Shown here one piece after another: positions 1-64,000 of a stretch of DNA of 64,000 nucleotides. The notes below the pieces were generated by a model. That model searched no databases. It was not told where the DNA came from and worked only from the letters and a program-made list of their open reading frames with translations. Source of the DNA: Alphaproteobacteria bacterium (GTDB lineage: Bacteria > Pseudomonadota > Alphaproteobacteria > UBA8366 > Aestuariispiraceae). The position numbers and the translations under genes are program-made. Each line of letters begins with the position of its first letter. Within the stretch, counting starts at the first letter, position 1. The stretch is taken from NCBI GenBank assembly GCA_030065235.1, contig JASJDC010000011.1:62001-126000 (forward strand), given 5' to 3'.

Positions 1-548
1 ACCAGACGCGCCGGGGCGCAGGCGGCGGCCAGTCGCCCGCCTTTGACGCGCGACAGGTGACGCCGGATGCAATTCATCTCGTTGATCGTCGCGCCGCTGG
101 CCAACAGCGCTTGGTTCACCGCCTGTTTGTCCGCCAGGCTTAGCCCCGTCGCCGGCGCCGTCAGCAGCGCTGAGCCGCCGCCGGAGATCAGGCAGACAAC
201 CAGATCCTCCGGCGTCAGGTCTGACACAGCGGCGAGGATTTCGTTGCAGGCGTCGACGCCCGCCTGATCCGGCGTCGGATGGGCGGCCTCGCGGATCGCG
301 ATCCGGTCGCACGGCGCGGCGTAGCCATAGCGCGTGACCACAACGCCTGAGTAATCTGCGCGGGGATGAGTCCCGGCCCAACGCCGTTCAACCGCTTGCG
401 CCATCATCGCCGAGGCCTTCCCGGCGCCGATCACAATGGTGCGCCCGGTCGGCGCCGGGTCAGGCGTCACGGGCGGCGTACAGACCAACGGATCCGCGGC
501 CTTCACGGCTGTTCGGAACAACATCTCCAGAAACTCGAAATCGCGCAT
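1..548 (-). CDS. Glycerate 2-kinase (GckA/TtuD type), C-terminus beyond the window
   Basis: This is a minus-strand reading frame open to the left window edge, so only the first 182 residues are visible. It starts at the ATG ending at 548 ([10 protein letters not shown]). The N-terminal half matches the DUF4147 domain of MOFRL-type glycerate kinases. A glycine-rich [10 protein letters not shown] loop lies near residues 40-49 and a SGGGSALL loop near 122-129. The run [17 protein letters not shown] that follows is typical of the family. The enzyme phosphorylates D-glycerate to 2-phosphoglycerate in the cytosol, in the glyoxylate and tartronate pathways. It diverges from the HIT gene with about 75 bp between starts. 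The family call is strong. The substrate is inferred, because the second domain is not in view. Confidence 0.88.
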
Positions 549-623
549 AACGACCTTGGCGGAACGGGACGAGACGGCCAGACTAACCGGGCGGACCAGA
601 CCGGGAAATCGAAAGAGGCGGCG

Positions 624-1043
624 ATGTCGGAAGAAGAATTCACGCTCCATGCGCGATTGGCCGCCGATACGCGTTTCATAGCCGATCTGGCGCTCTGCCG
701 GGTCATGCTGATGAATGACAGCCGCTTTCCCTGGGTGGTCCTCGTCCCGCGCATACCGGACCTCCGCGAGTTGCATCGGCTTTCCGAGGCGGATCAAGCG
801 GCGCTGATGGTTGAAATCGCCTTTGTCAGCGCGCGCATGGAAGCATTCACCGGCGCCGAGAAGATGAATGTCGCGGCGCTGGGCAACATGGTTCCCCAGC
901 TTCATATTCATGTAATCGCACGGTTCCAGGCGGACGACGCCTGGCCCGGCCCGGTCTGGTGTGTCGGCGACGCGATCCCCTTTGAGCCCGAGGCGCTCGA
1001 CGCCCAAACCGCACGCGTCCGTGACGCGCTAAGCCCCGACTAA
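624..1043 (+). CDS. HIT family protein (nucleotidyl hydrolase-like)
   Basis: This 139-residue protein has the histidine-triad signature near its end: [13 protein letters not shown], with His94 and His96 visible and Gln92 where classical HIT proteins have the first His. A PGPVW motif follows near residue 109, common in alphaproteobacterial members. The frame is open upstream to 366, but the ATG at 624 is preceded by a purine-rich GAAAGAGG and gives the normal family length. HIT proteins hydrolyse or transfer nucleoside monophosphates, for example on Ap4A-like dinucleotides. The substrate here is unknown. The gene converges with the DUF2817 gene, and the two stops overlap by four bases. Confidence 0.87.
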
Positions 1044-2122
1044 AGATCGGCCAAAAACGCCAGCGCCGCGTCCTGGGTCTCCACCGCGCGGTCCCAAACC
1101 ATGTGCTTCCAATCGTCGGCGTCTTGATAGAAAGCGTCGCGCGCGTGCGCTTTGATTTTCTTCCCTTGCGCGCTGTTCAGATCGCCATGCGCATGCAGCC
1201 AATTATCCGCGCGCAGCGCCTGCAGCACATCCCCCAGCGGAAGCGTGCCATACTCCAGGGCGATGCCCGCGAACTGCGCCTGTGACGCAAGCATCCGCAG
1301 CGCCGGAAGGTTGGTCCCGGTCAGAGGCGCGGAGCTTGAAGACCCGTCATCGGTCGAGGTGATGTCTGGCCAGATCGTCTTCGAGAACTCCCAATCGACG
1401 TCGCCCGGTCCGCCGGCGCAGATGCGTTCGCCGTAGCCGCGCGGCCCGAGCCCGGTATGGTAATCGATCAGGCAAATCACCCGCGCCACGCCGAGAAAGC
1501 GTTCGAAAATCCGCTCCATAGTCAGGCGCGACCAAGACGGTCGCGCCCCGCCATAGAAAAGCCCCTGCGGATCGACATACTGACCGGCCGAGATCGCCGC
1601 TTGCATCACCATCGGCGGCAGCGCCGCCACCAGCCGCTCGATCTCCGCCTTCGTCTCGCGCGCGACGGCGTCGGTCCAGTTCGACGGGCAGATCAGGTCG
1701 CGATATTTCAGATAGCCGTCATTCGCCGGCAAGGGCTGGTCGAAATCGACATAGTTGCGATTGACGTCGACATTCTCCTCCGTCGTCCGCCGCAGCCAAG
1801 CGAAGCCATAGGGATTGATCGCATGCACCTGCAGCAAGGCGGTGTCGCTTGGGAGAAGGGCGGCTTTTCCGCTACGGAACCAGCCGACCTGAACGCCCCC
1901 GCCGCAAAATCCTTCGGCGCCGTGCGTGCCGGACACGGTGACCAGGACCTTGGACGCGTCGCGCGGTCCCAGCCAGGCAACGTCCGTCGACAGGTCCAGC
2001 CCGGTCGGGCCGGCCGCCGGATTGTCGTAGCGCTCTAACACCGCGCCGGCCTCCGCCACGGCGGCGACGAATTTTTGGCGCGCGTCATCATAGTCGCTTG
2101 CGAAAAAGTCAGAGTCCGACAT
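1040..2122 (-). CDS. DUF2817 family M14-like metallopeptidase
   Basis: This 360-residue protein belongs to the DUF2817 family, related to zinc carboxypeptidases and succinylglutamate desuccinylases. The VSGTHGAEG segment gives His67 and Glu70 of a zinc-binding HxxE motif. NRNY lies at 121-124, and DYHTGLG supplies a third ligand at His222. The function is probably hydrolysis of an acyl-amino-acid or peptide bond, but no substrate is known. I chose the ATG at 2122 (MSDSDFF). The frame stays open upstream to 2242, but that part lies inside the divergent helicase gene. The start overlaps the listed helicase start by two bases, so one of the two starts may be misplaced. Confidence 0.85.
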   Translation of the reverse strand: MSDSDFFASDYDDARQKFVAAVAEAGAVLERYDNPAAGPTGLDLSTDVAWLGPRDASKVLVTVSGTHGAEGFCGGGVQVGWFRSGKAALLPSDTALLQVHAINPYGFAWLRRTTEENVDVNRNYVDFDQPLPANDGYLKYRDLICPSNWTDAVARETKAEIERLVAALPPMVMQAAISAGQYVDPQGLFYGGARPSWSRLTMERIFERFLGVARVICLIDYHTGLGPRGYGERICAGGPGDVDWEFSKTIWPDITSTDDGSSSSAPLTGTNLPALRMLASQAQFAGIALEYGTLPLGDVLQALRADNWLHAHGDLNSAQGKKIKAHARDAFYQDADDWKHMVWDRAVETQDAALAFLADL

Positions 2123-4664
2123 GCTTGCTCCCCTAACGAGAAAACCGCGACCCGTGACACTCTCCGACCATATCGCGCGCCCGGGCGCAAGCGCCGAGCC
2201 GCTGGCGCCGCCGACAAGCCCGGCGCTCCCGCCGGTCATCATCGACTGGTTCGCGCGCCGCGGTTGGGGCGCGCACGCGCATCAGATCGAGATGCTGGCC
2301 CAGGCGCGGCGCGGGCGTGACACGCTGCTGATCGCGCCCACCGGCGGCGGCAAGACCCTAGGCGGCTTCCTGCCGAGCCTGGTGGACCTGTTAGAGCATC
2401 CGCGGCCGCCCGCCGCCGGTATTCACACGCTCTATATCTCGCCGCTGAAGGCCCTGGCGGTGGATATCGACCGGAATCTGCAAAAGCCGATTCAGGAGAT
2501 GGGCTTGGCGGTCACCTCGGAAACGCGCACCGGCGACACGCCGCAATCGAAACGCACCCGCCAGGTCAGCGCGCCGCCCGACATCCTGCTGACCACGCCC
2601 GAGTCTCTCGCGGTTCTGATTTCCTATCAGGATGCGGCGCGATTCTTCCGCGACCTACGCTGCATCATCGTCGATGAGACTCATGCGCTGGCGGGGACCA
2701 AGCGCGGCGATCAGTTGGCGCTCTGCATGGCCCGGCTTCAACGGCTCGCGCCGGCCTGTCGCCGGGTTGGACTGTCGGCCACCGTCGCGCATGAGGCGGC
2801 GTTGCTGGATTGGCTGTCGCATCCGGACCGCGCGAGCGCCGCCCTCGTACGCGGCGATCCCGGTGCGCGCGCCCAGATCGAGATTCTGTCTGGCGTCGAC
2901 CTGCCCTGGGCCGGCCATTACGGGCTCCATGCCGCCGAACGCGTCTATCAGGAAATCGTAGCGGGCGGCGTGACCATCGTCTTCGTCAACACAAGAGCCC
3001 AGGCCGAGGTGCTGTTCCAAACGCTCTGGCGGCTGAACGACGACAATCTGCCGATCGCGCTGCATCACGGCAGTCTCGCCTTGGAACAGCGGCGCAAGGT
3101 TGAGGCGGCGATGGCGCGGGGCGATCTGCGTGGCGTGGTCGCCACCTCATCGCTGGATCTCGGCATCGACTGGGCGGCGGTCGATCTGGTGATCCAGATC
3201 GGCGCGCCGAAAGGCGTGAGCCGCCTGTTGCAGCGGATCGGCCGCGCCGGCCATCGGCTGAATACGCCCAGCCGGGCGATCCTGGTTCCCGGCAACCGAT
3301 TCGAGGTGATGGAGTGCCGCGCCGCCATCGCGGCGGTTGAGGCGATGGAGTTGGACGGAGACCCGCCGCGCCCCGGCGCCTATGACATCCTGGCGCAGCA
3401 TATTCTCGGTCTCGCCTGTTCCGCGCCCTTCACCGCCGATGCGCTTTACGCGGAAATCACCAGCGCCGCGCCCTATGCGGCGCTCGATCGCCGCGACTTC
3501 GACGATGTGTTGTCCTATGTCGAGGATGGCGGTTATGCGCTGCGCGCCTATGACAAGTTCAAGCGGCTCTTCCGAAAGCAGAATGGGGAATACGAGGTCG
3601 CCGGACCGCGCGTTGCGCATCGCCACCGGATGAATATCGGCTCCATCGTCGAAGAACCGATGCTGAAAGTGCGGTTGGGGCGGGCGTTTCTCGGCGAAAT
3701 CGAAGAGTATTTCATCAACGGGTTGGAGCCGGGCGACAGCTTCATTTTCGGCGGCCGGTTGGTGCGCTTCAAAGAGCTGCGCGAGATGACGGCGATCGTT
3801 ACGCCTGGCGGCGGCGATGCGCCGAAAATCCCGGCCTATATGGGCAGCCGTATGCCCTTCACGACCTATCTGGCCGACCGCGTGCGGACGATGCTGGCGT
3901 CGCCGACGGCCTGGGAAGGACTCCCGGATCAGGTCACCGAATGGCTGCGGCTGCAGCAATGGCGCTCGGTGATGCCCGGCCCCGACCGGCTGCTGGTCGA
4001 GACATTCCCCCGGCGCGGCAAGGAGTATCTGGTCGCCTATTGCTTCGCCGGGCGGAACGCGCATCAAACCTTAGGCATGCTGCTGACACGGCGGATGGAG
4101 CGGATGGGCTACGGCCCGCTCGGCTTCGTCGCCAGCGACTATGTGATCGCCGTCTGGAGCGCCAAGCCGGTGACGCAGATCGAGGCCTTGTTCGATGAGG
4201 ACATGATGGGCGACGATCTGGAGGCCTGGATGGCGGAAAGCTCGCTGATGCGCCGCACCTTCCGCAACGCCGCGATCGTGGCCGGCCTGATCGAACGCCG
4301 GATCCCGGGGCGCGAGAAAACCGGCAAGCAGGTCACCTTCTCCGCCGATCTGATTTACAATGTCCTGCGCCAGCATCAGCCGGATCATATTCTATTGCGG
4401 GCGACGCGGCGGGACGCCGCTTCAGGCATGACCGATATCGGACGCCTCGCCGATACGTTGAAACAGGCGAGCGGCCGGATCCTGCATCGGCGGCTCGACC
4501 GCGTATCGCCCTTGGCCGTGCCGATCCTATTGGAGATCGGCAAGGAATCCGTCTACGGCTCGGCCGTCGACGATCTATTGGACGAAACCGCCGAGGATCT
4601 GATCGAGGAAGCCATGCACGGCCTGAATGACGGTCCGCTGCATGGCGAGTTGCCCATTGGATAA
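2121..4664 (+). CDS. Ligase-associated DEXH-box DNA helicase (Lhr family)
   Basis: The 847-residue superfamily 2 helicase has a Walker A motif APTGGGKT at about 72-79, a DETH box at 185-188, LSAT at 218-221 and motif VI QRIGRAGHR near 371. The long C-terminal region (from about 420) fits the Lhr winged-helix/DUF1998-like architecture. It is the helicase usually encoded beside an ATP-dependent ligase, an MBL exonuclease and the PdeM phosphoesterase in bacterial DNA-damage clusters. PdeM follows here with overlapping ends, while ligase and exonuclease are not in this window. The start is uncertain. The ATG at 2121 overlaps the divergent gene, and a GTG at 2154 (VTLSDHIA) is a good alternative. 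Confidence 0.92.
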   Translation: MLAPLTRKPRPVTLSDHIARPGASAEPLAPPTSPALPPVIIDWFARRGWGAHAHQIEMLAQARRGRDTLLIAPTGGGKTLGGFLPSLVDLLEHPRPPAAGIHTLYISPLKALAVDIDRNLQKPIQEMGLAVTSETRTGDTPQSKRTRQVSAPPDILLTTPESLAVLISYQDAARFFRDLRCIIVDETHALAGTKRGDQLALCMARLQRLAPACRRVGLSATVAHEAALLDWLSHPDRASAALVRGDPGARAQIEILSGVDLPWAGHYGLHAAERVYQEIVAGGVTIVFVNTRAQAEVLFQTLWRLNDDNLPIALHHGSLALEQRRKVEAAMARGDLRGVVATSSLDLGIDWAAVDLVIQIGAPKGVSRLLQRIGRAGHRLNTPSRAILVPGNRFEVMECRAAIAAVEAMELDGDPPRPGAYDILAQHILGLACSAPFTADALYAEITSAAPYAALDRRDFDDVLSYVEDGGYALRAYDKFKRLFRKQNGEYEVAGPRVAHRHRMNIGSIVEEPMLKVRLGRAFLGEIEEYFINGLEPGDSFIFGGRLVRFKELREMTAIVTPGGGDAPKIPAYMGSRMPFTTYLADRVRTMLASPTAWEGLPDQVTEWLRLQQWRSVMPGPDRLLVETFPRRGKEYLVAYCFAGRNAHQTLGMLLTRRMERMGYGPLGFVASDYVIAVWSAKPVTQIEALFDEDMMGDDLEAWMAESSLMRRTFRNAAIVAGLIERRIPGREKTGKQVTFSADLIYNVLRQHQPDHILLRATRRDAASGMTDIGRLADTLKQASGRILHRRLDRVSPLAVPILLEIGKESVYGSAVDDLLDETAEDLIEEAMHGLNDGPLHGELPIG

Positions 4665-5388
4665 TCCCGTGCCCGACGCCGCGCCGAAGACCCAGACCGA
4701 TCCAGAACCGGAGATCCGGCTCAACGGCGCGCGCCTGACGCCCGACATCTCCGGCGGCCTCTATTGGCCGGATCGGCGGACGCTGATCGTGGCGGATTTG
4801 CATTTCGAGAAGGGCAGCGCCTTCGCGCGGCGCGGTTCTCTGCTGCCGCCTTACGACACAAGAGCCACGCTGCTGACCTTGGAAGCGGCGATCGACCGCC
4901 GCCGACCCGAGCGCGTGATCTGTCTGGGCGACAGTTTCGACGACCTCGGGGCCGCCGATCGGATGGCGGCGGCGGATCGGACCCTGCTCGCGCGGCTGGT
5001 CGCGGCGCAGGACTGGCTCTGGATCGCCGGCAATCACGATCCGACGCCGCCCGCCGATCTCGGCGGTCAGGTCGCCGAAGAGAGCATCGTGGGGCCGCTT
5101 CTCTTCCGGCACGAAGCCTTTCTCCGCCCGCGCGGCGTTATGGCGGCGGGAGAGGTTTCCGGGCACTTCCACCCAAAGGCTTTGGTCGCGACACGGGCGC
5201 GGCGGCATCGCGGGCCGTGTTTTATCTCCGACGGCCGGCGACTGATCCTGCCAGCCTTCGGCGCCTATACGGGCGGACTGTTTGTGACCGACCCAGCCAT
5301 CGGCGCGCTATTTCCAAGCGGCTTCGATATCTGGCTGCTGGGGAAGCGGCGCATCCACAGGCTCCCAGGCTCTGCGGTTTTGCGCTAA
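4627..5388 (+). CDS. pdeM: Ligase-associated metallophosphoesterase/endonuclease PdeM
   Basis: This calcineurin-like phosphoesterase of up to 253 residues shows all the metal-binding blocks: ADLH (Asp57, His59), GDSFDD (Asp102, Asp105), GNHD (135-138) and GHFH (His180, His182). It is translationally coupled to the upstream helicase, with 38 bp of overlap from the ATG at 4627. Starts at ATG 4642, TTG 4657 or GTG 4669 would shorten or remove the overlap and still keep the domain. The helicase-PdeM pairing is the conserved core of the ligase-associated repair system, acting on damaged nucleic acid in the cytosol. An 11-bp stem-loop lies just after the stop. Confidence 0.9.
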   Translation: MTVRCMASCPLDNPVPDAAPKTQTDPEPEIRLNGARLTPDISGGLYWPDRRTLIVADLHFEKGSAFARRGSLLPPYDTRATLLTLEAAIDRRRPERVICLGDSFDDLGAADRMAAADRTLLARLVAAQDWLWIAGNHDPTPPADLGGQVAEESIVGPLLFRHEAFLRPRGVMAAGEVSGHFHPKALVATRARRHRGPCFISDGRRLILPAFGAYTGGLFVTDPAIGALFPSGFDIWLLGKRRIHRLPGSAVLR

Positions 5389-5713
5389 CTGCCGGGCCTG
5401 AAAAGAGTTCGGGCCGAGGGTTCGCCTCGGCCCGAAACTGCACGGAGGTTTGGGGGGAAGGTACCGTCCGTGTCCAGACGATTTCTCGTCCGACATTGTT
5501 AGGTACGCCTCCTCCGAAAGGCTGGATCACGCCGGGGTACGAATTTTTCGCAAAAAAGGGCGGATATTCCCAAACCGCCTTAACATACGGAAATCTTTGC
5601 GAATTTCTAATCCGCGGCGGAGCGCCCGGCGTAATTTTCCGCATGACTAGACTGATTTCACCGCAATTGATTGCGCGCTCAGCCCGCGACCTGTCCAAGA
5701 AACGCGCCGACCG
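5389..5713. other. Gene-free interval between pdeM and the photolyase
   Basis: This 325-bp interval holds the hairpin after pdeM at its left end and the promoter region of the photolyase at its right end. Its middle is relatively AT-rich, with TTCGCAA at 5547-5553 and the inverted TTGCGAA at 5597-5603, and no convincing reading frame. I could not identify a sigma-70 promoter with good spacing. Confidence 0.5.
5408..5436 (+). terminator. Stem-loop after pdeM, terminator-like
   Basis: An exact 11-bp inverted repeat is present: TTCGGGCCGAG at 5408-5418 and CTCGGCCCGAA at 5426-5436, with a 7-base loop. It sits 20 bp after the pdeM stop. There is no T tract on the plus side. Four A bases before the left arm would read as a T tract on the minus strand, so it may work poorly or in the opposite direction. 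Confidence 0.6.
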
Positions 5714-7177
5714 ATGACCAAGTGTTCCATCGTCTGGTTTCGACGCGACCTGCGTCTTCAGGATAATCCCGCGCTGAGCGCAGCGGCCAAGCGGGGCGGC
5801 CCCGTCCTGTGTCTGTTTATTCTGGATGACGCGGACGCCGGCGGCGATTTCGAAGGGGCCGCCGGGCGCTGGTGGCTTTATCACACCCTAAAGGCCCTTT
5901 CGGCCGAATTGGCGGCGCGCGGCGCGCGCCTTATCCTTCGGCGCGGGGCGGCGCAGGCGGTTCTGCAGAACGTGATCGCTGAGAGCGGCGCGGACGCGGT
6001 GTACTGGAACCGCCGTTACGAGCCCTGGTCGGTTCAGCGGGATCGGAAGATCAAGACCGACCTGCAGGAATTCGGGATCGCGGCGGAAAGCTTCGCCGCC
6101 GACATGCTGGCGGAGCCATGGGAGGTGAAGACCGGCGCTGGCAAACCGTTCAGCGTATTCACGCCATTCTGGAAGGCGCTGCTGGCGCGCGGCGCACCGA
6201 GACCGCCGCTGGATACGCCGGACCTTCTTCCCGCCGCCCCGGCCGACGCCGGAACCTCAGAAGACCTGTCGGATTGGCGCCTGACGCCGTCGCGCCCGAA
6301 TTGGGCGCAGGGATTCGATAAGCTTTGGCGCCCGGGCGAAGCCGGTGCGAAAGAGGCGGCGCGGGCCTTTCTCGATGGACCGGCTGGCGATTATCGCGAC
6401 GGCCGCGATCTGCCGGCGGCGGGAAAAGTCTCGCGCCTGTCGCCGCATCTGCATTTTGGGGAGATATCACCGAGCCAGCTCTGGGCCGCGACGCGGGCGC
6501 GTATCGACGCCGGTGCGTTGGACGCGTCGCAGGGCATGGCCTTTCTGCGCGAGGTCGGTTGGCGCGATTTCAATCGAGGCTTGCTCTATCACAATCCCCG
6601 GACGGTGATCGAGAATTTTAAGACCGACTTCGACGCCTTCCCCTGGCGCGACGATCCCACAGCCTTGCAAGCCTGGCGCGAGGGCCGCACCGGCTACCCT
6701 TTCGTCGACGCGGGGATGCGCGAGCTTTGGGCGACCGGCGTCATGCATAACCGCGTCCGCATGGTCGTCGCTTCTTTCCTGGTCAAACACCTGCTGATCG
6801 ATTGGCGCGAGGGCGAGGCCTGGTTCCGCGACACGCTGGTTGATTTCGACTTGGCGAACAATGTCGGCGGCTGGCAGTGGAGCGCCGGCAGCGGGGCGGA
6901 CGCCGCACCCTATTTTCGGATTTTCAATCCGATCGCCCAGGGCGAGAAATTCGATCCAAGCGGAGCCTATACACGGCGTTGGATCCCCGAATTGGCGCGC
7001 CTGCCGAACGCCTATCTGCAGCAGCCCTGGACCGCGCCTACACCTGTATTGGCCGCGGCGGGCGTCGCGCTGGGCGAGACCTATCCGCATCCCATCGTCG
7101 ACCACAAACCGGCTCGAGAGCGCGCGCTGCGCGCCTACGACATCGTCAAACAAGCGCGCGCGGCAGCCGCCGCCTGA
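5714..7177 (+). CDS. phrB: Deoxyribodipyrimidine photolyase (class I)
   Basis: The 487-residue protein starts with the antenna-binding domain motif SIVWFRRDLRLQDNPAL. It continues into the helical FAD-binding domain, with SPHLHFGEIS near 242 and a WQWSAGSGADAAPYFRIFNP region from about 386. The expected order and length of a CPD photolyase are kept. The enzyme uses blue light and FADH to split cyclobutane pyrimidine dimers in DNA. It lies 55 bp upstream of a flavin oxidoreductase on the same strand and may head that operon. A cryptochrome-like role cannot be excluded from sequence alone. Confidence 0.94.
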   Translation: MTKCSIVWFRRDLRLQDNPALSAAAKRGGPVLCLFILDDADAGGDFEGAAGRWWLYHTLKALSAELAARGARLILRRGAAQAVLQNVIAESGADAVYWNRRYEPWSVQRDRKIKTDLQEFGIAAESFAADMLAEPWEVKTGAGKPFSVFTPFWKALLARGAPRPPLDTPDLLPAAPADAGTSEDLSDWRLTPSRPNWAQGFDKLWRPGEAGAKEAARAFLDGPAGDYRDGRDLPAAGKVSRLSPHLHFGEISPSQLWAATRARIDAGALDASQGMAFLREVGWRDFNRGLLYHNPRTVIENFKTDFDAFPWRDDPTALQAWREGRTGYPFVDAGMRELWATGVMHNRVRMVVASFLVKHLLIDWREGEAWFRDTLVDFDLANNVGGWQWSAGSGADAAPYFRIFNPIAQGEKFDPSGAYTRRWIPELARLPNAYLQQPWTAPTPVLAAAGVALGETYPHPIVDHKPARERALRAYDIVKQARAAAAA

Positions 7178-7232
7178 ACGGCGCGCCAGCCGTTAGCGGC
7201 GCAAAATCCAAACAGGAAAAGGTGAGTATCGT

Positions 7233-8591
7233 ATGCGAATAGCGGTTATCGGGGCGGGCGTGTCGGGCCTGGGCGCGGCCTGGCTGTTGAGCAAGCGCCA
7301 CGAAGTCACGGTGTTCGAGCGGAACGGCTATCCGGGCGGGCACGCCAACACGGTCGACACGACCGCGCCGTCGGGCGAGACCATTCCGGTGGATACAGGT
7401 TTCATCGTCTTTAACGAGCGCACCTATCCGAACCTCTTGGGCCTGTTCGACGCTATCGACGCACCGGTCAAAAAGACCGACATGTCCTTCGGCGTCTCGA
7501 TGGACAATGGGCGGCTGGAATATGGCGGCAGCGGCATGCGCAGCCTGTTCGCTCAGAAGACCAACCTGGCTTCTCCCCGCTTCTACCGGATGCTCTACGA
7601 TCTGGTCCGTTTCTACCGCGACTCCCCGGCGTTGCTGGACGATCCGGAGCGCCGGGACATGACGCTGGGTGAATTCTTGGAGATGGGCGGTTATGGCGCC
7701 GCATTCGCCGATGATCACCTGTTGCCGATGGCGGCCGCGATCTGGTCCTGTTCGACGCAGACCATGACGGATTTCCCCGCCTCGAGCTTCGTACGCTTCT
7801 TCGTCAATCACGGCCTGCTGGAGCTGAAAGAGCGGCCGCAATGGTGGACCGTCGATGGCGGCAGCCGCGAATATGTTCAAAGGCTGCTGGCGAGCATGTC
7901 CGGCGAGGTCAATCTGGGCCGGCCCGCGCGGTCGGTCCGCCGCCAGGGCGGTCTGGTCTATGTCCGAGACGATAGCGGCGCCGAGACAGCGTTCGATCAA
8001 GCCGTTTTCGCCTGCCATGGCGACGAGGCTTTCAAGCTGTTGGCGGACAAGTCGGACCGTGAAGGCGCGATCCTGTCGAAATTCCGCTATCAGCCGAACG
8101 AGGCGATCCTGCATACCGATCCCGCCCAAATGCCGAAGCGCAAAGGCACCTGGTCGAGTTGGAACTATCTCGCCGCGAAACGGCCCCGCGCCGGCGAGAC
8201 CGGTTCGGGTGAGAGCGGGCGCAGCGTCGCCGTCACCTATTGGATGAACCGACTGCAATCGATCGACCCGGCCCATCCGCTGTTCGTCACCTTGAATCCA
8301 ATCTCGGAAATACCGCCGGAGAGGATCATCGGCCAATACGCCTATGATCACCCGATGTTCGACATGGCCGCCTTGCAGGCGCAGCGCGATTTGCCCTCCA
8401 TCCAAGGCGCGAACGGCGTCTGGTTCTGCGGCAGCTATTGCGGCTATGGTTTCCATGAGGATGGGATCGCATCCGCAACCGCCGTCGCTCTCGGCCTGGG
8501 CGTCGAAGCGCCCTGGGGCTATCGACCGCATGCGGCGATGAAATCCGTCCTCGGCGACGAGACGGCGGAAACCCGTCGGCGCGCCGCCTGA
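7233..8591 (+). CDS. NAD(P)/FAD-dependent amine-oxidase-type oxidoreductase (COG2907)
   Basis: The 452-residue flavoprotein opens with a dinucleotide-binding loop, VIGAGVSGLGAAWLL (residues 5-19), followed by an acidic ribose-binding residue in VFERNGYPGGHAN. A second FAD motif, NGVWFCGSYCGYGFHEDG, lies near the C-terminus. This is the COG2907 family, regularly encoded next to DUF1365 and a cyclopropane-synthase-like methylase, as here. From context it probably oxidises or desaturates a membrane fatty acid, but the reaction is inferred. A GGAAAAGGTGAG ribosome site precedes the ATG. Confidence 0.9.
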   Translation: MRIAVIGAGVSGLGAAWLLSKRHEVTVFERNGYPGGHANTVDTTAPSGETIPVDTGFIVFNERTYPNLLGLFDAIDAPVKKTDMSFGVSMDNGRLEYGGSGMRSLFAQKTNLASPRFYRMLYDLVRFYRDSPALLDDPERRDMTLGEFLEMGGYGAAFADDHLLPMAAAIWSCSTQTMTDFPASSFVRFFVNHGLLELKERPQWWTVDGGSREYVQRLLASMSGEVNLGRPARSVRRQGGLVYVRDDSGAETAFDQAVFACHGDEAFKLLADKSDREGAILSKFRYQPNEAILHTDPAQMPKRKGTWSSWNYLAAKRPRAGETGSGESGRSVAVTYWMNRLQSIDPAHPLFVTLNPISEIPPERIIGQYAYDHPMFDMAALQAQRDLPSIQGANGVWFCGSYCGYGFHEDGIASATAVALGLGVEAPWGYRPHAAMKSVLGDETAETRRRAA

Positions 8592-8608
8592 CACGGAAGG
8601 CCAGGACC

Positions 8609-9457
8609 ATGCCGCTCGACACCGCCGCCGCGGAGCATACCGCGCACCAGTCCGAGGGCGCGGCCTGGCGAGACCGCGTCTATCTCGGTCGGGTGGCGCA
8701 TACGCGGCTGACCCCGTTCAAGCACGCGCTGGACTATCGCATTTTTTCGATGCTGGTTGATATCGACGCGATCCCAGAATTGGCGCGGACGAGCAAGCTG
8801 TTCCGGCACAACCGCTTCGGCCTGTTTTCCTTTCATGACGCGGATCACGGGGCCCGGAACGGGTCGCCGCTGCGGCCCTGGGTCGAAGCGGCGCTGCGCA
8901 AGGCCGGGATCGTTCTGGCCACCCCGACGATCCATGCGCTCTGCATCCCACGCATCCTTGGTTATGTCTTCAACCCGCTGACGATCTACTATTGCCGCGA
9001 CGCGCAAGGCGCATTGCGCGCGATCGTGTATGAGGTGAAGAACACGTTCGGCGAACAACATGGCTATGTTCTGGAGGCGCCGGCGGAGCGCGCGAATGAC
9101 AGGCCCGGCGCGTTGATCCGGCAAGGCGTCGCCAAACGCTTCCATGTCTCGCCCTTCATGGATGTCGCGGGCCGCTACCGCTTCACCTTGGCGACCCCCG
9201 GCGAAAGGTTGGCGGTCAGCATCCGCTACCAGGACGATGACGGGCGAGACCTGCTGATCGCCACCCATACCGGACGCGGCGCGCCTTTCGGCGACAAAGC
9301 GCTGCTGAGGGCCCTGGCGCGGCATCCGGGTATGGCAGCCAAGGTGATGCTGGGCATCCACTGGGAAGCGCTCAAACTGTGGATCAAAGGCGCGAAGTTT
9401 CATCGCAAACCGGCGCCGCCGAACGCGGAAGTCAGTTTCCAAGAGGCCGGACGGTGA
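8609..9457 (+). CDS. DUF1365 family protein
   Basis: The 282-residue protein carries typical DUF1365 features. These are YLGRVAHTRLTPFKHALDYRIF at the start, PLTIYYC with VYEVKNTFGEQHGY in the middle, and VAKRFHVSPFMDVAGRYRF later. The family has no settled biochemical role but is tightly linked to cyclopropane-synthase-like genes. The start lies 17 bp after the flavoprotein stop, so the two are probably co-translated. No signal peptide or clear membrane segment is visible. Confidence 0.9.
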   Translation: MPLDTAAAEHTAHQSEGAAWRDRVYLGRVAHTRLTPFKHALDYRIFSMLVDIDAIPELARTSKLFRHNRFGLFSFHDADHGARNGSPLRPWVEAALRKAGIVLATPTIHALCIPRILGYVFNPLTIYYCRDAQGALRAIVYEVKNTFGEQHGYVLEAPAERANDRPGALIRQGVAKRFHVSPFMDVAGRYRFTLATPGERLAVSIRYQDDDGRDLLIATHTGRGAPFGDKALLRALARHPGMAAKVMLGIHWEALKLWIKGAKFHRKPAPPNAEVSFQEAGR

Positions 9458-9532
9458 TCGCGTTCAGCGCCCTTGCCGAGAATATCACCGCAGACTTAAA
9501 GTCGGCGTTACGCTGATGAGGTTGAATTCAGT

Positions 9533-10822
9533 ATGACCATGATGAGCGACGCGATGCGAGATCAGGACCCATCAAATTTCAAGCGCGGCCTTGGTGACGT
9601 TCTGAACGGCTCGGCCGGCCCGTCCTCCCAAATTGTGTTGTCCTTGGCGGATCGTTTTGAGACCGGCCGGATTGCGTGGCGCCTGCCAAAGGGCGGGTGC
9701 CGCATCACCGGGTCCAAGAGCGCCTTTTCCGAAGGCGACGCCGTCGACGTCACCGTGAATCTGAACAACGAGCGCGCGCCGCGGCGGCTTCTGACCGGAG
9801 GCAATATCGGGGCCGGCGAAGCCTACATGGATGGCGACTTCGAAACCGACAACCTGGCCCGCTTTCTCTATATCTGCGCGTCGAACGTCTCGGTCCTGGA
9901 AAAGACGCTGGGCGGGTCCAGGCTGTTTCGGTCGGCTCAGCGCCTGGTGCATTTGCTCAATCGCAACACCGAAAAAGGCAGCCGCCGGAACATCCAGTAC
10001 CATTACGACCTGGGGAACGAGTTCTACACCCAGTGGCTCGACCGGACGATGACCTACAGTTCCGCCGAGTTTTTGTCGCCCGACGAAGATCTGGCCTCCG
10101 CCCAGTTCAACAAATATGAACGGTTGGCGGAACGGCTTGAGCTCACCGACTCCCACCATGTGCTGGAGGTCGGCTGCGGCTGGGGCGGGTTCGCCGAGCA
10201 TATCGCGAAACATCGCGGCGCAAGGGTGACCGGCCTGACCATCTCGGACGAGCAGCACGCCTTTGCATCGGAACGGATGCAACGCGAGGGGCTGAACGAG
10301 AAGGTCGATATCGTCAAACGCGACTATCGCCACGAGACCGGCGAGTATGATCGGGTCGCCTCGATCGAGATGTTTGAGGCGGTGGGCGAGGCCTATTGGC
10401 CGATCTTCTTCGACAAGGTCCGCGATTGGTTGACAGGCGCGGGCAAGGCGGCGCTTCAGATCATCACCATCGATGACGACAATTTCGAGCGCTATCGGGC
10501 CAATCCGGACTTTATTCAACGGTTCATCTTTCCCGGCGGCATGTTGCCCTCCCCTGGAAAGCTGCGGGAGCATATCGGCGGCGCCGGGATGAAGATCGAG
10601 GCCTATGACACGTTCGGCGAAAGCTACGCCGCGACGCTTGCAGAATGGAATGCGAATTTCCAAGCCGCTTGGGACTCGATCAAAGGCGCGCCGCGCGTCA
10701 GCCAATCCGGAAAGCCGTTCGACGAACGGTTCCGGCGGATGTGGGAATATTATCTCTGCTATTGCGAGGCGGGTTTTCGCACCGGGATGATCGATGTCTG
10801 CCGCGTCGCCATCACGAAATGA
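9533..10822 (+). CDS. Cyclopropane-fatty-acyl-phospholipid synthase family methyltransferase
   Basis: The 429-residue enzyme has the SAM-binding motif VLEVGCGWGGFAEHIAKH near 210 and the family blocks YHYDLGNEFY near 155, SIEMFEAVGE near 280 and FIFPGGMLPS near 330. It transfers a methylene or methyl group from SAM to an unsaturated acyl chain in the membrane. It could be a true Cfa or a methylase making branched or furan-precursor acids, as proposed for homologues in Rhodobacter. The flavoprotein and DUF1365 neighbours favour a modified-lipid pathway. The start at 9533 lies 75 bp after the DUF1365 gene. Confidence 0.92.
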   Translation: MTMMSDAMRDQDPSNFKRGLGDVLNGSAGPSSQIVLSLADRFETGRIAWRLPKGGCRITGSKSAFSEGDAVDVTVNLNNERAPRRLLTGGNIGAGEAYMDGDFETDNLARFLYICASNVSVLEKTLGGSRLFRSAQRLVHLLNRNTEKGSRRNIQYHYDLGNEFYTQWLDRTMTYSSAEFLSPDEDLASAQFNKYERLAERLELTDSHHVLEVGCGWGGFAEHIAKHRGARVTGLTISDEQHAFASERMQREGLNEKVDIVKRDYRHETGEYDRVASIEMFEAVGEAYWPIFFDKVRDWLTGAGKAALQIITIDDDNFERYRANPDFIQRFIFPGGMLPSPGKLREHIGGAGMKIEAYDTFGESYAATLAEWNANFQAAWDSIKGAPRVSQSGKPFDERFRRMWEYYLCYCEAGFRTGMIDVCRVAITK

Positions 10823-10886
10823 CGCGCCACGCCCGCGTATAGCCGCATCCAGTCCGTCCTGAACAAGCCATCCGCATGAGCGCCCC

Positions 10887-12320
10887 ATGAGCGAGCCAGA
10901 ACCAGCGGCGCGCGCCGACGGCGCTCCCGCCAGACTGTCAAGGCCCGACTTGGCTCTCTACGGACTGCCGGGGCTCCCTTTGGCGGCGGCGACGCTGCCC
11001 GTCTATATCCACATCCCGACCTTCTACGCGGTCGAACTGGGGCTCGGCCTGGCGCTGGTCGGTTTTTTGATGCTGCTTGCGCGGCTGTGGGATGTGGTGT
11101 CCGATCCGATCATCGGCTTCCTGTCCGACGCGACGACGGGAAAGCTGGGGTCCTGGGGCCGGCGCAAGCCTTGGGTCCTGCTTGGAACGCCGGTGGCGGC
11201 TGGGTCCTTTTATGCGCTTCTCGCGCCGCCGGAGGACGCGGCCGGCCTTTATCTGATCGTCGCGACTCTAACGCTCTATACCGGCTGGACCATGGTGAAT
11301 CTGCCCTATGCGGCATGGGGCGCCGAACTCTCGCCCGACTATGAGGAGCGGACGCGGATCGCGGGATGGCGCGAGGGGCTGGTTATTGTCGGCACGGTCT
11401 TCGCGGCCGCCGCCCCGACGACGCTGTCGCAGATTCTCAGCGACGGAGACGCGCCATCCGCCGCCACGCTGGGCCCCGGCCTTGCCGCGATGGGGCTGAT
11501 CCTAGCCATCGCCCTGCCGGTCTGCGTCCTGCCGGCGCTGCTGTGCCTGCCCGACCCGCCGACGCGGCCAAAGCGCCGGCGCGAGACCTGGCGCGATCTC
11601 TATCGAGCCCTGTCGAGCAACGCCCCGTTTCGCAGACTGTTACTGGCCTGGCTGTTCAACGGCGTGGCGAATGGCCTACCGGCTTCGCTTTTCCTGCTGT
11701 TCGTCTCGCAGAAACTTGGCCTAGCCGAGATGGCGGGACCACTGCTGCTGATCTATTTCGCCGCGGCGATCGTCGGTCTGCCGCTCTGGCTAAGGCTGGG
11801 CCGGACACGGTCCAAACACCGGCTCTGGTGCGGCGCGATGCTCTGGGCCTGTCTTTGGTTCGCGATCGCGCCCTTTCTGGGCCAGGGCGATTTCACGCTG
11901 TTTCTGATCGTCTGTATCGCAACGGGCGCAGCGCTGGGCGCGGATCTGGCGCTGCCTTCGTCGATGCAAGCGGATGTCGTCGATGAGGAAACCGCTGTCA
12001 GCGGCGAGGCGCGCACCGGCGCCTTTTTCGCGCTTTGGGGCATGGCTCAGAAACTATCCTTGGCGCTGGCTGTCGGGATCGCTTTTCCGGTGTTGGAATG
12101 GGTCGGTTTCGATCCCCAGGCCGCACAAACCGGGGCGGCCGGCGTGGGCGGCGCAGCGGCCGAAGCGGGAACGACCGGCCTATGGGCTTTGAGCGGATTT
12201 TACGCCGTCGCGCCGATCCTGTTCAAACTGATCGCCGTATCAATCATGTGGTCGCACCCGCTCGACCGAGCGCGCCAGACCGATTTGCGACGTACCATCT
12301 CGCAAAAAAATAATGGGTAG
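10887..12320 (+). CDS. MFS transporter, GPH (sugar:cation symporter)-like
   Basis: The 477-residue hydrophobic protein has about 12 predicted membrane segments. It carries a GPH/MFS-type loop after the second segment, LWDVVSDPIIGFLSDATTG, and a following GRRKPWVLLGTP. Members of this COG2211-like group sit in the same conserved lipid cluster with Cfa and DUF1365. The substrate is unknown. A role moving a lipid or other amphiphile is only an inference from context. The ATG at 10887 lies 64 bp after the methylase gene. Confidence 0.85.
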   Translation: MSEPEPAARADGAPARLSRPDLALYGLPGLPLAAATLPVYIHIPTFYAVELGLGLALVGFLMLLARLWDVVSDPIIGFLSDATTGKLGSWGRRKPWVLLGTPVAAGSFYALLAPPEDAAGLYLIVATLTLYTGWTMVNLPYAAWGAELSPDYEERTRIAGWREGLVIVGTVFAAAAPTTLSQILSDGDAPSAATLGPGLAAMGLILAIALPVCVLPALLCLPDPPTRPKRRRETWRDLYRALSSNAPFRRLLLAWLFNGVANGLPASLFLLFVSQKLGLAEMAGPLLLIYFAAAIVGLPLWLRLGRTRSKHRLWCGAMLWACLWFAIAPFLGQGDFTLFLIVCIATGAALGADLALPSSMQADVVDEETAVSGEARTGAFFALWGMAQKLSLALAVGIAFPVLEWVGFDPQAAQTGAAGVGGAAAEAGTTGLWALSGFYAVAPILFKLIAVSIMWSHPLDRARQTDLRRTISQKNNG

Positions 12321-12332
12321 GAGAGACTGATC

Positions 12333-12920
12333 TTGTTAACCCAACGTCGCGTATTTCTAGCAGTTACCGCATTGTTAACTTTGTTCTTTTTGACAGGTTG
12401 CTCCGGGATGAACGTCGCCGATTTTGAGAAAACCGAGCCGCGGCTCCGCCTTGAAGAGTTCTTCGAGGGTCGGACCTATGCGGTTGGGGTCTTTCACGAC
12501 CGGTTCGGCTCCCTACGGCGCCAGTTCACCGTTGATATCGAAGGCACGTGGGACGGCGAGACACTGACCCTGGTCGAAGATTTCGTCTACAGCGACGGCG
12601 AGGAAGAGCGCCGGATTTGGACGCTAAAGAAGCTCGATGAGCACCGCTATGAAGGCGTCGCCCCGGGCGTCGTCGGCATCGCGACCGGCGCGGCCTATGG
12701 CAACGCGTTCAATTGGCGGTATACGTTCGATCTGAAGGTCGGCGAAGATACGCTGCGCGTCAATTTCGACGATTGGATGTTTCTGCAGCCCGGCGGGGTG
12801 TTGCTGAACATCGCAAAAGTTAAGAAGTTCGGCTTCGAACTGGGAACTGTGACCCTGTCCTTTATCCGAAAGGATGACCAGGTTTCGGTGGTCGAGCCTT
12901 TCCAGCAAGCCGCCGAATAG
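12333..12920 (+). CDS. DUF3833 family lipoprotein
   Basis: The 195-residue protein starts at TTG 12333, preceded by a GGTAGGAGAG ribosome site. A lipoprotein signal ends in LTGC with the modified cysteine at 23. The mature part matches DUF3833 (FEGRTYAVGVFHDRFGSL, IWTLKKLDEHRYEGVAPGVVG). Such proteins sit in the periplasm attached to a membrane. The gene is the last of the plus-strand block, 12 bp after the MFS gene, and converges on the NTF2-like gene with only 3 bp between. Its function is unknown, though the family travels with cfa and DUF1365. Confidence 0.88.
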   Translation: MLTQRRVFLAVTALLTLFFLTGCSGMNVADFEKTEPRLRLEEFFEGRTYAVGVFHDRFGSLRRQFTVDIEGTWDGETLTLVEDFVYSDGEEERRIWTLKKLDEHRYEGVAPGVVGIATGAAYGNAFNWRYTFDLKVGEDTLRVNFDDWMFLQPGGVLLNIAKVKKFGFELGTVTLSFIRKDDQVSVVEPFQQAAE

Positions 12921-12923
12921 GCG

Positions 12924-13373
12924 TCAGTCGACAGCCAACTGGCGCTTGATCAGCCGCAAGACAGCGCCGATCACAGGCAGTTTCTCATAGAGTTGCTCAG
13001 CCGCATCCCAGTGATCGATATGGCTCTCGATCAAGCCATCCGCCCCGACCGTGACGATACTCATGCCGTCGAAGCGCCAGAGCTTCTTACTGCCGGCGGG
13101 GATGAATTCCAGGCCCCAATGCAGATAGCCGGTGGCCCCGGATACCGCGACGGCGTGCAAAGTGAATTTCGGATCTCGCGTCCGTTCGAACATATCCTCA
13201 AACACCCGACGGAAGGCCGGCCGACCGGTTAGATCATTGAACGGGTCTTTGAACCGCACCCCCTCCGCGCAGAGAGCGCAGAGCGCGTCCAATCGGTCCG
13301 GCGTCAGGTCCTCGAACGCCTTGGCGTAGGCGTGCAGAGCCGCAACCGGATCAGCGGCCTGTGCAGAAGTCAT
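12924..13373 (-). CDS. NTF2-like (SnoaL fold) protein
   Basis: This 149-residue protein has the small NTF2/SnoaL pattern. A helical start (YAKAFEDLTPDRLDAL) leads into VRFKDPFND, and the body ends in beta-strands, WRFDGMSIVTVGADGLIESHIDHWD. Proteins of this fold bind hydrophobic ligands or act as isomerases and hydratases. Its start overlaps the stop of the upstream dehydrogenase in an ATGA arrangement, so the two are translationally coupled. A role in the same lipid or ketone pathway is likely but unproven. Confidence 0.82.
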   Translation of the reverse strand: MTSAQAADPVAALHAYAKAFEDLTPDRLDALCALCAEGVRFKDPFNDLTGRPAFRRVFEDMFERTRDPKFTLHAVAVSGATGYLHWGLEFIPAGSKKLWRFDGMSIVTVGADGLIESHIDHWDAAEQLYEKLPVIGAVLRLIKRQLAVD

Positions 13374-14119
13374 AGTCCAACCGTCTTCTTGATCATCGGA
13401 AAGAAAAGAGCGTCGGGCAGTTTCTGCATCGTCTTAAGCTGGAGCGCGAAGCGTTTCGGGAAGGCGATCTCGAAACTGTCGCCCTTCAGGCCGTCGACGA
13501 TCCGGTCGGCCGCTTCCTCAGGCTCCATCAGGAACGGCATGTCGAACTCGTTCTGGTCGGTCAGCGGCGTGCGGACGAAGCCTGGGCAGATCACCTGAAT
13601 CTTGACGCCTTTGCCGTCCAGTTCGGCTTTCAGGCTCTGTCCCATGGCGATCACCGCCGCTTTCGAGCCGCTATAGCCGGCTGCATAGGGCAGGCCGCGA
13701 TAACCGGCGACAGACGCCATCAGGGCGATCGCTCCGCGCCGACGCGCGACCATACGCGGCATCAACGCTTCGAGCGCGTTGGCCACGCCGACCACATTCA
13801 CCATCATCATCCGCTCGACGGTTTCAGCGCTGAACCCGTCAACCGGCGTCTTGGTGTAGGCGCCGGCGTTCAGCACCGCCTGGTCGATCGGCCCAAGCGT
13901 CGTCTCGATCGCTTCGATCACCGCCGCCACGGCGGCTCGATCGGTCACATCCAGCGCAAAAGGATGCAGCCGGTCCGGGTTCTCGGCGCAGACCGAATCC
14001 AACGTCTCTTGAGACCGGGCGCTGATCGCCACCGTATCGCCCGCCCCGGCCATCTTCCGGGCGAGCGCGGCGCCGATGCCGGTGCTGGCGCCGGTGATCC
14101 AAGTAACGCGATTGGCCAC
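13370..14119 (-). CDS. Short-chain dehydrogenase/reductase
   Basis: This is a 249-residue SDR from the GTG at 14119 (VANRVTWITGASTGIGAAL). It has the TGxxxGxG NAD(P)-binding loop in the first 20 residues, the NAGAY motif, a catalytic Ser in ALMASVAGYRG, and YAAGYSGSKAA with Tyr and Lys. The frame extends upstream to 14248, but that part overlaps the DUF6134 gene and lacks family similarity. It lies between DUF6134 and the NTF2-like gene on the minus strand and converges on the methylase block. It probably oxidises or reduces a hydroxy or keto intermediate. The substrate is unknown. Confidence 0.88.
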   Translation of the reverse strand: MANRVTWITGASTGIGAALARKMAGAGDTVAISARSQETLDSVCAENPDRLHPFALDVTDRAAVAAVIEAIETTLGPIDQAVLNAGAYTKTPVDGFSAETVERMMMVNVVGVANALEALMPRMVARRRGAIALMASVAGYRGLPYAAGYSGSKAAVIAMGQSLKAELDGKGVKIQVICPGFVRTPLTDQNEFDMPFLMEPEEAADRIVDGLKGDSFEIAFPKRFALQLKTMQKLPDALFFPMIKKTVGL

Positions 14120-14150
14120 GGGTTTCTTTCCGATGCAGCGCGGTGCGCGC

Positions 14151-14849
14151 TTACTGAAGTTCGTAGACGAACTCGTTGCCTTTAAAATTGAAGGCCAGGC
14201 GCACCCATTTGTCCTCTTCGTCGTACCAGAGGTCGATATCCAGATCACCGCGCAGCTCGAATTTCTCGACGCGACGGGTGCTCCCCTGGATCGGGATGAA
14301 TTGCCAACCGGCCGCGCGCGCGGAGACCTCCTGCACTTCGCCGTCTAACGTGGCGAGAAGTTTCGACTGCTCTACGGTCTCTTTGTTCCAGTAGCTTGTC
14401 GGGAACCAGACGTCGGTCAAAACCGGATCGGCCCCATTGACCACCACGGATATGTCACCGTCCGCCGTGCGCTGCGCTTCAACGATGTAAGCGTCGCCGT
14501 CATTATCGCTGACGGACCGGAACGATTGCAGCTCGCCGTCGCGCCAGAGCGCGCGCTTCTCCTGATCGTAGGAATACAGGGTGAACGGCCCCAGCCCGAC
14601 TTCCAGCGCGATATCGATCTCGACACTGGTGGCGTCGCCCTGGTCATCGACCCGAACGATATGGTCGCCGATCATCCGCCCATTCATAAAGACGTGGAAA
14701 TCATATATCTCGGTACCGGGGTCTTCGGGCAAGGCGGCCAGATCCGACGAGGCCGACGCGGGGGCAAGAGCCGGGCCCATACCAAACAGGAGCGCGCCGC
14801 AAAGCGTTGCAGCCGCTACTCGGGTTCGCCCAACACTCTGAATATCCAT
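14151..14849 (-). CDS. DUF6134 family exported protein
   Basis: The 232-residue protein has a signal peptide (RVAAATLCGALLFGMGPALAPASASS, cleavage near 35). A beta-rich mature domain follows, starting EIYDFHVFMNGRMIGDHIVRV, as in DUF6134. These periplasmic proteins look like lipid-binding barrels. It is the first gene of a minus-strand set, 31 bp before the dehydrogenase start. The function is unknown, and the association with the cfa/DUF1365 block is the only clue. Confidence 0.82.
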   Translation of the reverse strand: MDIQSVGRTRVAAATLCGALLFGMGPALAPASASSDLAALPEDPGTEIYDFHVFMNGRMIGDHIVRVDDQGDATSVEIDIALEVGLGPFTLYSYDQEKRALWRDGELQSFRSVSDNDGDAYIVEAQRTADGDISVVVNGADPVLTDVWFPTSYWNKETVEQSKLLATLDGEVQEVSARAAGWQFIPIQGSTRRVEKFELRGDLDIDLWYDEEDKWVRLAFNFKGNEFVYELQ

Positions 14850-14989
14850 AACTATCCTCTGCCCGTCGTTCCACGAGATGCGCTATAGGAGCGCTGTTGC
14901 TTTGTGTCAGACGATACGAAATGCAAGGCGCGTCGGATTAGACGGCGCTGTCGGGCCCGACCATCGACTGGACCGCCGCACGACGCCAG

Positions 14990-16810
14990 CTAGAGGCGGC
15001 CGGACACTTCGGCCAGAAGATGCGCAGGCGGCAGGAAATCGGCGACATCGACCGCGTCAATCTGGTGCGGTTCGAGATACTGATCCGCGTAGTCCTTCCA
15101 GACATTGGAGCGCAGAAACAGATCGAAGAGCAGCGGGTCGATATGCGCGTTCCGGCACATCCCGCTCATAATCCCGAGCGATTCGCTGATCGTCTTGGCC
15201 TTCTTGTAGGGGCGGTCGGCGGCGGTCAACGCCTCAAAAATATCGGCGATCGCCATGGCCCGCGCCGGTATCGACATTTGATCCTTGGTCAGGCCGCGCG
15301 GATAGCCGGTCCCGTCCATCTTCTCGTGATGGCCGCCGGCATATTCCGGCACGCGGCGCATATTCTTTGGAAAGGGCAGCTGTTCCAGCATTCTCAAGGT
15401 GACAACGATATGATCGTTGATGGTCTCGCGTTCCTCCGCGGTCAGGGTCCCGCGCCGGATCCCCAGATTGTACAATTCACCAAGATTGTACTTGCCCAAT
15501 CGGTGCTCCGGCAGGTCTCCCAAGAGCGGTTCGACATGCGGCGGCGGCGGGATATCAAGCGTCTTGAACCGCGCTTCTTCCGCCGGGCTCAATCCCAGCG
15601 TTTTGGAGAAATGCCGGACCCAGGTCTGGGCCCCGATTTCCGCCAGCCGGTCGATATCCGAATCTTCCACCGCTTCGCCGCCGATATTGGCGGCCGCGAC
15701 AAAAGCGAATTCTTGTTGCAGCCGTGCGCAGGTCTCCTGGAACGCCGCCTCCGCCTCTTCCGTCGCCTGTCCGGAAAGCTGCGCCTTCAAACACGCGATC
15801 TCGGCGTCGCGCCGCAGCACTTCGAAGCGGGTCCGGATTTCGCCGATCCGGTTATAGATCGTCTCGAGTTTCGAGGCTTTATCGACGACGTATTCGGGTG
15901 TGGTGACCTTGCCGCAATCATGCAGCCAGGCTGCGACGTGCAACTCGTACCATTCATCCTCGGTCAGATTGAATTCAGCGAACGGACCCGCCGTCTCCTC
16001 CGTCGCCGCTTTCACGAGCAGCTTCGTGATCTCCGGCACGCGCTGGCAATGGCCGCCGGTATAGGGCGATTTGTCGTCGATCGCGGCCGCCAGCATCTCG
16101 ATCAGCGAGTCCCAGAGCCGCCGCTGCTGATTGATCAGCATCGAGTTCTCAAGCGCGACAGCGGCCTGGCTGGTGAGGGCCTCGATCATCGGCTGCCGCT
16201 GCGTGTCAAACTCTACGATTTCGCCAGAGGGGTCGCGGGCGTTGATCAATTGAAGAACGCCGATCACCTCGTCAGCGGCGTTGGTCAGCGGCGCGGTCAG
16301 AAAGGATTTCGAGCGGTAGCCGGTCTTTCTGTCGAACGCTTTCGTGCCGCTAAAATCGAAGTCCTCGGCTTCGTAAGCGTCGGGAATGTTGATGGCGCGC
16401 CGGCGATGCCAGACCGAAGACGCGACATTATTGATATTCGGCCGGCCGTCATCGGTTAGAAGCGCGACAGGCGGGAACGGGATATCCTGACCCGTGGTCC
16501 CGCCAAGGACGATATCCAGCGTGTCATTATGCATGATTTTGAAGGCGAGACCGGACTCGTCTTCGGTCGTGAGATACAGTGTCCCGCCATCCGCGTTATA
16601 GATCGACTTCGCCTCGAGCAGGATCATCTCGAGAAGGCGGTCAGTGTCCCTTTCAGCCGAGAGCGCGATCCCGAGTTCGACCAGCCGGCGCACCATGCGG
16701 TCGCCTCCACGACGCCCTGGGCCGTCGGCCTCCATACGACGGTCCGCATCGTCTTGAGGCGCAGTGTCCACAGCCTCACCACGGTTCTTATTTTCGTCAT
16801 CGCTGGTCAC
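14990..16810 (-). CDS. GAF and HD-GYP domain cyclic-di-GMP phosphodiesterase-like protein
   Basis: From the GTG at 16810 this is a 606-residue protein. A GAF domain spans about 45-225. An HD-GYP domain starts near 240, with HDCGK (His297, Asp298), HHEKMDG (494-500) and GYP (502-504). HD-GYP proteins hydrolyse cyclic di-GMP. Between HDCGK and HHE there are about 190 residues, far more than the roughly 60 usual, because of a helical insertion (about 315-450). The frame runs upstream to 17080 but would overlap the MBL gene. It probably forms an operon with that gene and lies beside a stator pair, which suggests control of motility. Confidence 0.88.
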   Translation of the reverse strand: MTSDDENKNRGEAVDTAPQDDADRRMEADGPGRRGGDRMVRRLVELGIALSAERDTDRLLEMILLEAKSIYNADGGTLYLTTEDESGLAFKIMHNDTLDIVLGGTTGQDIPFPPVALLTDDGRPNINNVASSVWHRRRAINIPDAYEAEDFDFSGTKAFDRKTGYRSKSFLTAPLTNAADEVIGVLQLINARDPSGEIVEFDTQRQPMIEALTSQAAVALENSMLINQQRRLWDSLIEMLAAAIDDKSPYTGGHCQRVPEITKLLVKAATEETAGPFAEFNLTEDEWYELHVAAWLHDCGKVTTPEYVVDKASKLETIYNRIGEIRTRFEVLRRDAEIACLKAQLSGQATEEAEAAFQETCARLQQEFAFVAAANIGGEAVEDSDIDRLAEIGAQTWVRHFSKTLGLSPAEEARFKTLDIPPPPHVEPLLGDLPEHRLGKYNLGELYNLGIRRGTLTAEERETINDHIVVTLRMLEQLPFPKNMRRVPEYAGGHHEKMDGTGYPRGLTKDQMSIPARAMAIADIFEALTAADRPYKKAKTISESLGIMSGMCRNAHIDPLLFDLFLRSNVWKDYADQYLEPHQIDAVDVADFLPPAHLLAEVSGRL

Positions 16811-16854
16811 TGGTTTTCCACCGGTTCTCGGAAGATTGAGGCGACATGCCCCAA

Positions 16855-17679
16855 CTAAATCAGATTGATGCGCATATTTTCGCGCGCCACCACGGCGCCA
16901 GGCCAGACCGCCCGCGCCTTGGTCTCCACCTCCGCCATAAAAGAGTCTTCGTGAGTCGGATCGTGGTGAAAGATCGCGAGCATCTTGGCGTTCGCCATCT
17001 GACACAACCGCACGCCTTCCTCCCATGTGGAATGCCCCCAACCGACCTTGTCGGGGAACTCCTCCTCCGTATAGGTGCAATCGTAAATCACCAGATCGGC
17101 GCCCTCGATCAAACCCAGCACGCGCTCATCCGGCTTTCCAGGCGTATGCTCGGTATCCGTGACGTAGCACATAGACTTCCCCTTAAACTCGACCCGGTAG
17201 CCAGTCGCGCCGTTCGGATGGTTCAAGGGCGCTGTTTTAATTGTTACGCCCGGCCTTAGCGTGAAGGTGTCGCCCGCGCTGAAATCCTGAAAGCCTAGAT
17301 CGGCCTGCATCGCCTCCAAGGGCACAGGGAAGAAGGGCTGGGTCATTTGGCCGCCCAGCACTTTGCGGATGCCGCCCTCTTCCTCGATATGACCGGCCAT
17401 GATGTTGAAACTCTTGCCAGGCGCGAAAGCCGGCGTGAAAAACGGGAAACCGTTGATATGGTCCCAATGCGTGTGGGACAACATGATGTTCGCGCGATGG
17501 ACATCCTTACGCAGCAGCCAGTCGCCGAGGCTGCGAATGCCGGTGCCGGCGTCGAAGATGATCCGCTCGCCGCCGGTCGCTACTTCGATGCAGCTTGTGT
17601 TGCCGCCAAAGCCGATATGGCGCGGCGACGGGCAAGCGATCGAGCCGCGCACTCCCCAGAACTTGACCTTGAACGCCAT
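16855..17679 (-). CDS. MBL-fold metallohydrolase
   Basis: The 274-residue metallo-beta-lactamase-fold enzyme has FWGVRGSIACP at the start and the metal motif HTHWDH at 69-74. A later His ligand is in VTDTEHTPG and an Asp in IYDCTYTEEEF. It resembles the RNase Z/cyclic-nucleotide-phosphodiesterase branch of the superfamily. It is cytosolic, with no signal peptide. It is followed 44 bp later by the HD-GYP gene on the same strand, so a shared signalling role is plausible. The substrate cannot be told from sequence. Confidence 0.88.
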   Translation of the reverse strand: MAFKVKFWGVRGSIACPSPRHIGFGGNTSCIEVATGGERIIFDAGTGIRSLGDWLLRKDVHRANIMLSHTHWDHINGFPFFTPAFAPGKSFNIMAGHIEEEGGIRKVLGGQMTQPFFPVPLEAMQADLGFQDFSAGDTFTLRPGVTIKTAPLNHPNGATGYRVEFKGKSMCYVTDTEHTPGKPDERVLGLIEGADLVIYDCTYTEEEFPDKVGWGHSTWEEGVRLCQMANAKMLAIFHHDPTHEDSFMAEVETKARAVWPGAVVARENMRINLI

Positions 17680-17884
17680 CTCAGCCCTTGTGCTCGAGTC
17701 AAACTACCGGACGGAAACGAAAGGAGCGCGCCGCTCGCACGCCCAGCAGCAGGCCTGCGGCCTCACGAGGCCCGATCCGTGTAACAGTACGCCGATTTCC
17801 CCGACGAGGATATGATCCGTATCACAGGCGCCGCCCGTCGCCGCGCGGTCTGGTCTGGGGAAAGAACCGCGCGCTGTCGGCGCC

Positions 17885-18556
17885 TTAGGGGTGCAGCCGG
17901 ACCGAGACGCGCCGGTTTCGCGCCCGGTTTTCCGGGATCGGTTCCCCCAGAAGGTCCCGATTGGGCGCCTTCGGCTGGGTGTCCGCCAAGCCTGACGCCT
18001 CCATCCGGCCCGGTTCGATTCCAATCTCGACGAAATATCGCACCACGCGCGCGGCCCGCTGCGACGACAGTTCCCAATTAGAGGGAAATCGTTCCGTGCT
18101 GATCGGCGCATCGTCGGTATGGCCCTCGACATCGATCGAATAAATCTCATAGGGCGGTTCTGACATGTCGCGCATGACCCTTTTTAGCACCAGCTTGGCG
18201 GATTCGGTCAATTCAACCGATCCCGGCGCAAAGAATGATCCGCTCAGAAAATCGATAACAACGCCTTCGTCATCGAAACCGACCTGGATGTCGCCAGGCG
18301 GTAAATCCTTCTGACTATCGACAATCGCTTGCACCTTTCCGTGCAATGCAAATATAGGGCGTTCGGAATCGCCGCGACCGCCGATTACCTGCTCGATCCC
18401 CGCTTGCACCCGTTCAAAGGCGGGGAGCTCCACTTTTGAGAAGGAGATCAGCATGATGAAGAACGCCATCAGCAAGGTGATCGCGTCGGCGTAGGTGACC
18501 AGCCAATCGCTCTCGACCTCTTCAATGATATCCGCCTTGCGACGTCTCCGGGACAT
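17885..18556 (-). CDS. motB: MotB/PomB-type stator protein (OmpA C-terminal domain)
   Basis: The 223-residue protein has a short cytoplasmic arm and one membrane helix (TYADAITLLMAFFIMLISF) with the ion-binding Asp at 24. A periplasmic OmpA-like peptidoglycan-binding domain follows (IDVEGHTDDAPIS, NWELSSQRAARVV, NRRVSVRL). With MotA it forms the ion channel that turns the flagellum. The start is ATG 18556, because GAGGAGG lies just upstream. A GTG at 18571 falls inside that ribosome site. It lies directly after motA. Proton or sodium use cannot be decided here. Confidence 0.88.
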   Translation of the reverse strand: MSRRRRKADIIEEVESDWLVTYADAITLLMAFFIMLISFSKVELPAFERVQAGIEQVIGGRGDSERPIFALHGKVQAIVDSQKDLPPGDIQVGFDDEGVVIDFLSGSFFAPGSVELTESAKLVLKRVMRDMSEPPYEIYSIDVEGHTDDAPISTERFPSNWELSSQRAARVVRYFVEIGIEPGRMEASGLADTQPKAPNRDLLGEPIPENRARNRRVSVRLHP

Positions 18557-18579
18557 GCCGGACCTCCTCACTGCGCGCG

Positions 18580-19377
18580 CTAGCGCTCCCGCATCTGCTT
18601 GTCGATATCGAAACGGATCGCCGGGTCGAGATAGCTGTTCATGCGGTCCTGAATAAAACGCGGGTTCTTTCGATCCGCCAGCATCGAAAGGCCTTCAGCC
18701 AATAATTCATGCCGAAAATGCTCGATCTGGAACCTTTGCGTCATCTTGTTGGCTGCGGGCACGAACACCATGCGCGCCATGATCACGCCATAAAGCGTCG
18801 TGTTCAGTGCGACGGCCAATCCTTTGCCCAATTGTGACGGGTTCTCGCCCATATCGTCCAGCATGATGATCAACCCGACCAAAGTGCCGATCATCCCAAA
18901 GGCCGGGGCGGTCCCCGCCATACGGCGACAGATGTTCGCCGGCGCCATGTCGCGTTCAAAGGTCGAATGGGCCACGCTCAATAGATTCGACCGAACTTCT
19001 TGGCCTTTGTAGCCGCTAAGCACCAATTCAAGACCGAAACTGAGAAATGGATCGCTCGCGAGCTTGCGGGCTTCGGCGTCTAGAGCGATCACCCCATTCT
19101 GTTGCGCCATATAGGCCCAGCGTATGATCCGCCCGACTTCCTGGTTCAAGACGCTGCGGCCATGACGCTGAACGGAAAAGGTGGAGATTATTCCGCGAAA
19201 CGCGAGCAGCACGTAACGCGCCTCCTGCCCCAAGAAGGTCGCGCTGAAGGTTCCGCCGACCACCATGACCAGACTGGAGACGCTGACGAAGATCAGATAA
19301 TTGTTCGTACTCATCATGATCGCGCCGACGAACAAGGACAGGCACAGCACGAAAGCGATGAAAGTATTGATCGACAT
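18580..19377 (-). CDS. motA: MotA/PomA-type flagellar stator protein
   Basis: The 265-residue membrane protein has about four membrane segments: two near the start (FIAFVLCLSLFVGAIMM, YLIFVSVSSLVMVVGG) and two later (PAFGMIGTLVGLIIML, ALNTTLYGVIMARMVFVP). A cytoplasmic loop separates the pairs. This is the MotA/PomA pattern. It forms the ion channel with MotB, whose gene follows 23 bp later. No other flagellar genes are in the window, so the stator pair is encoded apart from the main flagellar cluster, which is common in alphaproteobacteria. Confidence 0.9.
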   Translation of the reverse strand: MSINTFIAFVLCLSLFVGAIMMSTNNYLIFVSVSSLVMVVGGTFSATFLGQEARYVLLAFRGIISTFSVQRHGRSVLNQEVGRIIRWAYMAQQNGVIALDAEARKLASDPFLSFGLELVLSGYKGQEVRSNLLSVAHSTFERDMAPANICRRMAGTAPAFGMIGTLVGLIIMLDDMGENPSQLGKGLAVALNTTLYGVIMARMVFVPAANKMTQRFQIEHFRHELLAEGLSMLADRKNPRFIQDRMNSYLDPAIRFDIDKQMRER

Positions 19378-19638
19378 ACAGTCTCAGACCCAATTTCGAC
19401 ACGGCGCTCCGCCGTTCCGCTTCATGGCCGCACGGCGTCTCAGAATAGCACGCGCCACGCCTAAAGCGCGCGCCCGGCGAAACAGACATAGGTCTTATCA
19501 CAGAAACATCACGGTCTATCCGGTTTTTTGGCGAATGCCTCCTATTGGCGAACGCGCCTCTGCATCAGCACCGACCGTCTCGCTATCCGTCATCGCGAAG
19601 GGCCAAAATCCAAAAACTGTGAAAAGAGTCGGATAGGC

Positions 19639-21075
19639 ATGAAAAAGGGACCATCCTTTCGGGTGACGATTGAATCGCTTGGCGCCCGGGGAGACGGAAT
19701 CGCGACACCGCCCGAAGCTGCGTCCGAGGCGGAACCCGATGGCTCGCGCGGTCGCGGCCGACAGCTCTTCGTGCCCTTCGCTCTTCCGGGCGAGGCTTAT
19801 GACGTCGCCGCAGTCGAACGCAAGGGAAGCGCTGAATGGGCGATCGACGCGTCCAGAATCACAGTCGCGCCTGAACGGGTGACGCCCCCGTGCCCGCATT
19901 TCGGGGTCTGCGGCGGCTGCGCAATCCAGCATATGAACCGGGACGCGGCGGCCGCGTTCAAAGCGGACTTGCTGCGCAAAGCCATCGCGCGCGCCGGCTT
20001 CGATCCCGCGCTCGTGCGGCCGACGCTCTGCGTCCCGCCGGGACGGCGACGGCGCGCGAAGTTCAGCTATCGACGCACCGAACGCGGCTGGATCGTCGGT
20101 TTTACGCAACGCGCATCGCATCGCCTTGTGGATATCAAGTCCTGCCCGGTTCTCACCCCGGCCTTGCAGGCGGCGCCCGTCTTGTTGCGCGATCTTCTGG
20201 CGCGAGCGCCGGAATGCGGTCCTGGCGGCGAGGCGCAGGTCACCGACACCGCGGCCGGTCTGGACATCACGTTGTCGCCTGGCGTCGGATCCGGCGTGCC
20301 CAAAAGCGGCGGCGCCGCCGCAAACCCTCGCCGCGGTCGCACCCGCAAAAGCGGAGCCAAGCCAGATACCCCGCGTCATAGCCGATCAGGAGACCTTTCC
20401 ATCGAGACGCGGGAGGCGATCGCCGACTGGGCGGAACGTAATCTCGTCGCCCGGGTCAATCTGGCGACCGGCGGCGGGATCGAACCGGTTGCAGCGCGAC
20501 GTTCGGTACATGTTTCGGTTGCTGGCCGACTCGTCGATCTGCCGGCCGCGAGTTTTTTGCAGCCTTCTGTTGAAGGAGCGGCGATCCTGGCTGACTGTGT
20601 TCTCGACGGATTGGCGTCGGTCCATGCAGGGCCTGTCGGTCGCGCGGCGGATTTGTTTTGCGGCGGCGGCGCGCTGACCATACCCCTGGCCGGCGTCGCT
20701 CGAAGCGTGCATGCGGTCGACCTGGAAGGGCCGGCGATCGACGCCTTGAACCGTGCGCTACAGGGTCCCGGCCTGGCGCCGCTGCCGATCACCACGGAAC
20801 GGCGCGATCTGTTCCGCCAGCCGCTGGAAGCGACGGAACTCGCCAAGTTCGATGCGGTCGTTTTTGACCCGCCTCGCGCCGGGGCCGAGGCGCAGGCGCG
20901 TCAGCTCGCACACAGCGCCGTCGCCACGGTGATCGCGGTTTCCTGCAATCCCGCCACGCTGGCGCGTGACCTGCGGACCCTAGCGGCGGGCGGTTACCGA
21001 TTGGCGTCGGCCACGCCGGTGGATCAGTTCACCTGGTCCGCGCATGTCGAGGCCGTGGCGGTCCTGCATCGCTAG
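19639..21075 (+). CDS. 23S rRNA (uracil-C5)-methyltransferase, RlmD/RumA family
   Basis: The 478-residue enzyme begins with a TRAM-like domain (FRVTIESLGARGDGI). The iron-sulfur cysteines follow in CPHFGVCGGC and in SCPVL near residue 175. The SAM-binding motif is DLFCGGGALTIPLA. The catalytic end is FDPPRAGAEAQ and SCNPATLARDL, with the nucleophilic cysteine in SCNP. It methylates a uracil in rRNA (U1939 for RlmD, though RlmC-like use is possible). I start at ATG 19639, preceded by GGATAGG, rather than further upstream. A low-complexity stretch near residues 250-290 looks like an insertion. Confidence 0.9.
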   Translation: MKKGPSFRVTIESLGARGDGIATPPEAASEAEPDGSRGRGRQLFVPFALPGEAYDVAAVERKGSAEWAIDASRITVAPERVTPPCPHFGVCGGCAIQHMNRDAAAAFKADLLRKAIARAGFDPALVRPTLCVPPGRRRRAKFSYRRTERGWIVGFTQRASHRLVDIKSCPVLTPALQAAPVLLRDLLARAPECGPGGEAQVTDTAAGLDITLSPGVGSGVPKSGGAAANPRRGRTRKSGAKPDTPRHSRSGDLSIETREAIADWAERNLVARVNLATGGGIEPVAARRSVHVSVAGRLVDLPAASFLQPSVEGAAILADCVLDGLASVHAGPVGRAADLFCGGGALTIPLAGVARSVHAVDLEGPAIDALNRALQGPGLAPLPITTERRDLFRQPLEATELAKFDAVVFDPPRAGAEAQARQLAHSAVATVIAVSCNPATLARDLRTLAAGGYRLASATPVDQFTWSAHVEAVAVLHR

Positions 21076-22451
21076 GCGGCCGGCGCCTTCGCCGTCTGGA
21101 CTTTGGGCTGGGCGCTGCGCAGCAAACCGGGATAGCCGACCCACAACGTCACGCCGCGCATCGCCATGAACAGCATCAGAGCCGCCCAGAGACCATGATT
21201 GCCGAACCCCTCGGCCAGCGCCCAGGCCGCGCCAAGATAGAGACCGGTCGAGACCAACATGGCGTTTCGGATCGCCGCGGTCCGTGTGGCCCCGAGAAAG
21301 ACGCCGTCGAAGATATAACACCAAGCCCCGACGACCGGCATGATCGCGGCCCAGAGCAAATAGTCCCGCGCCGCTTCCCGGACATCGGCGACAGTGGTTA
21401 AGCCGTCGATGATGGCGGGTCCGGCCAATAGGAACACCCCGGTCGACAGCGCCGCTGTCGCCCCCGCCCATAGAAACGCCTCGCGGACGGCGCGGGACAC
21501 CGCCGCGCGATTTCGGCGCCCGATCTGTTTGCCGACCAGAGCTTCCGCCGCATGGGCGAACCCGTCCAAACCATGCGCGGCCAGCATGATGAAATTGTTC
21601 AGCACCGCGTTGGCGGCGAGGATCACATCGCCGAACGCAGCGCCTTTCGCCGTGAAATAAGCGAAGGCGGTGATCAGGCACAAAGTGCGGATGAAAATAT
21701 CGAAATTCACGGCGAAAAAGCGCTTGAAAGCCGCAAGATCGAACACGGCGTGGCGCGGCGTGCGGGCTCCGCCCATCGACACCAGCCGACGGCGGATCAG
21801 CCATATCCCAACCAACGCGCCCGTCCACTCGGCCACAGCCGTCGCCGCCGCGACGCCGGGCACGCCCCAATCAAGCCCCAAGACGAACCAGATATTCAGG
21901 ACGATATTCACTCCATTGGTCAGTAATTGCAGAAACAGCGGCGTTTTCGAATCCTGCAGCCCCAAGAACCAGCCGAGAATCACGTAGCTCAATAGGGCGG
22001 CTGGCGCGCCGGCGATACGGAACTGGATATAGTCGGCCCCGAGCGACTCGACCGCCGCGCTCGCGTCAATGATGGAGAAGGCCAAAACGATCGCCGGCCC
22101 ATGCAACGCCAACACAATCAACGACAAGCCGATGGCTACCGCTCCGGCGCGATAGAGCACCGATTTCACTTCCGGCCAGTTTTCGCCGCCCAACGCCTGC
22201 GCCGCCAACCCGGTCGTGCTCATGCGCAGAAAGCCGAACCCCCAATAGATGTAGGATAGGACCAGTGCACCGACGGCGACTGCGCCCAAATATTCAGGCC
22301 CCGGCAAACGACCCACCACCGCGGTGTCGACAATGCCGAGCAATGGGACCGACAGGTTCGAGATGATGATCGGGGCCGCGAGCCGCCACACGGAATCCCC
22401 GCGTCCAGATGAGGCCGGCTTCGGATCCTGTTTGTCGGCGGCGGTGCTCAC
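21072..22451 (-). CDS. MATE family efflux transporter (DinF-like)
   Basis: The 459-residue hydrophobic protein has about 12 membrane segments in two repeated halves. It starts VWRLAAPIIISNLSVPLLGIVDTAVVGRLPGPEYLGAVAVG, typical of MATE exporters of the DinF branch. The start is GTG 22451. Such proteins use sodium or proton gradients to expel drugs or metabolites from the cytosol. The gene converges on the rRNA methyltransferase, with a 4-bp overlap of ends. The substrate is unknown. Confidence 0.92.
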   Translation of the reverse strand: MSTAADKQDPKPASSGRGDSVWRLAAPIIISNLSVPLLGIVDTAVVGRLPGPEYLGAVAVGALVLSYIYWGFGFLRMSTTGLAAQALGGENWPEVKSVLYRAGAVAIGLSLIVLALHGPAIVLAFSIIDASAAVESLGADYIQFRIAGAPAALLSYVILGWFLGLQDSKTPLFLQLLTNGVNIVLNIWFVLGLDWGVPGVAAATAVAEWTGALVGIWLIRRRLVSMGGARTPRHAVFDLAAFKRFFAVNFDIFIRTLCLITAFAYFTAKGAAFGDVILAANAVLNNFIMLAAHGLDGFAHAAEALVGKQIGRRNRAAVSRAVREAFLWAGATAALSTGVFLLAGPAIIDGLTTVADVREAARDYLLWAAIMPVVGAWCYIFDGVFLGATRTAAIRNAMLVSTGLYLGAAWALAEGFGNHGLWAALMLFMAMRGVTLWVGYPGLLRSAQPKVQTAKAPAA

Positions 22452-22559
22452 ACTTATATTTCCGAAGCGATTTCAAAGGGTTGATCGGCCAGCAGAGAAA
22501 CACGAAACTAGAGTGGCGCCGGCGCGCGTAAAGGCCCGTGATAAGAGGCTCAGTCCGCC

Positions 22560-22865
22560 TTACATTTCCGGCTGAAAGCCCGGCAGACGGCGGCGCATAA
22601 GGGCCGGTTGCGCCGGGTCGATCCCCGCACTATCGCAAAAGGCGACCAAGAGCGCTTCGTCGCCGAGCAGATAATCCAACAGACCGCCGAGAAACCCGCC
22701 ATCGTCGAGCCGGGCGCGAATCTCGGCGGGTCCGACGCCGGTCACCGCCAGGAACCGCCCCAGCCGATCAGCATCTTCGGTCAAATAGACCAGAAAGGCG
22801 CGCGCCAGATCGGCCGCTTCCTCGGTCCCACCCGATCGCAGTGGATTGTCATCGTTCGACGTCAT
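22560..22865 (-). CDS. DUF3572 family protein
   Basis: This 101-residue acidic, helical protein matches DUF3572 (AFLVYLTEDADRLGRFLAVTGVGPAEIR, LLDYLLGDEALLVAFC). The family is largely confined to alphaproteobacteria and has no assigned function. The gene diverges from gabD with 100 bp between starts and lies about 108 bp upstream of the MATE gene on the same strand. Confidence 0.85.
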   Translation of the reverse strand: MTSNDDNPLRSGGTEEAADLARAFLVYLTEDADRLGRFLAVTGVGPAEIRARLDDGGFLGGLLDYLLGDEALLVAFCDSAGIDPAQPALMRRRLPGFQPEM

Positions 22866-22965
22866 TCAATCTTCCCCTTCAGATCCAATAGCATCAATCC
22901 GCATGGGCTTGGCAAGGGCCGCGCCGCGCAGCACACTTCACGCCGCACTGGGAGGACCAAAGATC

Positions 22966-24471
22966 ATGCCGACTATGCATGCCGAAACGGCTTTGGCCGA
23001 TCACTTGAACGACCCGTCACTGCTGAAATTCCAGGCCTATATCGACGGCGCCTGGACCGACGCGGCGAATGGCGCGACCTATGCCGTGACCGATCCGGCG
23101 ACCGGCGCCGAGATCGCGCGGGTGGCCAGATGCAACAGGGCCGAGACCACGCGCGCCATCGAGGCGGGCGAAGCCGCGCGCGGCGCCTGGTCGGCCAAGA
23201 CCGGCAAGGAGCGCGCGGCGGTCATGCGCCGCTGGTCAGACCTGATGCTGGAGAACGCCGACGATCTCGCCCGCATCATGACGGTTGAACAAGGCAAGCC
23301 CCTGGCCGAGGCGAAGGGCGAAGTGGCGTACGCCGCCTCCTTCCTGGAATGGTTCGGCGAAGAAGCGAAACGCGCCTATGGCGATACGATCCCGCAACAC
23401 CGGCCGGACAGCCGGCTGCTGATCGTCAAACAGCCGATCGGCGTCACAGGCGGCATCACCCCCTGGAATTTCCCGGCGGCCATGATCACACGCAAGGCGG
23501 CGCCGGCCATCGCGGCCGGCTGTGCGATGATCGTCAAACCGGCGGAGGCCACCCCGCTGTCGGCGCTGGCGCTGGCGGAATTGGCCGAGCGCGCCGGCCT
23601 GCCCGCGGGCATCCTGAGCATCGTGCCGGGCGACCGAGACGACGCGCCGGATATCGGCGGAGAGCTCACGACCCATCCGCTGGTGCGCAAGATCGGCTTC
23701 ACTGGCTCGACGGCTGTCGGCAAGAAGCTGATGGCGCAGGCCGCCGGCACGGTGAAGAAGGTCAGCTTGGAGCTTGGCGGCAACGCGCCCTTCATCGTCT
23801 TCGACGACGCCGACCTGGACGCCGCGATCGAAGGGACCTTGATCTCGAAATACCGTAACGCCGGTCAGACCTGCGTCTGCGCCAACCGGATTTTCGTGCA
23901 GGACGGGATCTATGGCGCCTATATCGACAAGCTGTCGAAGGCGGTCGCCGGCATGACCGTCGGAAACGGCCTGGATGAAGGAGTCAGCATCGGACCGCTG
24001 ATCAACGATCAGGCGATCAGCAAGGTGGATCGGCTGGTCGCGTCGGCTAAGAACGCAGGCGCCAAAGCGGTCGTCGGCGGCGATCCGTCAGAGCTGGGCG
24101 GGACCTTTTACACCCCCTCGATCCTGACCGACGTCACCGTCGACATGGATATCGCGAATGAAGAAATTTTCGGCCCGGTCGCCGGGATCATCCGGTTCAA
24201 AGACGACGCGGATGCGGTGCGGATGGCGAATGATACGCCCTTCGGTCTGGCCGCTTATTTCTACAGCCGCGACAGCGCCCGCACCTGGCTAGTCTCCGAA
24301 GCTTTGGAATACGGCATGGTCGGCGTGAATTCGGGCCTGATCTCGACCGAGGTTGCGCCCTTCGGCGGGGTCAAAGAGAGCGGGATCGGCCGCGAGGGCT
24401 CCAGCTATGGCATGGATGAGTGGATGGAGGTGAAGTACATTTGCGTCGGCGGCGTTCACTCGTCACAATGA
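22966..24471 (+). CDS. gabD: NAD(P)-dependent succinate-semialdehyde dehydrogenase
   Basis: The 501-residue aldehyde dehydrogenase has the general base in LELGGNAPF (Glu269) and the catalytic cysteine in GQTCVCANR (Cys303). GVTGGITPWNFPAAM and FTGSTAVGKKLM form the cofactor site. The double cysteine CVC and the overall order fit the GabD branch, which oxidises succinate semialdehyde to succinate in the GABA shunt. I chose ATG 22966, with GGGAGGA 10 bp upstream, over the longer frame from 22846 that overlaps the neighbouring divergent gene. A related semialdehyde could be the true substrate. Confidence 0.92.
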   Translation: MPTMHAETALADHLNDPSLLKFQAYIDGAWTDAANGATYAVTDPATGAEIARVARCNRAETTRAIEAGEAARGAWSAKTGKERAAVMRRWSDLMLENADDLARIMTVEQGKPLAEAKGEVAYAASFLEWFGEEAKRAYGDTIPQHRPDSRLLIVKQPIGVTGGITPWNFPAAMITRKAAPAIAAGCAMIVKPAEATPLSALALAELAERAGLPAGILSIVPGDRDDAPDIGGELTTHPLVRKIGFTGSTAVGKKLMAQAAGTVKKVSLELGGNAPFIVFDDADLDAAIEGTLISKYRNAGQTCVCANRIFVQDGIYGAYIDKLSKAVAGMTVGNGLDEGVSIGPLINDQAISKVDRLVASAKNAGAKAVVGGDPSELGGTFYTPSILTDVTVDMDIANEEIFGPVAGIIRFKDDADAVRMANDTPFGLAAYFYSRDSARTWLVSEALEYGMVGVNSGLISTEVAPFGGVKESGIGREGSSYGMDEWMEVKYICVGGVHSSQ

Positions 24472-24519
24472 CGGCCGCGGCTTGCCGCGCAGCTCGTGTA
24501 ACCACCACGACGGCGACGC

Positions 24520-25179
24520 ATGGCGATATACAGTTTCCGCATGTTTCAGGATCGGATCGCGCCCGGCGTCACGGCGCATTATCCGAGCGCCTGCACACGC
24601 GTGATATTTTGCCGTTGGGGCGGCGCGCAGATCAGCGGCCATCCGACTGAACTGGTCTGCGATGGCGCGGTCTTGGATGACGGGCCGCTTTCGATCACCG
24701 GATCCATCGACGGGGCTCAGATTTGGCGCTTTGAATTGAAGCCTGTCGAGGAGAACGCCGAGGACGCGCCGCCGCAGAACCTGGTCGACAACCGATTGGC
24801 GGCGAAGGCCGAACTGGAGTTGGACAGCCCGCACGGCTATCTGATCCGCTGCGACGCGGTGAATTTCCCCTTGGGCTGCGAGATCTACACCCACACCCAT
24901 GGCGGCGCCGGGATTCGCTGTATCCGAAGCGGGTCGCTGGCTCTGACGATCGACGGGCGCGGCCACGATTTCGGGCCCGGTGACGCTTGGTTCGAGACCG
25001 GGTCCGAACCGGTTAGCGGATCGGCGTCAAAGACTAAGATGACGGGTTTCGTCCGCGTCATGGTTCTGCCGCGCACTCTTCTCGGCAAGAGCTCGATCAC
25101 CTATGTCCGCGAAGAGGATTGGGAGAAGCCGAAGCGCCAGACCTATAAGACCTATATCGATTCCTTTATCGACCTGTGA
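24520..25179 (+). CDS. Cupin-domain protein
   Basis: This 219-residue protein has a cupin motif in its second half: IYTHTHGGAGIRCIRSGSLALTIDG, then PGDAWFETG. This gives two His of a probable metal site but no typical Glu. The N-terminal half (FRMFQDRIAPGVTAH, CRWGGAQI) may be a second, degenerate barrel. No signal peptide is visible. It follows gabD by 48 bp on the same strand and may be transcribed with it. The catalytic or sensory role is not known. Confidence 0.72.
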   Translation: MAIYSFRMFQDRIAPGVTAHYPSACTRVIFCRWGGAQISGHPTELVCDGAVLDDGPLSITGSIDGAQIWRFELKPVEENAEDAPPQNLVDNRLAAKAELELDSPHGYLIRCDAVNFPLGCEIYTHTHGGAGIRCIRSGSLALTIDGRGHDFGPGDAWFETGSEPVSGSASKTKMTGFVRVMVLPRTLLGKSSITYVREEDWEKPKRQTYKTYIDSFIDL

Positions 25180-25189
25180 GTGCAGTTTA

Positions 25190-25561
25190 TTGAGTCGTCG
25201 CCATCGTCTGCACTTAAAGGGCGGCGATCAACGCCCACGCTACAAACCGAGTGTCGAACCGTTACGCGACGACGGCACGCGCGGGCCCTGCCCGATTTGT
25301 GGGCGTCCCCTGGTCGATGGCCCATCGATCGACCGGCATCACTGGACGCCGCGCAGCCAAGGCGGCAAGGACTGGTCCTACATCCATCGGATCTGCCACA
25401 AAAAGATCCATTCGCTTTATTCGGCGAAGGAACTCGCGCGCCGCTATGCGCGGCCGGAAGACCTGCTCGCCTTGCCCGAAATGGCCGATTTCGTCCGCTG
25501 GGTCGTCAAGCAGCCGCCGGAATATATCGGTCGCCATGCGAAGCCGTCGATGAGGCGGTAA
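25190..25561 (+). CDS. HNH-family nuclease-like protein
   Basis: This is a 123-residue protein read from TTG 25190. No ATG is available except one at 25103, inside the cupin gene. It has a zinc-finger-linked HNH motif: CPICG (Cys34, Cys37), DRHHWTPRSQGG (His50, His51) and HRICHKKIH (His66, Cys69, His70, His74). HNH proteins nick or cut DNA or RNA. This small type stands alone and has no clear partner. The gene starts 11 bp after the cupin stop and converges on a small hypothetical gene. Its role could be housekeeping repair or a domesticated nuclease. Confidence 0.75.
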   Translation: MSRRHRLHLKGGDQRPRYKPSVEPLRDDGTRGPCPICGRPLVDGPSIDRHHWTPRSQGGKDWSYIHRICHKKIHSLYSAKELARRYARPEDLLALPEMADFVRWVVKQPPEYIGRHAKPSMRR

Positions 25562-25568
25562 CGCGTCT

Positions 25569-25877
25569 TCAAAACGACCTGTTGAGCATCTCCCCGACGA
25601 TTTCCCGCCATTCCGCCTCCAGCGCGCCGGTATGGCCCGCGCGATCGGCCAGGCGATACCAATATCCGGCGTTCGCCAGATCGCCCTCGACCCGGTGCAG
25701 ATAGGCATGCACCCAGGCGCCGTCTCGGGCGCCGTCCGGCGTCTTTTCTTGCTGGGCCAACGCGTGCGCCTGATCCCAGTCGCCTGACCGCGCCCACCAC
25801 AAGGCGCGCAGCGCCAGCGGCAGACCGGCGGGCTCACGCCCGGCCGCGATCGAAGCCTCGAACTCTTCCACGGTCAT
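25569..25877 (-). CDS. Conserved hypothetical protein, TPR-like helical
   Basis: I do not recognise a named family for this 102-residue protein. It is helical and rich in Ala, Trp and Glu. Repeated helix pairs (LALRALWWARSGDWDQAHALAQ, AYLHRVEGDLANAGYWYRLADRAG) resemble one or two TPR or Sel1-like units. It has no signal peptide. It converges on the HNH gene, and its start faces the methyltransferase gene about 115 bp away. Confidence 0.72.
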   Translation of the reverse strand: MTVEEFEASIAAGREPAGLPLALRALWWARSGDWDQAHALAQQEKTPDGARDGAWVHAYLHRVEGDLANAGYWYRLADRAGHTGALEAEWREIVGEMLNRSF

Positions 25878-25992
25878 TGAGCCCCTCTCCCTTCATGTTC
25901 GTCGGTTCGCCGCCTTGCCCGCGTTCGGCTGGCGCTGTTTAACCACCGTGAAAACGCGCCGCCCAGCGCGGGAGGCTATTGGAGAGCATACC

Positions 25993-26814
25993 ATGCAGAA
26001 ATACATTGAGGCCAATCGGCGCTGGTGGAACGAGGCGACCGGGATTCATCTGGAGAACCGGACCGGCTTCTATGGAACGGAGCGTTTTCGGGCGGGCGCC
26101 GATATTCTGGGTCCGATCGAATCGCGCGAGATCGGCGACGTGTCGGGGCAGAGTCTGATCCACCTACAATGCCATTTCGGGTTGGACACCCTGTCCCTGG
26201 CGCGCCGGGGCGCAGATGTGGTTGGTGTGGATTTCTCGGCGGCGGCGATCTCGGCGGCGCGCGCGCTGTCCGAGGAGACGGGCGTCGCGGGCGAGTTCAT
26301 CGAGTCCGACCTCTATGCAGCGCCAAGCCATCCCGATCTGCAAGAACGCCAGTTCGATCGGGCCTATGTCACCTGGGGCGCCATCAATTGGTTGCCGGAT
26401 ATCGCCGGCTGGGCCGAGGTCGTCGGCTATTTTCTGAAACCCGGCGGCCGCCTCTATCTGTTGGAAACGCATCCGGCGGCCATGATGCTGGAAGAAGACG
26501 CCGAGGGCGCGCTCGCGCCGACCTATCCCTATTTCCAAAGCGCCGAGCCGCTGCTGTTCGACGCGGGGAAGACCTATACAGGCGACGACCGGGTCATGAA
26601 GAACAGTAAATCATACGAATGGAATCACCCGCTCTCCTCGATCTTTTCCGGTCTGCGCGCGGCAGGCATGTCGGTCGAATGGCTGCATGAATTTGACGCG
26701 CTGCCCTATCGGTTGTTCCCGTCGCTGCGCGAAAAGGGGGAAGGCATGTACACTTTGCCTGACGGCGCGCCGACGATCCCGCTGAGTTTCTCGATCAGCG
26801 CGATCAAACAATGA
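25993..26814 (+). CDS. Class I SAM-dependent methyltransferase
   Basis: This 273-residue methyltransferase has motif I as HLQCHFGLDTLSLARRGADVVGVDFS near 55-80 and an acidic end of strand 2 in GVDFS. PGGRLYLLETHPAAMML near 150 forms motif III. The atypical motif I (CHFGLDT) marks the group annotated as class I methyltransferases acting on small molecules. I start at ATG 25993, with GGAGAG upstream, not at the longer frame from 25915. It converges on sppA. The substrate is unknown. Confidence 0.85.
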   Translation: MQKYIEANRRWWNEATGIHLENRTGFYGTERFRAGADILGPIESREIGDVSGQSLIHLQCHFGLDTLSLARRGADVVGVDFSAAAISAARALSEETGVAGEFIESDLYAAPSHPDLQERQFDRAYVTWGAINWLPDIAGWAEVVGYFLKPGGRLYLLETHPAAMMLEEDAEGALAPTYPYFQSAEPLLFDAGKTYTGDDRVMKNSKSYEWNHPLSSIFSGLRAAGMSVEWLHEFDALPYRLFPSLREKGEGMYTLPDGAPTIPLSFSISAIKQ

Positions 26815-26848
26815 GCGGTCCGCAGCGAATGACGCCGGGCAACGGCGA

Positions 26849-28696
26849 CTACCGCACCACACGCATCGGCGGCATGGCGAGCAGGCCGGTCGCCTCGATC
26901 CCGATCAAAGCGCGGACGGTTTTCTCCGCCGCACGCGCCATCGTATCCGCCGGATCGTCAGCGACCCAAGTTTGCAGACCGCCGCCAATCGCGCGTTGAA
27001 TCTGTTCCCAGCGGCTCGGCGGCGCGGGCAGAAGGCGCAGCGGATAGCGTTCCTCACTATCCAACCCAGCCAATTCCTTAGCCTTGGCGAGGGCCTCCAG
27101 CATGCCGCCATGCCCGTCGATCAAGCCGTTCTCGAGCGCATCCGTCCCGGACCAGATCCGGCCGCGCGCGACCGCATCGATCCCGGCCCGGTCGTAGCCG
27201 CGTTCCGCCGCCGCCTTGCCGGTGAAATCCTCATAGGCGGCGTCCATCCAATCGCGGAACCGCGCGCGTTGCGACGGTGAGAACGGCGTCACCGAACTCC
27301 AGATGCCCGCATGGCGGCCGATTTCGACGCGATCCCAGTTGACGCCGAGCTTGCCCCAAAGCTCCTCCAAGGCGGGTTTCCCGGCGAATACGCCGATCGA
27401 GCCGGTGATCGTGCCGGGTTGAGCGAGAATATGATCCGCCGCCATCGACACGTAATAGCCGCCGCTGCCGGCCACCGACCCCATGACGGCGACCACCGGC
27501 TTGCCGGCTTCGCGCAGACGCCGGACCTCGCGCCAGATCATGTCGGACGGGCCATAGGCGCCGCCGGGACTATCGACCCGAAAGACGACGGCGGCGATAT
27601 CGTCATCCGCCAGCGCCGCGTCCATCGCTTCAGCAACGCCATAAGCGTCGAAACCGCGATCGTCGAACCCGTCTTGGTCCGCGCCCTCGATGGCGCCGAT
27701 CCCATAGATCAACGCGATCACAGGCGCGTCGCCGTCGAACGCGTCCTCCGCCCCAACCGCCGCCATATAGCCGCCCGCGCCGATCGTTTCGAACTCTTCG
27801 CCGAACCGCGCTTCGAGCGCATCCTCATACTCGTCGCGATAGGCCAGCCGGTCGACAAAGCCGCGCTCCAGAGCTTCTTCCGCAAGATAGGGGCCGCCAT
27901 CGAAGACGGCCGAGACGAACCCCGCCGCCTCGATCCCGCGCGGCGCCAACCCCTCGGCGATCTGATCGGTCCAGGAGTCCAAAAGGGCGCTATAGCTCTC
28001 GCGCATCGGGTCGGGCATCGACGCTTCATCGAACGTGTCGGCGGCGTTCTTATACTCATGGCGCTGTTCAAGCTCGACGAGGACGCCCGCCTTCTCGAAC
28101 GCGTCCTTCAGAAACGGCGCCTCGATCGCAAACCCATTCAGACCGACGCCGCCGGTCGGCTGCAGCCAGAGCGTTTCGAACTGCGCCGCCAGCAGGTAGT
28201 CCACCGTGCCGTTCCAGAAAGAGCCGAGATCTTCGGCGAACGCATAGGTTGGCTTGCCCGCCGCGCGAAACGCCGATAAGGCCGCGCCTATTTCTTGCGC
28301 TTGGGCGATGCTATACGTACCGGCGCCGATCTCGGCGACGACGCCGACGATGCGCGGATCGTCCTTGGCTCGGTCCAAGGCCATAACGATTTCAGTCTGA
28401 GTCGGTCCCCGGGGCCGAGGCAGCAGCCCAACCCTTGGTTTTTCATCAATCGACTGGGTCAGGTCGAGGAATAGAACGGTGTCCGCCGCCACCTCCGGCG
28501 GGCCGGGACTGTAGATCCAAGCCAGCACGCCGACGACAGCCAGACTGGCGGTCACCAGCAGGCCGAATCCGGTGCAGAGCCAAAGGAACCAGCGCCACAG
28601 GCGGCGAAAAAAGCCAGGCCTCGGCGGCGGTTGATAGTTACGCGGCGTCGAGTAGCTCGACCGCCCGCCGTTTCGCGTCCAAGGCATCGGCGTCAT
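26849..28696 (-). CDS. sppA: Signal peptide peptidase SppA, 67-kDa type
   Basis: The 615-residue protease has one N-terminal membrane anchor (WLCTGFGLLVTASLAVVGVLAWIY) and two tandem ClpP-like domains. The first carries the catalytic lysine in EYKNAADTF. The second carries the serine in VAGSGGYYVSMAADH, followed by GTITGSIGVFAGK. It degrades cleaved signal peptides in the membrane. ATG 28696 overlaps the end of the TPR gene by 59 bp. A start nine bases further in (28687) is also possible. No suitable start lies beyond the overlap, so it is probably real. Confidence 0.93.
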   Translation of the reverse strand: MTPMPWTRNGGRSSYSTPRNYQPPPRPGFFRRLWRWFLWLCTGFGLLVTASLAVVGVLAWIYSPGPPEVAADTVLFLDLTQSIDEKPRVGLLPRPRGPTQTEIVMALDRAKDDPRIVGVVAEIGAGTYSIAQAQEIGAALSAFRAAGKPTYAFAEDLGSFWNGTVDYLLAAQFETLWLQPTGGVGLNGFAIEAPFLKDAFEKAGVLVELEQRHEYKNAADTFDEASMPDPMRESYSALLDSWTDQIAEGLAPRGIEAAGFVSAVFDGGPYLAEEALERGFVDRLAYRDEYEDALEARFGEEFETIGAGGYMAAVGAEDAFDGDAPVIALIYGIGAIEGADQDGFDDRGFDAYGVAEAMDAALADDDIAAVVFRVDSPGGAYGPSDMIWREVRRLREAGKPVVAVMGSVAGSGGYYVSMAADHILAQPGTITGSIGVFAGKPALEELWGKLGVNWDRVEIGRHAGIWSSVTPFSPSQRARFRDWMDAAYEDFTGKAAAERGYDRAGIDAVARGRIWSGTDALENGLIDGHGGMLEALAKAKELAGLDSEERYPLRLLPAPPSRWEQIQRAIGGGLQTWVADDPADTMARAAEKTVRALIGIEATGLLAMPPMRVVR

Positions 28697-30044
28697 GTCC
28701 CTCGCTTTCCAGTAAGTCGGCTTGGCGCAGCCAATTCCAACGGGATTTCGGCTGCGCCTGCAGGCGCTCCGACAGCGCGGCCCGCGCCTCCGCATGGGCG
28801 CCGGCGTCGAGCGCCGCGCGCACCAGCAGTCGGTCGAAGAAATCGCGCTGCGCCCAACTGCCGCCCAGGTGTCGCAGCTCCCCTCGTTTCGGCCACAGGA
28901 CGGCGACCGCGTCGGCCGGCGCGCCCCGCGACAGCGCCATCATGGCGTCGGCCAGGGCGAGACCGACCTCTCGCGTCACCCGCGCCTGACTGCCCGGCCC
29001 GTCGGCCGCTTCCGCCATCGAGCGCCGAAGGGCCGCCGCCTCATGGTCGCGGCCGTCAGCCAAGAGCGCCTGCATGAAATGCGCATCGGCGAAGGCGAGC
29101 AGATGCTCGTCGGTGCGGGCGGCGCTGAGATCGGCCAACACCCTCCATCGGTCGCCGACATCGACGCCTTGCTCAGCCAGCCGCCAGAGCAGACCGGCGC
29201 CGTTCGAGATGTCGAGATAATCGACGGCGTCCTCGGTCCAGACCTTGGCGTCATAGTGATCAAGCACGGCGTCGTAACGCCCCAATTCCAGAAGAAACAG
29301 CCCCCGGTGCCATTGCGCGTGGTGGCGGAAATTGTGAACGCCGTCCCAATGCGGCTCCAGACCGGAGAGGAAACGCTCACCTTCGGCCGGTCGGCTGGTC
29401 ATTTCGCAGACATGGGCCACCGCATGGGCCGCCCAAATGTCGGCCGGATTGATTTCGACCGCCCGCCGGCCCAGCCGGTCGGCCTGCTCGTAGAGGCCCG
29501 ATTCCTCATAGGCGAAGGCGTAAGAGCCGAGGATAAAGCCATAGCCCGGCGTCGCCTCGTCCCAGGCGTGCTGGACCCGCGCCAGACTGTCGCGCATGGC
29601 CCGGCCTTCGCCTAGGTAGAACTGGTTGTACTGAACCAGCTTGATAGCCATCACGTCGCGCGGATGGTCGATCAGGATCGCTTCCCAGATCGCGATCGCC
29701 GCCTCCATCTCGCCGTCCAGCCAGGTTTCCAGCGCCCGCAGATGGGCCCGCTCCTGTTCCGAACTGTCGCCCTCCTCGATCAGCGCGCGCGCCCGCTTCG
29801 CCGCCTGCGCCGCCATCTTTTCCATCGGCGTCGTGGCGAAGAAACGCCCGAAATAGCCTTTCAGGACATGCGCCATCGGCATATCGGGATCGGCTTTCAG
29901 CACCGCTTTCAGATGGTCGCCGATCTCAAGCCGCATCCCGAGATAGGCGGTCACCGCGCGCGCGTAGCCCTCGACAGCCGACGCGCTCGCCGCCGTCCAA
30001 CCATTGCCCCACTCATCCGCAAAGACACCCATGCGCCCGCCCAC
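28638..30044 (-). CDS. Tetratricopeptide repeat protein, TTC38-like
   Basis: This 468-residue soluble protein is built from helical repeats over its whole length and matches the TTC38 family (MPMAHVLKGYFGRFFATT, FAYEESGLYEQADRLGRRAVEINPADIWAAHAVAHVCEM). The family occurs in proteobacteria and animals and its role is unsettled. It may start at ATG 30044 or ATG 30032. It is followed by sppA with a 59-bp overlap. Its first 50 bases and its upstream region are copied at 31442-31555 on the far side of an MFS gene. Confidence 0.85.
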   Translation of the reverse strand: MGGRMGVFADEWGNGWTAASASAVEGYARAVTAYLGMRLEIGDHLKAVLKADPDMPMAHVLKGYFGRFFATTPMEKMAAQAAKRARALIEEGDSSEQERAHLRALETWLDGEMEAAIAIWEAILIDHPRDVMAIKLVQYNQFYLGEGRAMRDSLARVQHAWDEATPGYGFILGSYAFAYEESGLYEQADRLGRRAVEINPADIWAAHAVAHVCEMTSRPAEGERFLSGLEPHWDGVHNFRHHAQWHRGLFLLELGRYDAVLDHYDAKVWTEDAVDYLDISNGAGLLWRLAEQGVDVGDRWRVLADLSAARTDEHLLAFADAHFMQALLADGRDHEAAALRRSMAEAADGPGSQARVTREVGLALADAMMALSRGAPADAVAVLWPKRGELRHLGGSWAQRDFFDRLLVRAALDAGAHAEARAALSERLQAQPKSRWNWLRQADLLESEGHDADALDAKRRAVELLDAA

Positions 30045-30108
30045 GCCTCCCGTGATCCGAATTTTAGTCTAGGCGGAACTGTCCGGACGCAAAAGGGGGC
30101 GTGATCGC
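29995..30108. repeat. Direct repeat B, copy 1 (5' end of the TPR gene)
   Basis: These 114 bp cover the first codons of the TPR gene and its upstream region. They align without gaps to 31442-31555 with 87 of 114 identical positions by my hand count. The most conserved part is the 28 bases 30015-30042 over the start codons, and then GCAAAAGGGGGC at 30089-30100. The two copies flank the MFS gene. Confidence 0.85.
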
Positions 30109-30260
30109 TGGCGGCAAGAGCCGTTGCTTTTTGACACACCCCGAATTGCGGAGAAGACCCACTGCGCGACAGCCAATCCGAGGATCGTGAGCGGCGAGAT
30201 GTTGGACGAACTTGGGTTATGAAATAGGCTATCCAAAGCCAAATAAGTGTGAAGTGACGG

Positions 30261-31433
30261 ATGGCCGAGAGATCGAACTGGAGAGCAATCGTCTCAGCGT
30301 TTTTGGTGGGCGTGGCCGGCGCCGTTCAAGTTGGGCGCGTCGCGCCGGCCGCCGCATTCATACAAGAAGAGTTGCACCTCGATCTGCCGACGATCGGTTG
30401 GCTTATCTCGCTCATTACGCTCGCTACTGCGTTGCTTGGGCTGTTGTCCGGTCATTGGGTCCTTCGAATCGGGTTGCGCATGTCATTGGCGACCGGCGCG
30501 CTCATGATGGGAGTATGTGCGATCATATCGGCGTTTGCATCGTCTGCGCCGATACTGATCGGAGCGCGGGTGATCGAAGGGCTTGGCTATTTGATCGTGG
30601 TTGTCGCAGCGCCAACCCTCATTGCACGTGAGGCTGCGCAGAAAGACTCTTCTCTCGCCCTCGCGATGTGGGGGACATTCTTTACGCTGGGGCTCAGCAT
30701 CGCGGCTTTTGCTGGCGGGTTCCTGTTGGACAAGATCGGATGGCGCGGGTGGTTCCTCGCGAGCACGGGCTTTGTTTTTCTCACGGCGGTCGCCGCCATG
30801 GTTTCGATCCCCAGGGATTCTAGGCTAGCCGGCAGCCGCTCGCAGAATTGGAAGATGATCGTCGCAACGCCCAAATCGGCATGGCTTCTCGGCGCCGCAT
30901 TTCTAGGCCTGACACTCCTCACGCTCGCGACCCTGAGCCTGCTCCCGATCTTTCTCGTGCAAGAGCATGATCTCACGCCGAGCGCCGCTGGGAGCGCGAC
31001 AGGCGGCGTCGCCCTCGCCAGCATCGCCGGAAGCCTCTGTTATGGCGCATTTGCAAACCGACTTTCGGAGGCCGTAATCGTTTCGGGCGCATCGATCAGC
31101 CTCGTCGTCTGCGCGTTTCCGACATTTGCCGATGACGCCACTGCAAATCAAATTGTCCTTTTTGCCTGCGTCGCGATTTTCATGTCAGGCATTCTCATCG
31201 CGCAAACATTTGCTTCTGTACCAAGGGTCGCAGGCGCGCCTCGGTTCATCGGGCCGAGCAATGGACTGGTCGCACAGCTTGGAAGCGTTGGCGCGTTGAC
31301 CGGCCCGCCACTGATTGGCGGGTTGATCGCCTATGCCGACTGGAAAGCAGTCCCCTTCGCCGTCTCCGGGTTCACACTGTCCTATGCGGCGCTGTTCGTT
31401 TTGGCCTTGAAATCCGAGAACGGACAGCCCTAA
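30261..31433 (+). CDS. MFS transporter
   Basis: The 390-residue protein has about 12 membrane segments of the major facilitator type. Its first segments run AIVSAFLVGVAGAVQVGRVAPAAAFIQEELHLDLPTIGWLISLI, and a GHWVLRIGLRMSLATG loop follows. It resembles the CynX/NimT-type branch of MFS carriers by general layout. The substrate is unknown. It stands alone between two copies of repeat B, divergent from the TPR gene. Its codon use is less GC-rich than its neighbours, which suggests transfer. Confidence 0.87.
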   Translation: MAERSNWRAIVSAFLVGVAGAVQVGRVAPAAAFIQEELHLDLPTIGWLISLITLATALLGLLSGHWVLRIGLRMSLATGALMMGVCAIISAFASSAPILIGARVIEGLGYLIVVVAAPTLIAREAAQKDSSLALAMWGTFFTLGLSIAAFAGGFLLDKIGWRGWFLASTGFVFLTAVAAMVSIPRDSRLAGSRSQNWKMIVATPKSAWLLGAAFLGLTLLTLATLSLLPIFLVQEHDLTPSAAGSATGGVALASIAGSLCYGAFANRLSEAVIVSGASISLVVCAFPTFADDATANQIVLFACVAIFMSGILIAQTFASVPRVAGAPRFIGPSNGLVAQLGSVGALTGPPLIGGLIAYADWKAVPFAVSGFTLSYAALFVLALKSENGQP

Positions 31434-31926
31434 GAGGCGCCTTCCAACCATTGCCCGAATGATCCGCAAAGACACCCATGCGCCCGCCCGAATCTCCTGT
31501 ACTCGAGCTTACAGTTTAGAAGGAACGGCCCCAGCGCAAAAGGGGGCGAAATCGCCTAAGCCAAATCCCATGCATCAATATGGGCTTGTCCGGCGCAAAT
31601 ACAAAGGTCAGAGTTTTGGCGCGTCCTGTGGCGTAGCTAAAGCTGAAGATAAACCCAAAGCGACGATTCCTGCAGTCCCAAGAAAGGCCTTCTCTTACAA
31701 CTTTACAGGTCTACGCAAGGGGAATCATATTACCGCAAGTTTAGGCCTGATCATCAATGATCTCAGGTCAAACGATAGGCCAAATGTGAGCCGCTAGACA
31801 GGCCAGGGGCGACCTGAGCGTACCTTTGTGACTATCGGTGGGTACAGGTAAAAAACATCAACGTTTTGGCTGGACGACTTCTGCTATGAGTTTTCATACA
31901 GTCAAAGGCGGCATCGCAACCGTTCT
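31434..31926. other. No convincing gene; holds repeat B copy 2
   Basis: The left part is repeat B copy 2 (31442-31555). A plus-strand frame of 112 codons at 31459-31797 begins inside the repeat. It has no family match, no ribosome site and poor codon bias, so I do not call it. The rest is AT-richer DNA with no RNA gene or clear promoter that I could recognise. Confidence 0.55.
31442..31555. repeat. Direct repeat B, copy 2 (TPR gene 5'-end fragment)
   Basis: This is a diverged copy of 29995-30108, about 76% identical and of equal length. It includes the start codons of the TPR gene (ATG complement at 31477-31479) but no continuing frame. It lies 8 bp after the MFS stop, so the MFS gene is bracketed by the two copies. 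Confidence 0.85.
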
Positions 31927-32784
31927 ATGGATAGGTCTATGAGCGTGAGGTTACAAGGTTTCAGCGATGATGCGGAGAAGGACAACGAGCCTGGACTCAC
32001 AGAACGGGCGCTTTGGTCAATCATCAGGAATCTGAAGACTGTCCAAGTCCTCAGTATCCTTGTCGTTCCGATTGGTTTGTTCAGCGCGGGCTATGCGATC
32101 GGTCAATGGGTTTCTTCCGCAAGCCACGAGCGTGAGATTTCCGGATTGGACTACACGCTCCGTCAAGCCATCATGAAGAAAGACGAGACGATTTCAGTTC
32201 TTGAGACGGCGCTACAAGAGTCGAAGAATAATACCGAAACCGCACGCCAGATTGCGTCCAACGCCGATAGCGCGGATCATGCCTACCGAATAAAGGCCGA
32301 GTTCCTGAACAGGTATTTGTCTTACCTAAAGGAGAGTGCCGAAAACAACTTGGCTATGCGAGAGCTGTTTGCTGACCATGTCTGCGCGCTTTCGCGTGAC
32401 ACTCAAAGCGACATTTTTTCCTTGTTCAACGAGAAGGTCACCTTTCAGCAGGTTTTGCGCGGCGGCAATCTGAGCCCGGCCGAACTAGATGCGCTTGCGG
32501 CGGTCGGGATCGACCGGCGAACGATTGACGAGTACCGTCAACTCAATCAGCGCCGATCTCAAATTGATCCGAGAACCCGTCCTACGACACCCGGCTTTCT
32601 TGGCGCCGTTGACCGCTCTAGAGATACTCAATTCCGTCGTCTGCAGCAATTGGAGAGCAGCATTATCGATGCGCTCGCGAAGGGCGTAACAATAATGAGT
32701 ATAGTATTCTTTGATGGTGACACGCGCCACATACCCCACCCGGTTGCCGACGACGTGCGGCGCAGGCCCGATTGCCTGCCCTAG
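31927..32784 (+). CDS. Hypothetical membrane-anchored coiled-coil protein
   Basis: I recognise no family for this 285-residue protein. The N-terminus is cytosolic-looking, then one membrane helix near 43-62 (VLSILVVPIGLFSAGYAIGQWV). A charged coiled-coil-like stretch follows from about 68 to 140 (REISGLDYTLRQAIMKKDE, VLETALQESKNNTETARQIA) and then a helical C-terminal part. A start at ATG 31939 is also possible. The last residues (DTRHIPHPVADDVRRRPDCLP) reach to within 3 bp of the aroC-like repeat and may be an artefact of a junction. Codon use is AT-richer than the flanks. Confidence 0.65.
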   Translation: MDRSMSVRLQGFSDDAEKDNEPGLTERALWSIIRNLKTVQVLSILVVPIGLFSAGYAIGQWVSSASHEREISGLDYTLRQAIMKKDETISVLETALQESKNNTETARQIASNADSADHAYRIKAEFLNRYLSYLKESAENNLAMRELFADHVCALSRDTQSDIFSLFNEKVTFQQVLRGGNLSPAELDALAAVGIDRRTIDEYRQLNQRRSQIDPRTRPTTPGFLGAVDRSRDTQFRRLQQLESSIIDALAKGVTIMSIVFFDGDTRHIPHPVADDVRRRPDCLP

Positions 32785-32786
32785 TC

Positions 32787-32890
32787 GTCAGAACGGTTCT
32801 TTCCGCCGCCACCAATCAAACGCGCCGGTTTGGTCGCGGTGGCGAAGCAGGTAATCGGCGAGGGTGACGGCCATCATGGCTTCGCCGACG
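32787..32890. repeat. Direct repeat A, copy 1 (aroC 3'-end remnant)
   Basis: These 104 bp align without gaps to 35507-35610 with 92 identical positions by hand count (about 88%). The copy encodes the last residues of chorismate synthase on the minus strand. The aroC stop TAG is changed to TGG here, so the remnant frame reads on to a TGA at 32788. Confidence 0.9.
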
Positions 32891-33017
32891 TAGAACTCAA
32901 TCTCAGATACGCGACTCAGACTCAGCCCATTGGCGAAGAACCCATTTGCTTCAAGTGCGGACTCGGCCGGATCTCGATCCATGTGTGTTTTCAAGCAAAT
33001 ACTGGGCCCCTCCTGTG

Positions 33018-33046
33018 TTCGACCCACTCAAGGCTCGCCGTATAAT
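33018..33046 (+). promoter_or_regulatory. Sigma-70 type promoter upstream of the broken GNAT gene
   Basis: TTCGAC at 33018-33023 and TATAAT at 33041-33046 are separated by 17 bp. The perfect -10 box and ideal spacing make this a strong candidate. It points at the acetyltransferase remnant. Confidence 0.6.
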
Positions 33047-33111
33047 CCGAACCCAGAGAAAGGACCCAATTATATCGTCCGCAAGGCTATTTAGGAGGTA
33101 TGCGCTTACTG

Positions 33112-33160
33112 GGATCAAAGATAACTGCAGGATCAAAGACAACTGCAGGATCAAAGACCA
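33112..33160 (+). repeat. 18-bp tandem repeat, about 2.7 copies
   Basis: The unit GGATCAAAGAYAACTGCA begins at 33112, 33130 and 33148, with the last copy ending in the ATG of the GNAT remnant. Read in frame it would code repeated GSKxTA. It lies between promoter and gene and could vary in copy number by slippage. Confidence 0.85.
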
Positions 33161-33803
33161 TGGAAGAATATGTACGCCCTGAAGAACGCGGAGATGAAAA
33201 AGCCATATACGCTGTCACGGAGGCTGCTTTCGAAGGCAAATCATATGCTGGGACATCGAAGGGAAAATCGTCGACCAGTTACGACGCGATGGTGATCTCA
33301 CCAACTCCCTCGTCGCGGAAAACGTCGGAAAGATCGTCGGCCATGTCACCTCCGCACTAGATTGGATCGGGGACGTTTCCAATGACTGGATTGGGCTGCG
33401 CCCAACTCCTGTTGCGCCCGACCGTCAAAGACAAGGTTTCGGACAAGCGCTCATGAATGAGGGCCTGGCAAGGCTTCGCAGCCACGGCGCGAGTGGCTGC
33501 GTCCTGATCGGTAATCCAAACCACTACAGCCGCTTCGGCTTCGTCGGGAATTGCGATACAATGTATGAAAGCATCGGCGCTCCGTATGTCCGAGCATTAT
33601 CGTTTCGCGCAGCATCACCCACAGGCGAAGTCCGATTTGCTCCCGCCTTTTACAGCTTCGCGAAATGCGGACAGATGCCCCCGCTTGAGTGCATTCTCTT
33701 TGCCCGCGCGCCAAAAGCAGACCTCAGAGCAGCGACGGCTTTGTTCGCACAGCACCCCCTTGACAGGCCTCTTAAATCAAAAACAGTCCTTGAACGTCTA
33801 TAG
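33160..33803 (+). pseudogene. GNAT N-acetyltransferase, frameshifted
   Basis: The first part (MEEYVRPEERGDEKAIYAVTEAAFEGKSYAG) reads in one frame to about 33250. From 33252 the rest reads in another frame: DIEGKIVDQLRRDGDLTNSLVAE, then the acetyl-CoA motif PDRQRQGFGQALMNEGL and NPNHYSRFGFV, up to a stop at 33803. One missing G in the run GGG at 33250-33252 would restore a single frame of about 214 residues of the YhbS/COG3153 type. The shift is in a homopolymer, so a sequencing error is possible. Otherwise the gene is freshly broken. It converges on the marR gene. Confidence 0.82.
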
Positions 33804-34226
33804 TTTTGACAAAAGCGCAGCCAACTGGACTGTGTCTTTCGACGTCAATTTTGCTCCTATTCCCTCAGACAGCACTTTCGCGTAGATCGGCCACATGACC
33901 TTTCGAACCGCAAGTCCCTGCTCCGAAATAGTCATAACTTGACCACGACCATCTTCTTTGCAGTTAAAACGAGTAACTAATCCGGCTTTCACCATTCGAT
34001 CCAGAAGCCGGGATGTACTGTATTGCGGAAGTAGAATCCGGGCTCTGAGCTCGAACGGTCGAAGGCCATTGTCTCCAGCCTTCTCCAACTCGAGCAAAGT
34101 ATCGTACCAAGCAAGCGGCGGGTGACCAGCCTTCTTAAGGTCAGCTTCAACTGTCTCAAGTAGCCGCCGACTCTTCGTTACCAAAGCTGTCCAGACAGCC
34201 TGTGTGACACGGTCGGGTTCCATCAT
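33798..34226 (-). CDS. MarR family transcriptional regulator
   Basis: The 142-residue protein has the MarR winged helix: LAWYDTLLELEKAGDNGLRPFELRARILLPQYSTSRLLDRMVKAGLVTR, then the wing KEDGRGQVMTISEQG. It is divergent from doxX-gst, and two matching palindromes lie between the starts, so it very likely represses that operon and itself. The ligand is probably an electrophile or phenolic compound, given the glutathione transferase target. The start may be at 34226 or one codon later. Confidence 0.9.
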   Translation of the reverse strand: MMEPDRVTQAVWTALVTKSRRLLETVEADLKKAGHPPLAWYDTLLELEKAGDNGLRPFELRARILLPQYSTSRLLDRMVKAGLVTRFNCKEDGRGQVMTISEQGLAVRKVMWPIYAKVLSEGIGAKLTSKDTVQLAALLSKL

Positions 34227-34246
34227 GAACCCTGATTACCATATAA

Positions 34247-34258
34247 ATGCAGTTGCAT
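34247..34258. promoter_or_regulatory. MarR operator half 1
   Basis: The palindrome ATGCA-GT-TGCAT lies about 20 bp upstream of the marR start and upstream of the doxX -35 box. It shares the ATGCANNTGCAT pattern with the site at 34294-34307. The two centres are 48 bp apart. Confidence 0.65.
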
Positions 34259-34263
34259 CAATA

Positions 34264-34292
34264 TTGACTACACGGTTGATCGGCGCTATTTT
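34264..34292 (+). promoter_or_regulatory. Promoter of doxX-gst
   Basis: TTGACT at 34264-34269 and TATTTT at 34287-34292 are separated by 17 bp. The predicted start of transcription falls in the second palindrome, so repressor binding would block it. A GAGGTGAG ribosome site precedes the doxX ATG. Confidence 0.7.
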
Positions 34293-34293
34293 G

Positions 34294-34307
34294 GATGCAA
34301 ATGCATC
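34294..34307. promoter_or_regulatory. MarR operator half 2
   Basis: The perfect palindrome GATGCA-AA-TGCATC lies immediately after the -10 box of doxX, over the expected transcription start. Confidence 0.7.
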
Positions 34308-34325
34308 TATTTGAGGTGAGAGACG

Positions 34326-34763
34326 ATGACGCAGTCGAACCTGACCGAGACAGCCACATTCCTGCTACGTGTCACTTTGGGTATTATGTTTCTTGCACAT
34401 AGCCTACTGCTAAAGCTTTTTGTATTCGGTTTACCCGGCACCGCACAGTTCTTTGTTTCTATCGGTCTCCCCGGTTGGCTTGCCTACATTGTTTTCGCGG
34501 CAGAGGCGTTGGCGGGCGTACTCCTGTTGCTCGGTATCCAGGCTAGGTGGGTTGCACTGGCGACAGTCCCGATCCTTGCAGGAGCAACGTGGGCGCATTT
34601 CGGAAATGGTTGGATGTTTGGCTACCCGAATGGTGGTTGGGAGTACCCTGCTTATCTGACCGTGCTCGCGATTGTTCAGGGCATGCTTGGTGATGGCAGG
34701 TTCGCAATGAGTCCCTCCCTCCCCCTTCAGGCAGTCTTTGGACAACGGAGTGCATCATCGTGA
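34326..34763 (+). CDS. DoxX family membrane protein
   Basis: This 145-residue protein has four membrane segments in the DoxX layout: TATFLLRVTLGIMFLAHSLLLKLFVFGLPGTAQFF, then LPGWLAYIVFAAEALAGVLLLLG and ATVPILAGATWAHF. DoxX proteins are small quinone-related or stress-related membrane proteins. It is coupled to the following glutathione transferase by a 4-bp GTGA overlap and controlled by the divergent MarR. Confidence 0.9.
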   Translation: MTQSNLTETATFLLRVTLGIMFLAHSLLLKLFVFGLPGTAQFFVSIGLPGWLAYIVFAAEALAGVLLLLGIQARWVALATVPILAGATWAHFGNGWMFGYPNGGWEYPAYLTVLAIVQGMLGDGRFAMSPSLPLQAVFGQRSASS

Positions 34764-35449
34764 CTTTGCAACTGATCAGCCATGCGCTTTGCCCCTATGT
34801 ACAACGAGCGGTAATAACGCTTACCGAAAAGGGCGTCGATTTCGAACGCATCTACATTGATCTCGCAAACAAACCGGCCTGGTTTCTGGACATCTCACCT
34901 CTGGGCAAGACCCCGGTGCTTGTTGTCGATCAGATAGCGATATTCGAGTCTGCGGTCATCCTTGAATACATTGAAGAGACCCAGCCGACCCCGCTGCACC
35001 CAGAATCAGCTATCGCACGTGCAAGCCATCGGGCTTGGATGGAATTCGGATCGGCGGTTCTGAATGACATAGCGGGTTTCTACTCAGCGGCCGACGCCCA
35101 GGTGTTCGACGAAAAGGTATCGGCCCTTCGCACCAAGTTCTGCCGACTGGAAGGCGCGGTTTCACCGGGACCCTATTTCGACGGTGATGAGTTCCGGCTT
35201 GTCGATGTCGTCTTTGCACCGGTATTTCGATACTTTGATGTATTCGACGAGATCGGAGATTTTGGGTTCTTCGCTGGACTTCCCCGCGTTCAGGCTTGGC
35301 GGAAAGCTTTAGCCCGCAGGCCTTCCGTGCGGACTGCTGTGACAAGTGACTACCCGGTACTTCTCAAAGACTTCATTCAGCGAAGAAATTCATACCTTTC
35401 AACCCTCGTCGAAGAACCGTATGTAAGGCAGAACATGCTCCATGAGTAG
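34760..35449 (+). CDS. Glutathione S-transferase family protein
   Basis: The 229-residue protein starts at GTG 34760, overlapping the doxX stop. The thioredoxin-fold domain has a CPY motif (SHALCPYVQRAVITLTEKGVDFERIYIDL) and the glutathione-binding SPLGKTPVLVV and ESAVILEYIEE. An all-helical C-terminal domain follows. The cysteine at the active site suggests an omega- or reductase-like type rather than a serine/tyrosine conjugating enzyme. With MarR control, it probably detoxifies an electrophile that also acts as inducer. Confidence 0.9.
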   Translation: MTLQLISHALCPYVQRAVITLTEKGVDFERIYIDLANKPAWFLDISPLGKTPVLVVDQIAIFESAVILEYIEETQPTPLHPESAIARASHRAWMEFGSAVLNDIAGFYSAADAQVFDEKVSALRTKFCRLEGAVSPGPYFDGDEFRLVDVVFAPVFRYFDVFDEIGDFGFFAGLPRVQAWRKALARRPSVRTAVTSDYPVLLKDFIQRRNSYLSTLVEEPYVRQNMLHE

Positions 35450-35506
35450 GTGGGCGCGCGAGCGTCTCGCCGCTACTAAAGCAGAAAAAGGGTCCTTATC
35501 GCCGGG

Positions 35507-35610
35507 GTCAGAACGGTTCTTTCCGCCGCCGCTAATCGATCGCGCCGATTTGGCCGCGGTGGCGGAGTAGATGGTCGGCTAGGGTGACGGCCATCATGGC
35601 TTCGCCGACG
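35507..35610. repeat. Direct repeat A, copy 2 (true 3' end of aroC)
   Basis: These 104 bp include the last 26 codons of the intact aroC, its TAG stop and 25 bp downstream. They pair with 32787-32890. The two copies bracket the GNAT remnant, marR, doxX and gst. Confidence 0.9.
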
Positions 35611-36644
35611 GGTACGGCGCGGATGCCGACGCAGGGGTCGTGGCGGCCCTTGGTCAGGATTTCCGATTCCTGCATGTCGACATCGACGGTCTCGCGCGGG
35701 GTCAGGATCGAGCTGGTCGGCTTCACCGCAAAACGGCAGACCAAATCCTGACCAGTCGTGATGCCGCCCAAGACGCCGCCGGCGTGGTTCGATTTGAAGA
35801 CCGGTGTCGGACGGTTGTGCGCGGGCCCCTCGGACGGGGAGCGCATTTCGTCGGCGTTTTCTTCGCCGGTCAGCGCGGCGGCGGCGAACCCGGCGCCGAT
35901 CTCAACGCCCTTGACGGCATTGATGCTCATCATCGCTTGGGCGAGATCGGAGTCCACTTTGCCATAGATCGGCTCGCCCAAGCCCGCCGGCGCGCCTTCG
36001 GCGACCACCTCGATCACCGCGCCGACCGACGACCCGGATTTCCGAACCCCATCGAGATACTCGGCCCAGCGCGCGGCCGCTTCGGGATCGGGACACCAGA
36101 ACGGGTTGCGTTCGACCTCTTCCCAGTCCCAGCGCGCCCGGTCGATCTGTTCCGTCCCGACCTGGATCAAGGCCCCGCGGATGACCGGCGCATCGCCCAG
36201 AAGATGCGTCAGGACCCGACGCGCCACGGCGCCGGCGGCGACCCGGCTGGCGGTCTCCCGCGCCGAAGAGCGCCCGCCGCCGCGATAATCGCGGACGCCG
36301 TATTTCTTCCAATAGGTGAAGTCAGCGTGACCCGGGCGGAACTTGTCCTTGATGTCGCCGTAATCCTTGGACCGCTGGTCCATATTCTCGATCATCAGGC
36401 TGATCGGCGTTCCGGTGGTCACGCCTTCGAACACGCCTGACAGGATGCGCACCTGATCCGGCTCGCGCCGCTGGGTGACATATTTCGACTGGCCCGGCTT
36501 GCGGCGATCCATCCAGACCTGGATATCCGCCTCCGACAGCGAAACCAGCGGCGGCGCGCCGTCGATCACGCAGCCGATGGCCGGCCCGTGGCTTTCGCCC
36601 CAGGTCGTGACGCGAAACATCTGACCGAAAGAATTGGAGGCCAT
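35532..36644 (-). CDS. aroC: Chorismate synthase
   Basis: This full-length 370-residue enzyme begins [32 protein letters not shown]. It shows the FMN-binding and catalytic blocks [36 protein letters not shown] and [16 protein letters not shown]. It turns EPSP into chorismate, the last step of the shikimate pathway. It lies 41 bp after fabI on the same strand. The last part of the gene is duplicated 2.7 kb away in the island. Confidence 0.97.
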
Positions 36645-36685
36645 GCAAGGGCTCCGTCGCTAGCGCATGCAGGAGGGACGTTGGA

Positions 36686-37525
36686 TCAGTGCGACGTCTT
36701 CAGGCTGGCCAGCAGATCGGACACTTCCTCCGCCGCATCGACCGCCACCATGCCGACCGTGTGATAGCCGGCGTCGACATGATGCACCTCGCCGCTGACC
36801 CCGGCGCTGAGATCCGACAACAGATAAAGGCCGGCGCCGCCGACCTCTTCGGTCGTGACGTTCTTGCGCAAGGGCGAGTTTAGCTCGTTCCATTTCAGGA
36901 TATAGCGGAAATCGCCAATGCCGCTGGCGGCCAGGGTCTTGATCGGCCCGGCCGAGATCGCGTTGACCCGGACATTCTTGGGCCCCAGATCGACCGCCAG
37001 ATAGCGCACGCTGGCCTCCAGGGCCGCCTTGGCGACGCCCATCACATTGTAATGCGGCATCACCCGCTCGGCGCCGTAATAGGTCAGGGTCAGGACCGAC
37101 CCGCCATCCGTCATCAACGGCGCCGCCCGTTGGGTCAGCGCCGTCAGCGAGTAGCAGGAGATATCCATTGTCCGCATGAAATTCTCACGCGAGGTCGCCA
37201 GATACTGGCCCTTCAGTTCGTCCTTGTCAGAGAAGGCAATGGCGTGGACCAGGAAATCGAGCCCGCCCCAAGCCTTCTCGACCGTCTCGAACACCGAGTC
37301 CATGCTGGCGGCGTCGGTGACGTCACACGGGAGCACCATCGAAGAGCCGACGGATTCGGCCAGAGGCCGGACGCGCCGCTCGAGCGCCTCGCCTTGATAG
37401 GTGAAGCCGACCTCGCCGCCATGATCGGCGACGGCCTTGGCGATCCCCCAGGCGATCGAGCGGTCATTCGCGACTCCCATCACCAACCCGCGTTTACCCG
37501 CCATCAAGGAAGACCGTTCAGCCAT
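36686..37525 (-). CDS. fabI: Enoyl-[acyl-carrier-protein] reductase (NADH)
   Basis: The 279-residue enzyme starts at ATG 37525 (MAERSSLMAGKRGLVMGVANDRSIAWG). An upstream ATG at 37546 would add seven residues. The FabI signature residues are Tyr149, Tyr159 and Lys166 in TYYGAERVMPHYNVMGVAKAALE. It reduces trans-2-enoyl-ACP in fatty-acid elongation and is the triclosan target. It forms an operon-like pair with aroC. Confidence 0.95.
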   Translation of the reverse strand: MAERSSLMAGKRGLVMGVANDRSIAWGIAKAVADHGGEVGFTYQGEALERRVRPLAESVGSSMVLPCDVTDAASMDSVFETVEKAWGGLDFLVHAIAFSDKDELKGQYLATSRENFMRTMDISCYSLTALTQRAAPLMTDGGSVLTLTYYGAERVMPHYNVMGVAKAALEASVRYLAVDLGPKNVRVNAISAGPIKTLAASGIGDFRYILKWNELNSPLRKNVTTEEVGGAGLYLLSDLSAGVSGEVHHVDAGYHTVGMVAVDAAEEVSDLLASLKTSH

Positions 37526-37776
37526 ACCCGCCTCGTTCATCAGCACATCACACCCTCGCCGTCGGCGCGCGCCATTCCCAAGGGAGACGCGGGCCGCCTT
37601 CGCGACCGCTAGGGTGTATACAATCCGCCGGGCCGCGCCAATCCCGCATTCAGCGAAGAATCCAGCGGCGAAGAATACGCCAGCGAAGATTTTGGCGTTC
37701 GACGGCGATTGCGGCTACACTCTCAGCCACCGGCCGCGAAGCTGGTGAGAGCCCTTTGGATTAGAGGAAAAGCGCG

Positions 37777-39240
37777 TTGACGACCGACGAGCCAGGGACA
37801 GCGTCCGAACGGCCCGCCGATGCGCGCAGGGCCGAACCCGAAGGTGGTACGCCGACGCCGTCTGACGGCCGCGCCGAATCGCGACCCGGTCCCTTTGGCT
37901 TTTTGACTTACACTGCGTCTCGGTTTTTCCATGACGGGTGTCAGCAAAGGGCCGCCTCGCTGACCTTCACCTCGCTCCTCGCCATGGTGCCGATGCTCGC
38001 TGTCAGTTTTGCGATCTTCGAGGCCTTTCCGGCCTATAGCCGGATGAAGGACCGGATTCAGACGGCCATCTTCGAAAATTTCGTCCCGGCTGTGGGCGAG
38101 GCGGTGCAGGAGAACTTGCAATCCTTCACCGCCCGCACGGGCGAACTGACCGCGGTCGGCATTCTGTTCTTAATCGTCAGCGCCGTGATGTTGCTGGTGA
38201 GCATCAGCAGCGCGTTCGATACAGTCTGGCGCGCCCGCCGCCGCCGCAATCTCGTCGCCCGGCTGTTGGTGTTTTGGGCGGTCATCACGCTCGCGCCCAT
38301 GCTATTCGGCGCCTCGCTGACGATCAGCAGCTACCTGTTCACCGTGGCGCGCCAGAGCGGCGTCGAAGAAGTCACCGGGCCGCTGACGAATTTCGGCTTC
38401 CTCTTGCCGTTCCTGTTGCAGACCGCCGGGTTCACCGCGCTGTTCGTGATCTTGCCGAACCATCCGGTGCGCAAGACCGACGCTTTGCTCGGCGGCGCTG
38501 CGGCGGCGGTCGCGTTCGAACTGTTGAAAAAGGGATTTGGCCTCTATGTGCTCTATTTCCCGACCTATCAGACAATCTACGGCGCGCTGGCGACGATCCC
38601 GATCTTTCTGCTTTGGGTCTATCTCAGTTGGATCATCGTGCTCTTCGCGGCCGAACTGACCGCCGCACTACCCGAATGGCGCTCCGGCGCGCGCCGCCTG
38701 CATCGGGGCGAAGACCCGCCGCACGACCGCCTGGCCTGCGCGCTCGCCATGCTCAGCAGTCTCAAAGCGGCTCAGGCGGAGGGACGCGGCATTCGCGAGC
38801 GCCGCTTGCTCAATGTCGTCGGGTTCGGCCCTGGCGTGATTGGCCGGGTGACGCGAACGCTCGAACAGGCGCGCTATATCGCCCGAGGCGAGAAAGGCGA
38901 GTGGCTGTTGATCCGCGACCTCGACGCCGTCAGCCTGCACGATCTCTATGAAGCGCTTGGCCTGTCCTGGAGTACGGCCACGACGCACAAACAGTCGCGC
39001 AAGGCTTGGTCTTGTCGGGTGCGTGATATTCAGTCCGAACTGTCGGACACCGCCGCGCGCCTGATGGATATCTCCCTGGCGGAACTGTTGAAGCCAGCCC
39101 GGGCCGGCGAGTTTGCGGCGAACGACATCGACGAGGCGGAGGACGCGCCGGAGGCCGAGAATCTGGCGCGGGAAGATCGGCAGGCCCGGACCCGTTTGTT
39201 GTCGCTGCTCGGCCTCGGCGTCGTCAGCGCCGGCTCCTGA
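37777..39240 (+). CDS. YihY/BrkB family inner-membrane protein
   Basis: This 487-residue protein starts at TTG 37777, with TAGAGGAAAA upstream. It has six membrane segments in the YihY layout: ASLTFTSLLAMVPMLAVSFAIF, GILFLIVSAVMLLVSISSAFDTVWR, and later FLLWVYLSWIIVLFAAELTAALPEW. The C-terminal cytosolic part is longer than usual (about 190 residues, from 295) and contains a winged-helix-like stretch plus an acidic tail. The function of the family is not settled. The gene converges on the dnaJ-like gene. Confidence 0.88.
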   Translation: MTTDEPGTASERPADARRAEPEGGTPTPSDGRAESRPGPFGFLTYTASRFFHDGCQQRAASLTFTSLLAMVPMLAVSFAIFEAFPAYSRMKDRIQTAIFENFVPAVGEAVQENLQSFTARTGELTAVGILFLIVSAVMLLVSISSAFDTVWRARRRRNLVARLLVFWAVITLAPMLFGASLTISSYLFTVARQSGVEEVTGPLTNFGFLLPFLLQTAGFTALFVILPNHPVRKTDALLGGAAAAVAFELLKKGFGLYVLYFPTYQTIYGALATIPIFLLWVYLSWIIVLFAAELTAALPEWRSGARRLHRGEDPPHDRLACALAMLSSLKAAQAEGRGIRERRLLNVVGFGPGVIGRVTRTLEQARYIARGEKGEWLLIRDLDAVSLHDLYEALGLSWSTATTHKQSRKAWSCRVRDIQSELSDTAARLMDISLAELLKPARAGEFAANDIDEAEDAPEAENLAREDRQARTRLLSLLGLGVVSAGS

Positions 39241-39284
39241 TTGGCTCCTAAGAGCGGGGCGCGGCGCGAGGGGCGCCGATGACG

Positions 39285-40187
39285 CTATCCGTCGAGACCG
39301 AGCCGTTTCCGGACATCGTAGTCGTAATCCTGCGACCATTTCTTGACGAAGGCGCGGAGGTCCGCGTCGGGCTTGTCCGGCAACATGACCTTTAACTGCA
39401 CATATTGGTCGCCGGCGGCGCCCTTAGTCGGCTTCACACCCTTCCCGGTCAGCCGCAGCGAGGTTCCGGTATTAGCGCCTTCTGGCACTTTGACCGCCAC
39501 TGAGCCGTGAATCGTCGGCACGGTGATCTTGGCGCCCAGGACCGCTTCGGCCAGGGTGATCGGCAGCTGCAGGAAAATATCCTTGCCGTCGCGCTCGAAA
39601 TGTTTGTGCGGTTCGACCTGCAGATCGACCAACGCATCACCCGGCGCGCCGCCGCCCATGCCCGGCATGCCCTTGCCCTTCAGGCGCAGCGCCTGACCGT
39701 TTTCCGTTCCGGCGGGAATATCAACATCCACCGATGAGCCGTCATACAGCTTCAAGCGACGTTTGCCGCCGCGCACAGCGTCCTCGAACGAGACTGAGAT
39801 CGTGTAGTTCACGTCCTTGCCGCGCATACGCACTGTACGCGTACGTCCGCGCCGACGGCCGAAGATATCGCCGAAGAAATCTTCCGCCTCATCCTCATCG
39901 AAGCCGCCGCGGAACCCGCCGGAATAGCCGCCGCCGAAGCCGCCGCGCGCGAAACCGCGGACGGGGGAGCCGTCGGCGTTGATCTCGCCGCGATCGAACT
40001 GACCGCGCTTCTCCTTGTCCGACAGCAGGGTGTAGGCCGCGGTCACCTCCTTGAACCGCTGCTCGACGATGGAATCGTCCGGATTCACATCCGGATGCAG
40101 TTCCTTCGCAAGTTTGCGATAGGCGGACTTGATCTCGCCTTCGCTGGCGGACTTCGACACGCCCAAAACTGCGTACGGATCTTTCAT
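39285..40187 (-). CDS. DnaJ C-terminal-domain protein, CbpA type
   Basis: This 300-residue co-chaperone has a J domain with HPD at 31-33. A Gly/Phe-rich linker (RGFARGGFGGGYSGGFRGG) follows, then the substrate-binding C-terminal domains (ISVSFEDAVRGGKRRLKL, GDQYVQLKVMLPD). It lacks the four zinc-finger repeats, so it is CbpA-like rather than classical DnaJ. It stimulates DnaK ATPase. I chose ATG 40187 (MKDPYAVLGV). The frame opens at 40205. Confidence 0.93.
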   Translation of the reverse strand: MKDPYAVLGVSKSASEGEIKSAYRKLAKELHPDVNPDDSIVEQRFKEVTAAYTLLSDKEKRGQFDRGEINADGSPVRGFARGGFGGGYSGGFRGGFDEDEAEDFFGDIFGRRRGRTRTVRMRGKDVNYTISVSFEDAVRGGKRRLKLYDGSSVDVDIPAGTENGQALRLKGKGMPGMGGGAPGDALVDLQVEPHKHFERDGKDIFLQLPITLAEAVLGAKITVPTIHGSVAVKVPEGANTGTSLRLTGKGVKPTKGAAGDQYVQLKVMLPDKPDADLRAFVKKWSQDYDYDVRKRLGLDG

Positions 40188-40269
40188 CGTTTCTCTGAGC
40201 GCCATCGGTTCGGACTCGCAAAGGGGCCGATCGCTATACCACCGGCCCCTCTTCTCATGCGATCATCGC

Positions 40270-40746
40270 TCAGCTTGAGATAATCTTCCAGGAACCGTCC
40301 GACTGACGGCATGCGGTTCCGAAGGCTTCTTCGGTTTCGCCGCCGATGGTCACGGTCTGCTGGAATTCGCGACAGTTCTGGCCTTGGTCATTTTCGTATG
40401 TCCGGGTCGGGGTGACGCTGCCGGACGCGCCCGAGTCCGGATTGGACCATGTCGACTTTTCGCCGGTTTGCACATGCTCCAACGAGGCCTGAGCCGTCCT
40501 TTCCGCCATCATCTGGTCCTTTTCATCCAAGGACTTGCCGATACGCTGTCCCAGCAATCCACCGGCCAAGGCGCCGGCGCCCGTCGCGATCAGACGCCCG
40601 GTGCCGCTACCGAATTGCGCGCCGAGCAAGCCGCCGAGCACTGCGCCGCCCAAAGTTCCCGCCGTTTGTTTGGTCCCCTGGTCGTCTGCGCAGCCAACCA
40701 CCAGCACTGCGGCGAAAAGCGCCGCCATCATCTTCGTGAAGCTCAT
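40270..40746 (-). CDS. 17-kDa surface-antigen-like lipoprotein (glycine zipper 2TM)
   Basis: The 158-residue protein has a lipoprotein signal ending VVGC (Cys at 19). A glycine-zipper domain follows (GTLGGAVLGGLLGAQFG, ATGAGALAGGLLGQRIG). The C-terminal domain has NCREFQQTVTIGGETEEAFGTACRQSDGSWKI, as in the Rickettsia 17-kDa antigen/RT0821 family. It sits in the outer membrane or periplasm. Its exact role is unknown; related proteins are envelope structural factors. Confidence 0.9.
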   Translation of the reverse strand: MSFTKMMAALFAAVLVVGCADDQGTKQTAGTLGGAVLGGLLGAQFGSGTGRLIATGAGALAGGLLGQRIGKSLDEKDQMMAERTAQASLEHVQTGEKSTWSNPDSGASGSVTPTRTYENDQGQNCREFQQTVTIGGETEEAFGTACRQSDGSWKIISS

Positions 40747-41038
40747 GTGTTTTTATCCTTTCGACAGAGGGTCCGATAGTGAACCGTTTCCGCGGCGTTG
40801 CGACCAATCGTCCAGAGGGAATCTACCCGGCGGAGCGTGCAAATTCCAGTCCATCGACGCCGGCGCGCCGATCGATCCATCCGACTAGTCCACCCTGTCT
40901 AAACCCATCGCTGGGTCGCCGCGTATCAAAAACATGGCGGGCGCGCCGCCCGATGGCGGCTCCAGCGCCCCAGAAGGTTGGACACACCGTTGGTCCGGCG
41001 CCACTGTAGCCAAAACACGGACTGAATATGGCGTTAGC

Positions 41039-41635
41039 ATGACCGATCTTAAAGACCGTGACCCGTTTCAGGTCTTTGCCGAATGGCTGGCCGAAGCCGA
41101 GGCGACAGAACCCAACGATCCCAACGCCTTAGCGCTGGCGACAGCGGACGCGGAAGGCAGGCCCGCGGTTCGCATGGTGCTGTTGAAGGGCCTCGACGCG
41201 ACCGGATTCGTCTTCTACACGAATCTGGAGAGCAACAAGGGGCGGGATTTGGCGGCGAATCCGCACGCCGCCATGCTGTTTCATTGGAAAAGCCTGCGGC
41301 GGCAGATTCGGATCGAGGGCGGGATCACGCCGGTTGAGGCGGAAGAGGCGGACGCTTATTTCGCCTCACGGCCGCGCGGCAGCCAGATCGGCGCCTGGGC
41401 CAGCGACCAGTCGCGCCCGTTGGAAAGCAAGTTCGCCCTGGAAAAACGCGTCGCCAGCTTCACCGCGCGCTTCGGCGTGTCCACGATCGAGCGGCCGCCT
41501 CATTGGTCCGGCTTCCGCCTGACCCCCAACCGAATCGAGTTTTGGAAAGACGGGGCCTTTCGGCTGCATGACCGGTTCGTCTTCACGCGCGGCGAGAGCC
41601 GGGACGGTTGGACGGTCTCGCAACTCTACCCATAG
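41039..41635 (+). CDS. pdxH: Pyridoxamine 5'-phosphate oxidase
   Basis: The 198-residue FMN enzyme has [45 protein letters not shown] and the C-terminal [29 protein letters not shown] and WTVSQLYP, all PdxH hallmarks. It oxidises pyridoxine/pyridoxamine phosphate to pyridoxal phosphate. The start is ATG 41039, since the longer frame from 40934 has no family match in its first 35 residues. A cation transporter gene follows 22 bp later. Confidence 0.95.
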
Positions 41636-41657
41636 TCGAGAACTGGGGGGCGAAGCG

Positions 41658-42647
41658 ATGCAGCAGGAGGAAATCCGAGCGGTCGACCCGATCGATACGG
41701 TCGCCGCCAATCCGCTGGCGCGTCGCGCAACCTTCGCGGCGGTCGGCGTCGCTTGTTTCCTGCTCGCCCTGAAGATCGCCGCCTGGATCGTCACCGGTTC
41801 GGTCTCGATCCTGGCCAGCCTGCTTGATTCGCTGCTCGACGCCTTCGCTTCCATCGTCACCCTGATCGCGGTTCGGCGCGCGACGGCGCCCCCCACGAGC
41901 GAATTCCGTTACGGCCATGGCAAGGCGGAGCCGTTGGCGGCGCTGGCGCAATCCGCCTTTATCGCCGGCTCCGCCGTGCTTTTGATCATCCAGGCGGGCG
42001 AGCGGTTCATCAATCCGCGGCCCGTCGCCGAAACCACGATCGGGATTGCGGTGATGGTCGTCTCGATCCTGGCGACCCTCGGGCTGGTCGCCTATCAGGG
42101 CTACGTCATCCGAAAGTCCGACTCGGTAGCGATCAAAGCGGATTCGCTGCACTATAAAGGCGATCTGTTGGCCAATATTGGGGTCATCGCCGCGCTGTTG
42201 CTGGTCGCGCATGGCGGGTTTGAACTGGCCGATCCCATCTTCGGCCTCGCCATCGCCCTTTTTATTCTGTGGAACGCGCGCGGCGTCGCGACTGAGGCCT
42301 TGGGCATGCTGATGGATCGGGAACTGCCGGACGCGGAACGGGCGCGGATCGCCGAAGTCGCGCGCTCCTACAAGGAGGTCATCAAAATGCAAGACCTCCG
42401 CACACGGCGGTCCGGCCCCTATCGTTTCATTCAGATGCATATCGAAGTAGACGGCCAGATGTCGTTGACGCGCGCTCACGCCATCGCCGATGCGATCGAA
42501 CTGCAAATCATGGAGGAATTCCCAGGCTCCGAGGTGATCGTGCATCAGGATCCGGAAGGGTTCCACGAACACGGACACTATCGCGATTATGGCCACGACG
42601 CCCCGAAAAAGGCGGCGATCAGCGCGAAACGGACAGGTCATGTCTGA
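41658..42647 (+). CDS. Cation diffusion facilitator (FieF-like)
   Basis: This 329-residue protein has six membrane segments. The metal-site motif SILASLLDSLLDAFASIVTL (two Asp) and its partner site KADSLHYKGDLLAN are both present. A cytosolic C-terminal domain ends in the His-rich tail HEHGHYRDYGHD. It exports divalent metal such as zinc or iron in exchange for protons. ATG 41658 is preceded by GGGGGGCGAAG. It overlaps the next gene by 8 bp. Confidence 0.93.
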   Translation: MQQEEIRAVDPIDTVAANPLARRATFAAVGVACFLLALKIAAWIVTGSVSILASLLDSLLDAFASIVTLIAVRRATAPPTSEFRYGHGKAEPLAALAQSAFIAGSAVLLIIQAGERFINPRPVAETTIGIAVMVVSILATLGLVAYQGYVIRKSDSVAIKADSLHYKGDLLANIGVIAALLLVAHGGFELADPIFGLAIALFILWNARGVATEALGMLMDRELPDAERARIAEVARSYKEVIKMQDLRTRRSGPYRFIQMHIEVDGQMSLTRAHAIADAIELQIMEEFPGSEVIVHQDPEGFHEHGHYRDYGHDAPKKAAISAKRTGHV

Positions 42648-43446
42648 CGGAACGCCATCGTCCGGGCCCGCGCCCCGTACCGTCATCCTGACCGGCGCGA
42701 GCCGAGGCATCGGACACGCCACGCTCAAGCGGTTTTCGCGCGAGGGATGGCGCCTGATCACATGCTCGCGTGAGGCGGCGCCCGAAGCCTGCCAAGCCGA
42801 CCCGAACTGGGTCACGCATATTCCCACGGACCTGTCGGAACCGGACGATGTCGCCGCCTTCATCGATCGCGCGCTGGCGGCGCTTGACGGCGCGCCCGCG
42901 CACGCCCTGATCAACAATGCCGCAGTCAGCCCGAAAACCGCGTTCAAAGAGCGGCTGGGCTGTCTGAACGGCGACATCGACCAGTGGCGGCGGGTGTTCG
43001 AGCTCAACTTTTTCACGCCGCTGACGCTGAGCCGCGGCTTCGCGCGAGCCCTGGCCAAGGGCGCGAAAGACCTCTCTTGGTCGGAAGAGAAAGCCATCGA
43101 TCGACCGAGCGCGGCGATCGTCAACATCACCTCAATCGCCGGACACGCAATCCACCCGTTCGCCGGCTCCGCCTATTCGACCTCCAAAGCGGGGCTCTCG
43201 GCGCTGACGCGCGAGATGGCGGTGGAATTCGCGCAGCTTGGCGTGCGGGTCAACGCGGTCGCCCCCGGCGAAATCGAGACCGAGATGATCTCGCCCGACT
43301 ACGAACCGCTGGTGAACCGGATCCCGCTTGGGCGTATGGGCGCCCCCGACGAAGTGGCCGCCGTCGTCTACCAGCTCTCCACCGGCGACTTTTCCTATGT
43401 CACCGGCGCCGAAATCTTCCTGACCGGCGGCCAGCACGTTTATTAG
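42640..43446 (+). CDS. Short-chain dehydrogenase/reductase
   Basis: The 268-residue SDR has VILTGASRGIGHATL at the start and NNAAVSP near 90. The catalytic Ser is in NITSIAGHAIHPF, and Tyr and Lys are in YSTSKAGLSAL. GEIETEMISPDYE near the end fits the classical SDR fold. The substrate is unknown. It starts 8 bp inside the CDF gene. A 30-residue insertion with KGAKDLSWSEEKAIDRPS lies before the catalytic serine. Confidence 0.88.
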   Translation: MSDGTPSSGPAPRTVILTGASRGIGHATLKRFSREGWRLITCSREAAPEACQADPNWVTHIPTDLSEPDDVAAFIDRALAALDGAPAHALINNAAVSPKTAFKERLGCLNGDIDQWRRVFELNFFTPLTLSRGFARALAKGAKDLSWSEEKAIDRPSAAIVNITSIAGHAIHPFAGSAYSTSKAGLSALTREMAVEFAQLGVRVNAVAPGEIETEMISPDYEPLVNRIPLGRMGAPDEVAAVVYQLSTGDFSYVTGAEIFLTGGQHVY

Positions 43447-43493
43447 CCTGCCACCCCGGTTGGGAATAGCGCACGCATGGTAGCGCTGTACCG

Positions 43494-43527
43494 GCTATTG
43501 CAAAAGATAGCACAGTCGCTATATAGC
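43494..43527 (+). promoter_or_regulatory. Toxin-antitoxin promoter with GCTAT/ATAGC operators
   Basis: GCTAT (43494-43498) and ATAGC (43507-43511) form one inverted pair. GCTATATAGC (43518-43527) is a perfect palindrome. A possible promoter TTGCAA-N17-TATAGC (43499-43527) overlaps both. This is the usual layout for autorepression by a HigA-like antitoxin. The expected RNA start falls almost on the toxin ATG, so the message may be nearly leaderless. Confidence 0.6.
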
Positions 43528-43531
43528 AATC

Positions 43532-43858
43532 ATGACATGGGCTGTGGAGACGCTCAACGCCAAGGTCGACCGTGAGATCGCGACGCTGCCCGCCGATTTA
43601 CAAGCCAGCCTGATCCGGACCGTTGACCTAATTGAGGAACATGGCTTTCCTTTTGTCGGTCAACCGCATGTTAAGCATCTCACAGAGCGGCTTTGGGAGA
43701 TTCGGGCTAAAGGGCGAAGCGGCGTCGCCCGCGCGATCTATGTCACGGCGACTGGAGAAACGGTGGTCATCCTGCATGTCTTTCAGAAGAAGACGCAGAA
43801 GACACCCATTAAGAATTTGAAGCTCGCGAAACAACGTCTTAGGGACATGTGCTTATGA
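43532..43858 (+). CDS. HigB/RelE-like toxin (Gp49 family)
   Basis: The 108-residue basic protein matches the phage-derived Gp49/HigB type: VDREIATLPADLQASLIRTVDLIEEHG, HVKHLTERLWEIRAKGRSGVARAIYV, and ILHVFQKKTQKTPIKNLKLAKQRL. Such proteins cleave mRNA on the ribosome. It precedes its antitoxin, the reversed order typical of HigBA, and shares an ATGA overlap with it. No good ribosome site lies upstream. Confidence 0.88.
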   Translation: MTWAVETLNAKVDREIATLPADLQASLIRTVDLIEEHGFPFVGQPHVKHLTERLWEIRAKGRSGVARAIYVTATGETVVILHVFQKKTQKTPIKNLKLAKQRLRDMCL

Positions 43859-44133
43859 CGAAATTCTCAGAACTCAAGAAACGGCTTCTTACAGATCGCA
43901 ATGTGAAGGCGGAATACGACGCGCTCGCCGAAGAGTACGACATCGCCGCGAAACTCATCGCGGCCCGCAAGGCCGCCGGAATGAGCCAAGTCGAAGTCGC
44001 AGAACGCATGGGAACAACCCAAACCGTCATTTCTCGCATGGAAAGCGGACGGCACCGCCCAAGTCTCGGCTCTATTCATCGCTACGCGGCCGCCACCGGC
44101 GCCAAAGCGACGATCGAGATCACGCCGGCCTGA
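43855..44133 (+). CDS. HigA-like antitoxin, XRE-type HTH
   Basis: This 92-residue protein has a helix-turn-helix at about 35-85 (AARKAAGMSQVEVAERMGTTQTVISRMESGRHRPSLGSIHRYAAATG) and a short N-terminal helix that probably blocks the toxin. ATG 43855 overlaps the toxin stop. It should bind the palindromes upstream of the toxin. The gene lies between housekeeping genes with no other mobile signs. Confidence 0.9.
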   Translation: MTKFSELKKRLLTDRNVKAEYDALAEEYDIAAKLIAARKAAGMSQVEVAERMGTTQTVISRMESGRHRPSLGSIHRYAAATGAKATIEITPA

Positions 44134-44219
44134 ACTTCCGGACCACGTGAGCCCCTGCCGCCACAAGGCGGGACCTGCATTGCTCACCGGTCAGCGACAT
44201 AGGACGGTCCGATGGCGCC

Positions 44220-45503
44220 TCACGCGCCCACGCCTTCGGGTTCGGCGACGGTTGGGCGGCGGAGGATGCCGCGATAGATCTCCTCGTCGCCGCAGACGCC
44301 GACGGCTTTGCCGTCCTCCATCAACAGCACAGGCGCGCCGGAGCGTCGGCGCAGGTCGATCACCTGGCGCATCGTCACATCCACCGGGGCCAGCGCCAGA
44401 CAGCGCCGGTCGGCGACCGCGGCCGGGTCCACCATGGTTAGTTCCAGCCCATAGGCCCGGGCGGATTCCGGCGCACCGTCCTTGTCGAGCGTGACCTGAA
44501 CCCGGCCGCTCTCGTCGAGGCAATGAGCCCCGTCGGCGATGCGCATCTCGGATAAGGGCGTCATCATCGCGGCGCCTTTTAGGACATCGAGCGGGTTCAT
44601 ATGGGCGACGAATTCGGCGACGTAGTCACTGGCCGGATTCAGGACGATATCCTCTGGCTCGCCATATTGAACGATCCGGCCGGCGTCCATGATGGCGATC
44701 CGGTTCCCTAGTTTCAGCGCCTCGTCCAGGTCGTGGCTGACAAAGATGATAGTCTTGCGCAGGCGCTCCTGCAGGCCGAGCAGTTCTTCCTGTAGATGCG
44801 TCCGGATCAACGGATCAAGGGCCGAGAACGGCTCGTCCATCAAGAGGATATCCGCATCGGTGGCGAAAGCGCGCGCCAGACCGACCCGCTGCTGCATGCC
44901 GCCCGACAATTCGTGGGCGTATTTGTCCGCCCATTGGGTGAGGTCGACCAGCTCGAGCTTCTCGCGCACCGCCTGGTCGCGCTCAGCCTTGGCGACGCCG
45001 CGCAACTCCAGACCGAGACCGACATTTTCCGCCACAGTGCGCCAGGGCAACAGACCGAACTGCTGGAAGACCATCGCCACCTTGCCGGTACGCATGCGCC
45101 TCAGTTCGGCGGCGTCGCAGCGCGCCATATCGATATAGCCGGCCCCATCACTGACCTCGACCGCCCCGCGCGTGACCTTATTCAGGCCATTCACCGCGCG
45201 CAGCAGGGTCGACTTGCCCGACCCGGACAGGCCCATCAGGACGCTGATCTCGCCATGCCGGACATCCAGGCTGGCCCCAGCGACACCGATCACGGCGCCG
45301 GTTCGTTCGAGAATATCGTCGCGACCGGCGCCGCCGTCCAAGAGACCAACGGCCTCGCGCCGCGCCGCTTCGGTCTCGGCGAAGATGATGTCCACGTCGC
45401 GGAACGACACGGCGGCCCCGGCGGTTTTGGCGGTCTCATAGGCCCCGGCGGACCCGGCGGACCCGGCGGCCCCGGCGGCCCTGGCGGATGACAGGGCGCT
45501 CAT
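44220..45503 (-). CDS. choV: Choline/betaine ABC transporter ATP-binding protein
   Basis: The 427-residue ATPase has Walker A GLSGSGKST, the signature LSGGMQQRVGLARAFA, Walker B ILLMDEPFSALD and the H-loop VSHDLDEA. A C-terminal CBS-like region follows (MTPLSEMRIADG, MRQVIDLRRRSGAPVLLMEDGKAVGVCG). The N-terminus is a low-complexity AAGAAGSAGSAG stretch. It couples ATP hydrolysis to choline or betaine uptake. Start and the permease stop overlap by 4 bp, giving the order choX-choW-choV. Confidence 0.92.
   Translation of the reverse strand: MSALSSARAAGAAGSAGSAGAYETAKTAGAAVSFRDVDIIFAETEAARREAVGLLDGGAGRDDILERTGAVIGVAGASLDVRHGEISVLMGLSGSGKSTLLRAVNGLNKVTRGAVEVSDGAGYIDMARCDAAELRRMRTGKVAMVFQQFGLLPWRTVAENVGLGLELRGVAKAERDQAVREKLELVDLTQWADKYAHELSGGMQQRVGLARAFATDADILLMDEPFSALDPLIRTHLQEELLGLQERLRKTIIFVSHDLDEALKLGNRIAIMDAGRIVQYGEPEDIVLNPASDYVAEFVAHMNPLDVLKGAAMMTPLSEMRIADGAHCLDESGRVQVTLDKDGAPESARAYGLELTMVDPAAVADRRCLALAPVDVTMRQVIDLRRRSGAPVLLMEDGKAVGVCGDEEIYRGILRRPTVAEPEGVGA
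45441..45485 (-). repeat. 9-bp tandem repeat within the 5' end of choV
   Basis: The 9-bp unit GGMCCCGGC (plus strand) occurs five times from 45441 and codes for the repeated Ala-Gly-Ala/Ser near residue 10-20 of ChoV. The units are almost identical, so copy number may vary without breaking the frame. Confidence 0.8.
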
Positions 45504-46354
45504 TTCCGCCTCCCAGGCTCGCGCGGGGCCGGCTGTTTGCAGATCCGGTCCATCAGAATGGCGATCACGACAATGGCCAGCCCGGCCTCAAACCCTTTTG
45601 CGACATTCACCGTATTGATCGCGCGCAGCACCGGGATGCCCAGACCGTCCGCGCCCACCATGGCGGCGATCACCACCATGCTCAGCGACAGCATGATGCA
45701 CTGCGTCAGACCGGCCATGATCGTCGGCAAGGCATGCGGGATTTCGACCTTCCAAAGCAACTGAGCCGGCGTGGCGCCGAAGCTCTCAGCCGCCTCGACC
45801 AGCGGCGTCGGTGTCGAGGAGACGCCGAGATAGGTCAGCCGGATCGGCGCTGGCAGCGCGAAGATGATGGTGGCGACCAGCCCGGCGACGACTCCAAGCC
45901 CGAAAAAGATCAAGGCGGGGATGAGATAAACGAAGGTCGGGATCGTCTGCATCATATCGAGGATCGGCCGCAGGAAGGTCCAGACTGCGGGCCGATGCGC
46001 CGCCAGGATGCCGACCGGCACGCCGACCGCCATGCTGATCACCGTCGCCCAAACGACCAACGACAGGGTCAGCAGCGTGTCCTCCCAATAGCCGAGATTG
46101 ATCACCAAGAGCAGCGCGGGGACGATCAGGGCGACCAGCTTCCAGGATCGATGCAGCCAATAGGCCAGGCCCGCGATCAGTGCGACAACGATCAGCGGCG
46201 GCGTCCAGATCAGGATATCGGCGGCGCCCTCGATCAGGAACTCGAAGACCGCCGTGGTCCCGTCGAAAAACCAGAAGAAATGTTCGTAGAGCCAATCGAC
46301 GAACAGTTCGATCCAGGCGCCCACGGGCAGTTTGTGCTCGGTTAACCAATCCAT
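45500..46354 (-). CDS. choW: Choline/betaine ABC transporter permease
   Basis: The 284-residue permease starts at ATG 46354 (MDWLTEHKLPVGAWIELFVDWLYEHF). It has about six membrane segments and the ProW-type coupling motif SFGATPAQLLWKVEIPHALPTIMAGLTQ. The frame is open to 46489, but that part has no family match and includes a hairpin. It is coupled to choV by an ATGA overlap. Confidence 0.92.
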   Translation of the reverse strand: MDWLTEHKLPVGAWIELFVDWLYEHFFWFFDGTTAVFEFLIEGAADILIWTPPLIVVALIAGLAYWLHRSWKLVALIVPALLLVINLGYWEDTLLTLSLVVWATVISMAVGVPVGILAAHRPAVWTFLRPILDMMQTIPTFVYLIPALIFFGLGVVAGLVATIIFALPAPIRLTYLGVSSTPTPLVEAAESFGATPAQLLWKVEIPHALPTIMAGLTQCIMLSLSMVVIAAMVGADGLGIPVLRAINTVNVAKGFEAGLAIVVIAILMDRICKQPAPREPGRRK

Positions 46355-46413
46355 CGCGCTTCCCCAAACCGCAAACAGCACCCGAGATCGGGGCCTGCTG
46401 TCCAGAATGCAAG

Positions 46414-46441
46414 CGGGGCGGAAGGAAACCCGTCCGCCCCG
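46414..46441 (-). terminator. Stem-loop between choX and choW
   Basis: CGGGGCGGA (46414-46422) pairs perfectly with TCCGCCCCG (46433-46441) around a 10-base loop, 26 bp after the choX stop. Such hairpins after binding-protein genes protect the upstream RNA or partly stop transcription, giving more ChoX than ChoW and ChoV. Confidence 0.65.
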
Positions 46442-46466
46442 GCCCGCGCCATCCTTTCGGCCGCTC

Positions 46467-47423
46467 TTACGACCCGAAATGCGCCTCAATCGCCGCCGCG
46501 GCGTCTCCGCCCGACAGCGTGGTCACGCCGTCGATCCAACCGGCCATCACATCGGGGTTCTTTGACAGCCAATCCTTGGCCGCCTTGTCGGGGTCTTCTC
46601 CGTCGTCCAGGATCGCGCCCATGATCTCATTCTCCATGGCAAGCGTGAATTGCAGGTTGCCAAGCAGTTTGCCGACATTCGGGCATTCGGCTGCATAACC
46701 CTTGCGGGTATTGGTGAAGACTGTCGCGCCGCCGAAATCCGGCCCGAAATAGTCGTCACCGCCCGACAGGTAGGTCAGGTTGAAATTCGCATTCATCGGA
46801 TGCGGCTCCCAGGCTAGAAAAACCACCGCCTCGCCGCGTCGTTTAGCGCGGGCGACCTGCGCCAGCATACCTTGTTCCGAGCTTTCGACGACCTCGAACC
46901 CGCTCAGGCCGAACGCGTCCTCGTCGATCATCTGCTGGATTAAACGGTTGCCGTCATTGCCCGGCTCAATACCGTAGATCTTTCCGTCCAGCGCGTCACT
47001 GTTCGCGGCGATATCGGCGAAGCCGGCGATCCCCGCTTCCGCGCCTTTGGCGTTGGTCGCCAGCGTGTATTTCGCACCGACCAAATTCGGCGTCTCAAGG
47101 ATCTCGACCGATCCTTCCTCGCGATAGGTGGCGATGTCGCCCTCCATGGTCGGCATCCAGTTGCCGAGAAACACGTCGATATCGTTGTTTTTCAGGCTGG
47201 CGTAGGTCACCGGCACCGACAACAGCTTGGCTTCCGGCGCGTAGCCCAGCGCCTTTAGGACTTCCGACGTCGCCGCCGTCGTCGCGGTGATATCGGTCCA
47301 GCCGACATCGGAGAATCGTACGGTTTCACAGCTGGCCGGATCCGCCGCAAGCGCCTGAACTGGAAGGACTGTCAGGCCCAACGCGGCGGCGGCGGTCAAT
47401 ATTTTCAATGGCTTGTTCAACAT
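46467..47423 (-). CDS. choX: Choline ABC transporter substrate-binding protein
   Basis: This 318-residue periplasmic protein has a signal peptide ending VQALAAD (cleavage near 27). The mature protein starts CETVRFSDVGWTDITATTAATSEVLKALGY, closely matching ChoX of rhizobia. The FLGNWMPTME and WEPHPMNANFNLTYL segments carry aromatic residues that form the quaternary-amine pocket. It delivers choline (possibly betaine) to ChoW/ChoV. A perfect palindrome lies just upstream of the gene. Confidence 0.93.
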   Translation of the reverse strand: MLNKPLKILTAAAALGLTVLPVQALAADPASCETVRFSDVGWTDITATTAATSEVLKALGYAPEAKLLSVPVTYASLKNNDIDVFLGNWMPTMEGDIATYREEGSVEILETPNLVGAKYTLATNAKGAEAGIAGFADIAANSDALDGKIYGIEPGNDGNRLIQQMIDEDAFGLSGFEVVESSEQGMLAQVARAKRRGEAVVFLAWEPHPMNANFNLTYLSGGDDYFGPDFGGATVFTNTRKGYAAECPNVGKLLGNLQFTLAMENEIMGAILDDGEDPDKAAKDWLSKNPDVMAGWIDGVTTLSGGDAAAAIEAHFGS

Positions 47424-47442
47424 GAGGACGCTCCCCTCTGCG

Positions 47443-47456
47443 TGATAATCTTATCA
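47443..47456 (-). promoter_or_regulatory. Palindrome upstream of choX, candidate operator
   Basis: TGATAA-TC-TTATCA is a perfect inverted repeat lying 20-33 bp before the choX ATG, upstream of the AGGGGAG ribosome site. It could bind a repressor of choline uptake such as a BetI-like protein. No such regulator is in the window. Confidence 0.5.
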
Positions 47457-47588
47457 TTGACCGCGCCTGCCGCGCGGCCATTTTCATCGTCGAAGTGTGA
47501 GCCATGCACGCTGCGGCGCCAAGCCCCATCATCAATCAGCGGGAAGGCGCTTTACGGCCCGCGAACCCCAATCGGAACCGGTCGACGC

Positions 47589-48974
47589 CTATATCAGGGC
47601 GTCAGGAACGCCGGCGTCAGACAACACCGCGCGCACCCGGTCTTTCAACTGGCCGAGCGTCGCCATGTCAGGCGCTTCACAGCGCACCACAAGACAATTC
47701 TGCGTGTTTGAGGCGCGGATCAGCCACCAGCCGCCCGCCTCATTCACACGCACGCCGTCCATCGAATTGACATCGAGGTTGAGCGCACTGACAGCTTCGG
47801 TCACCCGCGCGATAATCGCGAATTTCTCGGAATCGTCGACCTCGACCCGGATCTCCGGCGTATTCACCGTCTCCGGCAATTCGTCGCGCAGATCCGCGGC
47901 GCTCCGCCCCGACCGCACGATATAATTGAGCAATCTCACGGCGACATAGAGTGCATCGTCATAGCCGTAATAGCGGTCGGCCATGAAGATATGACCGCTC
48001 ATCTCGCCAGCGAGCGGGGCGTCGGTTTCGGCCATGCGCGTTTTGATAATAGAATGCCCGGTCGCGCACATTTCCGGCGCGCCGCCCAAGCGCCTAATCT
48101 CGTCGAACAAAGACTGACTGGCCTTCACATCGGCGATCACCGTGGCGCCGGGCCGTTGCTGCAGAACCTCGCGCGCCAGGATCGCCAAAAGCTGGTCGCC
48201 CCAAATCGGCCTCGCCTTGGAATCCACGACGCCGATCCGGTCCCCGTCGCCGTCGAACGCGATCCCAATATCGCACTTCTCCTTCAGAACCAAATCCTTC
48301 AATTGCTCCAGATTGGCTTCAACAGTGGGATCGGGATGATGGCTTGGGAAGCTCCCGTCGATCCGTTCATTGATCAAAACGTGCTCGCCCGGAAGCCGAT
48401 GCAGCAGCCGGACTAAGACTTCGCCGGCCGCGCCATTGCCCGGATCCCAGGCGACGCGCAGGCCGGCGCGCGGTTGATAGTCCTTTAACAGCCGGGCGAC
48501 ATAGGCGTCCGCGGCGCTAACGCCGACCACGCCGCCCTGCCCTTTGATCCACGCGCCGCGCGCCGCATGATCGCCCAACCGCTGAATGTTCTCGCCGTAG
48601 AACGGCTTGTTCCCAAGAACCATCTTGAAACCGTTATATTCCGGCGGGTTGTGCGAGCCCGTCACCATGACGCCGACGGCGGCCTTCAGAATGCGCGAGG
48701 CGAAATAGACCATCGGCGTCGGACAAAGTCCGATCCGCAAAACGAAAAGGCCGCAGGAAGCCAGACCGCGGCTCAGTTCCTCTTCCAACAAAGGTGAGGA
48801 ATGCCGTCCGTCATAGCCGACAACCGCAACCCGACCGCCGGAAGTCACGGCGATGCTGCCGAGCGTCCGGCCCAGGGCCAACGCGTCGGTGGTCGTCAGG
48901 GTGTCCCCCACAACGCCGCGAATATCGTATTGCCGCAGCGCTGTGGGATGGAAACCGTGGCCACGAACCGCCAT
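47589..48974 (-). CDS. Phosphomannomutase/phosphoglucomutase
   Basis: The 461-residue enzyme has the phosphoserine loop TGSHNP with Ser107, the metal loop DGDGDR, the sugar-binding GEMSGHIF and a C-terminal phosphate-binding RASNT. It is the AlgC/ManB type, interconverting mannose- or glucose-6-phosphate and the 1-phosphates. It lies after galU and ugd in the same direction, so its products feed nucleotide-sugar and exopolysaccharide synthesis. Confidence 0.94.
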   Translation of the reverse strand: MAVRGHGFHPTALRQYDIRGVVGDTLTTTDALALGRTLGSIAVTSGGRVAVVGYDGRHSSPLLEEELSRGLASCGLFVLRIGLCPTPMVYFASRILKAAVGVMVTGSHNPPEYNGFKMVLGNKPFYGENIQRLGDHAARGAWIKGQGGVVGVSAADAYVARLLKDYQPRAGLRVAWDPGNGAAGEVLVRLLHRLPGEHVLINERIDGSFPSHHPDPTVEANLEQLKDLVLKEKCDIGIAFDGDGDRIGVVDSKARPIWGDQLLAILAREVLQQRPGATVIADVKASQSLFDEIRRLGGAPEMCATGHSIIKTRMAETDAPLAGEMSGHIFMADRYYGYDDALYVAVRLLNYIVRSGRSAADLRDELPETVNTPEIRVEVDDSEKFAIIARVTEAVSALNLDVNSMDGVRVNEAGGWWLIRASNTQNCLVVRCEAPDMATLGQLKDRVRAVLSDAGVPDALI

Positions 48975-49012
48975 TCAGAACTCCCCAAAAAGGATGCGCA
49001 TCCCCAGGTCTG

Positions 49013-50350
49013 CTAATCGGCGCTGGAAACAGCCGCCGTCGCACGGCCCGATCGCCCTATGCCAAGATAGGAGAATCCAGCGCGACTGACCGCCGCCGGA
49101 TCAAAGAGATTGCGCAGATCAACGATAAGCGGATTCGCCATGAGTGTCTTGATCTGCGCGAGATCAAGCTCAGCGAATTCGGCCCATTCCGTCACCAAAA
49201 CCAAGGCCGACGCGCCGTCTAAGGCGGCATGGGCGTCGGCGCAAAAGACCGCGCCGTTGATCAGCGATTTGGCGTGCTCCATGCCTTGCGGGTCATAGGC
49301 GCGGACATGCGCCCCTTTCCGAATCAAGGACGCGACAACATCGATGGACGGGCTTTCCCGCATGTCATCTGTATCGGGCTTGAAGGTGAGCCCCAGCACC
49401 GCCACGGTCTTGCCGGTGAGGTCTCCGCCCAAAGCAGCTTCGACCCGGTCGGCCATCGCGCCTTTTCGTTCATGGTTCTTGGCGATGACCGCTTCTACAA
49501 TCCGGGTCGGTGCGCCGACCGATTCAGCTGTCTTGGCCAAGGCAAGCGTGTCCTTTGGGAAGCAGGACCCGCCATAGCCCGGCCCGGCGCGGAGGAACTT
49601 GGAACCGATCCGGTCGTCCAGGCCCAAGCCGAGGGCGACATCCTCGACATCCCCGCCGACTTTCTCGCACAAATCCGCCATTTCGTTGATGAAGGTGACT
49701 TTGGTCGCCAGGAAGGCGTTGGTGGCGTATTTGACGATCTCCGCGGACTCGACCCCGGTCATCAGGATCGGCACGCCCTTGTCCGACAGCGGCGCGTACA
49801 GTTCGCGCATCACCGATCGGGCGCGCTCGGAGTCAGCGCCGACCACGACCCGGTCCGGCTTCATGAAATCCTCAATCGCCGCGCCCTCACGCAGAAATTC
49901 GGGATTGGAGACGACATCCCATTCGGCGCGCGGCAGAGCCTTGGTCGCGATCGCCATCACCGCGCGCGCCGTCCCCACCGGGACGGTCGATTTGTCGATA
50001 ATCACGGTATAGCCGTCGATGGCGCGCGCGATCTGGTCCGCCGCCGTATAGACATGAGATAGATCCGCGTGTCCGTCTTCCGGCCGGGGCGGCGTGCCGA
50101 CGGCGATGAAGACGCAATCGCGACCCGACACCGCCGCCGCGAGATCCGTCGAAAAAGACAGCCGTCCCGCCTCGACGTTGCGCGCCACAAGCTCTTCGAG
50201 ACCGGGCTCGTAGATCGGGATTTCGCCGCCGCGCAGCCGCGCGATCTTATTCGCGTCTATATCCACACAGGCGACGTCATGGCCGAACTCGGCGAAACAG
50301 GCGCCCGAGACGAGCCCGACATAGCCGGTTCCGATCATTGCGATCCGCAT
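49013..50350 (-). CDS. ugd: UDP-glucose 6-dehydrogenase
   Basis: The 445-residue enzyme has the NAD loop MIGTGYVGLVSGACFAEFGH and the catalytic cysteine in GPGYGGSCFPKDTLAL (about residue 260). The UDP-binding end is LGLTFKPDTDDMRESPSIDV. It oxidises UDP-glucose to UDP-glucuronate. It lies 14 bp after galU, which supplies its substrate, and before the phosphomannomutase gene. Confidence 0.95.
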   Translation of the reverse strand: MRIAMIGTGYVGLVSGACFAEFGHDVACVDIDANKIARLRGGEIPIYEPGLEELVARNVEAGRLSFSTDLAAAVSGRDCVFIAVGTPPRPEDGHADLSHVYTAADQIARAIDGYTVIIDKSTVPVGTARAVMAIATKALPRAEWDVVSNPEFLREGAAIEDFMKPDRVVVGADSERARSVMRELYAPLSDKGVPILMTGVESAEIVKYATNAFLATKVTFINEMADLCEKVGGDVEDVALGLGLDDRIGSKFLRAGPGYGGSCFPKDTLALAKTAESVGAPTRIVEAVIAKNHERKGAMADRVEAALGGDLTGKTVAVLGLTFKPDTDDMRESPSIDVVASLIRKGAHVRAYDPQGMEHAKSLINGAVFCADAHAALDGASALVLVTEWAEFAELDLAQIKTLMANPLIVDLRNLFDPAAVSRAGFSYLGIGRSGRATAAVSSAD

Positions 50351-50364
50351 ACGAACTTCCTCAA

Positions 50365-51264
50365 TTAGACCGGCGGCGCGCGCTTGGCGCCGCTCTCTTC
50401 CGATTGTTTCAGAAACCCCAGAACCGCCGCGCGATACTCGTCATGCTGCAAGGCCATCGCGATATTGGCCTCCAACCAGCCCAGTGTTGTGCCGCAATCG
50501 AGACGCCGGCCGCTGAAACGCAACCCGTGAACCGGTGTGCGGCCAATCAGCGCCGCAATCGCGTCGGTAAGCTGGATTTCACCGCCGGCGCCGGCCTGCT
50601 GCTCCTCGAGGATGGCGAAGACGTCCGGCGGCAGCAGATAATGGGCGATCACTGCGAGCGTGGAGGGTGCGGCCTCCGGCGCGGGTTTTTCAATCAATCC
50701 CCGGATCGGAACCAAGGCGCCGTCCGGCGAGTCGGTATCGATCACGCCATAGCGGCCAACCTCGGCGCGCGGCACATCCATCGCGGCGACGACCGCGCCG
50801 CCGGTTCGCGCATGCGCCTCGATCAATTGCCGCGCCGAACTGGTCTCTCCGACAATCAGATCGTCCGGCGAAACAACGAGGAACGGACCGTCTGCGACCG
50901 CATGACGAGCGCACCAGACAGCATGCCCCAAACCAAGCGGCTCCATCTGGCGGACATACAGAACCCGGCCCGGCCGCAACAGGAAGGCGCGGATTGCAGC
51001 GCGCGCCTCCTCCTTGCCTCGCATTTCGAGCGAACGGTCCAATTCGTAGGCGATATCGAAATAGTCCTCCAGCGCGCCTTTGTTTCGGCCGGTGACCAGA
51101 ACAATACGCTCAACCCCGGCCTCAACCGCGTCCGTCACCGCATAATGGATCAGCGGCCGATCGACGACGGGCAACATCTCTTTTGGAATCGATTTCGTCG
51201 CCGGCAAAACGCGCGTCCCGAATCCTGCGACCGGGAAGACCGCGCTCTTGACCGATGCCGTCAT
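50365..51264 (-). CDS. galU: UTP-glucose-1-phosphate uridylyltransferase
   Basis: The 299-residue nucleotidyltransferase has FPVAGFGTRVLPATKSIPKEMLPVVDRPLI at the start, with the signature glycine-rich loop and the catalytic lysine. LGLGHAVWCARHAVADGPFLVVSPDD lies near the middle. It makes UDP-glucose from UTP and glucose-1-phosphate. It is the first gene of galU-ugd-phosphomannomutase. Confidence 0.95.
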   Translation of the reverse strand: MTASVKSAVFPVAGFGTRVLPATKSIPKEMLPVVDRPLIHYAVTDAVEAGVERIVLVTGRNKGALEDYFDIAYELDRSLEMRGKEEARAAIRAFLLRPGRVLYVRQMEPLGLGHAVWCARHAVADGPFLVVSPDDLIVGETSSARQLIEAHARTGGAVVAAMDVPRAEVGRYGVIDTDSPDGALVPIRGLIEKPAPEAAPSTLAVIAHYLLPPDVFAILEEQQAGAGGEIQLTDAIAALIGRTPVHGLRFSGRRLDCGTTLGWLEANIAMALQHDEYRAAVLGFLKQSEESGAKRAPPV

Positions 51265-51425
51265 GTCGTCGCTCGCCTGAAGGGTTTGGGAGAGGCTGCG
51301 CGGGCCGTGAACAGGCGGTCCTCAAAGCCGGGAAGGCCATCGTCTGCCATATTCCCGCTGCAAAGCGCAAGCGCGCGCCGATGAAGCCTGACAAAATCGC
51401 CGTCGCAGTCGCCGGCGGCCCGGCG

Positions 51426-51773
51426 TTACAGAGCCGCGATCCTATCGCGCAATTCGTCGGTGAACCCGACACTGACGACGCCGCCCGCCTCGACCAGCGG
51501 ACGCTTGATCAAAGACAGGTTCTCGAGGATCAGGGCCACGGCTTTGTCCGGGTCGATATCGGTCTTCGCTTGCTCCGGCAACTTCCGCCAGGTGGTTCCG
51601 CGCTTGTTGATCACGGTTTCCCAGCCAAGCGCGTCGATCCAGCCGCGCACCACGCGTTCGTCCAACGACACCGTCTTCAAATCATGGAACACCGCAGTCT
51701 CGCCATTTTCCGCCAGCCATTTGAGCGCGGCCCTGCAGCTATCGCAGTTCCGCAATCCGTAGAGTTCGATCAT
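51426..51773 (-). CDS. ArsC/Spx family thioredoxin-fold protein (YffB-like)
   Basis: The 115-residue protein has the CXXC motif NCDSC (Cys10, Cys13), then TTWRKLPEQAK and LIKRPLVEAGG, as in the YffB/ArsC/Spx family. It may act as a glutathione-dependent thiol reductase rather than a real arsenate reductase. The start is ATG 51773, because the longer frame to 51875 has no family match. Confidence 0.88.
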   Translation of the reverse strand: MIELYGLRNCDSCRAALKWLAENGETAVFHDLKTVSLDERVVRGWIDALGWETVINKRGTTWRKLPEQAKTDIDPDKAVALILENLSLIKRPLVEAGGVVSVGFTDELRDRIAAL

Positions 51774-51983
51774 AACGCGCCGCCATCCGCCTCTAGATTT
51801 CTCACGATAACACCAAAGTGTAGGATGACCGGAAGGCCAATACCAGTTCGCCAGATTGAAGGACGACGGCGCCAAGCCACGCTCTTGATATCAACAGGAT
51901 GACGGGCCCCGACGTAGGTTGCGACACGGACGGCTCGTTGCAATAGTGTGTGCACATGGAAACGTCTCTAGGGATCGTCCCGC

Positions 51984-53972
51984 GTGGCTCCGAACGATTT
52001 GACAACGCGACACGCTCACGACCTGCAGCGCCTCCGTCGGGAGAATGAGGCCCTTCGCGCGACGAATGATAAACAACGCGCACGGCTGCATGCGTTTTCC
52101 GACTTTTTGCAGAAGCTGTCGTGGGAAACAGACGCCGAGCACCGCATTCGGCGCGTTTCGGCCTACGTGGATACTGGGCCGCCAAGCGGGCAGGACGACC
52201 GGATCGGAAAGACCCGGTTGCAACTCGCTCAAGAGGGCGTCTACACGCTGCAGAGCGCGGCGCCATTGCAGGCGGCGATGGAACGTCACGAACCGGTGAT
52301 CGATCACATTTTGGAACAGGTCGAGCCAGCCGGGCGCTTCAGCTATTTCAGCCTGTCGGGAACGCCGATGTTCGACCTTTCCGGCGCGTTTACCGGATAT
52401 TGTGGGGTCGCGCACAATGTGACCGACAGCATTCGCCGGCAACGCGAGTCAGAGCGAAACGAGGAGCGGTTTCGGGATTTCGCAGAGGTCGGCACGCATT
52501 GGTTCTGGGAGACCGACAAAGACGGCATTTTCACCATGATCTCTGAGGGATTCGAGATGCTGACCGGCGTCGATTTGAAGGATCAGATCGGCAAGAGCCG
52601 GGCGGATGTGGCTGCGATCGACCAAGAAGCCGGCGTTTATATCAGGGCCATAAACGAAGCCGTGGAGCGGCGAGAAACCTTCAATGACCTGCCGTTGAAA
52701 CGCAAGAACCAGGCCGGCGAAGACAGCTATCTGCGGATCAGCGGCAAACCGGTCTATGGCCCAGACGGGGCCTTTGAAGGCTATCGCGGCGTCGGTCGCG
52801 ACGAGACGGCGAATCATCTGAACCGGCTCGCGCTGGAAGAAAGCGAAAATAGATATCGCGCCTTGATCGAGAACTCCGTCCAAGGCGTCGTCGTGCTGCG
52901 CGACGGTCGGGTTCATTTCGCCAATCAAGCCTTTTGCGACATTGTCGGCTTGTCTGATGCGGAAGACCTCGTCGGCGTCGACGCTTTCGCCTACGTGCAT
53001 CCGGAAGACCGGGATCGTCTGCGCGACTATCAAAGCAAACGGCTGAGCGGAAAAGCGGCGCCGGCGCACTACGAAACACGCTACCTCCGGTCTGACGGGT
53101 CCGTCGTCTGGGCGGATCAACGGGCCGTCGTGATCAATTTCGCCGGACAATTCGCGACTCTGGTCACCGTGATCGATGTGACCGGCCGGCATGAACAAGA
53201 GCAGGCGTTGCTTCGGTCGAAGGTCGAAGCGGAAGCGGCGAATCGGTCGAAGTCTCAGTTCCTGGCGCATATGAGCCACGAGCTTCGAACGCCGCTGAAC
53301 GCGATCATCGGCTTCTCGGAAATCATGCATTCGGAACTCCTTGGCCCGGTCGAGTCAGAGACCTATCGCGGCTATATCGGGGATATCCGACAGAGCGCCG
53401 GACATCTGCTCGATTTGCTGAGCGATATTCTCGACCTGTCGCGTATCGAGGCGGGCCGATTGAATCTGGAGCCGCAGCCCCACCCATTGGAGGATCTGGT
53501 TGGGCCTGCGATTCGTCGCACCAAGGCGAACGCCGACGGTCGCAAGATCGTTTGGACGCCGCCGGATGAACTGTCATCTGATCTCTTCGTGGATCGTCGG
53601 GCCGTTCAGCAGATGCTGGACAATCTATTGACCAACGCTGTCAAATTCACTGATCCATCCGCAGGAGTCATTGAGGTTTCTGCAAAACTCACAGAAGACG
53701 GCTGTACGCTTTGCGTATCGGACAATGGCGTCGGGGTGCGCAAAAGCGATCTGAAACGGATCATCAACCCCTTTGAACAGGTCCGCGCAGACGGCCTGTC
53801 TCGGAATACTCGTGAAGGCGTCGGCCTGGGTCTCGCCATCATCAACGCCTTGGCCGAGGCGCATGGCGCGCGTTTCTGGCTAGAGAGCGTCTTCGGCGAA
53901 GGCTTCTCCGCCTACATCCATTTCCCCGCCCAAACAGGCGGCGCGGACGCCGCGGCCCCGTACAAAGCTTAG
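51984..53972 (+). CDS. PAS-domain sensor histidine kinase
   Basis: The 662-residue kinase starts at GTG 51984. It begins with a short coiled coil and about three PAS domains spanning roughly 35-410. The dimerisation box FLAHMSHELRTPLNAIIGF has the phosphorylated His at 432. The ATPase domain has DNLLTNAVKF, DNGVGV and GVGLGLAI. It has no membrane segment, so it senses a cytosolic signal. No response regulator is nearby. PAS-type kinases of this shape are often found near cell-cycle or stress regulators in alphaproteobacteria. Confidence 0.92.
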   Translation: MAPNDLTTRHAHDLQRLRRENEALRATNDKQRARLHAFSDFLQKLSWETDAEHRIRRVSAYVDTGPPSGQDDRIGKTRLQLAQEGVYTLQSAAPLQAAMERHEPVIDHILEQVEPAGRFSYFSLSGTPMFDLSGAFTGYCGVAHNVTDSIRRQRESERNEERFRDFAEVGTHWFWETDKDGIFTMISEGFEMLTGVDLKDQIGKSRADVAAIDQEAGVYIRAINEAVERRETFNDLPLKRKNQAGEDSYLRISGKPVYGPDGAFEGYRGVGRDETANHLNRLALEESENRYRALIENSVQGVVVLRDGRVHFANQAFCDIVGLSDAEDLVGVDAFAYVHPEDRDRLRDYQSKRLSGKAAPAHYETRYLRSDGSVVWADQRAVVINFAGQFATLVTVIDVTGRHEQEQALLRSKVEAEAANRSKSQFLAHMSHELRTPLNAIIGFSEIMHSELLGPVESETYRGYIGDIRQSAGHLLDLLSDILDLSRIEAGRLNLEPQPHPLEDLVGPAIRRTKANADGRKIVWTPPDELSSDLFVDRRAVQQMLDNLLTNAVKFTDPSAGVIEVSAKLTEDGCTLCVSDNGVGVRKSDLKRIINPFEQVRADGLSRNTREGVGLGLAIINALAEAHGARFWLESVFGEGFSAYIHFPAQTGGADAAAPYKA

Positions 53973-53976
53973 CGCT

Positions 53977-54906
53977 TCACTCGGCGGCTTGCGGCAAAGC
54001 GGCGGCGTTGGCGTAGTCGCGGATGTCGAAGGCGAGATCCGTTAGATCCGTGCGCAGGCCATCGAAAGACGCGCTTCTCTCTAAAGTGCGCTCATTCATG
54101 TAGATCGACCGGTTCAACTCGATCTGCAGACTGTGCCGACCATGCCTCGGATCCGAATAGGCCTGGACGATATAGGCGCCCTTGTAGGGATCATTGACGC
54201 GCACCGTATAGCCCTTAGCCGTCAGACGGTCGCGCACGAAAGCCGTGAAAGCCGGGTCGCAGGATCGGCCGTCGCGGTCGCCCAACACGATATCGGCGCG
54301 GTTGCCGCCAGTGCGCCGCGACACCAGCGGGCTGGAGCCGGCCGGCATGGAATGACAATTGATGTGCCAGACCGCGCCGAATGCAGAGACGGACTCGTGC
54401 AAGAGCCCTTCCAGCGCCGTGTGATAGGGGCGCCAATAGCCTTCGATCCGCGCCATGACTTCCGAGACGGACAGGCGGCGCTGATACATCATCCGGTCCG
54501 GCGGAAAGCTGCGCCAGATCAGGCCGTGGCCAAGCCGGGTCTTGTCACTCGGCCGCAGGACGCCGGGCCAGGCCCCGTCCAACAGCCGGCTGTCCAGATC
54601 CTCCAAGGATCGGTTCGGGTCGATATAGCTGCGCGGGAACTGGGCCGCCAAGAGCGACGCGCCCGCCGCCGTGACGCCGGCATAGAGCGCGTCGACATGG
54701 CTGTCTTGAACGCGAGCGAGGTCCTCGCGGCCCACAACCGTGCCGAAATCCAGCGGAAAATGCGCGCCGCTATGCGGGGAATCGAACACGATCGGCGCGG
54801 CCTGGCCCAGACTGCGACGCAGGTCGAGGACGCCAGGCTGATAGTCGCCCGTTGCGCCGTAAGCCGCACCCTCTGCGGCGTCGCAAGCTCCGTCCTCTGT
54901 CCGCAT
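53977..54906 (-). CDS. N-formylglutamate amidohydrolase family protein
   Basis: The 309-residue protein has the family motifs IVFDSPHSGAHFPLDF, VDALYAG, IDPNRSLEDLD, WHINCHSMP, the Asp-rich ADIVLGDRDGRSCDPAF and SLQIELNRSIYMNE. It hydrolyses N-formylglutamate to glutamate and formate in histidine breakdown or a similar substrate. No hut genes are nearby. I start at ATG 54906, but ATG 54945 is possible. The frame extends to 55158 with no family match there. It converges on the histidine kinase, with 4 bp between. Confidence 0.88.
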   Translation of the reverse strand: MRTEDGACDAAEGAAYGATGDYQPGVLDLRRSLGQAAPIVFDSPHSGAHFPLDFGTVVGREDLARVQDSHVDALYAGVTAAGASLLAAQFPRSYIDPNRSLEDLDSRLLDGAWPGVLRPSDKTRLGHGLIWRSFPPDRMMYQRRLSVSEVMARIEGYWRPYHTALEGLLHESVSAFGAVWHINCHSMPAGSSPLVSRRTGGNRADIVLGDRDGRSCDPAFTAFVRDRLTAKGYTVRVNDPYKGAYIVQAYSDPRHGRHSLQIELNRSIYMNERTLERSASFDGLRTDLTDLAFDIRDYANAAALPQAAE

Positions 54907-55157
54907 CGCTTCAGCTGTCTTTCCGCGTCTGTCCGCCGCCGCCATCCCGCGAAGGCGCGGCTCGGTTGAATGTAGGGGCGCGGCGCCGCCACGGCAAACG
55001 GCGGAGAACGTCATTTGCGACTGATTTGCATATTCCTGCGGGCCGCCCCAACCCCACCGTTCTTTGGCATGGACCGGCGAGGAGGCGCGAACTATGGTCT
55101 GGCCGCACGGAGCTGCACCTCGCAACGCTGTCCCTCTCAGAATGGAGCATTCCCACA

Positions 55158-55625
55158 ATGACCGGCCAAATTGATGAAAGACTAGCGAAAATGGGCGTCA
55201 AACTCGCCGCCGCACCTAAGCCGGCCGCCGCCTATGTGCCCTATGTGAAGACCGGCAATTTGGTCTTCATCTCCGGCCAGGTGCCATTCGTAGACGGTGA
55301 ATTGACCTTCCAGGGCAAGGTCGGCGTCGATTTCACGCTCGAAGAAGCGCAAGAATGTGCACGAATTTGCGCGCTGAATATCCTCTCGGTCGCCAAGGAC
55401 GCCTGCGACGGCGACCTCGACCGCATCACCCGCATCGTCAAACTCGGCGGATTTGTGAACTGCAAGGACGATTTCGAGCAGCATCCCGCCGTGATCAACG
55501 GCGCCAGCAACTTCATGACCGACGTGTTCGGCGAGAAGGGTCAGCATTCGCGCTTCGCGGTCGGCGCCGGCTCGCTGCCTTTCAATGTCGCAGTCGAAAT
55601 CGAAGCGGTGATCGAAATCGCCTAG
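55158..55625 (+). CDS. RidA family protein
   Basis: The 155-residue protein has GNLVFISGQVPFVDG, FQGKVGVDFTLEEAQECARICALNILS, RITRIVKLGGFVNC and the final SRFAVGAGSLPFNVAVEIEAV, where the conserved Arg binds the imine substrate. RidA deaminates reactive enamines or imines. The start at ATG 55158 is consistent with family length. It diverges from the amidohydrolase gene. Confidence 0.93.
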   Translation: MTGQIDERLAKMGVKLAAAPKPAAAYVPYVKTGNLVFISGQVPFVDGELTFQGKVGVDFTLEEAQECARICALNILSVAKDACDGDLDRITRIVKLGGFVNCKDDFEQHPAVINGASNFMTDVFGEKGQHSRFAVGAGSLPFNVAVEIEAVIEIA

Positions 55626-55637
55626 ACTGCCTCCACG

Positions 55638-57227
55638 CTAAAGCGCCTTCAGGATCGCGCGCGCGGCGTTTCGGCCCGGCAGGCCGGAGACGCCGCCACC
55701 GGGATGCGCGCCTGAGCCGCAGAGATACAGGCCTTTGATCGGCATCGCGTGGCGTGCATAGCCGGGCGCCGGACGCATCGAGAAGATCTGATCGAGATGG
55801 AGCGCGCCGTGGAAGATGTCGCCGCCCGGCATGCCCAAGGCGGTCTCGATGTCTTCTGGGGAATTGATCTGTCGCGCGATCACCGCGTCCCGGAAGTTTG
55901 GCGCGTAGTCGGTCACCGTCTCGATGATCGCATCCGCCGCCGCTTCCCGCTCCGCCCGCCAACTTCGTCCGTCAGGCAGATGACGGCGGAAATGCTGGCA
56001 GAACAGGCTCATCACATGGCGACCCGGCGGCGCCAGCGTGTCGTCGAGAATCGACGGCATGCACATCGAGATCACCGGCCGGCGCGACCAGCCCTCGGCG
56101 CGGGCGTCGTCATAGGCCGCCTGGATGTAGGGCAAGGACGGGCAGATATCGATTGTGCCGTTCAGATGGGTCAGATCATCCGGATCGCCGCGCCATGAGC
56201 TGAAACGCGGCGCTTCGGACAGAGCGACATTCATCCGGAAGGTCGCGCTTTCGCTGCGCCATCCTTTCATGCGGCGCGCAAAGTCGGCCGGGGTCAGCGC
56301 CGGATCGACCATTTTGTTGAACAACAGCTTGGGGCTGACATTCGCCGCCGCCGTGCGCGCCACAATCCGGGTTCCGTCTTCGAGAACCACGCCCGACACG
56401 CCACGGCGCGCATCAGCGATGACTTCCACCACAGCCGCCTCGGTCCTGATCTCAACGCCCGCCTCGCGGCAAGCGGACGCCAAGGCCTGGGTGATGGCGC
56501 CCATGCCGCCCTTCGCGTGGCCCCAGGCCCCGGTGCGGCCGTTCACCTGGCCGAACGCGTGATGCAAGAGCACATAGGCTGAGCCTGGATGATACGGCCC
56601 GACGAAATTGCCGATCACCCCTTCGAAACCGAACAGACCTTTGATCAGGTCGCTTTCGAACCAACGGTCGAGATAGTCGCCGATCGACATCGTCATCAAA
56701 TCGGCCAGATCGGTCTGCGCCTGGGTCGAGAGACGCGCCAGCGATCCGGCCGTCAGGACGGCGCGCGCCAGATCCGCCAGGCCACCGCCGAAATTGGGCG
56801 GCGGGCTTTCGGCGGCGCCGCGCAAGGCCTCGGCGACGACGGCCAGCCTGTCGTCGAACGATTCATAGGCCTCGGCGTCCGCCTTTGAGAAGCGCGCAAT
56901 TTCGGCCCGCGCCCGCGCCTTGTCGCGCGGCAAAGACAAATGGTCGCCCTCCAGGACCGAAAAACTGCCGCCGGAGCGGTCCTGGATCACCAAACCATGG
57001 CGCGTGAGGTCCAGATCGCGAATGACATGCGGGCTCAACAGGCTGACCAGATAGGAGAAGACCGAATTCCGGAAACCCGGGTGGAACTCCTCGGTGATCG
57101 CGGCCCCGCCCACGATGGCGCGCCGTTCCAGGACGATTGTCTTCAGCCCGCCGCGCGCCAGATAAGCGGCGCAGGTGAGGCCATTATGACCGCCGCCGAT
57201 CACCGCGACATCATAGCTCTCCGTCAT
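55638..57227 (-). CDS. NAD(P)/FAD-dependent oxidoreductase, PYROXD2/CrtI-like
   Basis: The 529-residue flavoprotein starts with VAVIGGGHNGLTCAAYLARGGLKTIVLERRAIVGGAA, a full FAD-binding loop. It carries WGHAKGGMGAITQALASACREAGVEI in the middle. The C-terminal second flavin site is LYLCGSGAHPGGGVSGLPGRNAA. It resembles PYROXD2 proteins, relatives of phytoene desaturase. There are no carotenoid synthesis genes next to it, so a carotenoid role is unlikely. It diverges from the acyltransferase gene and converges on ridA. Confidence 0.9.
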   Translation of the reverse strand: MTESYDVAVIGGGHNGLTCAAYLARGGLKTIVLERRAIVGGAAITEEFHPGFRNSVFSYLVSLLSPHVIRDLDLTRHGLVIQDRSGGSFSVLEGDHLSLPRDKARARAEIARFSKADAEAYESFDDRLAVVAEALRGAAESPPPNFGGGLADLARAVLTAGSLARLSTQAQTDLADLMTMSIGDYLDRWFESDLIKGLFGFEGVIGNFVGPYHPGSAYVLLHHAFGQVNGRTGAWGHAKGGMGAITQALASACREAGVEIRTEAAVVEVIADARRGVSGVVLEDGTRIVARTAAANVSPKLLFNKMVDPALTPADFARRMKGWRSESATFRMNVALSEAPRFSSWRGDPDDLTHLNGTIDICPSLPYIQAAYDDARAEGWSRRPVISMCMPSILDDTLAPPGRHVMSLFCQHFRRHLPDGRSWRAEREAAADAIIETVTDYAPNFRDAVIARQINSPEDIETALGMPGGDIFHGALHLDQIFSMRPAPGYARHAMPIKGLYLCGSGAHPGGGVSGLPGRNAARAILKAL

Positions 57228-57384
57228 CCGCTCCCTCCCTGGCGCCGGCCTCCGCGCCGCCGGTCCGGAAGAAACCGTTGAGCGGCGGCGCGCGTATCTT
57301 AACTATGACGCGGCGCGGGATTTGGAAATCACGCGCAGACCGCGCCAGTCCGATCGAGCCCCACCCAGCTTTGGAAGGGACGAC

Positions 57385-58590
57385 ATGCCAGACGGCGAAA
57401 GCCTGTTGCAGATCGAAACCGTGTCGTCGATTGGCGCCGTATCGGCCGAGGATTGGGACGGGTGCGCGGGCGGAAGTAATCCGTTTCTGAGCCATGCTTT
57501 CCTTTACGCGTTGGAGGAGAGCCGCTCGGTTTGCCGCGAAGAAGGATGGCTGCCTCAGCATCTCGTACTAAAAGACGCGGCCGGCGCGCTGCTCGGCGCG
57601 GCGCCGCTTTATCTCAAGGGTCACAGCCAGGGCGAGTACATCTTCGACTATTCCTGGGCGCACGCCTATGAACGCGCCGGCGGGCGCTACTATCCGAAGC
57701 TGCTCTCCGCCATTCCCTTCACCCCGGTGACGGGCCCGCGGATCCTGACCCGCAGCGGCGAGACGGCGGAGACCGACGCCGCGCTGCGCGGCGCTCTGAT
57801 CAATGGATTGGTCGAAGTCGCGCGTCAGCTTCAGGTCTCATCGATGCATGTAAACTTCCCGAGCGAGGCGGATGCGCGGGCGTTTGACGAGGCCGGCTTC
57901 CTGTTGCGCCACGGCCATCAATATCATTGGTCGAACGGCGCCGATCCGGAGTCGGGCGCAGAAGCGGCGCAGGCGAAGTTCGAAAGCTTTGACGATTTCC
58001 TGGGCGTGTTGAGCAGCCGAAAGCGCAAGAACATTCGCAAAGAGCGCCGCAAGGTCTCCGAAGCCGGTTTGCGCCTGGAACGGCTGACCGGCGACGCCTT
58101 GCGGTCGGAGCATTGGGACGCGTTCTACGCCTTCTACAAAGAGACCTATGACCGCAAGTGGGGGCACCCCTATCTGACCCGCGCTTTCTTTGAGATCGCC
58201 CAAGCGACGCTGCGCGACAAGATCCTCTTGGTTCTGGCCTATGAAGGGGATCGGCCGGTCGCCGGCGCGCTGAACCTGATCGGCGAGACGGCGCTCTATG
58301 GCCGGAATTGGGGATCGGACGGGCGCTATCCGTTTCTGCATTTCGAGGCTTGCTACTACCAGGCCATCGATTTCGCCATCGAACGCGGTCTCGCGACCGT
58401 CGAGGCGGGCACCCAGGGCGAGCACAAGATCCAGCGCGGCTATCGCCCGGTCCGAACCTTCTCCGCCCACCATATCGCCGATCCCGGCTTTCGCTCGGCG
58501 GTCGAGCAATTCCTGATCAGTGAACGCCGCGAAGTCGCCCATATCATGGACTATCTCGACCAGCATTCGCCCTATCGGAAAGAGGCCTAG
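57385..58590 (+). CDS. GNAT-like acyltransferase, DUF482/COG3146
   Basis: This 401-residue protein matches the COG3146 family ([68 protein letters not shown]). It has two GNAT-like halves, as in FemAB-type aminoacyl transferases. The family has been called a peptidogalycan-synthesis protein, but the true reaction is unknown. ATG 57385 is chosen over a longer frame from 57322. Confidence 0.88.
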
Positions 58591-58664
58591 GGCCTTCCAC
58601 CGCTTGGTTTTCAGCTTTCGACCGAGCCATTGCGTTCAGCGGGCGGGCGCCTATATTCCGCCGC

Positions 58665-59831
58665 ATGCCGCAAGACTTGAACAGCATGGGCTTCGCCAAA
58701 GCGCCGGAGGACACCCGCATCGTTGTCGCGATGTCGGGCGGCGTGGACTCGTCAGTCACCGCCGCCTTGCTGAAAGAGCAGGGCTACGACGTGGTCGGCG
58801 TCACATTGCAGCTCTACGATCACGGCCAAGCCGTCGGCCGCAAGGGGGCCTGCTGCGCCGGCCAGGACATCCATGACGCCCGCAACGTCGCCGCCGAATT
58901 GGGCTTCCCCCACTATGTGCTGGATTACGAAAGCCGGTTCCGCGAGAGCGTGATCGAGGATTTCGTCGAGTCCTATATCAACGGCGAGACGCCGATCCCC
59001 TGTGTGCGTTGTAACCAGACGGTGAAGTTTCGCGACCTGCTGGGCGCCGCCCGCGATCTGGGCGCGGAAGCGCTGGCGACCGGTCACTATGTCCAGCGCG
59101 CGGTCGTCGACGGTCGCGCCAGGCTGGCGCCGGCGGTCGATCGCAGCAAGGATCAAAGCTATTTCCTGTTCGCGACCACCCAAGAGCAACTCGGCTATTT
59201 GCGCTTTCCCTTGGGCGGCCTGACCAAGGCGGAAACCCGCGCCCATGCCGAGCGTTTCGCCTTGCCGGTCGCGGCCAAACCGGACAGCCAGGATATTTGC
59301 TTCGTGCCGAACGGCTCCTACGCCGCCGTCGTCTCCAAGATCCGGCCCGACGCCGCGGTTCCGGGCGATATCGTGCATCTCGACGGCGCGGTGTTGGGCC
59401 GGCATGACGGGGTCGTCAATTACACGATCGGTCAGCGGCGCGGGTTGGGCGTCGGCGGCCGGCGCGAGGCGCAGGGCCGCGACGGCGAGAGCGAGCCGCT
59501 CTATGTCGTGCGCATCGATCCCGGCCTGAACCGCGTCATTGTCGGCCCGCGCGCGGCGCTCGCGGTGGAGGAGATCACGCTGAACGGGGTCAATTGGCTG
59601 GGCGACGGCAAGCTGACCGAAGGTCCGCGCGATCTCATGGTCAAAATCCGCAACACCATGGCGCCGGTCCCAGCCACGGTCTCGGCCGACGCGTTGGGCG
59701 ATGTGCGTGTCCGGTTCGCAACGCCGGAATTTGGCGTTTCGCCCGGTCAAGCCTGCGTCTTTTATGACGGCGGTCATGTCCTGGGCGGCGGCTGGATCGC
59801 CCGCCAAGCGGACCGCGCTGAGGCCGCCTGA
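58665..59831 (+). CDS. mnmA: tRNA 2-thiouridine(34) synthase
   Basis: The 388-residue enzyme has the ATP pyrophosphatase loop SGGVDSS at 24-30. The catalytic cysteine is in VRCNQTVKF (Cys116) and its partner in SQDICF (Cys212). The N-terminal [14 protein letters not shown] segment is also typical. It adds sulfur to U34 of Lys, Glu and Gln tRNAs. The start may be at ATG 58665 or 58686. A tRNA gene follows 120 bp later. Confidence 0.96.
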
Positions 59832-59873
59832 AACCGGCTTTTTCGCAAGGATAGCGCCACGCCGGCGCCGCCC

Positions 59874-59902
59874 TTGACACGCGCAGGCGCAAAAAATAAA
59901 CA
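59874..59902 (+). promoter_or_regulatory. Promoter of the tRNA gene
   Basis: TTGACA (59874-59879) is followed after 17 bp by TAAACA (59897-59902), about 50 bp before the tRNA. The perfect -35 box fits a strong stable-RNA promoter. Confidence 0.65.
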
Positions 59903-59951
59903 AGCGGCTCTTCGACGCCCGGCACTCAATCAGATCGGCAGGCGCGTCCGG

Positions 59952-60027
59952 GGCGGATTAGCTCAGTGGTTAGAGCAGAGGAATCATAATCCTTGTGTCC
60001 GGGGTTCAAATCCCTGATCCGCCACCA
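59952..60027 (+). tRNA. tRNA with CAT anticodon (Ile2 or elongator Met)
   Basis: A full cloverleaf is visible. The acceptor GGCGGAT pairs with ATCCGCC and the D arm is GCTC...GAGC. The anticodon stem GAGGA/TCCTT surrounds loop ATCATAA, and the T arm CGGGG/CCCTG surrounds TTCAAAT. The discriminator A is followed by an encoded CCA. The anticodon is CAT. It is not the initiator, because the first pair is a normal G-C. The D and anticodon arms look closer to the Ile2 type, which needs lysidine, but elongator Met remains possible. Its last 44 bases before the terminal CA of the CCA end are duplicated downstream. Confidence 0.93.
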
Positions 60028-60066
60028 CTTTTCAATGACGTAGCAGAAACACGACTAGCGGAAAAC

Positions 60067-60087
60067 CGTGTAAAGATCGTGTAAAGA
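60067..60087 (+). promoter_or_regulatory. Paired CGTGTAAAGA motifs, left end of the mini-element
   Basis: CGTGTAAAGA occurs at 60067-60076 and 60078-60087, 11 bp apart. The same 10-mer recurs at 60901-60910, followed 11-12 bp on by a weaker CCGTGTATAA. Direct pairs near both att repeats resemble arm-type sites for a tyrosine recombinase or its accessory factor. Confidence 0.45.
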
Positions 60088-60259
60088 AGCGATAGCGTAG
60101 TGTGTCACCCTACACGATGCTTCACGTCACTATTTGAACAAAGCATCCCCATTCGGCCTCGCCAATAAAGTCTGCTTATGACCCAACTGGAACACTAAGC
60201 GTTGACTGTCAGAACATTGTTCAATTACGTCGAAGCGCTGTTTCTTGCGCTGGGGAATT

Positions 60260-60793
60260 ATGAGTAAGGGCTGGAAAGTCTACTGGGCGGTCGTTGCCAT
60301 CACGGTTGCGAATTACTTGACTATGGTTCTGTGGTCTCTCCCACTGGTAAGTGAGATGGCTGATGGAGGGGCGCCTTTTGACATGCGCCCGGGAGGCTAT
60401 TCCTTCGAAGAGGCTCGTGTGTTCCTTTCCGCAATGAGCAGCGAGGGTCGTGAGTTCTATCTCAACACGCAACAGCTCTTGGACTTCTTTTACCCCACGT
60501 TATTCGCAATTACTGTGTCAATCGCCTTGGTCCATTTGACGCCACGGTATTGGGGATGGATTTTGGCGTTGGTAGCGATTGCGGCAGGGGCCTTTGATCA
60601 CCTTGAGAATGGCGCCGTGGCTATCATGCTAGGCGTTACGCCAGACTTGGTCACCGAGGCCATGGTCTCCTCCGCAAGTAATTGGACAGTGGCAAAGTCG
60701 ATCTCTACCACTTTCGTATCGATAGCCCTGCTGGTGGTCCTTTGCACAAAGGGCATTGCCTGGTTCAAATCCCGAAGAGCCAAAGGCGCATAG
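60260..60793 (+). CDS. Hypothetical four-helix membrane protein, cargo of the mini-element
   Basis: The 177-residue protein has about four membrane helices: VYWAVVAITVANYLTMVLWSLPLV, LLDFFYPTLFAITVSIALVHL, YWGWILALVAIAAGAFDHLENGAVAIMLG and TFVSIALLVVLCTKGIAWF. A soluble loop with GGYSFEEARVFLSAMSSEGREFYL lies between the first and second. I do not know a function, though similar small membrane proteins occur in proteobacteria. ATG 60260 is preferred to 60245. It is the only gene in the element and has AT-richer codons. Confidence 0.75.
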   Translation: MSKGWKVYWAVVAITVANYLTMVLWSLPLVSEMADGGAPFDMRPGGYSFEEARVFLSAMSSEGREFYLNTQQLLDFFYPTLFAITVSIALVHLTPRYWGWILALVAIAAGAFDHLENGAVAIMLGVTPDLVTEAMVSSASNWTVAKSISTTFVSIALLVVLCTKGIAWFKSRRAKGA

Positions 60794-60854
60794 ACCAATC
60801 CCTGCGGATAGCCCGCAGTTGGCGCATAGCAGACAAAAAGCTCTCTGCGCTTCT

Positions 60855-60879
60855 AAAGTGTCGCGATTCACGACACTTT
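60855..60879 (+). terminator. Stem-loop after the membrane-protein gene
   Basis: AAAGTGTCG (60855-60863) pairs with CGACACTTT (60871-60879) around a 7-base loop, 62 bp after the stop. The run of three T bases is short, so termination is plausible but not certain. Confidence 0.6.
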
Positions 60880-60900
60880 GGTCGGGCAAGAAAACAGTTT

Positions 60901-60910
60901 CGTGTAAAGA
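60901..60910 (+). promoter_or_regulatory. CGTGTAAAGA motif, right end of the mini-element
   Basis: This 10-mer matches the two at 60067-60087 exactly and lies 65 bp inside the right repeat. A related CCGTGTATAA follows at 60912-60921, so the right end also has a direct pair. Confidence 0.45.
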
Positions 60911-60975
60911 ACCGTGTATAATCCCGACACATCTCTGCAACTTAACTGGTAGCTAAACAACTTTCAGTGCATACA

Positions 60976-61019
60976 AATCATAATCCTTGTGTCCGGGGTT
61001 CAAATCCCTGATCCGCCAC
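60976..61019 (+). repeat. att-like copy of the tRNA 3' half
   Basis: The sequence is an exact copy of 59982-60025, from the anticodon loop to the first C of the CCA end. The 5' half of a tRNA is missing here, so it is not a functional gene. Confidence 0.92.
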
Positions 61020-61161
61020 TATCTTTTTTTCGAAACAGAAGCTTAGGTCATTCGAGATTTGTCGAAGCACAAAGTTGTTCATTAACAGATCGTGTGAGGC
61101 GTCTAAAGTATTGGGATCACCGATGCTTTGGGTCGCACCAGCGCTTTGCATCGGTAATGGT

Positions 61162-61776
61162 TCATTCTTGCACTAGACCGCTTTTCACCGCAAATGGGTC
61201 CCAACTTGGGTCCTTATGCCATGCGTACTCAGTTTCGTCGGCCATCCACTCGGCCTGTTCATCCCCAAATAAATGCGCCGCCGCAGCGAGAGACATGTCC
61301 ATCCCGGCGGAGACACCCGAAGATGTAAAGAACTTGCCATCTTGTACCCATCGCGCTTTCTTCACCCAATGTACCTGCGGGCCCAGATGGACGGTGTCAC
61401 GAAAGTCGATTTTGTTGGTGGTAGCGCGACGTCCGTCAAGTCGCCCGGTCATGGCGAGTAGAATACTGCCTGTACAAACAGTCATCACAAGGTCAGCATT
61501 GTCCGACACCTCTTCGAGCCAGGACACTGAATCCGGGTTATTCCCAACTTCAATCGCGCTGTCGCCGCCCGGAACCAAGAGGAGATCGAATGAGCGCGCC
61601 TCGAAAATGGATTTGTCTGGTAAAATTCGTTGGCCATGCCGCGTAACAACTGGGTCGAGCGACGCGGCGACAAAGGTTAGGCTAATTCTGTCGAAGAAGC
61701 CGCCAAGCAGTTCCACAGGCCCGAATAGATCGAGGGTTTGAACGCCGGGAAAGATAAAAACTCCAAGGGACTTCAT
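61162..61776 (-). CDS. DJ-1/PfpI family protein (isonitrile hydratase-like)
   Basis: The 204-residue protein has IFPGVQTLDLFGPVELLGGF at the start, FDLLLVPGGDSAIEVG, and the nucleophile elbow TVCTGSILLAMTGRLDGRRAT with its reactive cysteine. SSGVSAGMDMSLAAAAHLFG follows. This is the isonitrile-hydratase/ThiJ branch. The exact substrate is unknown. It diverges from a GlxA-type regulator that contains a related domain, and the regulator may control it. Confidence 0.87.
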   Translation of the reverse strand: MKSLGVFIFPGVQTLDLFGPVELLGGFFDRISLTFVAASLDPVVTRHGQRILPDKSIFEARSFDLLLVPGGDSAIEVGNNPDSVSWLEEVSDNADLVMTVCTGSILLAMTGRLDGRRATTNKIDFRDTVHLGPQVHWVKKARWVQDGKFFTSSGVSAGMDMSLAAAAHLFGDEQAEWMADETEYAWHKDPSWDPFAVKSGLVQE

Positions 61777-61853
61777 TGCCGTATCCTTTGCATTGAGGCG
61801 ACACTATCAAGAATAGGCAGTTTATCCTTACGGTTTAGGGTGGAAATGACAAA

Positions 61854-62837
61854 ATGACCGCGTTTTCAGACAAACGTCTTGTCGTATTCGTCGTCTTTCC
61901 CAATATCTCTCTGCTTGATCTGGCTGGTCCTCTGCAGGTTTTTTCGTGGGCGAGAAGCAGTGGAAGCGATCCGCTCGCTTATGAGACGGAAGTCGTCTCA
62001 CGAAATGGCGGCCCGGTGCCGACCGATACGTTGATAAAAGTGGATACCTTGCTGATCAGTCAAATGAGGGATCGCGCGATAGATACACTTATGATCATCG
62101 GCGGCGATGGCGTCTATGAAGCCGCAAGAGACATTCATTTCGTTGAAGAGGTCGCAGTGCTTTCGCGAATGGCGGATCGCGTTTGTTCCGTCTGTTCCGG
62201 AGCCTATTTACTGGCGGCCACCGGAGCCTTGAACGGGCGTCGTGCGGTGACTCATTGGGAAGACGCCAAAGCGCTAAAAGAGACATTTTCAGATGTTCAG
62301 GTTGAATTGGACCCGATCTATATCCGGGACGATAACATTTGGACATCGGCAGGCGTGACTTCCGGAATCGATATGTCTCTTGCAATTCTCGCAGAGGATA
62401 TTGGTCAGAAGGCCGCACTCGAACGGGCCAGAGCATTAGTCACTTATATGATCCGGCCCGGCGGGCAGTCTCAATTCAGCCCTGCCCTCGAACGTCAGAG
62501 CAACGACCGGGAAGGACGTTTCGACGTTCTTCATGCTTGGATTGCAGACAACATGCAAAATGGGCTGCTTGTTGAAGATCTAGCAGACCATGAAAATATG
62601 ACCGTCCGAACTTTTCATCGATTGTATTCATCAACCATGGGTCGCACTCCTGCCAAAGCTGTTGAATTAATTCGACTTGAAAGGGTGCGAGAATTGTTGG
62701 AGTCTACGACGCTTACGATCCAGGCCATAGCGCGTCAGTGTGGATTCAAGGATAGCGAGCGGATGAGGCGTTCGTTCCTAAGGCAGTTCAATGTCTCTCC
62801 CAATGACTATCGAAAGCGTTTCGGCCTTCTACGTTAG
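61854..62837 (+). CDS. GlxA-type transcriptional regulator (DJ-1/PfpI plus AraC HTH)
   Basis: The 327-residue regulator has an N-terminal DJ-1-like domain (VFPNISLLDLAGPLQVFSWA, CSVCSGAYLLAATGALNGRRAVTHWED). A C-terminal AraC double helix-turn-helix covers about 220-325 (HENMTVRTFHRLYSSTMGRTPAKAVELIRLERVRELLESTTLTIQAIARQCGFKDSERMRRSFLRQFNVSPNDYRK). Such proteins sense a small molecule with the first domain. The neighbouring divergent DJ-1 enzyme is the likely target, with 77 bp between starts. Confidence 0.92.
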   Translation: MTAFSDKRLVVFVVFPNISLLDLAGPLQVFSWARSSGSDPLAYETEVVSRNGGPVPTDTLIKVDTLLISQMRDRAIDTLMIIGGDGVYEAARDIHFVEEVAVLSRMADRVCSVCSGAYLLAATGALNGRRAVTHWEDAKALKETFSDVQVELDPIYIRDDNIWTSAGVTSGIDMSLAILAEDIGQKAALERARALVTYMIRPGGQSQFSPALERQSNDREGRFDVLHAWIADNMQNGLLVEDLADHENMTVRTFHRLYSSTMGRTPAKAVELIRLERVRELLESTTLTIQAIARQCGFKDSERMRRSFLRQFNVSPNDYRKRFGLLR

Positions 62838-63068
62838 AGTTGTTCTCAGTGTATCTGGGAGAATTTCGAGTCGCATTGACCTTCGATATCACTAGGCAAG
62901 GGCCGAGCGTTAGTGATGGGTCGGGTAATGTCGCCGAGTTTGGGGCCGCCGATACTATGAAAGACCTGGTGTAACTCTGCGCCCGGCTCTACAGTTGATC
63001 TGTGAGCGGCTCTCGGATGACGGGGTGGAGGGATACGCTCTCGATACAGCTTCAGGGGAACCGCCGGT

Positions 63069-63530
63069 ATGAAGTCATTGATGCTTTTTTGGATCATACT
63101 GTTGTCGCCGGCGACGGCCTTCGCCTTGCCGGCGGAAGATCACTGGACGACGGACCTCGACCCCAAGTACGCCGCCGCTCTGTCCGAGAGCGCGCAGCTT
63201 CTGGAAACAGAGCGGTATTGCGAGGCGCTGCCGATGCTTGAAGAGCTGGCTTCGGCGCTGCCCGCCAATGCGGATGTCTTCAACATGCTCGGATATGTGC
63301 ACCGCAAAATGGATGAATTGGACGTCAGCGCCAAACATTATGAGCGCGCGCTCTACCTCGATCCCAACCATCTTGGCGCACTCGAATATCAAGGCGAACT
63401 CTTCCTTCGACAGGGAAATCTGGACGGCGCTCTGGCGAATCTCAGGAAACTGGAAAAAGTATGCAGCGTCGCGTGTGAAGAGCGAGACCAACTAAAAACG
63501 GCGATCAGCGCTCATCAGACCCGGGATTGA
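63069..63530 (+). CDS. Exported TPR protein
   Basis: The 153-residue protein has a signal peptide (LMLFWIILLSPATAFALP, cleavage near 20) and about three TPR units: AAALSESAQLLETERYCEALPMLEELAS, ADVFNMLGYVHRKMDELDVSAKHYERALYLDPN and LGALEYQGELFLRQGNLDGALANLRKLEK. It is probably a periplasmic scaffold. AGGGGAA precedes the ATG. The upstream 230 bp after the GlxA gene show nothing recognisable. Confidence 0.83.
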   Translation: MKSLMLFWIILLSPATAFALPAEDHWTTDLDPKYAAALSESAQLLETERYCEALPMLEELASALPANADVFNMLGYVHRKMDELDVSAKHYERALYLDPNHLGALEYQGELFLRQGNLDGALANLRKLEKVCSVACEERDQLKTAISAHQTRD

Positions 63531-63712
63531 GTTTTGCCAGCGGATGCGACGAACTTGTCTTATCCGTGGAACAGGCGATGCAACGCGCCAACCCAACGCG
63601 CCGGTCTCGGCACATAGTTGCTCGCCCCGCTCACGGCATTAGACTGGAGCAGGCGCGTGGAGGGTAGACCGTCCACATGTTGGCGCGCCGCAGCGTTGAA
63701 AACGGATAGGCG

Positions 63713-64000
63713 ATGTTCACAAAGCCCCTTGAATTTGGATTTAAGCAGTTTGCTCGCATGCGTCTTTGGCCGGCGGTGCTTATCTGCGCCGCGCTTGGCT
63801 GGAGCGCCGCGGCCTGGGGCCAGACCGCCGAGCCATTGCAGATCCGGTCCGCGCTCGAACAATACAGGGACGCCGGCGCTCTGACGGTTTTGGACGCGCC
63901 GCTCGGCAGCGGCCCCTTCCTCGAGGCCTTCTATCGCCAGCGCGGCTATGCTCCGGCTTGGGACGACCCGGAGGAAGCGCGCGATCTGGCGGCGGCGCTG
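63713..64000 (+). CDS. L,D-transpeptidase (YcbB/LdtD type), N-terminal part
   Basis: Only the first 96 codons are in the window. The frame starts at ATG 63713, with GGATAGG upstream, and has a signal segment LWPAVLICAALGWSAAAWG. The mature start has the scaffold-domain motif FYRQRGYAPAWDDPEEARDLAAAL, seen in YcbB-type enzymes. These form 3-3 crosslinks in peptidoglycan. The catalytic cysteine domain lies beyond the edge, so the call rests on the N-terminal motif alone. Confidence 0.8.
   Translation, partial: MFTKPLEFGFKQFARMRLWPAVLICAALGWSAAAWGQTAEPLQIRSALEQYRDAGALTVLDAPLGSGPFLEAFYRQRGYAPAWDDPEEARDLAAAL

Follow-up and report, generated by a model that had tools for sequence, protein, structure and literature searches.

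How a second copy of the 3' half of a tRNA gene came to lie about 1 kb downstream of that gene, with no integrase beside it, is the question raised by one locus of a draft alphaproteobacterial genome. The locus lies in the 64,000-nucleotide stretch of DNA that was analysed (the window), which is part of a 255-kb contig (C7) in a 4.18-Mb source assembly of 19 contigs. We consider it likely that the 994-bp unit between the copies is a small element integrated at the tRNA gene, with attL and attR ends and no integrase, that is, either a CIME-like element or a decayed tDNA island with one accessory membrane-protein gene.

The 994-bp unit, its cargo and its surroundings

The two repeat copies are identical at 44 of 44 positions and start 994 bp apart, as a preliminary description of the window had reported, and the repeat is not a chance match. 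Extended over the CCA end, the match is 45 of 46 bases, copy 2 having CTA where the tRNA has CCA. The gene (Table 1), which ARAGORN calls tRNA-Met, is possibly tRNA-Ile2 instead. An intact tRNA gene and a displaced 3' fragment thus lie in direct orientation at opposite ends of the unit, an arrangement typical of a tDNA island; together with the deviating GC content described below, this supports the earlier proposal of integration into a tRNA 3' end. One further match to the repeat stretch was found in the source assembly (78%, inside a tRNA-Thr gene), and the element itself is present once. Exact identity of the copies is a plausible sign of recent insertion but, over 44 bp, a weak one.

Table 1. 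Features of the tRNA-bounded unit and its right-hand neighbours, in window positions
Feature	Position	Strand	Remark
tRNA gene, CAT anticodon	59952..60027	+	Found by ARAGORN, as tRNA-Met; 3' half probably now supplied by the element (attL)
Direct repeat copy 1, 44 bp	59982..60025	+	Putative attL core; anticodon arm to 3' end
Left paired inner box, CGTGTAAAGA-T-CGTGTAAAGA	60067..60087	+	42 and 53 bp beyond copy 1; putative arm-type function
Small membrane protein, 177 aa	60260..60793	+	Sole likely gene of the unit; open over 177 codons
Imperfect hairpin, right end of unit	60849..60884	+	Not recognised as an intrinsic terminator
Right paired inner box, TCGTGTAAAGAA-CCGTGTATAA	60900..60921	+	55 bp before copy 2; putative arm-type function
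Direct repeat copy 2, 44 bp	60976..61019	+	Putative attR core; displaced tRNA 3' fragment
DJ-1/PfpI family protein	61162..61776	-	Neighbour outside the 994-bp unit; low GC
DJ-1 plus AraC-type regulator	61854..62837	+	Neighbour outside the unit; low GC

The interior holds a single small membrane-protein gene, as previously proposed. Its product was expected to have four helices; only three hydrophobic stretches pass the cut-off (near residues 7 to 30, 73 to 94 and 142 to 171), and the single-sequence structure model is poor (mean pLDDT, 49). No Pfam, PHROGs or NCBIfam family matched the protein at the limits applied. The hairpin near the right end had been described as a terminator. The stem is present at about the position given in Table 1, with no T run after it, and a terminator scan of positions 59940 to 61160 found no combination of stem and T run.

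Homologues of the 177-aa protein were found in 8 of 384 other genomes of the class, in 1 of 42 others within the order and in 2 of 72,556 plasmid records (Yoonia and Phaeobacter). None was found among 50,697 phage records, and none was confirmed in viral contigs, where the search covered close relatives only. At both plasmid loci, which are alphaproteobacterial (L074, 5278 to 6477; L075, 5251 to 6438), the homologue is divergent from a Crp/Fnr-type gene, which suggests that the two form a regulated pair; no such gene lay beside the homologue at the eight chromosomal loci checked, some of which are ended by contig edges. In one genome (G235; L076, 4429 to 6322), the homologue and the 3' end of another CAT tRNA gene are ~1.3 kb apart, and no flanking direct repeats of 15 bp occur within its 6.5-kb contig. 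Among the nine homologue loci besides the source, six had no direct repeats of at least 15 bp within the stretch examined. The others had one of 19 bp (L075), two of 16 and 15 bp (L077) and one of 15 bp (L080), and ARAGORN found no tRNA gene in these three stretches. The 177-aa gene behaves as a sparse accessory gene.

The unit has a GC content of 50.4%, compared with 63.1% over positions 50000 to 59951, and third-position GC is 62.7% in the cargo gene versus 82.7% in mnmA (58665 to 59831), which lies directly 5' of the CAT tRNA gene. The low-GC stretch extends beyond copy 2 to about position 63000, across the DJ-1/PfpI gene and the DJ-1/AraC regulator: positions 61020 to 62837 are 51.2% GC, the next gene, encoding a TPR protein, is 56.3%, and the sequence then is mostly 60 to 67%. 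Since low GC continues past the second repeat, the 994-bp unit is one portion of a low-GC zone of ~3 kb. The DJ-1/PfpI gene and the divergent DJ-1/AraC regulator (61020 to 63000) may have been horizontally acquired as well; DJ-1 matches were found in 14 of the 43 genomes of the order at an E value of 1e-20, the source genome counted.

A hairpin at 61099 to 61135, outside attR, resembles the one inside the unit over 38 aligned columns, with a score matched by 2 of 300 shuffles. The pair may mark the end of an older, related element or may be a common operator. In addition, GATCGTGT at position 61088 is similar to the left-end box, a similarity matched by 13 of 300 shuffles. These hairpin and box similarities beyond attR are marginal.

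Paired end boxes and the search for an integrase

The end motifs mentioned in the preliminary description could be sharpened to paired boxes, one pair just inside each end of the unit. The window has three copies of CGTGTAAAGA, every one inside the unit, and the whole source genome has six; the remaining three are single, unpaired boxes on other contigs. The double box CGTGTAWAG-N(1-4)-CGTGTAWA has exactly two sites in the 4.18-Mb source genome, one inside each end of the unit, and none in the 42 other genomes of the order (of the 43 genomes in this set, many of them drafts, 21 reach 90% completeness with contamination of 5% or less). It was absent from all 20,000 sequences generated by an order-1 Markov model of the unit, and a stricter left-end pattern was found in 1 of 385 genomes of the class, namely, the source genome. 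The two 200-bp ends of the unit share a 12-bp direct match, which was equalled by 1 of 500 shuffles.

Tyrosine integrases usually have their arm-type sites as direct pairs on either side of the core. Judged by position and pairing alone, the boxes are probable arm-type sites of a tyrosine integrase, and their presence inside both ends means that both ends probably belong to one element. We know of no integrase whose sites match these boxes.

Three viral contigs (L070, L071 and L072) share the left-end double box, which in them lies within intergenic repeats that we read as promoter-like; the sequences of L070 and L072 agree exactly over 10,073 bp, and L071 is related to them. Since these contigs carry the left-end pair with no tRNA, the boxes may have another role, and an operator or promoter role is possible. 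The right-end pattern was found in no viral contig. These contigs initially resembled relatives with a third copy ~1 kb away, and were set aside because the box sits in the intergenic repeat and a tRNA is absent. In both L070 and L072, the intergenic repeat stands at about ten places, and CGTGTAAAG occurs three times, twice in one repeat and once in another.

The absence of an integrase, which had been noted from the window, held up over the whole contig for the tyrosine type. No tyrosine integrase gene was found on the 255-kb contig by PF00589, all seven PF00589 matches of the source genome being on other contigs. An integrase pseudogene next to the unit had also been considered earlier; tblastn of positions 60028 to 64000 with open reading frames (ORFs) from the seven integrase loci of the source genome, from two loci of relatives and with the integrase of genome G013 (see below) gave only short, weak matches (best E value, 0.046) and no recognisable relic. 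The proposal that an integrase with matching sites might reside elsewhere in the genome found no support in the source genome or in the order genomes searched.

A search for further copies of the repeat-bounded element was equally negative in the source genome and in phage and plasmid records. With positions 59952 to 61100 as the query, 21 plasmid records and 5 phage records had matches, all of which were tRNA sized or partial and spanned less than 80% of the query. The exact 44-mer was absent from the viral contigs and present once each in two records of the genome_contigs collection, in which the source genome may be absent. These belong to Curvivirga aplysinae and Hwanghaeella grinnelliae, both of the NCBI family Aestuariispiraceae.

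The same tRNA target in related genomes

A counterpart of the CAT tRNA gene is present in all 14 family genomes, the source included. mnmA lies upstream of it in the source; of the tRNA stretches from 13 relatives, ten have mnmA in that position, and it was undetected in those of G012, G007 and G006. No empty site was seen in this set, in which the source genome is the sole representative of its genus, and the genes past attR were not found beside the tRNA in the relatives' stretches. These stretches were scanned for second copies by exact matches of 15 bp to the 3' half of the tRNA of the genome concerned, with downstream coverage of ~0.1 kb in G005, 3.3 kb in G011, 4.1 kb in G013 and at least 13.8 kb in the ten other relatives. 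Second copies near the tRNA were found in the source genome and in G004; those of G013 were reached by a BLAST match on another contig.

In G004, 1,914 bp separate the tRNA gene from a 24-bp partial copy (96%); this segment has two ORFs without a Pfam match and no integrase. On contig C16 of G013 (L054), a 408-aa tyrosine integrase is followed, after 60 bp, by a 45-bp copy of the 3' half of the tRNA, beyond which lie 1,320 bp with one 348-aa ORF (no Pfam match) and then a second partial copy. C16 would continue the tRNA locus of contig C15 on its distal side, a placement that we infer from sequence matches. One region of ~1 kb farther on is similar to the sequence that follows the tRNA in G009, with ~47% protein identity over the larger part; C16 had no match at the same limit to the flanks of G010 and G012, which belong to the same genus as G013.

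The ends of these segments were also compared. The G004 segment has no shared end motif of at least 8 bp. The ends of the 1,320-bp segment of G013 share a 9-bp match, which was reached by 48 of 500 shuffles, and those of its integrase island share 8-bp matches with no shuffle control behind them (one direct and two inverted, e.g., TGTCGCAA). Taken together, these results show that the CAT tRNA gene is a recurrent target at which short integrase-less segments recur, and that clear paired boxes are found only in the window's unit, not in the G004 or G013 segments.

Comparison with known elements and alternative explanations

The missing integrase had been presented as an oddity. Its absence stands; the unusualness was overstated, since CIMEs are a described class (PMC5704250, PMC7563491, PMC3146451). 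As these reports portray them, CIMEs keep attL and attR, have lost the genes for integration and transfer and move only after accretion (PMC5704250, PMC7563491); in Streptococcus salivarius, classical CIMEs of 1.2 to 13 kb and gene-less microCIMEs of 130 to 220 bp are described (PMC7563491). Like these derivatives of streptococcal ICEs and IMEs, the unit retains att ends and cargo without integrase or transfer genes: attL and attR are recognisable from the repeats and the paired inner boxes, and recombination and conjugation genes are absent, the one likely gene matching no family and PF00589 (tyrosine type) having no match on the contig. Unlike them, it comes from a different phylum, is intermediate in size (~1 kb, one gene) between these two published classes, and directly adjoins its tRNA, whereas in the tandem arrays of S. 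salivarius the CIMEs are reported to lie furthest from the target gene (PMC7563491). An element with matching ends was found neither in the source genome nor in the order genomes, viral contigs, phage records or plasmid records. The unit thus appears to work like a CIME, with descent from an ICE or IME, which is part of the CIME definition, at candidate status only.

The unit also resembles the 15 ssrA islands of Dehalococcoides without an integration module, which were read as possible CIMEs and which, in that account, are likewise bounded by direct repeats of the 3' end of an RNA gene (PMC3146451). The integration module described there has serine recombinases, and the islands form tandem arrays at ssrA (PMC3146451), whereas the unit has a tRNA target, forms one clear unit and carries boxes that suggest a tyrosine integrase.

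With the tDNA islands catalogued by Islander, of which 2,083 of 3,919 are given as anticodon centred and 1,836 as of the T-stem class (PMC4383910), the unit shares the intact tRNA, the displaced 3' fragment and a repeat that reaches into the anticodon arm. Those islands, with size peaks at 13.6 and 39.9 kb, must have an integrase gene inside (PMC4383910), and the interval between the unit's repeats has none. A finder with this demand would pass over the unit.

A close parallel within the family and at the CAT tRNA is the composite in G013, with its integrase-less, one-ORF segment of 1,320 bp between tRNA 3' copies; in contrast to the unit, that segment adjoins an integrase-bearing island, its end motifs differ from the unit's, and its cargo ORF has no Pfam match. 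Phage satellites such as PICIs have their own integrase and genes for packaging or helper interference; the unit has a single likely ORF with no PHROGs match. The unit is well bounded and of a known kind, and stands out by being so small and by having paired boxes at its ends.

If the unit is CIME-like or a decayed tDNA island, a tyrosine integrase now missing from the contig would have integrated a circular form by recombination at the 44-bp core matching the tRNA 3' half, with the crossover probably in the anticodon-loop part of the core. Integration would have restored the tRNA gene with the element's 3' half and displaced the native half to copy 2, and the paired boxes would be the binding sites of the integrating enzyme. 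That the brought and native halves are identical suggests a donor from the same lineage. The integrase may later have been lost or may never have been carried, so that the unit would now be immobile by itself. Excision would then require either a trans-supplied integrase of matching specificity or, in cis, an incoming element that lands in one of the unit's att sites (accretion). The integration history, the function of the boxes, the loss of the integrase rather than its original absence and any residual mobility are all what we infer from these features.

Other origins were weighed against this one. If the tRNA fragment came from an ordinary tandem duplication, gene conversion or mis-assembly, it would not be an att site at all. 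Nothing specific speaks for this beyond the draft state of the assembly, and it is extremely improbable given that the fragment spans the anticodon arm to the 3' end, the usual signature of a tDNA island, with deviating GC between the copies and paired boxes at both inner ends. A composite island is doubtful yet within reason, and is compatible with the preferred explanation: the low-GC DJ-1/AraC segment past attR would be an older element at the same tRNA, to which the 994-bp unit was added in tandem. The reach of the low-GC zone to about 63000 and the likeness of the outer hairpin and GATCGTGT to unit-end features (2 of 300 and 13 of 300 shuffles, respectively) agree with it; these similarities are marginal, however, and neither a third tRNA copy, degenerate ones included, within ~10 kb downstream nor an integrase was found there.

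The unit might instead be genuinely non-autonomous: a satellite, or the tDNA equivalent of a MITE, that still moves in trans with the integrase of a partner having the same arm sites and that has spread as a one-gene cassette. Boxes at both ends, an intact core and an open cargo gene are consistent with this, and the 44-mer in Curvivirga and Hwanghaeella would fit circulation within the lineage. We nevertheless think it unlikely, as the source genome has no second copy, the phage and plasmid matches are tRNA sized or partial, and the paired boxes occur nowhere else in the source genome or the order, the other single boxes being unpaired and on other contigs. Quite unlikely, in our estimation, is a minimal non-autonomous tDNA cassette of ~1 kb with one gene and two complete att ends, moved in trans by partner integrases as a site-specific counterpart of MITEs; such a cassette would be easily overlooked, given that an island finder such as Islander needs an integrase.

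If the CIME-like or decayed-island reading is right, the unit would be a clean and very small att-bounded case, with probable integrase sites at both ends and no integrase. Its mechanism would be as expected from CIMEs and decayed islands, and two further genomes of the family have short integrase-less cargo segments at this tRNA target.
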